Origin: an uncultured Spirochaetia bacterium
GTDB lineage: Bacteria > Spirochaetota > Brachyspiria > Brachyspirales > Brachyspiraceae
Assembly: GCA_947038115.1 (NCBI GenBank)
Contig: CAMQVF010000013.1
Coordinates: 1 to 33,310, forward strand
DNA length: 33,310 bases
Reading direction: 5' to 3'
Below are positions 1 through 33,310 of the stretch, in pieces. Each line of letters opens with the position of its first letter. Position 1 is the stretch's first letter. Made by a program: the position numbers and the translations under genes. The notes beneath the pieces are model-generated. The model searched no databases. It saw nothing but the letters and a program-made list of their open reading frames with translations, and was not told the origin of the DNA.

Positions 1-195
1 CATTATTTTCTATTAGAACGAAGATTTTCTGTATGGATTAGTATAGCCTATCCACTTTTTATATTGTATATAGGTTCAAGCCAAACATTTACTATATATA
101 GCAAGGATACTAATGGTATTATATCGGCATTTGATATTTATTCATTGATTTTATTTTTTTTCTTGATTTTAATAACTTATAAAAAACTTAAATAA
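1..195 (+). CDS. C-terminal fragment of a membrane protein (cut by window start)
   Basis: An open frame runs from base 1 to a TAA at 193-195 and encodes 64 residues; the start lies outside the window. The fragment is very hydrophobic. One membrane segment lies near residues 12-25, then a short polar loop with SSQTFTIYSKDTNG, then a second strongly hydrophobic segment (about residues 45-59, rich in Leu, Ile and Phe), ending in a short basic tail TYKKLK. This is typical of the last two helices of a polytopic inner-membrane protein with a cytoplasmic C terminus. The family cannot be told from this piece. Confidence 0.6.
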   Translation, partial: HYFLLERRFSVWISIAYPLFILYIGSSQTFTIYSKDTNGIISAFDIYSLILFFFLILITYKKLK

Positions 196-278
196 TAACG
201 AACCGCATAAAAGTGATATTCAAGTGAATGATAAAAAACTTACACTCGTATTAAATCTAAAGTAATAGTTATTAAATA

Positions 279-1160
279 ATGAAAAAATATGACAAATTAG
301 AATTCAAAAACTATATTAAAACACTGCCTAAATCATTCCTTCGAATGAGAAAACTTGTGAAGCAAACAAATACTTTTCTCGTTAGCAGTTTAACTGCACC
401 TGATGCTTTTGATAAAAAGGCGATGCAAGAAAATTATACCATTCTTAGAACATTTATAAGCGTCATAAAAACTACTCTTTCGATATTCAAAAGTCATAAT
501 AAAAATAGTCCAAATAAAAATATTAACATCAGAGATTTAGAAGAAGAAGAGGCTCATTATAAAGTATACAGAGCTCTCGATTATCATTTTAAAAGCGATA
601 GAGAAAAAGCACTTGAGCCCGATTTTTATATCGAAGATGACTGGCTTCGTGAATGCATTGAAAAAGATTATGATAAAATTATCGAATATCGAAATCACAA
701 AGAAATTACTAACCCCACATTTTATTTTTATGAATTTGCCAATGTGCTTGAATGCTCGAATGGTGCGATTATGCGTCAGGTTAATATGGAAAATATTCCT
801 GATGAAATTGAATGCCGAGAATTTGCACACCCCGATGAGTGTTCAAAATGTGAGAGGAACAACCGATGCTTTAATGATGTTGACGGCTATGATAAAACAT
901 TTGTAGTTGTGAAAGATTTTGACGAGGAGTGGTTTTTAATCAATGGCAATTTAGTTACAATGGAAGAGACAAATAAAATTCCTAAAGAATACGATATTTA
1001 TCAAGCTAGTGAGTTTGCTGAAGAAGTTGAAACGAAAATTGAATATTCAAAAAATGATAATAATAATATTACTAGAAATAATATAAAGTCAGAGTGGTGG
1101 GCTTATTATGCAGCCTCCGTTTTAGATAAAAATAAACCAGATATAAAAGATTCATCTTAG
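279..1160 (+). CDS. hypothetical protein with a four-cysteine cluster
   Basis: A 293-residue protein that I do not recognise. There is no signal peptide or membrane segment, so it is probably cytoplasmic. The N-terminal third is basic and helical, and the middle and C terminus are strongly acidic. Around residues 180-200 there is a cysteine cluster (ECREF, then DECSKCERNNRC) with the spacing of a small metal-binding knuckle; an isolated Cys-Asn pair lies about 25 residues upstream. The C terminus has an aromatic WWAYYAAS patch. No convincing Shine-Dalgarno sequence precedes the ATG at 279, so a start further in (for example the Met at residue 23) is possible. It has no obvious functional link to the next operon, which has its own promoter. 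Reality as a gene is likely because of its length and protein-like composition; function unknown. Confidence 0.7.
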   Translation: MKKYDKLEFKNYIKTLPKSFLRMRKLVKQTNTFLVSSLTAPDAFDKKAMQENYTILRTFISVIKTTLSIFKSHNKNSPNKNINIRDLEEEEAHYKVYRALDYHFKSDREKALEPDFYIEDDWLRECIEKDYDKIIEYRNHKEITNPTFYFYEFANVLECSNGAIMRQVNMENIPDEIECREFAHPDECSKCERNNRCFNDVDGYDKTFVVVKDFDEEWFLINGNLVTMEETNKIPKEYDIYQASEFAEEVETKIEYSKNDNNNITRNNIKSEWWAYYAASVLDKNKPDIKDSS

Positions 1161-1210
1161 AAAAAAACTTAATCAAAATTATTAATTATATATAGTCAAT
1201 TATTTTAATA

Positions 1211-1239
1211 TTGACATACAACTATTTATAGTATATTCT
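1211..1239 (+). promoter_or_regulatory. sigma70-type promoter of the pdxY/racemase/nhaC/iadA operon
   Basis: A perfect TTGACA at 1211-1216 is followed by TATATT at 1232-1237 (15-base spacer), or TATTCT at 1234-1239 (17 bases). A near-palindrome ACTATTTATAGT lies between the two boxes and could be an operator. The box lies 36-64 bases upstream of the first ATG of the operon. Confidence 0.6.
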
Positions 1240-1274
1240 TTAAGTGTTTTAATAAACATTTGGAGAGTTATCTT

Positions 1275-2105
1275 ATGAAAACGAAATGTAGCAATAAAAA
1301 AGATTTGAATGTTATAGTAATGAATGACATGTGTTCTTATGGCAAAGTTTCACTCACCGTAAATATACCTGTGCTTTCTGCTTTTTCAGTTAAAGTTTCA
1401 CCACTTCCAACTGTATTGCTTTCAAATCATACTCAGTTTTCTTCGTTTTGTGCTTTTGATATGACTGAATATTTATTCCCGATTGTCGAAGAGCTTAAAA
1501 AAAGAAATGCTGTTTTCAATGCATTTTATATAGGTTGGCTTGGCAAAGTTTCGCAAGTCGATTTAGCTGTAAGTATTATAAAAGATTTTAATATTCCTTT
1601 GACAATTGTAGACCCGATTTTGGGTGATAATGAAAAATTATATTCGTCTATTACAGATGAACAAGTGTCTAATATGAAAAAACTTATTAAGCATGCCGAT
1701 ATAATTGTCCCAAATACTACAGAGTTTTCAGCGCTTTTAGGTTTGCCAATCGATAAAAAACCTAGTATCGAGACTATAAAAGAAAATATTGAAACATTGC
1801 GTGAATACGGCCCGAAAAATATCGTGGTTACTAGCGTCGAAGAAGGGGACAATGTAGGCACTTTATGTTACTGTGAAGACGGCAGTATTTTTACTCATTT
1901 GCTACCTAAATTGCCTATTCATACACCGGGCACAGGTGATGCTTTTGGTTCTTCGCTTTTAGGTTATTTACTTACAGGGGATAATCTTGAGACGGCAACT
2001 AAAAAGGCGACTAATTTTCTTCATGAGGCGGTGTCTAAAGTTTGTGAAAGTGATTTTGATAGATCGTTTGGAATTCCTATAGAAAATTATTTGCATTTGC
2101 TTTAG
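1275..2105 (+). CDS. pdxY: pyridoxal/pyridoxamine kinase (PdxY/PdxK family)
   Basis: A 276-residue ribokinase-fold B6-vitamer kinase that phosphorylates pyridoxal, pyridoxamine or pyridoxine with ATP to feed PLP synthesis in the cytoplasm. The N-terminal NDMCSYGKVSL, the TVLLSNHTQF segment and the C-terminal GTGDAFGS anion-hole motif, with the catalytic Asp at residue 222, match the pyridoxal kinase branch. The start was set at ATG 1275 because TGGAGAG at 1261-1267 sits 7 bases before it; an in-frame TTG at 1260 would overlap that ribosome site and is rejected. It is the first gene of an operon and the next gene begins 16 bases downstream. The adjacent racemase family does not need PLP, so the link may be with PLP enzymes elsewhere. 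PdxY versus PdxK substrate preference cannot be decided. Confidence 0.88.
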   Translation: MKTKCSNKKDLNVIVMNDMCSYGKVSLTVNIPVLSAFSVKVSPLPTVLLSNHTQFSSFCAFDMTEYLFPIVEELKKRNAVFNAFYIGWLGKVSQVDLAVSIIKDFNIPLTIVDPILGDNEKLYSSITDEQVSNMKKLIKHADIIVPNTTEFSALLGLPIDKKPSIETIKENIETLREYGPKNIVVTSVEEGDNVGTLCYCEDGSIFTHLLPKLPIHTPGTGDAFGSSLLGYLLTGDNLETATKKATNFLHEAVSKVCESDFDRSFGIPIENYLHLL

Positions 2106-2121
2106 AATAAAAGAATTATTT

Positions 2122-2799
2122 ATGAAAACAATAGGAATTATAGGCGGTATGGGTCCGCTTGCCACAGTCGATTTATTTAATAAAATTGTAAATATGACTG
2201 AAGTTAAAAAAGAAAGTGATCATATTCATATACTTATAGATAATAACCCGCATATTCCTGATAGAACTGCTTTTATTATGGGAACGGGTGAGAGTCCTCA
2301 AAGCGAGTTGAATGCGGCAGCTAAAAGACTTGAAAAAGCTGGTGCGGATTTTCTTATTATGGCTTGTAACACGGCGCATTATTTCGCGAGTGGAATTAAA
2401 AAAGAAATAAATATACCGTTTTTGAGTATGATTGAAGCGACGGCTAAAACACTTGAGAATGTAAAAAAAGTCGGTTTGCTTGCGACAAAGGGCACTTATG
2501 AGGGGAGAGTTTATTCTAATATTTTTGACGAATATGGAATAGAAATTATAAACCCTAGTGAAGAGATAAAAACTAAATCGATGGAAATGATTTACGCTCT
2601 TAAGTCAGGAATTGAAGCATTTGATGAAAATAAGCTTGATTTTATAATTAAATATTTTGAAGACAATGGTGCAAGTAAAATTATACTTGGCTGCACCGAG
2701 CTTCCTATAATATTTAAGAATTATGAACATCGAGAGAAAATTATAGATCCAACAAATATACTAGCTAATTCAGCTATAAAATATGCCAAAGAATTATAG
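2122..2799 (+). CDS. aspartate/glutamate racemase family protein (probable aspartate racemase)
   Basis: A 225-residue cofactor-independent amino-acid racemase that interconverts L- and D-aspartate (or a related acidic amino acid) in the cytoplasm. It shows the family hallmarks: N-terminal GIIGGMGPLAT, the first catalytic cysteine in MACNTAH (Cys82), and the second in GCTELP (Cys191). Both cysteines are present, so an active two-base enzyme is expected. Length fits the family (225-240). The GGMGPLAT start is typical of aspartate racemase rather than glutamate racemase MurI. It lies between pdxY and nhaC in the same operon, with a downstream isoaspartyl dipeptidase that would release aspartate, so an aspartate substrate is the natural inference. 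D-aspartate could serve in peptidoglycan cross-bridges or be a catabolic intermediate. Confidence 0.88.
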   Translation: MKTIGIIGGMGPLATVDLFNKIVNMTEVKKESDHIHILIDNNPHIPDRTAFIMGTGESPQSELNAAAKRLEKAGADFLIMACNTAHYFASGIKKEINIPFLSMIEATAKTLENVKKVGLLATKGTYEGRVYSNIFDEYGIEIINPSEEIKTKSMEMIYALKSGIEAFDENKLDFIIKYFEDNGASKIILGCTELPIIFKNYEHREKIIDPTNILANSAIKYAKEL

Positions 2800-2844
2800 A
2801 TTTTAATATTTATAACTCTTTAAAAAAACTATTCAGGAGATTGC

Positions 2845-4287
2845 GTGAAGAAGAAACCATCATTATTAATTTCAGTTATACCAATACTTTTTATGTTGTT
2901 ATCGTTAACAGTAGGTTATGGTGTATATAAACTTAGGACAGAGCCTATTTTATTATTATCAGCATTTGTAGCAGCGATTATCGCTATTAAATTGGGATAT
3001 AATTGGTTGGAGATGCAAGGGGCTATAATTGAGAAAATATCTAGAGCATTGCCAGCGACTTTAGTTTTATGGAGTGTCGGCTTACTTATAGGTTCTTGGA
3101 TGTTTTCAGGAACAGTTCCTATGATTATCTATTATGGGGTTCAAATTATAAGCCCTAAATATTTATTTGTTACAACATTTCTTATTGCAGCACTTGTTTC
3201 TACAGTAACAGGAACTTCTTGGGGTTCAATCGGAACTATAGGTGTCGCGATGATAGGTATTGCTGGGGGGCTTGGAGCTTCTCTGCCTGCAACGGCTGGT
3301 GCTATTGTTGGTGGGGCATACTTTGGCGATAAAATTTCACCATTGTCTGACACAACAAACCTTGCTCCAATTGCTGCTGGTAGTAATTTATACGAACATA
3401 TTAGACATATGCTTTATACTACAATTCCTGCGGCTCTGCTTTCTATAGTTATATATTTAGTTTTTGGCTTGATGAATAATAAAGTTACAACATCGCCAGA
3501 GCATATTGGTACTTTGCTTGACCATATTGACTCTATGTTTAATAAAAATATATTGCTAATTTTACCAGTTATTCTCATTATATTAGGTTCTGTTTTGAAA
3601 TTTCCAGCACTTCCTACAATGCTTGGTGTGAGCTTTTTTTCGATAGCACTTGGAGTTTTTATTCAAGGCTTCTCATGGCAAAACGGCTTTTCATCTTTAA
3701 TCACTGGTTTTAATATTAATATGACAGGTTATAGTGGCGAGGTTTCAAACGACATTATTAAACTTATAAATAGAGGTGGTGTTGGCTCGGTTACTCAGAC
3801 TACTGTTTTAATATTTTGTGCCATGGGCTTTGCAGGAATTATGAGTGTTACAGGCATGCTCGATACAGTTTTAAACGCCATTCTTTCTAGAGTGAAATCG
3901 AGAGCAGGTATTATTTTATCTACAATATTTTCATGTCTTACAATGGCAGTGGTTACAGGTAGTTCATACTTGACAATACTTATCCCTGGTGAAATGTTTA
4001 AGAACACTTATATTAAAAGAGGGCTTCATCCTAAAAACTTATCGAGAACATTGGAAGACTCAGGTACTGTTGTTGTGCCATTAGTTCCATGGTCTGCGGC
4101 TGGTGCTTATGTGTTTTCAACTTTAGGTGTGTCAGCATTCGATTATTTTGGATGGGCAATTCTAAATTGGTCGGGTATTATATTTGCGATTATTTTAGCT
4201 ATCACAGGTTTTGGTGTTACTAAATTAAGCAAAGAAGAACAAGCTCAGTATATGAAAGATTTTGATATAGAAGAGGAGAAAAAATAA
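2845..4287 (+). CDS. nhaC: NhaC-family Na+/H+ antiporter-like transporter
   Basis: A 480-residue polytopic inner-membrane protein with about 11-12 hydrophobic helices. Motifs of the NhaC family are present: the GTSWGSIGTIGVA helix and GGAYFGDKISPLSDTTNLAP, plus LIPGEMFKNTY and LEDSGTVVVPLVPWSAAG in the second half. NhaC proteins exchange Na+ for H+; relatives such as MleN also move organic acids. The start is GTG at 2845, preceded by AGGAGA at 2835-2840. The gene is followed after two bases by iadA, so the pair is almost certainly co-translated. Because it sits between an aspartate racemase and an isoaspartyl dipeptidase, it may be the uptake carrier for the substrate or a Na+-cycling partner; that part is inference. 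Confidence 0.88.
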   Translation: MKKKPSLLISVIPILFMLLSLTVGYGVYKLRTEPILLLSAFVAAIIAIKLGYNWLEMQGAIIEKISRALPATLVLWSVGLLIGSWMFSGTVPMIIYYGVQIISPKYLFVTTFLIAALVSTVTGTSWGSIGTIGVAMIGIAGGLGASLPATAGAIVGGAYFGDKISPLSDTTNLAPIAAGSNLYEHIRHMLYTTIPAALLSIVIYLVFGLMNNKVTTSPEHIGTLLDHIDSMFNKNILLILPVILIILGSVLKFPALPTMLGVSFFSIALGVFIQGFSWQNGFSSLITGFNINMTGYSGEVSNDIIKLINRGGVGSVTQTTVLIFCAMGFAGIMSVTGMLDTVLNAILSRVKSRAGIILSTIFSCLTMAVVTGSSYLTILIPGEMFKNTYIKRGLHPKNLSRTLEDSGTVVVPLVPWSAAGAYVFSTLGVSAFDYFGWAILNWSGIIFAIILAITGFGVTKLSKEEQAQYMKDFDIEEEKK

Positions 4288-4289
4288 TT

Positions 4290-5432
4290 ATGTTTACTTT
4301 AATAAAAAATATTGACGTTTATACACCTGAGAGTATTGGTATTAACGATATTCTTATTTGTGGCGAAAAAATTGTAGAGATTGGTAAAGATTTAAATTAT
4401 AATCTTAAAAATGTTTATGTTATAGATGGAACTGGTAAATCTGCGGTTCCAGGTATTATCGATCAACATGTTCATGTTCTTGGTGGAGGTGGCGAGGGTG
4501 GATACAGAACTCGTGTGCCTGAAGTTAAAATTTCTGACCTCATAAATGCTGGAATAACAACAGTTGTAGGGCTTCTGGGTACTGATTGTGTAACAAGAAA
4601 TATGGACTCATTAGTTGCTAAAACTAAAGCTTTAAAAGAATATGGGCTTAATGCTTATTGTCTCACTGGTGGATATGAGCATCCATCGCCTACGGTTACT
4701 GGTAGTCTAAAAAAAGATATCGTTATGATTGAAGAGATTATCGGCGTAAAACTTGCTTTGTCAGACCATCGTTCATCTGCTGTAACAATTGAAGAGCTTT
4801 CTCGCATTGCTTTAGAGGCTCGAGTTGGCGGAATGTTGTCAGGAAAAGCGGGCTATTTGAAACTTCATTTGGGAGATGCACCTGCTGCTTTAGATTTTGT
4901 CATTGAAATAGTGAAAAAAAATGAAGTGCCTATCAAAGTATTTCGTCCAACACATGTCGGTAGAAAAAAAGAATTATTTTATCAGGCTGTTGAGTTTAAC
5001 AAAATGGGTGGATATATCGACATTACTGCTATGAGTGTTGATCCTTTAAGCCTTACTGAAATGGTTAATTATATTAAAAAAAATGGTGGAGATTTGTCGA
5101 AAGTTACTTTTACATCAGACGGCAATGGTTCTTGGTCAACTTATGACTCTGATGGCAAGCTTTTAGAAATTGGGGCAGCTTCTTGTAGTGGCGGATTTAA
5201 AGGCTTTTTAAGTCTTGTAAAAGAGGGGATGTCTATATCAGAGGCTATTACTTTTGTTAGTTGCAATGTTGCTAATGCTTTGAGTATTGAAAAAACTATT
5301 GGGTATTTGAAAGAAAATTATTCGGCTGATATTCTTGTTTTAGATAAATCACTTGAAATTGATGCTGTAATATCACGTGGTAATTTGATGATGGAAAACA
5401 AGACCATGACTTTTAAAGGTTTTTTTGAATAA
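4290..5432 (+). CDS. iadA: isoaspartyl dipeptidase (beta-aspartyl peptidase)
   Basis: A 380-residue binuclear-zinc amidohydrolase that cleaves L-isoaspartyl dipeptides, releasing aspartate from damaged proteins or diet peptides. All residues of the E. coli IadA active site known to me recur at a constant offset of 8: His60 and His62 (DQHVH), Lys154 (the carboxylated lysine, GVKLALSDH), His193 (LHLGD), His222 (RPTHVGR) and Asp277 (FTSDGNG). The substrate residues Glu69, Tyr129, Arg161, Arg225 and Ser281 are also kept. It is therefore expected to be active. ATG at 4290 is preceded by GAGGAG at 4273-4278. It is the last gene of the operon; no clear hairpin terminator follows. Confidence 0.95.
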   Translation: MFTLIKNIDVYTPESIGINDILICGEKIVEIGKDLNYNLKNVYVIDGTGKSAVPGIIDQHVHVLGGGGEGGYRTRVPEVKISDLINAGITTVVGLLGTDCVTRNMDSLVAKTKALKEYGLNAYCLTGGYEHPSPTVTGSLKKDIVMIEEIIGVKLALSDHRSSAVTIEELSRIALEARVGGMLSGKAGYLKLHLGDAPAALDFVIEIVKKNEVPIKVFRPTHVGRKKELFYQAVEFNKMGGYIDITAMSVDPLSLTEMVNYIKKNGGDLSKVTFTSDGNGSWSTYDSDGKLLEIGAASCSGGFKGFLSLVKEGMSISEAITFVSCNVANALSIEKTIGYLKENYSADILVLDKSLEIDAVISRGNLMMENKTMTFKGFFE

Positions 5433-5453
5433 GCTTTAATTAATTTATATATC
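5425..5453 (+). promoter_or_regulatory. possible promoter for the 5500 membrane-protein gene
   Basis: TTGAAT at 5425-5430 and TATATC at 5448-5453 have a 17-base spacer. The -35 overlaps the last codons of iadA. In DNA this AT-rich such a pairing can be chance, so confidence is low. Confidence 0.3.
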
Positions 5454-5499
5454 TCTAATATATTTTTGTGTGTGGAAATAAGAAAAAGGTGAGTGTAGT

Positions 5500-7374
5500 A
5501 TGTCTTTGTTTTTTACATTTTTTTCAATTTGTTTTATTGTTTTATTTGTTGTTTTAATAAAAGATAAAAAGAAAATAATATCGATACCAGAGCATGTAAG
5601 TAATAAATACAAAATTATTTTATTTATATTTACTTCTATTCTTGTTTCTTATGCACAAGTTTTTATAGTCAATTTTCAATTTCCATATGTTGGCCATGAT
5701 GTATATCTTGTAGAATTGCGTAGTATTAGTACTCTTATATATGCAATTAAAAATGGTATATTTGCTACAGAATGGGCGACACCTTTGTCAGGCAGTGGAA
5801 TTTTGGTGTATGCTAATCCACAGTATCATCAATATTCAATTTTCTACTTTTTGAATTTTTTAATGCCTTTTTGGGATGCATATCTGCTTGTTATATTTCT
5901 TTTCTCATTAATAGGTTTTATTTCTGTTTACTTTATATTTAGAGATATATTTAATTATGATTACGGAATCTCACTTACTGGTGCTTGTTTTTTTTCTTGC
6001 ACAGGTTATTATGTTTTTCACCTCATGGTTGGGCATTGGGCTTTTGCATATCACCCGCTTACTGCATTTATTGTATGGGCTTTTTTCTCGCCTAGATTTA
6101 AATTTATTCCAAGGCTACTTCTTACTTCTTTAGCTTTTTCTATAATGCTATTTGGTGGGGCAATTCAGACAATTTTTTTCTATACTTGTTTCACACTTTT
6201 AGGTTGTGCGGCATTGTTATTTAAACCGAACAAAGATTTTTTTATTCGTTGTGTAACTATTTTATTATCTACGTGTTTAGCTTTTATTTTGTCATTTTCT
6301 AAAATATTGCCATCTTTTATGCTGGCGGTGAGAATAAATAGAGGGGAACAAGTGCTTTCAGATGTTCCTTTTTGGTCGATATTTGACAATCTTTATTATG
6401 CATTTTTAGTATCTACATTATCTTTTTTTGAAAAACTACTTGTACTTAAAAAATTTTTTAAGATATCATATCCTGTTTTATGGGAGCGAGATATATCATT
6501 CCCATTTATTTTGATAGTAGCTACTATTATTATAGCAATAATGTATAAAAAAGAAATAAAAAATACTTTTAATTCTTTTTGGCAAAAAGATAAATTTAAG
6601 GTTATATTATTTTCTTTATTTATTTTGCTTTATGTAGACATGTTCTATGATAAAGGGCTTACACATAAAATGTTTCCCATATTAAATAATATAAACCTAA
6701 CTTTGAGGCTTGCAAGTAGTTTAATTCTACCAACTTTGTTTATATTTATTTTTCTACTTAAAAATTTTGTTTTAGCCAAGAAAAATAGAGTTTTATTTTT
6801 AATAGCTATTAATGTTTTTACTATTATGTTTTTTGTTTATAGACATGTTGATATTTTTATAGCGAATAAAAAGGATTATGTCAATATGTCTCATACTATT
6901 GAAGATTATAGAGATGTTTGGAATAATATAAATAATAATTATGATAAATATAATGTCGCTGATATTTCAACTAAAGGTGACACAGGTGTACTAAAACAGT
7001 TTTCAAATTCTAATACATACAATTTAATTTCATCACGATATCCTTATGAACCAATTTATGGTTATGAACTTCAAACATTTAAAGCGAAAGAGCTTGGTAG
7101 TCCTAAAAAAATAGTTAATGGCGAGTATAATTTTACTCATCCTAATAGTTTATTATTTTTTGATGCTGACTATCCTCAATTTTCTGGTTTTACTTTAGAT
7201 CAAGAGGATGATTTGGATAAGTTTTTGAATTTTGAAAAAGTGGATTGGAAGTTGCCAAAAATATTTTCTATAGCCAATAAAATTACAATTATAAGTCATC
7301 TTTTGGTTTTTGCTTCTTTATTTACATATATTATTTTCTACTTTATTAAATTAAATAGAAAGCAGAATAAATAA
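5500..7374 (+). CDS. large polytopic membrane protein, probably GT-C/YfhO-like
   Basis: A 624-residue inner-membrane protein with around 12 hydrophobic segments spread over residues 1-450, a polar domain at about residues 455-590 with many Asn, Tyr and Asp residues, and a final membrane helix near 595-615 ending in a basic tail (KLNRKQNK). The long loop after the second helix holds acidic and aromatic residues (GHDVYLVELRS, then LSGSGILVYANPQYHQYS). That resembles the first periplasmic loop of GT-C glycosyltransferases and YfhO-type proteins, where an early acidic residue is catalytic. From this I infer lipid-linked sugar transfer in the envelope, but no family signature is decisive. The ATG is preceded by AAGGTGAG at 5485-5492. 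It stands alone between two promoter-led operons. Confidence 0.75.
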   Translation: MSLFFTFFSICFIVLFVVLIKDKKKIISIPEHVSNKYKIILFIFTSILVSYAQVFIVNFQFPYVGHDVYLVELRSISTLIYAIKNGIFATEWATPLSGSGILVYANPQYHQYSIFYFLNFLMPFWDAYLLVIFLFSLIGFISVYFIFRDIFNYDYGISLTGACFFSCTGYYVFHLMVGHWAFAYHPLTAFIVWAFFSPRFKFIPRLLLTSLAFSIMLFGGAIQTIFFYTCFTLLGCAALLFKPNKDFFIRCVTILLSTCLAFILSFSKILPSFMLAVRINRGEQVLSDVPFWSIFDNLYYAFLVSTLSFFEKLLVLKKFFKISYPVLWERDISFPFILIVATIIIAIMYKKEIKNTFNSFWQKDKFKVILFSLFILLYVDMFYDKGLTHKMFPILNNINLTLRLASSLILPTLFIFIFLLKNFVLAKKNRVLFLIAINVFTIMFFVYRHVDIFIANKKDYVNMSHTIEDYRDVWNNINNNYDKYNVADISTKGDTGVLKQFSNSNTYNLISSRYPYEPIYGYELQTFKAKELGSPKKIVNGEYNFTHPNSLLFFDADYPQFSGFTLDQEDDLDKFLNFEKVDWKLPKIFSIANKITIISHLLVFASLFTYIIFYFIKLNRKQNK

Positions 7375-7394
7375 ATTGTTAGATGTTTTACTTG

Positions 7395-7423
7395 TTGACA
7401 AAAAATAGGTTTGGATTTATAGT
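7395..7423 (+). promoter_or_regulatory. strong sigma70-type promoter of the envelope gene cluster
   Basis: A perfect -35 TTGACA (7395-7400) and a -10 TATAGT (7418-7423) are separated by exactly 17 bases, 31 bases upstream of the YtxH-gene ATG. This is one of the best promoters in the window. Confidence 0.75.
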
Positions 7424-7453
7424 TAGTAAAATATTTCGAGATGGAGACTTAAA

Positions 7454-7726
7454 ATGAGAGATAAATGCGGCATATTGCCTTTTTTACTTGGTATCGCAGG
7501 TGGTGTAGTTTTAGGGCTTCTTGTAGCTCCAAAATCTGGCGAAGAAACTAGAGAAGAATTAAAAGATCGCTTAGATCTAGTCAAAGGAAAAGTTGGCGAC
7601 ATCTACACTAAAGGGCTTGAAAAAAAAGAAGAATTAATTTCTCGGGGTGAAGAGTTCATTGCCAAAGGTGAAGAGCTTATATCTAAGGGAAAAAAGAAAG
7701 CTCAAGACATTTCTGAAGACAAATAG
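7454..7726 (+). CDS. YtxH domain protein
   Basis: A 90-residue protein with one N-terminal glycine-rich membrane helix (about residues 8-26, FLLGIAGGVVLGLLVAPKSG) and the following GEETREELKDRL, which is the hallmark of the YtxH/gas-vesicle-like family. The rest is a charged helical tail that contains a short internal repeat built on GEE(F/L)I(A/S)KG. Family members are small membrane-anchored proteins, often stress-induced, with no defined biochemistry. It is the first gene after the TTGACA promoter and is followed after 20 bases by another one-helix membrane protein, the frequent YtxH/DUF948 pairing. The start is supported by ATGGAG at 7441-7446. Confidence 0.85.
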   Translation: MRDKCGILPFLLGIAGGVVLGLLVAPKSGEETREELKDRLDLVKGKVGDIYTKGLEKKEELISRGEEFIAKGEELISKGKKKAQDISEDK

Positions 7727-7746
7727 TTTAATATAAGTAGTATTTT

Positions 7747-8229
7747 ATGGAAAACTTTACAATTCAAATCAATATTATAGCTATATCTTTACTTTTTATA
7801 GCATTAGCTCTGGTGCTTGGAATTTTGCTGATATTATTTTTGGTAATAACTTTTTACTTTAAATTTGCAGCTAAGGCTTCTATCATTTTAGAAAATTTAG
7901 AGACGACTTCTTATAAAACCGCTGAAATGGCCAATCTTTTGTCAGACGAGGTTTATAAAGTCACCGATAGGCTTGACATTGTGCATTCGGCTTTTGATGA
8001 TGTTATTTCTAAATTCCTATATTTTTCTAATTTTATTAACGGTTTAAGAGTGCCTGCTTTTTTAAGATCGATTTTTTCTTTATTCACATCGAAAGATGAA
8101 GGTTATAATAAGGAAGAAACTATTTTGGATGAGCCTAAAACTCGTCAAACTAAAAATAAAACGACAAAACGTAGGGCTAAAAAAGTTGATTCTTTAGATA
8201 ATTATAAAGATAGTGATTTCGATTTTTAA
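7747..8229 (+). CDS. single-pass membrane protein, DUF948-like
   Basis: A 160-residue protein with an N-terminal membrane helix (about residues 10-38), then a helical segment with heptad-like character (ASIILENLETTSYKTAEMAN...VYKVTDRLDIVHSAFDDVI, about residues 44-90) and a very basic, then acidic, disordered tail (KTKRRAKK at about 139-146, DSDFDF at the end). This layout is that of the DUF948/YtxG type that usually accompanies YtxH proteins. A scaffold role at the inner membrane is plausible; no enzymatic motif is visible. It lies 20 bases after the YtxH gene and 21 bases before the SurA-like gene. Confidence 0.75.
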   Translation: MENFTIQINIIAISLLFIALALVLGILLILFLVITFYFKFAAKASIILENLETTSYKTAEMANLLSDEVYKVTDRLDIVHSAFDDVISKFLYFSNFINGLRVPAFLRSIFSLFTSKDEGYNKEETILDEPKTRQTKNKTTKRRAKKVDSLDNYKDSDFDF

Positions 8230-8250
8230 ATAAATAGGTTGATAAATAAT

Positions 8251-9333
8251 ATGAGTAGATTTTTTAGACATATTCTTTTTTTGATAATCCTTGCAAGTTC
8301 GAGTGTTTTATATTCGAATGAAGTTGAATGGGTTATAAGAATAAAAAATAGCAATGGCGATATAATTACCGACATTACTGAACTTGATTTCAAAAATGAA
8401 GTATCTAATTTTGCGATATTGCGTGGTGTGCCAGATGAATCTATCCCTGTTTTTATTACAAATGACTTGGAACGTTGGCAGTTTGCTACTCAAATAATTG
8501 AGCAAGAAATTTTATATAATAAAGCTGTCGCTGAAGGTTATGACAAAGACGAGGCGGTTATAGAAAAAGCTGAGAGAGAAAGAGATAAACAAATAGCGCA
8601 ACTTTATGCTCGTGAAGTTTTGGATGATGACATTTTGAAAGTCTCTGAAGGTGAAAAAAGAGCTTATTGGAATAAAGAGCGACAACGAATTGAGGCTTTG
8701 GCAGGTGGGCGAGCAGTTACTTATGCTCAAGTCGAGAAAGAAATTGAGTATGCCATTGCGCAAGAACGAATGCGTGGCGAGTATGCGAGAATTGTCAAAG
8801 AAGCTAATAAAAAATATAAGATAAAATATTCTTATAAAACTGATCCTGCTATAGTTATTGAGGATTATGAAGTTCCACTTAAATACTTTGAAGAGATGTT
8901 TAACGAGGCACTTTCGCAGGCAGGCGGTAATATTCCAAAAGAGGCACTTTCACAGGCGAAGGCTAGCATGTTTGACTCATTTGTCGCTCGTGAACTCATG
9001 ACTTATGAAGCCAAAAAATCGGGTTTTTATGAGACGCCACAAGCAAAAAGTTTGGATCATTCTATTATGCGTAGTGCTATTGTCGCAAATTACTTAGAAA
9101 AAACTATGAAAAAAGATATAGTAGATTCGACTGATGAAGAAATTGAAAATGCATACAACCAATATGGCAAGACTTATAATATTGATTCACTTACTTATGA
9201 AGAGGCCGCAAAAGCACTTGATTTAATAGTGAAGGAATCGAAGTTTAGAGAGCAATATCAAATTTTACTTAATGACTTGCGGTATTCGAACTCCATAGAA
9301 AAAAGGCTTGAACTTTTAGATGAGAATAATTAA
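8251..9333 (+). CDS. SurA/PrsA-like periplasmic chaperone lacking a PPIase domain
   Basis: A 360-residue secreted protein. The signal peptide is clear (basic MSRFFRH, hydrophobic core FLIILASSSVL, probable cleavage after LYS). The mature part begins with a region like the SurA N domain (about residues 30-190: ITDITELDFKNEV, then NDLERWQFATQIIEQEILYNKAVAEG, helical and highly charged). It continues with a second similar helical segment (VPLKYFEEMFNEAL...ARELMTYEAKKSG). The parvulin domain with its GDLG and FSEG type motifs is absent. I infer a holdase that escorts outer-membrane proteins. ATG at 8251 was chosen over an in-frame TTG at 8239 because it gives a normal signal peptide and sits after TAGG at 8235-8238. 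The stop overlaps the next gene by 14 bases. Confidence 0.7.
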   Translation: MSRFFRHILFLIILASSSVLYSNEVEWVIRIKNSNGDIITDITELDFKNEVSNFAILRGVPDESIPVFITNDLERWQFATQIIEQEILYNKAVAEGYDKDEAVIEKAERERDKQIAQLYAREVLDDDILKVSEGEKRAYWNKERQRIEALAGGRAVTYAQVEKEIEYAIAQERMRGEYARIVKEANKKYKIKYSYKTDPAIVIEDYEVPLKYFEEMFNEALSQAGGNIPKEALSQAKASMFDSFVARELMTYEAKKSGFYETPQAKSLDHSIMRSAIVANYLEKTMKKDIVDSTDEEIENAYNQYGKTYNIDSLTYEEAAKALDLIVKESKFREQYQILLNDLRYSNSIEKRLELLDENN

Positions 9334-10186
9334 TAGAAATTTAGTATTTTGCATAATTTTTTTAATTGGAATATCCTCTCTAAATGTGGTGTATTCTCAA
9401 TCTCGTTATAATTATAGTTTTGACGTGTCGCCTCAGATAAAAAAGCAGAATAAAAAGTTGTCGTTTGGGCTTGCGATGATGGTTGTCGAGAATAATTCTT
9501 GGGCAATTAATGGGGAAATCGTTTTTACCAATGCAAATCTTCCTAATGAGAGTTTGAGAAATATATTTGTACCTCATTTGCCTTATGTTGAGTATCGTCC
9601 GTTTAATTTTTTAGAATTTGCTTTGGCGCCAGTTTTGATGTATAAAGTTCAAGACACAAGAAATGATTTATCTAATATAACTAACTCGGTCGATTATTAT
9701 AGTTTTGAAGGGCTGCATTTTAGTACGAAAGCGACATTGCTCGATTGGTATCTTTCTATTGCACTAAAAGTCGATGTCGATTACTCATTTACTTCAGGCT
9801 ACTTGCCGGGTGAGCCAGTATTTGATGATTTAGATATTGTCGGTACTTTTATGTTCGCAGTTGTGCCAAAAGTTTTTCCAGTTAATTTATTATTCAATTA
9901 TAGCCTCCACACTGATAGCAATTTAATGCCATTAGGCAATGCATTAGTCGCACTTGAATTTATCACAAGCGATATGATAACGCTTTTCGCAGGCTCAACT
10001 TTTGTTTTTCCATATAAAAAAGCAGAAAATGATATGTATTATGTGGAGCCTTTTGTCAAGTTCACAATTTCTGTTGGGGATTTTTTACAAATGAACAGCG
10101 TTTATAGAAAAATCGTTTACGGTAATGGTAATAAATATATACCGAATTATTCAACATTTCAATTTAGCATAGAATATTTAATGTAG
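9320..10186 (+). CDS. predicted outer-membrane beta-barrel protein
   Basis: A 288-residue protein with a signal peptide (about residues 1-26, hydrophobic core CIIFLIGISSLNVV, cleavage near VYS-Q). The mature part alternates polar and hydrophobic residues in short strands rich in Tyr, Phe and Asn with turns every 10-15 residues, ending in FQFSIEYLM. That is the composition of a small outer-membrane barrel; no named family is evident. Its ATG lies inside the last codons of the SurA-like gene (14-base overlap), so translation is coupled and the two products probably act together, the chaperone possibly escorting this barrel. The terminal Met instead of Phe is slightly unusual for a BAM substrate. 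Confidence 0.7.
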   Translation: MRIINRNLVFCIIFLIGISSLNVVYSQSRYNYSFDVSPQIKKQNKKLSFGLAMMVVENNSWAINGEIVFTNANLPNESLRNIFVPHLPYVEYRPFNFLEFALAPVLMYKVQDTRNDLSNITNSVDYYSFEGLHFSTKATLLDWYLSIALKVDVDYSFTSGYLPGEPVFDDLDIVGTFMFAVVPKVFPVNLLFNYSLHTDSNLMPLGNALVALEFITSDMITLFAGSTFVFPYKKAENDMYYVEPFVKFTISVGDFLQMNSVYRKIVYGNGNKYIPNYSTFQFSIEYLM

Positions 10187-10190
10187 TTGT

Positions 10191-10219
10191 TTGACAAAAA
10201 CGGGAATAAAGTGTAGATT
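10191..10219 (+). promoter_or_regulatory. sigma70-type promoter of the RsbW/NUDIX-kinase pair
   Basis: A perfect TTGACA (10191-10196) and TAGATT (10214-10219) have a 17-base spacer. It begins only four bases after the stop of the outer-membrane protein and lies 47 bases before the RsbW-like ATG. Confidence 0.65.
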
Positions 10220-10265
10220 AGTAATGGGTTTCAATTTATGCTAACCACTTACTTTTGGAGCAATC

Positions 10266-10748
10266 ATGACTAAGACTTATATTATTGATAGCGACATAGA
10301 TGAGATTAATGCTTGTATCAAAACTACTTCTGAGATTGTCGGCGAATTTTTTTCAAATAATAATGAAGAGATAAAACTTTATTCTATGGTTTTATATGAA
10401 GTTCTCATTAATGCAGTTGAGCATGGGAATTTGGGCATAACGTATCTTGATAAAAAAAATTGGATTATTGAAGGTGTCTATAAAGATAAATTGTTGTCGC
10501 TTTTAGAAACTGATAGTGTGAAAAACAAAAAAGTATATATCAACATAACTATGGACGATAATTTTCTGACTACCATAGTCGAAGATGAGGGAAATGGTTT
10601 TGATCCAAAAAAGCAGATGAATGAGCAAATGAAGGATGGAGTTATAAGAGAGAATGGGCGGGGCATGGTGCTTATAAATTCCTATTTTGACAATATTATT
10701 TTTAATGAAAAAAGTAATAAAGTAACTTTAATAAAAAATAGATCATAA
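10266..10748 (+). CDS. RsbW-type serine kinase / anti-sigma factor-like ATPase
   Basis: A 160-residue cytoplasmic GHKL ATPase of the RsbW/SpoIIAB type. The N box is LYEVLINAVEHGN (Glu45, Asn49), the G1 box is VEDEGNGFD (Asp107) and the G2 box is ENGRGMVLI (about 129-137). Such proteins bind a sigma factor or a downstream regulator and phosphorylate a STAS-domain antagonist. All ATP-binding residues are present, so kinase activity is likely. It starts 47 bases after a strong promoter and is followed after 23 bases by the NUDIX-histidine kinase gene. No STAS protein or sigma factor is adjacent. A PP2C phosphatase, the usual opposing enzyme, is encoded about 5 kb away on the other strand. Confidence 0.88.
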   Translation: MTKTYIIDSDIDEINACIKTTSEIVGEFFSNNNEEIKLYSMVLYEVLINAVEHGNLGITYLDKKNWIIEGVYKDKLLSLLETDSVKNKKVYINITMDDNFLTTIVEDEGNGFDPKKQMNEQMKDGVIRENGRGMVLINSYFDNIIFNEKSNKVTLIKNRS

Positions 10749-10771
10749 TTATTTTATAGGTATATTTTGTT

Positions 10772-12316
10772 ATGGATAAAAAAGAAAAATTAGTAGTAGA
10801 CGCAAGCTATTTACGCAAATCACCCGAAATTAAATTGAATACTGGATTCTCTTCATTAGAGAGATTTTCTGTTATAAATGAATACGATGACGGTTCTTCA
10901 TCAGACAGTTATAATTGCGACATTGTTGTGCGACGTGGGTTTGACGCCGTTGGCATAATTCCTTATCTTTATATTGACAATAAATTACATATATTACTTT
11001 TGAATAATTTTAGAGCAGCCGCATTTTTTAGAGAAAAGATTTTAGGCAATACCGATTCCTCGCTTGTCGATGAGAACACGAAGTCGATGATAGAGATTCC
11101 TGCGGGCATTTTAGAAAAAGATGAATTAAAACTTACAAAAAATGACTTAGGCATTAGACGTTGTGCTGCACGGGAACTCATGGAAGAGACGGGTTATGAG
11201 CTATCATCTCGAGAAATGAAAGTGCTTGGCTCTTTTTATTATAGCTCGCCAGGTCTTTTGACTGAAAAAATATATATCGCAACTTGTGACATCACGGGGC
11301 TTTTGGCTGAAAAAATTGTGACTGACGGCTCTGTTATGGAAGAGACGATTAAGCCTTTTATAATTCCATTTTCTGAAGCTTTGGCGCTTTGTAATAATGG
11401 GGTTATTCGAAATGCAGTTACGGAAATTGCCATTAAGCGTTTATATTTTTTGCTTTTAGTTGAAAAAGATAAGAGCCATTCGAAAATTCTTCAAAAGCGT
11501 CTTGATACTATGTCTAGAGAAATTCGTTCATTGAAACGTGAAGCTAATTATTATAACAAACTTATTCGTGAGTTTAGAGCGACGATAACGCATGAACTCA
11601 AGCATCCATTTACGCAGGTTATGGGCTATATTTCTTTGCTTAAAAATAAAAATACTTCAGAAGAGGACAGAGCAAAATGGATTGATGTTATCTCACGAAG
11701 TGTTTCGCAATTATATGAGCTCAATAAAAATCTGGTAAAAACTGCTTTGCAAGATGATGACCATATGCAAAATACTGAAGCTTTTAATACTTATGATAAC
11801 ATAAATGAAATTGTCGAGGGCTATAAATATCTTTATGATAGCAGTCTTGAAACTAATATTTCGATTGATGAATCTTCTGCGGTTTTGATAGGTAATCCTT
11901 ATCGCTTAAAACTTATCATGGAAGGAATTATATCGAATGCATTTAAATTCACAAAAAATGGGTCTATAAATATAACAGTTCGTTTGATAGACACACTTCT
12001 TGAGCCGAACTCGCTTGATTTTTCACCCGATTTGTTTAATTATCATGTGATGACAAATGTTTTGCCAAATGAAATAGAAATATCAGTGAAAGATTCGGGC
12101 ATTGGGATAAAACCTAAGCAGTTGAAAAAAATATTTATCCCATTTTATCAAAGTGATTCAAGGTTTTCTCGAGAGTTTTCAGGCGTGGGACTTGGGCTTT
12201 CGGTGGTTAAAGATTTAGTGCATACTATGCAAGGTTCTATTAAAATTGATAGCGAGATAAATGTGGGCACTCTGGTTTGTCTTAGAATTCCATTTGGCAT
12301 ACCTGAGAGTAATTAG
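10772..12316 (+). CDS. NUDIX hydrolase-histidine kinase fusion protein
   Basis: A 514-residue soluble protein with two distinct halves. Residues about 45-230 form a NUDIX domain of the ADP-sugar pyrophosphatase type: IEIPAGILEKDE (107-118), eight extra residues relative to the canonical box, then RELMEETGY (134-142) with the metal-binding Glu135, Glu138 and Glu139 intact. Residues 231-268 look like a coiled-coil linker. A HisKA dimerisation domain follows with FRATITHELKHPF, phospho-acceptor His274. The HATPase domain has an N box (Asn389), G1 DSGIGIKP (441-448), F box IFIPFYQ (454-460) and G2 GVGLGLSVV (471-479). Both halves look catalytically competent. There are no membrane segments and no receiver domain or adjacent response regulator. 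I infer a cytoplasmic sensor kinase gated by a nucleotide-diphosphate compound. Confidence 0.88.
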   Translation: MDKKEKLVVDASYLRKSPEIKLNTGFSSLERFSVINEYDDGSSSDSYNCDIVVRRGFDAVGIIPYLYIDNKLHILLLNNFRAAAFFREKILGNTDSSLVDENTKSMIEIPAGILEKDELKLTKNDLGIRRCAARELMEETGYELSSREMKVLGSFYYSSPGLLTEKIYIATCDITGLLAEKIVTDGSVMEETIKPFIIPFSEALALCNNGVIRNAVTEIAIKRLYFLLLVEKDKSHSKILQKRLDTMSREIRSLKREANYYNKLIREFRATITHELKHPFTQVMGYISLLKNKNTSEEDRAKWIDVISRSVSQLYELNKNLVKTALQDDDHMQNTEAFNTYDNINEIVEGYKYLYDSSLETNISIDESSAVLIGNPYRLKLIMEGIISNAFKFTKNGSINITVRLIDTLLEPNSLDFSPDLFNYHVMTNVLPNEIEISVKDSGIGIKPKQLKKIFIPFYQSDSRFSREFSGVGLGLSVVKDLVHTMQGSIKIDSEINVGTLVCLRIPFGIPESN

Positions 12317-12425
12317 GTTAATTTGTTGTATATAGTATTACTTTATGATGCTTTTAATCTGATTCTTTTATAATTTTTGAAATGCATTAATTATTTTATT
12401 TACATTTATAAAAAAATATTATAGT

Positions 12426-12487
12426 ATAAAAATCTAATAAATAAAAGGATTATTATTATTATTATAAAAATCCAATAAATAAAAGGA
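12426..12487 (+). repeat. imperfect direct repeat duplicating the nrdJ ribosome-binding region
   Basis: A 24-base element (starting ATAAAAATC, ending AAAAGGA) occurs at 12426-12449 and again at 12464-12487 with one mismatch (T/C at the tenth base). A (TTA)n tract lies between, giving a 38-base period. The second copy carries the Shine-Dalgarno AAAGGA used by nrdJ at 12494; the first copy holds a duplicate of it. The 177-base gap before nrdJ otherwise holds only weak promoter-like boxes (TTTACA 12399-12404 with TATAGT 12420-12425, 15-base spacer) and no recognisable riboswitch. Confidence 0.7.
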
Positions 12488-12493
12488 AGTTTT

Positions 12494-14746
12494 ATGGATT
12501 CCAAATTATCACCTAATGCTATTACTGTGTTAGAAAAAAGATATTTAAAAAAAGATATAGATGGTAACTCTATAGAGAAACCTATAGATATGTTTAGACG
12601 TGTTGCTGAAAATATTGCTAGTGGCGACAAGGTTTATGATAAAAATGCCGACCTAAAAGCTACGGCGAATATTTTTCTTGATATGATGCTAAGTCTTAAA
12701 TTTATGCCGAACTCACCTACATTAATGAATGCAGGCAGAGATTTGCAACAGCTCTCAGCTTGTTTCGTTTTGCCTATTGGCGACTCGATGGAAGAGATTT
12801 TTGATAGTGTAAAAAATGCGGCTTTAATTCATAAGTCAGGTGGTGGGACAGGATTTGCTTTTTCAAGATTACGTCCTAAAAATGATACAGTTTTGTCGAC
12901 TTCGGGTATTTCTAGCGGGCCTGTCTCATTTATGAAAGTTTTCAACGCGGCAACTGATGTCGTCAAGCAAGGTGGAACAAGGCGTGGTGCGAACATGGGC
13001 ATATTGCGTGTTGATCATCCAGATGTTCTCGAGTTCATTCATTGTAAGTCAGATAGCAATGAGCTTACTAATTTTAATATATCTGTGGCGATTACAGACG
13101 TCTTTATGAAGGCTTTAGAAAGTAATACTACATATAGCCTTGTAAATCCTAAAAATAACGAAATTGTGGGCGAGCTTGATGCTAATGAAGTTTTTAATAA
13201 CATTGTGCGTTTGGCTTGGAAAAATGGAGAACCTGGTGTTGTTTTTATCGATAAAATTAATAAAGATAATCCAACGCCATTAATCGGCGACATGGAAAGC
13301 ACAAATCCTTGCGGTGAGCAGCCATTATTACCCTATGAGGCTTGCAATTTAGGTTCTATAAATTTAAGTGCATTTGTATCGGATGATAAAAAGTTCGACT
13401 ATGAGGGCTTAAAAGAAACTGTTTATAATAGCATTCATTTTTTAGATAATGTTATTGAGGTTAATAAATATCCAATAAAAGAAATTGATGAGCTTGCTCG
13501 TGGCAATCGTAAAGTTGGGCTTGGCATTATGGGTTTTGCCGACACACTTTTCATGCTTGAGATGGCTTATAATAGTGAAGAGGCTGAAGATTTTGCTCAT
13601 AAAGTTATGTCTGTAATTCAAGAGCATTCACAGAAAGCGTCTTCTGAGCTTGCCTTAAAAAGAGGTAATTTCCCATTTTATGACAAGAGTATTTTCCTTA
13701 AAAATAATACTCCAATGCGTAATGCGACAACGACAACAATTGCTCCTACTGGAACTATCAGTATAATTGCCGATTGTTCATCTGGAATTGAGCCTATATT
13801 TGCGCTTGCATTCAAACGTAATGTTTTAGACAATCAACATCTTATCGAAGTTAATCAAACATTTGCTAGCCTTGCTAAACGAGAAGGTTTTTACAGCGAT
13901 GAGATTATGACACGTATTGCTGAAGAGGGCAGTGTCAAACATATTGAAGAGATTCCCGAGAAGTGGAGAAATATATTTGTTACTTCACATGACATCACTC
14001 CAGAGTGGCATATTAGAATACAAGCGGCTATTCAAAAATATACAGATAATGCAGTTTCAAAAACAATCAACTTCCCTAAAACAGCGACAGAAGAAGATGT
14101 GCGTGAGGGATATTTGCTTGCCTATAAATTGGGTTGCAAAGGTTCTACTGTTTATAGAGATGGCAGTCGTGATGGTCAGGTACTTACGGTGGGTTCAGGC
14201 CCTCAAGTAGACAAATCGGAAGATGGTGAGCTTTTAATTCATCCGAGAGTTAGACCAAAAGTAACAACAGGTTATACAATAAAAACAAACACTGCATGTG
14301 GAACTTTATATGTAACTATTAACGAAGATGAGCATGGGCTTTGTGAAGTCTTTGCGACTATTGGAAAATCGGGTGGTTGTGCTTCTAGTCAAGCTGAAGG
14401 TATATCTAGGCTTGTTTCACTTGCTTTAAGGAGTGGAGTGGATGTTTTATCGATAATAAGACAACTTCGAGGCATTCGTTGTTCTTCACCTATTTGGGAA
14501 GATGGCGAGTTGATTTTATCTTGCCCTGATGCCATTGGTCGTGCTTTAGAGATTGCACTTGAAGTGAGAGAAAATAGAAAATCAGATGCTACTTCATTAG
14601 AGGACATACAGCATATTGCAAGTGGTCGGAAGAATAAATATGCGCATTCTCCAAGTGGCGAGGCATGCCCCGACTGTGAAGGTACGCTCGAGATGTCGGA
14701 AGGTTGCATGACTTGTAGGCAATGTGGATATTCGAAGTGTTCGTAA
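12494..14746 (+). CDS. nrdJ: adenosylcobalamin-dependent (class II) ribonucleoside-diphosphate reductase
   Basis: A 750-residue class II ribonucleotide reductase that makes deoxyribonucleotides using adenosylcobalamin as radical source, independent of oxygen. Family motifs in order: FMPNSPTLMNAGR with LSACFVLP, HKSGGGTGFAFSRLRP, STSGISSGPVSFM, QGGTRRGANMG, the active-site NPCGEQPLLPYEACNLGS (Cys273), APTGTISIIADCSSGIEP, and a C-terminal cysteine cluster CPDC...CMTCRQCGYSKC that serves as redox/zinc tail. Length is that of the compact bacterial NrdJ. The start has AAGGAAG just upstream. No activase or small subunit is encoded beside it, as expected for class II. HIT and tatD genes follow closely in the same direction. 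Confidence 0.95.
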   Translation: MDSKLSPNAITVLEKRYLKKDIDGNSIEKPIDMFRRVAENIASGDKVYDKNADLKATANIFLDMMLSLKFMPNSPTLMNAGRDLQQLSACFVLPIGDSMEEIFDSVKNAALIHKSGGGTGFAFSRLRPKNDTVLSTSGISSGPVSFMKVFNAATDVVKQGGTRRGANMGILRVDHPDVLEFIHCKSDSNELTNFNISVAITDVFMKALESNTTYSLVNPKNNEIVGELDANEVFNNIVRLAWKNGEPGVVFIDKINKDNPTPLIGDMESTNPCGEQPLLPYEACNLGSINLSAFVSDDKKFDYEGLKETVYNSIHFLDNVIEVNKYPIKEIDELARGNRKVGLGIMGFADTLFMLEMAYNSEEAEDFAHKVMSVIQEHSQKASSELALKRGNFPFYDKSIFLKNNTPMRNATTTTIAPTGTISIIADCSSGIEPIFALAFKRNVLDNQHLIEVNQTFASLAKREGFYSDEIMTRIAEEGSVKHIEEIPEKWRNIFVTSHDITPEWHIRIQAAIQKYTDNAVSKTINFPKTATEEDVREGYLLAYKLGCKGSTVYRDGSRDGQVLTVGSGPQVDKSEDGELLIHPRVRPKVTTGYTIKTNTACGTLYVTINEDEHGLCEVFATIGKSGGCASSQAEGISRLVSLALRSGVDVLSIIRQLRGIRCSSPIWEDGELILSCPDAIGRALEIALEVRENRKSDATSLEDIQHIASGRKNKYAHSPSGEACPDCEGTLEMSEGCMTCRQCGYSKCS

Positions 14747-14758
14747 ATGGAGGTTGAT

Positions 14759-15115
14759 ATGAGTGATTATAATGATCAAAAATATTATGATGAAAATTGT
14801 ATTTTTTGTAAAATAATTAAGGGTGATATTCCTTCATCGAAAGTATATGAAGATGATTATGTGATTGCATTTAATGATATTGCTCCAAAAGCGAAAGTGC
14901 ATTTGTTAGTTGTTCCAAAGCCTCATGTGAAAGATATAATGGCTACCGATGATTTTTTGATGGCCAATGTTTTGGAGGCTATAAAGTCGATTAGTAAAAA
15001 ACTTGACATTGCAGACAAAGGTTTTAGAGTAATTAATAATTGTGGTGCGAGTGCTGGGCAAACTGTTTTTCATGTGCATTTTCATATTATGTCTGGTAAC
15101 TTGACAGATTTTTAA
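14759..15115 (+). CDS. HIT-family (HINT-like) nucleotide hydrolase
   Basis: A 118-residue histidine-triad protein. It has the zinc-type N terminus ENCIFCKIIKGDIPS, the central VVPKPHV, and the triad HVHFHIMSG at the C terminus, in which the middle histidines form the catalytic site. HINT proteins hydrolyse purine-nucleoside phosphoramidates and similar AMP adducts in the cytoplasm. I place the start at ATG 14759 because GGAGG at 14749-14753 precedes it by five bases; an in-frame ATG at 14747 overlaps that ribosome site. It follows nrdJ by 12 bases and precedes tatD by 23 bases, so the three are one operon. Confidence 0.9.
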   Translation: MSDYNDQKYYDENCIFCKIIKGDIPSSKVYEDDYVIAFNDIAPKAKVHLLVVPKPHVKDIMATDDFLMANVLEAIKSISKKLDIADKGFRVINNCGASAGQTVFHVHFHIMSGNLTDF

Positions 15116-15138
15116 TTTTTGTTTTAAGGGAGTTTTTT

Positions 15139-15927
15139 ATGATAGATAGCCATTGCCATTTTACATATATGTCGAAACAACCTAAAGACATTGAAGACGC
15201 TTTGGTGCGAGCCAATCGAGAGGGTATTTTATATTTTATAGACATTGGTGTTCATCCTAGCGATTTAGAAATGAGAGTAAATCTTTTAACCGAAGCTCAA
15301 GGCGTTTTTTTAACTGCGGGTTTTTACCCCGACTACACGAATGAGCATACCGAAGATTCAATAAAGGCTTTTAAATTACAAATAGAAACTTTGAATGAAA
15401 GTAAAAAGCGTATATTTGCCGTGGGTGAGATTGGGCTTGATTATGCTCATGACAAAACAAATAAACCTGCACAAAGAAAGTTTTTTGCCGAATTAATCAA
15501 TGTCGCTAAAGAGACTGACCTTCCAATTGTCATACATTCTCGAGAAGCTTTCAATGACACATTTACCGTTTTAAGAGAAAATGAAAATCCTAAAAAAGGA
15601 ATATTTCATTGTTTTAGTGGCGGTATGGAAGAAGCTAAAAGAGCTCTCGACTTGGGATATATTTTATCTTTTTCAGGCGTTGTTACCTATGAAAAAAATG
15701 ATTTTATAAGAGAAGCTTGTAAATATGTGCCAAGTGATATGTTTACACTTGAAACCGATTCGCCTTATCTAACGCCTCAAAAATTACGTGGCAGAAGAAA
15801 TGAGCCTTCATTCATCCCATATATTGCCGAGGTTGTCGCTGAGTGTCGAAATGAGCCAGTTGAAAGTGTGCTTAAAAAATCGCTTGAGAATGCACAGAGA
15901 GTTTTAGGTTTTCCACTTTTTATTTAA
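15139..15927 (+). CDS. tatD: TatD-family metal-dependent hydrolase (DNase)
   Basis: A 262-residue TIM-barrel amidohydrolase of the TatD family, cytoplasmic, with 3'-5' exonuclease/deoxyribonuclease activity in characterised members. Metal-site motifs are complete: DSHCHF (His5, His7), VGEIGLDY with its Glu, LPIVIHSRE, GIFHCFSG and LETDSPYL with the Asp ligand. Length is normal. AAGGGAG precedes the ATG. It is the last gene of the nrdJ operon and its 3' end overlaps the convergent PP2C phosphatase gene by 8 bases, leaving no room for a separate terminator. Confidence 0.93.
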   Translation: MIDSHCHFTYMSKQPKDIEDALVRANREGILYFIDIGVHPSDLEMRVNLLTEAQGVFLTAGFYPDYTNEHTEDSIKAFKLQIETLNESKKRIFAVGEIGLDYAHDKTNKPAQRKFFAELINVAKETDLPIVIHSREAFNDTFTVLRENENPKKGIFHCFSGGMEEAKRALDLGYILSFSGVVTYEKNDFIREACKYVPSDMFTLETDSPYLTPQKLRGRRNEPSFIPYIAEVVAECRNEPVESVLKKSLENAQRVLGFPLFI

Positions 15928-17695
15928 GCATTTTAGCGACTATAATTGTTGTATCATCAAATTGTGCGGCCTCTTTTCGAAAAGTAATGGTGTCGTCTAC
16001 TATTGAATTACAAGTATCAATTGAGTTTTCAAAATGTTTGCTAGAAATAAATTCGACTAGACGTTCTTCGCCATATTCCTCACTTTCCTCATTGAATGTC
16101 TCAGTAATTCCATCGGTGAAAAGTAATATTTTATCATTTATATCATAATTTATTTTACTATTTGTATAGCTCTCATCTTCTAAAACGCCTAAAGGTCGTC
16201 CTTGAGTATGTAAAGTTTCTAAAGATATTTTATTATTATCATCGCTTTTTATTAAAAATTGATTCAAATGACCAGCATTGGAATATTTTATTTCCTTTTT
16301 TGAAGTGTCGACTATCGCAATAAAAACTGTAACAAACATTCCAGATTTTGAATCTTGATATAAATGCTTATTAGTTTTTTTGAGAATATTCGCAGGTGTT
16401 TTATTTTCCAAGGCATAGACTCGAATAATGCTTCTACACATAGCCATAAAAAGCCCAGCTCTTAAGCCCTTGCCAGAGACATCGGCGATAACCAATGCAT
16501 ATTTCGACTCTGTAATTTTTATGAAGTCATAGAAATCACCGCCAACATTCTCACTTGGAATACTTCTAGCGAAAATATCGAAGGCATCTGCAAATGAAAA
16601 ATCGGTTGGTAAAATACTTTGTTGCATAAACCCAGTCATTTCGACTTCTGCTGCCAATTTCTCTTTTAGCTTAGCCTCTTTTAGCAATTTAAAGTGAATA
16701 TAATTATCACCTATTTGTTGAGCGAGCATTTCTAATAATTGCAAATCGCTTAATTTAAATGTCTTATTTTCATTTCTTTCAGTCGCACACACAAAACCTA
16801 TAATCTCATTTTTATCATGAAGTGGGGCAGCGATGAAGCTTGAAGTTTTATATCTCAAATCTTTATTCGGTCGATATCTTTTATCTTTATTTACATTTTG
16901 GGCGCAAATCCCATGGTTCATTTTTATAATTTCTTCAAGGGGGTTTCCAATAACTGTGATAACGCCATTTTTTAATACGTCTTCATCAATTCCAACGCCT
17001 GCTATAAATTTGAAGACGTCATTTTCTTTAATGATAATAGATGTTCTATGTGCTTCAAAGGCTTCAGATATTACGCTTAAATTTTCTTTTAACACTTCTT
17101 CGACAGTTTCGAATTTATTTATAGCCATTGATATTTGATATAAAGCGCCAACTTCATAGGCCTTAAACTGCGACTCTTCATAGATCATTTTATTTATAAG
17201 TACAATCGATATAAAGTCGGCAAAGTTTTTCATTATATCAGCATCTTCTTCTTGAAACCGTCTGTCTGTTTTATTGATAAGAAATAATGACGCTATGTTT
17301 TTAGAATTTGAATGAATTGGCATGAATAATATATTTTTTAATTCTTTGCCCAAAGCGTCCTCAAAAGGTATAAACATAGAATCTTCATCAGGATTATTAG
17401 AGTAAAGTGGTGAAGATATTTTTGAAGCTCTCACCGACAATGGTGCAATGTTTTCAATAGTAACGTCATAAATGCATTCAGCAATACTGCCAATAGATAT
17501 ATGATGTTTAAGTTCTTTTGTGTCTGAATTGATTATAAAAAGCGCTATAGCTTCGACGCTCATTATATTTTTAATTTCAGTAACTATATTTACAAGTATA
17601 TCTTCAAAGTTATCACCTGAATTTATCTTTTTTAATACGCTTACAAAAGAGTTTAGTTGCGTTTCTGGGTTTGAGATTATATCATTGTTATCCAC
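15920..17695 (-). CDS. GAF-GAF-PP2C serine phosphatase (RsbU/SpoIIE type)
   Basis: A 591-residue cytoplasmic signalling phosphatase. Residues about 25-170 and 185-335 are two GAF-type sensor domains (the second begins YEVGALYQISMAINKF). A coiled-coil linker (about 336-358) leads to a SpoIIE-type PP2C domain at 360-590. Metal-binding aspartates are visible in GGDFYD (Asp387), IADVSGKG (Asp405), LLFTDGITE (Asp528) and FDDTT (580-581), so activity is expected. Such enzymes dephosphorylate STAS antagonists phosphorylated by RsbW-like kinases. The start is GTG at 17695 with AGGAG five bases upstream. No ligand can be read from the GAF domains. A partner relation with the RsbW-like kinase at 10266 is inference. 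Confidence 0.9.
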   Translation of the reverse strand: MDNNDIISNPETQLNSFVSVLKKINSGDNFEDILVNIVTEIKNIMSVEAIALFIINSDTKELKHHISIGSIAECIYDVTIENIAPLSVRASKISSPLYSNNPDEDSMFIPFEDALGKELKNILFMPIHSNSKNIASLFLINKTDRRFQEEDADIMKNFADFISIVLINKMIYEESQFKAYEVGALYQISMAINKFETVEEVLKENLSVISEAFEAHRTSIIIKENDVFKFIAGVGIDEDVLKNGVITVIGNPLEEIIKMNHGICAQNVNKDKRYRPNKDLRYKTSSFIAAPLHDKNEIIGFVCATERNENKTFKLSDLQLLEMLAQQIGDNYIHFKLLKEAKLKEKLAAEVEMTGFMQQSILPTDFSFADAFDIFARSIPSENVGGDFYDFIKITESKYALVIADVSGKGLRAGLFMAMCRSIIRVYALENKTPANILKKTNKHLYQDSKSGMFVTVFIAIVDTSKKEIKYSNAGHLNQFLIKSDDNNKISLETLHTQGRPLGVLEDESYTNSKINYDINDKILLFTDGITETFNEESEEYGEERLVEFISSKHFENSIDTCNSIVDDTITFRKEAAQFDDTTIIVAKMLK

Positions 17696-17759
17696 TAATT
17701 CTCCTAAAGCTTAGCTAATAAGTATCTGCACATTATCGGATTATAAAATCTGTAATATA

Positions 17760-17788
17760 AATATAGTCTGATAGATTTCATAAGTCAA
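17760..17788 (-). promoter_or_regulatory. sigma70-type promoter of the GAF-PP2C phosphatase gene
   Basis: Reading the minus strand, TTGACT (17783-17788) and TATATT (17760-17765) are separated by 17 bases, about 65 bases upstream of the GTG start. Confidence 0.6.
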
Positions 17789-17818
17789 TATATAAAACAA
17801 AATTTATATAATTTTTAT

Positions 17819-19810
17819 CTATAACAAGGCTTTAAATTCTTCTCCAGTCATAATGCTAACACCTAATTCTTCAGCTTTTTTAATTTTACCACCACCACCT
17901 TCGCCCACAATTAAAATATCTGTAGACTTGCCGACTGATGAATGCACATTCGCACCCAATTTCTGTGCCATATCTTTTGCCGAACTACGTGAATAGCCTT
18001 CAATACTGCCAGTAATTACCACATTTTTACCAGTGATAGCACTTTCGATTATTGTTTTTGCTTCGTATATTGGAATTACACCAACTTCGAGCAAATTTAA
18101 TATTATACTTCTTGTCTTTTCATTTTTCACAAATTCATAAATACTGTTCGCACTAATATCGCCAATGTTTTCGAGACTCATCAAGTCGTCTTTTTTAAGA
18201 TTAATAAAATTATCTATAGATTTAAAATAATTCGCCAAAATATCGGAAGTGTTCTCACCAACTTGTCTAATGCCTAGTGAGTAGATGAATTTTTTTAGTG
18301 AAGGATTTTTACTTTTTTCTATTGATGAAAGCATTTTGTCGCTTAATTTTTCACCCATTCTATCATATTTTTCTAAATCACTAGCAGTTATTTTATAAAC
18401 ATCAGCAGGCTCTTTAACTAATCCGCTTGATGTGAAAGTGTTAATCCATTCTTTGCCCAAGCCCTCCATATTCATGGCTGGTTTTGATACAAAATATTCG
18501 ATATAACGAGTAATTTTTATTGGGCATTCATCATTTATACAACGAACAATGATGTCGCCATCGGTTATAGCAGTTTCGCCACCGCATGCTGGACATTTTG
18601 TAGGGAATTGAAAAGCAATTGAGTCGCTAGGGCGTTTTTCTTTTATTACTCTTGTGATTTTCGGTATTACGTCGCCTGATCTAATAATCATTACAGTGTC
18701 GCCAATTCGAATATCTTTAGAGATTATTTCTTGCGGATTATGTAGTGTCACACTCGAGACCATTACTCCTGCCACGTAAACAGGTTCAACCTTAGCCACA
18801 GGCGTCAATGCCCCAGTTCGTCCAACTTGAATCTCTATCGATTTAAGAATGCTTTGTGACTCTGCAGGTTTAAACTTGAAAGCACATGCAAAACGTGGAG
18901 CTCTTGATAGAAATCCTAGTTTTTCTTGATAGTCGACTCTGTCAATTTTTATGACAAGCCCGTCAATTTCATAGTCGAGGTTTTGTCTTGCAATTGATAT
19001 TTCATTATATTTTTTTATCACTTCATCGCTGTAAATATTTTCAGTAACTCCCTCAACTGTAAAACCTAATGACTTTAGAAATGACATAATATTCGCTTCT
19101 GTTGAAATTGAAAAATCATTATAATTAGCAATTTGATAGGCAAAAAATTTAAGTCTTCTTTTTTTACTTTCACGATTATCAAGCTGACGAAGTCCTCCAC
19201 TTGCGGCATTTCTTGGGTTTGCAAACAGAGCTTCCTCATTTTCGATGCGTTCTTGATTTAATATATTGAAATCTTTTTTCGTGATTAAAACTTCTCCACG
19301 AACAATAAGTTTTTTAGTTTCTTTAATTTTTTTAGGTATATTATTTATAACAAGAACATTATTCGTAACATTCTCACCGATATTCCCGTCACCTCTTGTG
19401 CTTGCGACAATTAAAGATCCATTCTCATAAATTAGTTCTAGAGCTAGTCCATCAAATTTATTTTCAGTGGTATATTTAATATCAGTCGTGTTTAGTTCTT
19501 TAATCATACGATTATGAAAGTCGAAAAATTCAGTCTCATTCATCACATTTGAAAGCGAATACATTGCTATTGGATGCTCAAATTTTTCAAACTTTTCTAA
19601 AGTATTAAAACCAACACGTAGAGTGGGGCTGTCAGTTTGTTTAAGATTTGGATACTCATTTTCTAAACCTTCAAGCTCACGAAAAAGCATGTCGTATTCA
19701 TAGTCCTCAATTTCTGGGCTATCTTTTGTGTAATATAATTCATTGTGATGATTAATTGTTTTCGTTAATTTATCAATTTGCGTTTTTGCTTCTTCTAAAC
19801 TTAGGCTCAT
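17819..19810 (-). CDS. ligA: NAD-dependent DNA ligase
   Basis: A 663-residue LigA that seals nicks with NAD+ in replication and repair. Domains in order: Ia domain (N-terminal, HHNELYYTKDSPEIEDYEYD), adenylation domain with the active-site KFDG (Lys118) and RGDG, OB domain (VGRTGALTPVAKVEPV, HNPQEI), a four-cysteine zinc finger (CPAC...CINDEC), helix-hairpin-helix region, and a C-terminal BRCT domain from about residue 590 (GKNVVITGSIEGYSR). Length is typical. The ATG is preceded by AAGGAA. It is the last gene of a minus-strand operon after the M55 peptidase (29-base gap). Confidence 0.97.
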   Translation of the reverse strand: MSLSLEEAKTQIDKLTKTINHHNELYYTKDSPEIEDYEYDMLFRELEGLENEYPNLKQTDSPTLRVGFNTLEKFEKFEHPIAMYSLSNVMNETEFFDFHNRMIKELNTTDIKYTTENKFDGLALELIYENGSLIVASTRGDGNIGENVTNNVLVINNIPKKIKETKKLIVRGEVLITKKDFNILNQERIENEEALFANPRNAASGGLRQLDNRESKKRRLKFFAYQIANYNDFSISTEANIMSFLKSLGFTVEGVTENIYSDEVIKKYNEISIARQNLDYEIDGLVIKIDRVDYQEKLGFLSRAPRFACAFKFKPAESQSILKSIEIQVGRTGALTPVAKVEPVYVAGVMVSSVTLHNPQEIISKDIRIGDTVMIIRSGDVIPKITRVIKEKRPSDSIAFQFPTKCPACGGETAITDGDIIVRCINDECPIKITRYIEYFVSKPAMNMEGLGKEWINTFTSSGLVKEPADVYKITASDLEKYDRMGEKLSDKMLSSIEKSKNPSLKKFIYSLGIRQVGENTSDILANYFKSIDNFINLKKDDLMSLENIGDISANSIYEFVKNEKTRSIILNLLEVGVIPIYEAKTIIESAITGKNVVITGSIEGYSRSSAKDMAQKLGANVHSSVGKSTDILIVGEGGGGKIKKAEELGVSIMTGEEFKALL

Positions 19811-19839
19811 AAAAATTCCTTAATATATACTTTTACTAA

Positions 19840-20649
19840 TTATAAAACAAACTTTAATACTCGCAACACTTCAAAGTAGTCATTACTTTCGAAAAGCAAT
19901 GTGTTATCGTTTATCAATTTAACATTTGGAAAGAACGACATTTTGAATGCTTGAGTATGTTCTTTATAACATATTTCGACTTTGAATTTTTTTGGTAGTT
20001 CTAAAACAGACTTTTTAAAATCGACTTGAAGTGCTTGTTTACTTTTTTCTTTAATTTGACTTAGCACCCAGTTTGGTGAATAATTTGTGGTTGATGCACC
20101 TTTGCCTTCTTTTGTCGCAACTGTGGTTAAGTTTGGATGCCTTGGGTTCATCGATGCAGAATATTCGCAAAGCCCCAAGTCGCCAGTTAAAAAAACCGAT
20201 GGCACATTTTCTAAAGCACCAGTATAACTATTGATAGTAAATTCACTTGCAATTTCATCATTAATTTTTATATAGAAAATATTTTTCGAACTCATTGTAT
20301 GCGACAACGGGTTAAAGCCTTGTGATGCCGCACTGTGATAGCCTATGAACATGAGAGCATCAAAGCTTTTGTCTAGAGTGTCAACCATTGAATAGGGATG
20401 TCCACTCCATTTTCTATTAACTTTCACGCAGTCGGGTAGCATTGTGATGTCGATGTTGTTTGCTCCAGCATGTGCATCTTTTACAACAATTTCTGTAGCT
20501 CCAGCCTCAATAGCACCCTCGCAACAGGCAAGAACTTCTTTAGTCATTTGTAATGCATTTACATTATATAGGTGATTACCCGATGTGCATTCGCTCCATT
20601 CGCTTGTAGTCGAGACGCCTTCGATGTCGGCACTGATAAAAATTTTCAT
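19840..20649 (-). CDS. M55-family D-aminopeptidase (DppA-like)
   Basis: A 269-residue zinc peptidase of the DppA family, which removes N-terminal D-amino acids (D-Ala peptides in B. subtilis DppA). Metal ligands in the N-terminal half fit the family: ISADIEG (Asp8, Glu10), VKDAHAG (His60) and FIGYHS (His105), followed by IKINDEIASE, which supplies the glutamate. No signal peptide is present, so it acts in the cytoplasm on imported or recycled peptides. It lies 12 bases after prmC and 29 bases before ligA, an odd mix that probably reflects shared transcription rather than shared function. GGAG lies just before the ATG. The true substrate is unknown. Confidence 0.9.
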   Translation of the reverse strand: MKIFISADIEGVSTTSEWSECTSGNHLYNVNALQMTKEVLACCEGAIEAGATEIVVKDAHAGANNIDITMLPDCVKVNRKWSGHPYSMVDTLDKSFDALMFIGYHSAASQGFNPLSHTMSSKNIFYIKINDEIASEFTINSYTGALENVPSVFLTGDLGLCEYSASMNPRHPNLTTVATKEGKGASTTNYSPNWVLSQIKEKSKQALQVDFKKSVLELPKKFKVEICYKEHTQAFKMSFFPNVKLINDNTLLFESNDYFEVLRVLKFVL

Positions 20650-20661
20650 ATTATAACTCCA

Positions 20662-21522
20662 TTAATTATTCTCGTAATTCTCACAAATTAAAAATCTATT
20701 ATTATTGCTCATATCATTTTTTATATAGGCATTATTTATATTATTTTTTTTACATATATCTAAAATGCTTTGCCCTTGATTATATCCAATCTCAAAAAAG
20801 AATGCACCATTTTGTTTAAGTATATTTGGTATTTTCTGTAAAAATTGCGTGTAAAAATTGAGCCCATCAAGCCCTGCAAATAATGCATTTTGGGGTTCGT
20901 ATGTTAAGTCTTTTGAGAGTTGATTTTTTTCGCTTAAAGGCACATAGGGTGGGTTTGAAATTATAATGTCATATTTTTCGCTATTGTTAAAATCTATTGC
21001 ATCGCTTAAAATAAAGTGTATGTCATTGTCGTTTTTTAATATATTCTTAGCATTTTTTTTTGAAACATTTAATGCATTTTCGCTAATATCTAGTGCTGAC
21101 ATTTCAATTAATGGAAATATTTTTTTTAATATTACGGCGATGACTCCACTGCCACATCCCACATCGATGACTTTAATATTTTTATTTGACTTTATAAAAT
21201 TCAAGGCGATATCAATTAGCTCTTCAGTTTCAGGTCGAGGTATTAAGACATTTTCGTCAACATAAAAGTTCTCGCCATAGAACTCTTTTTTATTTATTAA
21301 GTACGCTATAGGCTCATGCTTGCTACGTTTAAGACATAAATCGAAAAATAGCTTAAGGTCATCGTCGTCTATCAAACTATTTTCTTTAGTTATGATGTCA
21401 ACTCGAGTGATATTAAGAACATGACATAAAAGTATATGCGATTCAAGCAAAGTATTTTTATATCCAAGTTCGAGACATTTAAGCATTTCAGAAGCTTTCT
21501 CTATAGCGTATTTAATATTCAT
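20662..21522 (-). CDS. prmC: peptide chain release factor glutamine methyltransferase
   Basis: A 286-residue SAM-dependent methyltransferase that methylates the Gln of the GGQ motif in release factors RF1/RF2. Visible are the N-terminal helical substrate domain, IPRPETEEL (95-103), the SAM-binding VIDVGCGSG (118-126) and the catalytic SNPPY (189-193), followed by the PrmC-typical YEPQNALFAG. The start is placed at 21522 because it gives the usual N terminus; unusually, no Shine-Dalgarno sequence precedes it. A 23-codon ORF with a good ribosome site ends 25 bases upstream and may couple its translation. In many bacteria prmC follows prfA; here it does not. Confidence 0.94.
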   Translation of the reverse strand: MNIKYAIEKASEMLKCLELGYKNTLLESHILLCHVLNITRVDIITKENSLIDDDDLKLFFDLCLKRSKHEPIAYLINKKEFYGENFYVDENVLIPRPETEELIDIALNFIKSNKNIKVIDVGCGSGVIAVILKKIFPLIEMSALDISENALNVSKKNAKNILKNDNDIHFILSDAIDFNNSEKYDIIISNPPYVPLSEKNQLSKDLTYEPQNALFAGLDGLNFYTQFLQKIPNILKQNGAFFFEIGYNQGQSILDICKKNNINNAYIKNDMSNNNRFLICENYENN

Positions 21523-21547
21523 AATTTTGTTTTAAGAACAAGTTATT

Positions 21548-21619
21548 TCAAGCTAAATTAAGTTTTTTAATTAGTTTTTCAATTTTCTTTATATTCTTAA
21601 TAGTAGTATTGTTTTTCAT
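21548..21619 (-). CDS. possible 23-codon leader peptide upstream of prmC
   Basis: On the minus strand an ATG at 21619 opens a 23-residue frame, MKNNTTIKNIKK then IEKLIKKLNLA, ending in TGA at 21548. It has AAAGGAT about 8 bases upstream, better than the site of prmC itself. The peptide is basic and amphipathic, rich in Lys, Asn and Ile. Such a composition arises easily in AT-rich DNA, so the coding case rests on the ribosome site and on the position just before an SD-less prmC. It could be a leader peptide, a small amphipathic peptide or chance. Confidence 0.3.
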   Translation of the reverse strand: MKNNTTIKNIKKIEKLIKKLNLA

Positions 21620-21727
21620 TTTTTATATCCTTTTTTTTATATTTTTGTAATTTATAAATTGTCGCTAGCTAATTAAATTTTCGGATAGATTTTAATATGT
21701 ATAAACATAATTTTATGTAATTTAAAA

Positions 21728-21766
21728 CAAAAAAGACCCTAAGCATTTATAACTTAAGGTCTCTTT
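21728..21766 (-). terminator. rho-independent terminator of the AbgT-family gene
   Basis: Read on the minus strand, AGACCTTAAG (21762-21753) pairs with CTTAGGGTCT (21743-21734), with one G-U pair and a nine-base loop, and is followed by a T-rich run. It begins 23 bases after the stop of the transporter gene. The rest of the 266-base gap to prmC is AT-rich and holds only the small leader-like ORF. Confidence 0.85.
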
Positions 21767-21788
21767 GTTTAATTTTTTTATAGTGAAA

Positions 21789-23330
21789 TTATAGTCTTAT
21801 AGTTCCACCGATTCCAATAGGTAGCCCTAGTGTGAACCATATAATTAATAGTATCGACCAGAATACTAAGAATATTATTGAGTATGGTAACATCATCGAT
21901 ATAATTGTACCAAGCCCAGAGGGTTCTTCACCTTCAACGTCATACTTTTGAGCGAATGCAATAATCATGGCGAAATAAGACATAAGCGGACTTATGATGT
22001 TTGTGCTTGAGTCGCCGATTCTATATGCCAACTGAACAAAGTCAGGAGTATATCCTATCTGCATAAGCATAGGTATGAAAATTGGTGCCATAATAGCCCA
22101 TTTCGCTGATGCTGACCCCATGAAAAGATTTACTAAACAAGTGAGTATTACAAATGATATTATCAGTGTAATTCCTGTAAATCCAGTAGACTCTAAGAAG
22201 TTAGCACCACTTACAGCTAAAATAGTACCTAATTTTGTGTAAGAGAAATAATAAATGAATTGAGAAGCAAAGAATGCTAAAACGATATAAGTACCCATAG
22301 TCGCTATTGATTTACTCATAGCATGAATAACATCTGAATCGTTTTTAAGTTTTTTCGCTACAATTCCATATACAACACCAGGAATGAAGAAGAATAATGC
22401 CATAACAGGCACTATCGATTGTATGAATGGTGATTTTAGAAATTCTCCATTAGGGCCTCTTAAAGCTCCATTAGAAGGAACTACTAAAAAAGCCATAATT
22501 ATTAAGTATATTAATGCAGATATATATGAAGCATTAAGTGCCTTTTTTTCTAATGCAGTAACTTCCATACCAGCCTCGGCTCTAACCCCTCTATAAGGCC
22601 CGAGCACTGGCTCAACTAGCTTATCTGTAATTAAAGCACCCATAACTGTAAGAAAAGGTACTGAAGCTGCTAAGAAATAAATATTAGTTGTAGGTATTAC
22701 AACATAGCTAGGGTCTATTATTTGTGCAGCTGAAGTTGAAATTCCTGAAAGCAATGGATCAAGTGTACCAATTAATAGGTTCGCACTAAATCCGCCAGAA
22801 ACTCCAGCAAATGCTGCAGCAAGTCCTGCTAGTGGGTGTCTGCCCATACTTAAAAACATCATAGCACTTAAAGGTATTAAAATAACATATCCAACATCTG
22901 AAGCGATATTCGACATAATACCCGCAAAAACAACTACAGCACTTATAAGTCCTTTAGGAGTTTTTAATACTAGACTTTTAAGAGCAGACCCTATGAAGCC
23001 AGTCGCATCAGCCACTCCAATTCCTAGCATAGCAACTAAAACTGTGCCCAGAGGTGGGAAGCTTGTGAAGTTTGTAACTGCTTTTGAAAACATTACCTTT
23101 ATGCCGTCTGCATTTAAAAGAGATAGTGCTTTAACAGTAACCATAGCCGACTTGCCATCTTTGACACCGAGGTATTCAATTGATAATCCCATTCTGTAGG
23201 CTATTTCAGAAACTATCATTATTACAACTGAAAGTATAATAAATATAGTTACTGGATGGGGCAGTTTATTACCAACATACTCAATAGTCGTTAAGAACTT
23301 TTTAATATAATTCTTTTTAACTTTTTCCAT
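21789..23330 (-). CDS. AbgT-family transporter
   Basis: A 513-residue polytopic inner-membrane protein of the AbgT family (p-aminobenzoyl-glutamate transporter and relatives; some members export sulfonamides using the proton gradient). Family features: N-terminal IEYVGNKLPHPVTIFIILS, ASDVGYVILIPLSAMMF, GRHPLAGLAAAFAGVSGGFSAN, the hairpin GSASAKWAIMAPIFIPM, and RIGDSSTNIISPLMSYF near the C terminus. Length is normal for the family. It has its own promoter upstream and terminator downstream, so it is monocistronic. AGGAGG at 23340-23345 precedes the ATG by nine bases. Substrate in this organism is unknown; uptake of a glutamate-containing peptide or folate breakdown product is the standard assumption. 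Confidence 0.93.
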   Translation of the reverse strand: MEKVKKNYIKKFLTTIEYVGNKLPHPVTIFIILSVVIMIVSEIAYRMGLSIEYLGVKDGKSAMVTVKALSLLNADGIKVMFSKAVTNFTSFPPLGTVLVAMLGIGVADATGFIGSALKSLVLKTPKGLISAVVVFAGIMSNIASDVGYVILIPLSAMMFLSMGRHPLAGLAAAFAGVSGGFSANLLIGTLDPLLSGISTSAAQIIDPSYVVIPTTNIYFLAASVPFLTVMGALITDKLVEPVLGPYRGVRAEAGMEVTALEKKALNASYISALIYLIIMAFLVVPSNGALRGPNGEFLKSPFIQSIVPVMALFFFIPGVVYGIVAKKLKNDSDVIHAMSKSIATMGTYIVLAFFASQFIYYFSYTKLGTILAVSGANFLESTGFTGITLIISFVILTCLVNLFMGSASAKWAIMAPIFIPMLMQIGYTPDFVQLAYRIGDSSTNIISPLMSYFAMIIAFAQKYDVEGEEPSGLGTIISMMLPYSIIFLVFWSILLIIWFTLGLPIGIGGTIRL

Positions 23331-23369
23331 AAAATAAATCCTCCTAAAGATTAAATTATTCTACACACT

Positions 23370-23397
23370 AGTATAGTTATGTATCTCGATTTGTAAA
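23370..23397 (-). promoter_or_regulatory. sigma70-type promoter of the AbgT-family gene
   Basis: On the minus strand TTTACA (23392-23397) and TATACT (23370-23375) are 16 bases apart, 40 bases upstream of the ATG. Confidence 0.6.
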
Positions 23398-23460
23398 TAC
23401 TTTATTTAATTTTTTTTATTTTGATAATTAATGAAGTGTATTTGAAGCTTTAAATTTTAA

Positions 23461-23497
23461 AACAGAAAAAGACAGAGCATATAAAAATACTCTGCCT
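23461..23497 (-). terminator. rho-independent terminator of the encapsulin operon
   Basis: On the minus strand GGCAGAG (23496-23490) pairs with CTCTGTC (23477-23471), one G-U pair, extendable by two pairs, followed by TTTTTCTGTTTT. It starts 28 bases after the encapsulin stop codon. Confidence 0.85.
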
Positions 23498-23524
23498 TTA
23501 ATACAAAAATTAAATATTTGCGAA

Positions 23525-24334
23525 CTATCCGAAAACAACAATCGCGTCGCTATTTTTTACACGAGGCAATACAGTTTCGATTAATCTAAATGAATGGTTC
23601 AAATCTTTTTGTTCAAGATAAGCGGCAACCATATCGATACCAATAGCTAAATCCATATATTGGAATTCAGGACATATTAACATACCCTTGCCAGCAGGAA
23701 TTAAAGAAGATCTGTAAACACCATTAAGCATTTTAGATATTCTACTATATTCTGTCATGCCAGTTCCTGCTTGTATTCTTTGCAAGTCAAGATAAAGATT
23801 ATTGCTTAAAACCAAAACAGAATCACCAATAACATCTTTTTCTCTAATCATATTTATAGCTTTAACTATGTCAGCAAAAGAATTTTCATCTTTCGACCAG
23901 TCAGCTATTTTAAGGTTTTGAACACCGGGAGTATTCATTAAACCTTTACATTTAACAGTTTCGCTACCAAAGAAAATTAAAGAATCTTCTTTTTTAGCTA
24001 AATTTTGAGCAGCACCTGCGACAGAAGAAAAGTCAAGTGGCATTCCACTTCTAATATTATTTTCAATATCTCTCCATAAAATGTCGAAGTCTTGATAAAT
24101 TTGAGGAAGTTCATAAAATACTCTACCAGTAGTTTTTACAATTCCATTCTCAAAAGTCTCTTCTTTATCGAATTTATCACATTGAACACTTGTAGCACCT
24201 GCACCAAGTGGACCGTAAATCGATAAAAATTTTCTTCCTGTAAGTGTTCTTGCGGCAGTATCTACCACAACTTTATCTATTTTTGACCAAAAATCACCCT
24301 CGAAAGGTGAGCCATCACGAGCTAAATAATCCAT
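23525..24334 (-). CDS. family 1 encapsulin shell protein
   Basis: A 269-residue HK97-fold protein that assembles into an icosahedral protein nanocompartment in the cytoplasm. Recognised by length (family 1 shells are about 265-280) and by the N terminus with ARDGSPF and WSKIDKVVVDTAARTLTGRKF, then FLSIYGPLGAGATSV, and later MNTPGVQ and the C-terminal LNHSFRLIETVLPRV. It lies 17 bases downstream of the encapsulated-ferritin gene, so shell and cargo are co-transcribed, cargo first. AGGAG precedes the ATG. No other phage-like gene is nearby, which argues against a prophage capsid. The filled shell would store or sequester iron oxidised by the cargo. Confidence 0.93.
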   Translation of the reverse strand: MDYLARDGSPFEGDFWSKIDKVVVDTAARTLTGRKFLSIYGPLGAGATSVQCDKFDKEETFENGIVKTTGRVFYELPQIYQDFDILWRDIENNIRSGMPLDFSSVAGAAQNLAKKEDSLIFFGSETVKCKGLMNTPGVQNLKIADWSKDENSFADIVKAINMIREKDVIGDSVLVLSNNLYLDLQRIQAGTGMTEYSRISKMLNGVYRSSLIPAGKGMLICPEFQYMDLAIGIDMVAAYLEQKDLNHSFRLIETVLPRVKNSDAIVVFG

Positions 24335-24351
24335 AATTAAACTCCTTTAAT

Positions 24352-24714
24352 TTACTTTTTGAGGCTTCCAACTGTAAGAGAAGGCATATGTTCTTCATAT
24401 AAATTTGGTTCTTTAATACCTAATTCTTCCATCATCTCTTTAACTTCACTCTCACCACTTGCGAACATTTCTGCTTCTTTAGGATCAAGATGTCTTAAAA
24501 GTGCCATAAGTTCACCCATATGAGCTTTCTCTTCATCACGAATATCAGATAAAACAGCCTTTGCCAATAGATCATCTGTAGCCATAATATGAGCGTCATA
24601 CAAATAAATAGCTTCAAGCTCGCCTGCGATATCTAATCTGATTGCTTGCACAAGCTCTTCTTTTGATATCTTTCTGTCTACATTTGCATTAAAAGGGTTA
24701 GCAAAACTAGGCAT
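24352..24714 (-). CDS. encapsulated ferritin (EncFtn) cargo protein
   Basis: A 120-residue ferritin-like ferroxidase of the encapsulated type: two long helices rather than the four of classical ferritin, so it must oligomerise to make its iron site. The ferroxidase residues lie at the same positions as in Rhodospirillum rubrum EncFtn: Glu32 in GELEAIYLYD, Tyr39, and Glu62 and His65 in RDEEKAHM. The extreme C terminus, LTVGSLKK (113-120), is a classic encapsulin cargo-loading peptide, joined by a flexible stretch (about 98-112). It would oxidise Fe(II) inside the shell encoded directly downstream. AGGAG lies six bases before the ATG. Confidence 0.95.
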   Translation of the reverse strand: MPSFANPFNANVDRKISKEELVQAIRLDIAGELEAIYLYDAHIMATDDLLAKAVLSDIRDEEKAHMGELMALLRHLDPKEAEMFASGESEVKEMMEELGIKEPNLYEEHMPSLTVGSLKK

Positions 24715-25039
24715 ATTAAACTCCTATAATAATTTTATTTTCAACTATTATAATGAAAGCATTAAATTACTTTAAAGTCAATATCTAATAATTCTAAATT
24801 CCTTAAAAGAAACTATTTTTAATAGTAGAATAGAAAATATTTTATTATTCATTAAACATTTAGTATAATATTTTAATATTCGAAAATCTTTTATGAACTA
24901 TTTGTAAAACTATATATAGTGTAGTACTCGAAAATTGGTTGACTTTATTACGATAATATATTAACCTATGGTTTGAGTGATATGCTACTTATCTAATTTT
25001 AAAGTAGTATTTGAATTTGTTTAGGAGGACAGACTAATT
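24715..25039. promoter_or_regulatory. divergent intergenic region between the encapsulin operon and the lipoprotein gene
   Basis: These 325 bases hold no gene. For the minus strand, TATAAT at 24747-24752 with TTAAAG at 24770-24775 (17-base spacer) is the likely EncFtn promoter. An inverted repeat TATAATA (24725-24731) / TATTATA (24746-24752) overlaps its -10 and could be an operator. ACTATATATAGT at 24911-24922 is a perfect 12-base palindrome. For the plus strand only a TTGACT at 24941 with no convincing -10 was found. AGGAGG at 25022-25027 is the lipoprotein ribosome site. Confidence 0.4.
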
Positions 25040-26542
25040 ATGTTTAAACATAGATATTTATCATTTACAATGTTTTTTGCAATTATACTTTTGATTTCTG
25101 CTTGCGGTGGGTCAGGTTTTGATCCAAGGCTTTATAATAAAAAACAAAATTCGACTGGTGGTGGTGAAGACGGTGGCGTAACTGAACCAGATAATCCAGA
25201 TGTTGGGTTGCCAGTTGACCCTGATAATGATCCTTTTCTATTTGCTGAGAATTCTGATCCTAACAGACACTTTAAGTCTACCGAATTTGATAATCTTGAA
25301 ATGAGAGCCACTTTTTCTGGCAATAACACACCTTCATATGCTTTTGCAAAAGGTGGATGGAACTCAGCCAATCCCACTAAAAAAGAATTTAGCAAAGGCG
25401 GTCCTAATAGTTCGGGTGGTGGGCATTCTATAACAGCGATGCATTACTACTTATATAAAGGGTTAAATCCAGTATTCTCGCCAAATAGTTCTTATAATAC
25501 AGGTGCACATGGCGATCGAGTTAAGCGATTTTATTTCTATAGATTTACAGGAAAAGGTGGAGGCATACAAGGGCTTGATAATATGCTTGTAGCCGTAGAC
25601 ACTTATACAAAACTTGTTTTCTCTTTCTCACTACCGATACGTTTCACTAGTGTTTTGGGGCAGCAAGTCCCTACTGCTTGGGGTGCTGTTGATACGAAAG
25701 TTCAAAATGGTAAATATAAATTTTATGAATATGACCCTGTTGGTATTGTCGACAAGAATGGTAAAGTTGAGCTTTATAAATGGTATACTGATGCTATGGG
25801 TCGTAGCGATTATAACCCGATTATAGGCTCTCCCGACAGAGAAGTTGCCACATATGGAAAAACTGGACGTTCTCCTTATTATACTCTTGCAGCAGTTAGT
25901 ACTGGGGATGTTTTTAGAGATAATGTTAAATCGAAAGAATTTGTATATAGAACGATGAAGCAAGGAAAATCTGAATGGTTGCATTCTTATTCTTTTTCTA
26001 TGGACGGCAAAACGCTTACAGTAAAAAGAGAAGAGTGGCGAACAGGTAAAGTTGTTATTGATAGTACTTATCAGCATGTTGCGACTATTTCTGGCACTTT
26101 GGCTAAATATAAAAGTAAATACTCATATACTCCGATATCGATAACACTCAAAGAGTCATCTAAAGAGTTGCATCTTCAATATTATTCAACTCCTGGTAGA
26201 ATAGATTTTACGGATGCAGAGCCTAAATTTCCAGATAGAGTTAAAGGAAAAGTTTTTCAAGGTGCAGGTTATACATATACATTTTCAAATGATGGAAAAA
26301 GTATTAGACTTAGTAATGGAAAAACGTATAATCTGACTTGGCGTGATGAAGGCAGATATGCTGTATATAGTTATAAATGGAGCCCATGGAGTTATGCTTT
26401 CTGGGGCGTTTGGATTGATGACCATGCATCGAATGGGGGTGTTGTTGTTGATGGAAAAATAACATGGACGGCTACTAGTTGGTCAAGCCCAGAGACAACG
26501 CCGCCGGGAATTGCTACTGAATATCCTGCTTACTTAAAATAA
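25040..26542 (+). CDS. large unknown lipoprotein
   Basis: A 500-residue protein I do not recognise. It has a lipoprotein signal peptide with lipobox LLISAC and acylated Cys22, then a Gly/Asn/Asp/Pro-rich flexible linker (about residues 24-65, with TGGGEDGG and DNPDVG), and a long domain rich in Tyr, Trp, Ser, Gly and Lys that looks all-beta. Two short, partly similar segments near residues 325 (YSFSMDGKTLTVKREEW) and 412 (YTFSNDGKSIRLSNG) suggest repeated beta-hairpin units. It is probably anchored in the outer or inner membrane with its domain exposed; a surface antigen or carbohydrate- or protein-binding role is possible but not shown. It has a strong ribosome site, AGGAGG, and is followed by its own terminator, so it is monocistronic. 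Confidence 0.82.
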   Translation: MFKHRYLSFTMFFAIILLISACGGSGFDPRLYNKKQNSTGGGEDGGVTEPDNPDVGLPVDPDNDPFLFAENSDPNRHFKSTEFDNLEMRATFSGNNTPSYAFAKGGWNSANPTKKEFSKGGPNSSGGGHSITAMHYYLYKGLNPVFSPNSSYNTGAHGDRVKRFYFYRFTGKGGGIQGLDNMLVAVDTYTKLVFSFSLPIRFTSVLGQQVPTAWGAVDTKVQNGKYKFYEYDPVGIVDKNGKVELYKWYTDAMGRSDYNPIIGSPDREVATYGKTGRSPYYTLAAVSTGDVFRDNVKSKEFVYRTMKQGKSEWLHSYSFSMDGKTLTVKREEWRTGKVVIDSTYQHVATISGTLAKYKSKYSYTPISITLKESSKELHLQYYSTPGRIDFTDAEPKFPDRVKGKVFQGAGYTYTFSNDGKSIRLSNGKTYNLTWRDEGRYAVYSYKWSPWSYAFWGVWIDDHASNGGVVVDGKITWTATSWSSPETTPPGIATEYPAYLK

Positions 26543-26578
26543 ATTTGATTTTATAAAAATTTAATGAAATAGTTGAAA

Positions 26579-26607
26579 ACCCCTCTTAATTTTAGGGGGG
26601 TATTTAT
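26579..26607 (+). terminator. rho-independent terminator of the lipoprotein gene
   Basis: ACCCCTCT pairs with AGGGGGGT (one T-G pair) around a seven-base AT loop (26579-26601), followed by ATTTATT, 36 bases after the stop codon. The stem is one of the few GC-rich spots in the region. Confidence 0.85.
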
Positions 26608-26670
26608 TAGTATAGGCATTGTTAAATATGTTTCTACTTAATTTGAAAACTAAATTAGGAGGTATAAATT

Positions 26671-27480
26671 ATGAAAAAAATATTTATGTTTATTCTGTTA
26701 CTAGTTTTGATTTCTTGTTCGAAAGAATCTAATGCGAATAAAAGCACTTTAAATAAAGATGAGATTATCGTTGGCATGGAATTGCAGTTTCCTCCATTTG
26801 AGACAATAGATAAAAATGGCAAGCCTTATGGAATTAGTGTTGATATTGCTGATGCTTTGGGTGAGTATTTGGGTAAAAAAGTTAGAATAGAAGAGATTGC
26901 TTATTCTGGGCTTATTCCCGCTTTAACTTCTAGGAAAATTGATGTTATTATTTCTTCTTTATCTATAACTGAGCCTAGAAAAAAACAAATGGATTTTTCT
27001 GATCCTTATGGTTCTGGTTATTTATCGCTTCTAATATATACGAATTCAGCTGTGATGAGCCATAAAGATTTAAATAATGATGGCGTGAAAATCGCTGTAA
27101 AAAAAGGCACAATCGGTCAGATTTATGCTGAAGATAATTTTAAGAATGCACAAATTTTACCATTTGAAAAAGATTCTGAGGCGGTTTTGGAAGTAGCTCA
27201 AGGCAAGGCAGATGTATTTATTTATGATGTTTATAGTGTCTACAAAAATCATTTAGAATATCCAAATAATACTAGAGTTGCTCTTTTGCCTGCGGATAAT
27301 AATGAAAGTACTATGTGGGGTATTGGAATTAGAAGAAATGATACTGAACTTAAAGAACAAATAAATATGTTTTTGGCAAGTTATAATGAAAGTGAAGCTA
27401 AAAATGAAAGTATAAACAAGCATTTTGCTGATGTCCGTGCTTATTTTAATGAATTAGGAATTCCATTTTTTATTAAATAA
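26671..27480 (+). CDS. amino-acid ABC transporter substrate-binding lipoprotein
   Basis: A 269-residue periplasmic or membrane-anchored binding protein of the polar amino-acid (SBP_bac_3) family. The lipobox LVLISC gives acylated Cys16. Family motifs follow: IIVGMELQFPPFETIDKNG, GISVDIADALGEYLG, GLIPALTSRKIDVIISSLSITEPRKKQMDFSDPY, then VKKGTIGQIYAED and the acidic loop ADVFIYDVYS. The residues that bind the amino-acid alpha groups lie in SITEPR and the following segment. AGGAGG precedes the ATG. It is the first gene of a complete three-gene importer with permease and ATPase. Exact substrate cannot be read; Gln, Glu, Asp, Cys or His are typical. Confidence 0.93.
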   Translation: MKKIFMFILLLVLISCSKESNANKSTLNKDEIIVGMELQFPPFETIDKNGKPYGISVDIADALGEYLGKKVRIEEIAYSGLIPALTSRKIDVIISSLSITEPRKKQMDFSDPYGSGYLSLLIYTNSAVMSHKDLNNDGVKIAVKKGTIGQIYAEDNFKNAQILPFEKDSEAVLEVAQGKADVFIYDVYSVYKNHLEYPNNTRVALLPADNNESTMWGIGIRRNDTELKEQINMFLASYNESEAKNESINKHFADVRAYFNELGIPFFIK

Positions 27481-27500
27481 TTCCTAAAAGGTGTGTATTC

Positions 27501-28328
27501 ATGAAAAAAATTATAGATATTTTCTATACTAAAAATGATGCGAGCAAACCTTTATATGTCTCTGCGATAAATTATCTCATTGTTATAATTTTGTTCACAT
27601 TAATGCTCATATTTTCATATAATCATATTATGGCTTTGAATATTTTAGAAGACGAAACGGTGATTGGACGTTTTTTAGAAAATATATACAAATTGTATGA
27701 ATATAAAAATAGCATAATATCGGGCTTCATGCTCACGATATATATATCATTAGCGGCACTTTTGGGCAGTTTATTACTTGGACTACTTGGGGCTATGTCA
27801 CAGATTTCGAAAATTCAGATATTGCATTATATCGGAAAATTTTACGTCGATATTGTAAGAGGCACTCCTCTTTTGGTTCAAATAATTGCTATTTATTATT
27901 TTATAGGAGTTTTCTTTCAGCTAAATAATAAATTCATTGCGGGAGTTTTAATTCTTTCGATATTTGAAGGTGCGTATATTTCAGAAATCATAAGGTCGGG
28001 CATTGAAAGTATATCGAAAACCCAGCTTGAAACGGCAAGGTCACTTTCATTTACTGTACGTCAAACTTATATATATATTATTTTTCCGCAGGTCATCAGA
28101 CGAATATTACCGCCACTTTCTGGGCAATTTGTTTCACTTATAAAAGATTCTTCCTTGCTTTCGATTATAGCATTAAGCGAGTTTACTTTGTCGGTGCAAA
28201 ACGTGGCAGCCATTAATTTCAACTTTACTGAAGGCTATATTTTACTTGGGCTTGGATATTTAATTTTGACTTTCTTTATTTCACGTTTAAGTAAATATTT
28301 AGAAGCGAGGTTTTTATATGATACTTAA
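27501..28328 (+). CDS. amino-acid ABC transporter permease
   Basis: A 275-residue inner-membrane permease of the HisM/GlnP type. It has an extra N-terminal membrane helix (about residues 24-46) and loop before the usual core, which starts SGFMLTIYISLAALLGSLLLG. The core continues with FYVDIVRGTPLLVQI and the EAA coupling loop (EGAYISEIIRSGIESI, then TARSLSF, IIFPQVIRRILPPLSGQ and LIKDSSLLSII). Typical members have about 220 residues; the surplus is the N-terminal extension. It would work as a homodimer because only one permease gene is present. Its end overlaps the ATPase start by 11 bases. Confidence 0.93.
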   Translation: MKKIIDIFYTKNDASKPLYVSAINYLIVIILFTLMLIFSYNHIMALNILEDETVIGRFLENIYKLYEYKNSIISGFMLTIYISLAALLGSLLLGLLGAMSQISKIQILHYIGKFYVDIVRGTPLLVQIIAIYYFIGVFFQLNNKFIAGVLILSIFEGAYISEIIRSGIESISKTQLETARSLSFTVRQTYIYIIFPQVIRRILPPLSGQFVSLIKDSSLLSIIALSEFTLSVQNVAAINFNFTEGYILLGLGYLILTFFISRLSKYLEARFLYDT

Positions 28329-29064
28329 ACTTAATAATGTTGTGAAGACATTTGGTGATGTTAATGTACTAAATAATATTAGCTTAGATATAAAAAATAA
28401 GAATGTCGTAACGATAATTGGGCCTTCTGGTGGTGGAAAATCAACACTGCTTTATTTGCTTTCAGGCTATAAAGAGTCGACTAGTGGTGATATTCAAATT
28501 AATGAACATATTCTCAAAAATGATGAGAAGTTTTTAATAGAATATAGAAAACAAATAGGCATAGTATTTCAGTCTTATAATTTATTTCCGCATCTTACGG
28601 CAATAAAAAATATCACATTAGTTCTTGAGAAAGTGCATAATTATAGCAAAAAAGAGGCTAATGATAGGGCTTTTGAATTGCTCACACAGTTTCAATTGTA
28701 TGAGCATAAAGATAAACTTCCAATAGCTTTGAGTGGTGGTCAGCAACAACGGCTTGCAATAGTTCGTGCAATGTCTTATAAGCCTGAATTATTATTTTTT
28801 GATGAGCCTTCGTCGGCGCTTGACCCTGAGCTTACTGTTGAAGTTTTGAATACGATAAAAACGCTTAAAAATTCTGGTGTTAATTTAGTTGTGGTTACTC
28901 ATGAAATGTGTTTTGCTAGAAGTGTATCTGATTATATTCTTTATTTAGAAGAAGGCAAAGTTGTAGAGCAGGGCAGCCCATTAGAAATATTTGACTCTCC
29001 AAAAACTGAAAGCCTTAAAAAGTTTTTATCAAATACATTAGAGTGTCGGAAGTTTAGCGATTAA
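28318..29064 (+). CDS. amino-acid ABC transporter ATP-binding protein (GlnQ/HisP type)
   Basis: A 248-residue ABC ATPase. Walker A is GPSGGGKST (35-43), Q-loop Gln85, signature LSGGQQQR (138-145), Walker B LLFFDEP (158-164), D-loop SALDP, and H-switch His195 in VTHE. Everything needed for ATP hydrolysis is present. It powers the permease encoded just upstream, whose last codons overlap its start (11 bases). At its 3' end it overlaps a convergent HAD phosphatase gene by 11 bases, so termination must happen inside that gene or by collision. Confidence 0.95.
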   Translation: MILKLNNVVKTFGDVNVLNNISLDIKNKNVVTIIGPSGGGKSTLLYLLSGYKESTSGDIQINEHILKNDEKFLIEYRKQIGIVFQSYNLFPHLTAIKNITLVLEKVHNYSKKEANDRAFELLTQFQLYEHKDKLPIALSGGQQQRLAIVRAMSYKPELLFFDEPSSALDPELTVEVLNTIKTLKNSGVNLVVVTHEMCFARSVSDYILYLEEGKVVEQGSPLEIFDSPKTESLKKFLSNTLECRKFSD

Positions 29065-29848
29065 AACATAACCTGTCTATGGCTTCAATTACGCCGTCGG
29101 TGCAGTCTTTTTCGGTTGTGATGAGCGCTACTTTTTTCAAGTCGTCATGTCCTTCAGAGACACTCACCCCATAATAAACGCTTTTTATCATTCCTATATC
29201 GTTTTTATGATTTCCAATAGTTAAAACTTCATGCTTTTTAATGTTAAAATAATTCATTAAGTAATTTATACCCGATGATTTATCTACATTTTTAGCGACA
29301 ATCTCAAAAGAATTTGGATTATATTCTGTCATCGATGTATATTTTATCATATCTTTATCAGTTACTATAAAATTAATTCTATTTTCTTTTTTATGATCTA
29401 AAATAGAAATTTTCTCAACTTCCAAACCATTCCATTCTTCATCTGTAGGAAAACGCTTTTTTATTTTATTGCCATAAGCATTGCCTTCTTTTGTAATCCA
29501 TTCAGTTTCTTCGAGCGTGTATTCATAGCCGTGAAGCGAGTAAATTACAGTAATCCCCATTTCATGACATTTTAGCAACACGTCTTTTATATTTTTTATA
29601 TTAATCGTATGTCTTACAATATCTTTGTCGTTAAGTGAAACTACAGCGCCGTTATTTGTGATATATGGAATTTTGATATCAAGCCCTTTCACAAATTCAT
29701 GAGTCATAAAATTTGATCGGCCAGTTGCTATAGTGAATAATATATTATTTTTTTCAAGTTCTTTTATTTTGCTTAGAATTTTTTCGTGAATAATTTCATC
29801 TCTATCAATTAGAGTTCCGTCTAAGTCGCAGACAACAAGTTTAATCAA
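29054..29848 (-). CDS. Cof-type HAD-superfamily phosphatase
   Basis: A 264-residue HAD hydrolase with a C2-type cap, acting on small phosphorylated metabolites in the cytoplasm. Motif I is VVCDLDGTLID (nucleophile Asp8, Asp10), motif II is TIATGRS, motif IV is GNHKND. In most relatives motif IV reads GDxxND; here the first Asp is Asn, while the second Asp is kept. The cap lies at about residues 80-185. It follows thiE by 15 bases and is the last gene of the helicase-thiE operon. A link to thiamine phosphates is possible from context but unproven. Substrate unknown. Confidence 0.88.
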   Translation of the reverse strand: MIKLVVCDLDGTLIDRDEIIHEKILSKIKELEKNNILFTIATGRSNFMTHEFVKGLDIKIPYITNNGAVVSLNDKDIVRHTINIKNIKDVLLKCHEMGITVIYSLHGYEYTLEETEWITKEGNAYGNKIKKRFPTDEEWNGLEVEKISILDHKKENRINFIVTDKDMIKYTSMTEYNPNSFEIVAKNVDKSSGINYLMNYFNIKKHEVLTIGNHKNDIGMIKSVYYGVSVSEGHDDLKKVALITTEKDCTDGVIEAIDRLCFNR

Positions 29849-29863
29849 TTCTTTCCTCTTTTT

Positions 29864-30520
29864 TTATAAGTTATAATTTTTTATATGATTTATAAAATAC
29901 TTTGAAGCATTTTTTATATCATCACTTCCAACAATTTCAGTAACCATCGCAACACACATAGCCTTATGATTCAAAACCTCATCGATATTATGCTTTTTTA
30001 TGCCGCCAATAGCAACAAAAGGCATGTCGATATTTTTCACAACATAATCGAGATAATCAAAACCCACGGCGTCGCATACATCTTTTTTTGTGTAAGTCTT
30101 AAAAATAGGGCCTACACCAATATAATCAGCCTCACTATTAAAAGCATTTTCTGCCTGCTCTTTACTATGAGTAGAAAGTCCAATAATCATGTCATCGCCG
30201 ACAAGACGTCTCACTTCATTAATCGGCAAATCATCTTGACCGATATGAATTCCGTCAGCTCCAACTATTATGGCTAAATCAATATTATCATTAACTATAA
30301 AAATTGCTTTATATTTTTTAGTAATTTCTCTTATTTTTTGGCATTCTTTATATTTTTCAATCATAGATTTATTTTTTTCTCTATATTGAATAATGCTAAC
30401 ACCGCCGTCAAGCATATTTTGTACAACTTCAATATTGCTTCTATTATTAGAATGCTCTTCAGATGTCAAGCAATAGAGAGATTTTTCAAAAATTGTTTTT
30501 ATATAATCTCTGTTTTTCAT
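29864..30520 (-). CDS. thiE: thiamine-phosphate synthase
   Basis: A 218-residue TIM-barrel enzyme that joins HMP-PP and HET-P (THZ-P) to thiamine monophosphate. Motifs: IQYREKNKS near residue 40, IVNDNIDLA, GADGIHIGQDDLP (about 90-102), IIGLSTHS, ADYIGVGPIFKTYTKKD (pyrophosphate-binding loop) and FVAIGGI. Length is normal. It follows the helicase gene by 15 bases, its ribosome site GGGA overlapping the helicase stop region. No TPP riboswitch can fit there. No other thiamine-synthesis gene is nearby, so it may work in vitamin-precursor salvage. Confidence 0.94.
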   Translation of the reverse strand: MKNRDYIKTIFEKSLYCLTSEEHSNNRSNIEVVQNMLDGGVSIIQYREKNKSMIEKYKECQKIREITKKYKAIFIVNDNIDLAIIVGADGIHIGQDDLPINEVRRLVGDDMIIGLSTHSKEQAENAFNSEADYIGVGPIFKTYTKKDVCDAVGFDYLDYVVKNIDMPFVAIGGIKKHNIDEVLNHKAMCVAMVTEIVGSDDIKNASKYFINHIKNYNL

Positions 30521-30535
30521 AATCTATATTATTCC

Positions 30536-32227
30536 CTAATTAAATTCAAGTTTATAAAGTGTTTCTCTGTCGACAATTTCGTAATGATAGCCTTGTTCCG
30601 TGAGAAATAATTGTCTTTTATGGCCGAAGTCTTCTTCTTTGGTGTCGCTTGTGATAATTGAAAAGAAAAAACTTCTATTAGAGCCCGATTTAGGACGGAG
30701 AATTCTCCCAAGCCTTTGTGCTTCCTCTTGTCTCGAGCCGAATGTGCCTGATATTTGTATTAAAACTTCAGCATCGGGTAGGTCAATGGCGAAATTAGCA
30801 ACTTTACTTACAATAAGTGTTTTTATTTCACCCGCCTTAAATTTGCCGTAGATAATATCTCTTTCAGCTTGAGGCGTTTTTCCAGTTATAATTGTGAAGC
30901 CAGTTTTTTTATTCATCTCGTCGAGTTGCGATAAATATTGTCCTATAATAAGAACATTTTTATCTTTAACTTGCTCGAGTAATTTTATTACAACTTCATA
31001 TTTTAATACATTTTCACTAGCAATTCGAAATTTAGTTCTATCGGTAGATATTACATAATCATTTCTATGACTAGGATCTAATGGAATACGCACATCATAA
31101 CAATAGGCTGTCGCTATAAAATTCTTTTTTTCCAAATCACGCCAAGGCATATCGAATTTTTTAGGGCCTATCAAACAAAAAACATCTTTTTCAAGCCCAT
31201 CTTCACGCACCAAAGTCGCCGTAAGCCCCAAACGTCTCATGCTTTGAATCTCGCTTGTGAGTTTAATTATCGGTGCTGGCAAAAGGTGAACTTCATCATA
31301 TATAACGAGTCCCCAGCTTTTCTCGAAAAATAAATGGAAGTGCAAAAATGGCGATTGTTTATCTTTTCGATATGTTAGAATTTTATATGTCGCTATAGTT
31401 ATAGGTTTAATTTCTTTTGTCGCACCATTATATTCGCCGATATCTTCTTCTTTTATATCAGTTTTATCGAGTATTTCTTGTTTCCACTGACGACAAGCAG
31501 TAACACCCGTGGTTATTATTAATGTATGAGTTTGCATTCGCTCCATCGCAGTAATTCCTACAATGGTTTTGCCCGATCCACATGGCAATGTTACTACGCC
31601 TGCTCCGCCTTCAGAGCGACCTTCAGCATAATAAACATCAATGGCATCTTTTTGATATTCCCGAACATTAAAAGGTTTGCCATTCGACTTCATCACTTCT
31701 CGGAAGTTAAAATGAAATGGTATTCCTTCTTTATAGCCAGCCAAATCTTCGACTGGGTAGCCTAAATTAATTAAAGCTAATTTAATATGCCCTCTGTAAG
31801 CGCCATCAATTTCGATTTTATTATTGCTTAAAACATCTTTTATATATTTTTCAGTATGTTTGTAATGAGCGACTTCAGTGATTATTGAACTGTCTTCGCT
31901 TGTAAGAAAGAATTTATCATTTTCTTTTATAATTTTCACACGACCATATTTTTGAATGCTATCAGTTATTTGATAAATAATATTTTTAGGCACTTCGTAT
32001 GAAGAGTATTTTATTAAAAAGTCTATAATTGTTTGAGCTTCATATTTAAGGCTCGCCGCATTCCAAAGTGAAACCGAAGTTATTTTATAGGTGTGTATAT
32101 ATTCAGGGCTTTTAATGAGCTCGGCGAATGCAAGCATGAAAGTTCGAATTTCATCAAAGTCATTAGCCTTCACATCTAAAAGTATGGTTCCATCACCTTG
32201 CACAATCAACGGTGTGTTTACATTCAA
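30536..32227 (-). CDS. XPB/Rad25-type superfamily 2 DNA helicase
   Basis: A 563-residue DNA helicase of the XPB type, mainly known from eukaryotes and archaea but present in some bacterial lineages. The N-terminal region (1-180) holds the XPB-specific damage-recognition-like domain (LLDVKANDF, helical segments). Then motif I LPCGSGKT (214-221), motif II DEVH (311-314), motif III LTAT (335-338), the XPB-type RED triad (Arg341-Glu-Asp343), and motif VI QRLGRILRPKSG near residue 515. All ATPase residues are present, so it should be active in DNA repair or transcription-linked remodelling. GGGAG lies about 8 bases before the ATG. Downstream thiE and the HAD gene look like passengers of its transcript. 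Confidence 0.93.
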   Translation of the reverse strand: MNVNTPLIVQGDGTILLDVKANDFDEIRTFMLAFAELIKSPEYIHTYKITSVSLWNAASLKYEAQTIIDFLIKYSSYEVPKNIIYQITDSIQKYGRVKIIKENDKFFLTSEDSSIITEVAHYKHTEKYIKDVLSNNKIEIDGAYRGHIKLALINLGYPVEDLAGYKEGIPFHFNFREVMKSNGKPFNVREYQKDAIDVYYAEGRSEGGAGVVTLPCGSGKTIVGITAMERMQTHTLIITTGVTACRQWKQEILDKTDIKEEDIGEYNGATKEIKPITIATYKILTYRKDKQSPFLHFHLFFEKSWGLVIYDEVHLLPAPIIKLTSEIQSMRRLGLTATLVREDGLEKDVFCLIGPKKFDMPWRDLEKKNFIATAYCYDVRIPLDPSHRNDYVISTDRTKFRIASENVLKYEVVIKLLEQVKDKNVLIIGQYLSQLDEMNKKTGFTIITGKTPQAERDIIYGKFKAGEIKTLIVSKVANFAIDLPDAEVLIQISGTFGSRQEEAQRLGRILRPKSGSNRSFFFSIITSDTKEEDFGHKRQLFLTEQGYHYEIVDRETLYKLEFN

Positions 32228-32307
32228 AATAATACTCCCAAAATTTTAATATTCTTAAAAAATAAATTAACTTTCAAAAATGAAGATAGATATATAAAAA
32301 CTAAAGT

Positions 32308-33003
32308 CTAGTAAATATTATTTTCGATGAGTGCAACAGTTTCGATCATTAACTCGCCATAAACTTGATTATCTTCATTGTTTTGAATCCAGTTTTTAAG
32401 TGCACTTAAGGCTTCTGATCTTTTGTTTTGTAAAATATAAATATCAGCTAGAAGTAAAGTAGCCTCTGGACTTAAAAAGCCCTTGTTATAATATTGCTTT
32501 AAATTTTCTAATGTGGTAACAGCGTCATCATATTTTTTTTGTTGAACGAAAGTGCTTGCTAGATTAAACATTGCATTTTCAGCCAAGTAAAATTTGCGAT
32601 TATCTGTAACATTTTTGTAATACTTTTCAGCTTCAATATAATTTTTGATGTCATAATAAACATTCGCTAATGCATAGCTTGCTCTAAGTTTCAAGTCTTT
32701 AGATTTAGCATCTTTCTCAACTTTTTTTAATCGAGATATTACATCGATAACAATTTGTGTTGTTTGTGGATTTGAAGCATCCATTCTCGCTAGAAGTTCA
32801 TAATTATACAAAGCTTCTTGAAAGTCTTTGTTTGTAGTTTTGTCGGCACTTTCGATGCTTATTTGAAATATGCCTATTGCAGCAACTATTGCAACTATAA
32901 ATGCAAAACTAGCTATTATTATAACTTTATGGCGAAAAATAGCCGTCATTATTAATTCTATTGTCAAACTTATTTTGCTTTGTGTGCTTTTATTAATATC
33001 CAT
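32308..33003 (-). CDS. membrane-anchored tetratricopeptide-repeat protein
   Basis: A 231-residue protein with a short cytoplasmic N terminus, one membrane helix (about residues 28-50, VIIIASFAFIVAIVAAIGIF) and a C-terminal all-helical domain of about four TPR units (NYELLARMD, SYALANVYYDIKNYIEAEKYYKN, AMFNLASTFVQQKKYDDAVTTLENL, ATLLLADIYILQNKRSEALSAL). The orientation and size resemble YfgM-like proteins, which act at the Sec translocon, but family membership is inferred. AAGGT precedes the ATG. It has its own promoter; the helicase gene follows 80 bases after its stop and may be read through from it. Confidence 0.82.
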   Translation of the reverse strand: MDINKSTQSKISLTIELIMTAIFRHKVIIIASFAFIVAIVAAIGIFQISIESADKTTNKDFQEALYNYELLARMDASNPQTTQIVIDVISRLKKVEKDAKSKDLKLRASYALANVYYDIKNYIEAEKYYKNVTDNRKFYLAENAMFNLASTFVQQKKYDDAVTTLENLKQYYNKGFLSPEATLLLADIYILQNKRSEALSALKNWIQNNEDNQVYGELMIETVALIENNIY

Positions 33004-33055
33004 TTTTTTTTACTACCTTTGAAAAGTCATAAGAATAACCAAAATTTGATGTTTG

Positions 33056-33084
33056 ATTATAGTCTTCAATTGAAAAAAAATCAA
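33056..33084 (-). promoter_or_regulatory. sigma70-type promoter of the TPR gene
   Basis: On the minus strand TTGATT (33079-33084) and a perfect TATAAT (33056-33061) are 17 bases apart, 52 bases upstream of the ATG. Confidence 0.65.
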
Positions 33085-33132
33085 GCACTTATAATAAGAT
33101 ATTAAACCGACGTTAATATTTTTTAATTTTTA

Positions 33133-33176
33133 TTGTAAAAATATATTTATTATTGTATAATTAGCAAAAGTTTGCT
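33133..33176 (+). promoter_or_regulatory. promoter and palindrome upstream of the phosphofructokinase gene
   Basis: TTGTAA (33133-33138) and a perfect TATAAT (33156-33161) have a 17-base spacer. Directly behind, AGCAAA-AG-TTTGCT (33163-33176) is an inverted repeat that would cover the transcription start, a good place for a repressor or for a short 5' hairpin. Confidence 0.6.
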
Positions 33177-33205
33177 GTCTTAGTACTTTAAGGGGGACTA
33201 AAATT

Positions 33206-33310
33206 ATGGCTGTAGCAAAAGGTAATGCTGTTATAGGTCAGTCTGGTGGGCCGACAATGGTAATCAATCAAAGTTTGGTGGGTATTGTAGAAGAGCTTAA
33301 AAGACATAGT
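33206..33310 (+). CDS. 6-phosphofructokinase, N-terminal fragment (cut by window end)
   Basis: The first 35 residues of a phosphofructokinase, with an ATG at 33206 behind AAGGGGG at 33190-33196; the rest lies beyond the window. AVIGQSGGPTMVINQSLVG is the N-terminal nucleotide/phosphate-binding segment of the PFK family, and the GQSGGPT form is common in the PPi-dependent and mixed-clade enzymes. Whether it uses ATP or pyrophosphate depends on the GGDG/GGDD position, which is not in view. It catalyses fructose 6-phosphate phosphorylation in glycolysis. Confidence 0.88.
   Translation, partial: MAVAKGNAVIGQSGGPTMVINQSLVGIVEELKRHS

Follow-up and report, generated by a model that had tools for sequence, protein, structure and literature searches.

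A Nudix-histidine kinase fusion conserved across the Brachyspirales, a possible soluble sensor of nucleoside diphosphate compounds

Organization of the locus

The window analyzed here is a stretch of 33,310 nucleotides from a genome of the Brachyspira family that spans 1.77 Mb and is 99% complete. A single uninterrupted open reading frame within it encodes a cytosolic protein of 514 aa in which a Nudix domain precedes a histidine kinase, and a second, shorter gene lies just upstream. The features of this two-gene unit are as follows (coordinates are those of the window):

10191..10219 (+), candidate sigma-70-type promoter before the two-gene unit, TTGACA-17-TAGATT (10/12 consensus matches)
10266..10748 (+), RsbW/SpoIIAB-like HATPase_c_2 protein, 160 aa (PF13581, E 1e-11)
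10772..12316 (+), Nudix-histidine kinase, 514 aa (ORF, Pfam, orthologs)
10835..11437 (+), AdpP/NudK-type Nudix domain, residues 22-222 (PDB profile, TIGR00052, fold match)
11105..11200 (+), Nudix box G112-X5-E118-X15-R134-E135-L-M-E138-E139-T-G141-Y142-E143 with an 8-residue insertion (alignment of 29 orthologs)
11336..11344 (+), M189-E190-E191, equivalent of catalytic loop L9 (invariant in 29 orthologs; aligns with the NudK/AdpP loop glutamates)
11438..11566 (+), helical linker, residues ~223-265 (AlphaFold model)
11567..11731 (+), HisKA (DHp) domain with H-box H274-E-L-K-H278-P279 (PF00512; all 29 orthologs share HELxHP)
11894..12295 (+), HATPase_c domain with N389, D441xG443xG445, G471xG473xG475, and the lineage insert P419-D-L-F-N-Y-H425 (PF02518; motif invariance)

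The kinase half is recognized by Pfam as HisKA (residues 266-320; PF00512, E 9e-8) followed by HATPase_c (residues 375-508; PF02518, E 1e-20). The Pfam NUDIX match at residues 108-158 falls just under the cut-off when the whole protein is scanned (E 4.5e-4) and rises above it when the isolated domain is scanned alone (22.4 bits). KD19 hydropathy revealed no membrane-type hydrophobic stretch in the 514-aa protein (maximum, 1.28). A preliminary description made from the letters alone had proposed a single soluble protein joining a Nudix domain to a complete histidine kinase, and sequence, profile, and fold all agree with it; the start of the Nudix domain, which it had placed at residue 45, has to be moved, as the TIGR00052-like region begins near residue 22. 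Profile searches with the Nudix half recovered NUDIX, AdpP, and NudK matches and no other fold.

Distribution and origin of the fusion

Histidine kinases usually sense their signals through PAS, GAF, HAMP, or periplasmic domains. All 31 Brachyspirales genomes searched, from 5 genera and 2 families, carry the Nudix-kinase as a full-length, single-copy ortholog (40 to 70% identity); no split version was found among them, and the 362 other Spirochaetota genomes searched have no ortholog. The nearest match outside the order, in genome G066, is a membrane kinase in which the Nudix domain is absent, and it was rejected as an ortholog. A Nudix profile search of 346 Bacteroidota, 395 Desulfobacterota, and 14 other genomes found no clear fusion; the reach of this search is that of the profile used, such that fusions with more distant Nudix subfamilies could escape it. 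The matches in these genomes were almost exclusively frames of stand-alone size, the exceptions being three Desulfobacterota frames with weak Nudix matches (410 and 440 aa in G928 and G981 and 396 aa in G1037). These results support the earlier view of the architecture as unusual; within the order, many genomes carry it. HisKA kinases and AdpP-type Nudix domains are each known; a search of open-access full text found no published account of their fusion, nor of such a fusion as an order-wide core gene.

An assembly or gene-calling artefact, or a chance likeness to a Nudix domain, would be suggested at most by the borderline Pfam match on the whole protein. We regard this explanation as already refuted and its probability as negligible, given the occurrence of the fusion in 31 genomes, single-contig assemblies included, the TIGR00052 match (E 3e-12), and the fold match.

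Five Desulfobacterota genomes (loci L161 to L165) encode a stand-alone, full-length relative of the Nudix half (E 1e-23 to 1e-34). These proteins have the extended Nudix box and the DG..M/L-E-E/D/Q and TE-I/L-GL-RL motifs of the fused domain, so the fused protein falls into a separate branch of the AdpP/NudK group, one that has been little described. A flagellar-rod-type gene adjoins the stand-alone gene in three of the five loci (L162, L163, and L165), and a PyrR-like gene is found near it in two of the five.

The Nudix domain

Nudix domains normally bind and cut ADP-ribose-type molecules. The fused domain aligns with NCBIfam TIGR00052 (YffH/AdpP) over approximately residues 22-222, and with 46.5 bits against a curated cut-off of 79.55 it is a divergent relative rather than an annotated member of that family. 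A profile built from eight orthologous N-terminal domains had NudK as its best match in the PDB (E 1e-11), followed by Escherichia coli AdpP (E 1e-10, profile positions 7-215 aligned), and the predicted fold matched both NudK and a Klebsiella ADP-ribose diphosphatase (E ~1e-12). Residues 22-222 include the N-terminal domain that in AdpP and NudK forms a swapped dimer and contacts the base.

We assessed residue invariance over 29 distinct ortholog sequences, interpreting the positions by the roles established for the metal, beta-phosphate, and base contacts of AdpP and NudK (PMC4629899). The Nudix clan signature GX5EX7REUXEEXGU is recognizable, with an intact RELMEETGYE core and an 8-residue loop between GX5E and RE, and within the box A111, G112, R134, E135, E138, E139, and G141 are invariant. 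The same holds for E190/E191 in loop L9, for the beta-phosphate-binding Arg81, for the aromatic F26 of loop L1, and for the acidic D50 of strand beta3, so that the metal glutamates, beta-phosphate arginine, and L9 glutamate of AdpP all have their counterparts. Glu135, Glu138, and Glu139 had been named as the core from the outset, correctly, and the 8 extra residues noted at the same time are real (GX5E-X15-RE instead of X7). That these residues might alter catalysis is not borne out: the insertion is inherited, its length varies from 5 to 9 residues across orthologs and relatives, stand-alone relatives with a comparable insertion keep the metal glutamates, and the stretch lies off the RE..EE helix. 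The insertion was accordingly rejected as a sign of lost catalysis.

Base recognition is another matter. The tandem Arg-Glu with which strand beta3 of AdpP contacts the base is replaced by an invariant Cys49-Asp50, and the substitution of Cys49 for the base-stacking arginine of AdpP and NudK means that base specificity may differ. Judged from these residues, the domain has probably retained catalysis with altered base recognition. At the proline of the ADPRase SPG motif (P160), 24 of the 29 orthologs have serine, and the position of the NudK loop residue D152 is variable (T/N/S). Cys49 and Cys131, the latter inside the Nudix-box insertion, are both invariant.

The sugar site bears on whether the ligand could instead be an NDP-sugar of the GDP-mannose or UDP-/ADP-glucose type, in which case the kinase would read the supply of envelope or storage sugars. 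A D-x-K motif at helix alpha3 is the mark of NDP-sugar hydrolases and predicts a preference for GDP-mannose (PMC4629899). It is kept in all five stand-alone Desulfobacterota relatives, and the best PDB profile match, NudK, is a GDP-mannose hydrolase; both points favor an NDP-sugar. In the fused domain, however, the position reads N214-A215-V216, in agreement with the N-A of E. coli AdpP, and orthologs have N-A-V/G/A (N-G-A in the second family). With N-A rather than D-x-K at this position, the sugar site appears ADP-ribose-hydrolase-like, and we consider an NDP-sugar ligand, a reading that overlaps with our main one, fairly improbable.

The kinase half and its predicted coupling to the Nudix domain

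The kinase half contains the phosphoacceptor histidine followed by an acidic residue and the N, G1, and G2 boxes, and H274, E275, P279, N389, D441xG443xG445, and G471xG473xG475 are invariant in the 29 orthologs; the earlier assignment of His274 as the phosphoacceptor position therefore holds. The invariance of the Nudix catalytic residues, Arg81, and the kinase motifs suggests that both halves are probably active. Nearly all HisKA kinases have T or N four positions after the histidine, a residue that marks phosphatase function rather than kinase membership. The equivalent position is threonine in the 12 other kinases that we aligned and H278 in 29/29 orthologs. The T/N residue is needed for phosphatase activity toward the response regulator (PMC3510030), and its replacement by His278 makes that activity doubtful, implying a kinase in which it is weak or missing. 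The PDLFNYH insert at residues 419-425 of the CA domain is also invariant in orthologs and absent from the 12 other kinases; a membrane kinase from a different spirochaete (L155:5211-7043) has a stretch that resembles it loosely.

The AlphaFold model of the full-length protein matches HK853 and other kinases in fold and predicts a single unbroken helix (residues 215-290) running from the C-terminal helix of the Nudix domain into DHp helix 1. Confidence in the model is moderate (mean pLDDT 69.9, pTM 0.39; block means of 59-75 pLDDT in the linker stretch), which makes this helical coupling a prediction only.

Control between the halves could also run the other way, with the Nudix half a working NDP-X hydrolase regulated by the kinase, or the two could have been fused for coexpression with no communication between them. 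Such arrangements would be compatible with the retention of the full catalytic signature and with the fact that no other AdpP-type Nudix protein was found in any of the Brachyspirales genomes (E<=0.001), so that it may serve the cell as its ADP-ribose hydrolase; G000 has one further Nudix gene, and this is MutT-like. We nonetheless judge them unlikely, because the Nudix domain is N-terminal to HisKA and joined to it by a predicted continuous helix, a position typical of input domains, and because no split version was found among the 31 genomes.

Genomic neighborhood and candidate partners

A gap of 23 nt separates the RsbW-like gene from the kinase gene that follows it, and the two are probably cotranscribed. 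The region before the two-gene unit had no significant excess of sigma-70-type sites over shuffled sequences. In 28 of 29 Brachyspiraceae genomes the kinase gene is immediately preceded, on its own strand, by an ortholog of this RsbW-like gene (13 to 197 nt from the matched kinase stretch), which is the only neighbor conserved across this family, the others changing from genome to genome; the preliminary description mentioned neither it nor His278 of the kinase. The gene is not beside the kinase in G003 or in the second family (G025 and G026), which indicates that the link to RsbW is not obligatory. The upstream protein contains the HATPase_c_2 domain of RsbW and SpoIIAB and scores 21 bits against equivalog cut-offs of 145 and 135. 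In ~11 genomes, another HATPase_c_2 match, weaker than the first, is found just downstream on the opposite strand (confirmed by Pfam in L104). In three Brachyspiraceae loci (L099, L101, and L107), the convergent downstream genes code for an ECF sigma factor together with an anti-sigma factor of zinc-finger type. In the window itself, a GAF-GAF-SpoIIE (PP2C) protein (15920-17695, -) lies 3.6 kb from the kinase; it is a possible partner-switching phosphatase, and its position is not conserved in relatives.

The conserved neighbor also bears on whether the Nudix fold senses something other than a nucleotide, either the redox state, by way of Cys49 and Cys131, or a partner protein, for example the RsbW-like ATPase. 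Besides the adjacency in Brachyspiraceae, the invariance of the two cysteines and the anaerobic lifestyle of the Brachyspirales are in keeping with this idea. Metal and phosphate residues that had fallen out of use would be expected to drift, however, and all of them are invariant; we find sensing of this kind doubtful.

The absence of an adjacent response regulator, remarked on in the preliminary description, was confirmed: no receiver gene adjoins the Nudix-kinase gene in the loci inspected, and a cognate receiver could therefore not be assigned by adjacency among the 13 receivers of the window's genome, which also encodes five orthodox kinases (two clearly paired) and two CheA proteins. An orphan REC-PP2C response regulator, encoded in G000 at C60:7392-8549, occurs once per genome in all 31 Brachyspirales and could, purely as a hypothesis, link a kinase to partner switching; its universal presence does not discriminate. 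PADLOC returned no defense-system match for either the Nudix-kinase or the RsbW-like gene, and a role as a defense system was rejected.

Other features of the window and genomes

Three further observations fall outside the kinase locus. In G000, a receiver (PF00072) is fused to an LpxC deacetylase (PF03331, E 3e-63) on contig C18 (L134:4158-5450, -), which appears to be a response regulator whose output is the committed step of lipid A synthesis; no description of this fusion was found in the literature searched. The window also contains an encapsulin shell gene (Linocin_M18; 23525-24714, -) adjoined by an EncB-type ferritin-like cargo gene, and an XPB/RAD25-type helicase (30536-32227, -), here in a bacterium.

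Discussion

In this study, we characterized a Nudix-histidine kinase with intact motifs in both halves that is conserved throughout the sampled Brachyspirales, an order that includes agents of swine dysentery and intestinal spirochaetosis, and that in Brachyspiraceae belongs to a conserved two-gene unit. Its universality, together with the approximately five orthodox kinases in the window's genome, suggests that it is likely a core cytosolic sensor. We infer the ligand class, hydrolysis, the direction of control, the dimer coupling, and the partner. We give somewhat better than even chances to a soluble dimeric HisKA kinase whose AdpP-type Nudix input is controlled by an ADP-ribose-like ligand and possibly reset by its hydrolysis. 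An ADP-ribose-like nucleoside diphosphate compound would bind across the Nudix dimer, and the resulting change would pass along the helix from the Nudix C terminus to DHp helix 1 and set autophosphorylation on His274. Because the Nudix active site is intact, the ligand would probably also be hydrolyzed, if slowly, ending the signal and making the protein a self-resetting sensor. The original suggestion of an NDP-X compound that is detected, and possibly also degraded, finds support in the intact metal, L9, and Arg residues and in a sugar site that resembles that of ADPRases.

The phosphoryl group would then go to a receiver encoded elsewhere. The upstream RsbW-like ATPase would most likely act in the same pathway, possibly as the anti-sigma factor/serine kinase of a partner-switching branch reached via the REC-PP2C response regulator. 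The fuller scheme, in which an ADP-ribose-type sensor with an active Nudix domain switches itself off by destroying its ligand and feeds a partner-switching stress pathway of Brachyspira, we put forward only tentatively.

If an enzyme-type Nudix domain does serve as the kinase input, it would represent a new class of sensor, one that parallels in prokaryotes the TRPM2 channel-enzyme. The Nudix-kinase suggests that a nucleotide-sugar signal is wired directly into a two-component system of Brachyspira and its closest relatives, and it supplies specific residues of a specific protein with which to ask whether a phosphorelay lets bacteria sense ADP-ribose or NAD turnover.

Comparison with known systems

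The Nudix half shares with AdpP/NudF and NudK (YffH; TIGR00052) the fold, the N-terminal dimer domain, the metal glutamates, the beta-phosphate arginine, and the loop-L9 glutamate, and with AdpP in particular the N-A at helix alpha3; it differs in its 5 to 9 extra box residues, the cysteine in place of the base-stacking arginine, and the fusion to a kinase. The stand-alone Desulfobacterota proteins (L161 to L165) are homologous to it over their full length and have the extended box and shared motifs, but they are unfused and retain D-x-K. Like orthodox HisKA kinases such as HK853 and WalK, the Nudix-kinase has DHp and CA domains with all kinase motifs; unlike them, it has no periplasmic, PAS, or GAF input, reads HELxHP for HE-x-x-T/N, and contains the PDLFNYH insert in its CA domain. 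The upstream protein resembles the partner-switching kinases RsbW and SpoIIAB in its HATPase_c_2 domain and is itself a putative anti-sigma factor or serine kinase.

Precedents for a Nudix fold in regulation come from two directions. NrtR, cited in the preliminary description as evidence that Nudix folds can serve as regulators, is a sound example (PMC6800001): in NrtR and the Nudix-related transcriptional regulators the fold is likewise a regulatory ligand-binding module, but the output is DNA binding and the direct regulation of NAD synthesis genes. The TRPM2 chanzyme, the nearest functional analog and one for which self-resetting has been proposed (PMC11479946), uses a catalytically competent Nudix domain (NUDT9-H) as the ligand sensor of a signaling output, as we propose for the Nudix-kinase, although TRPM2 is a eukaryotic ion channel and its domain belongs to another Nudix subfamily.
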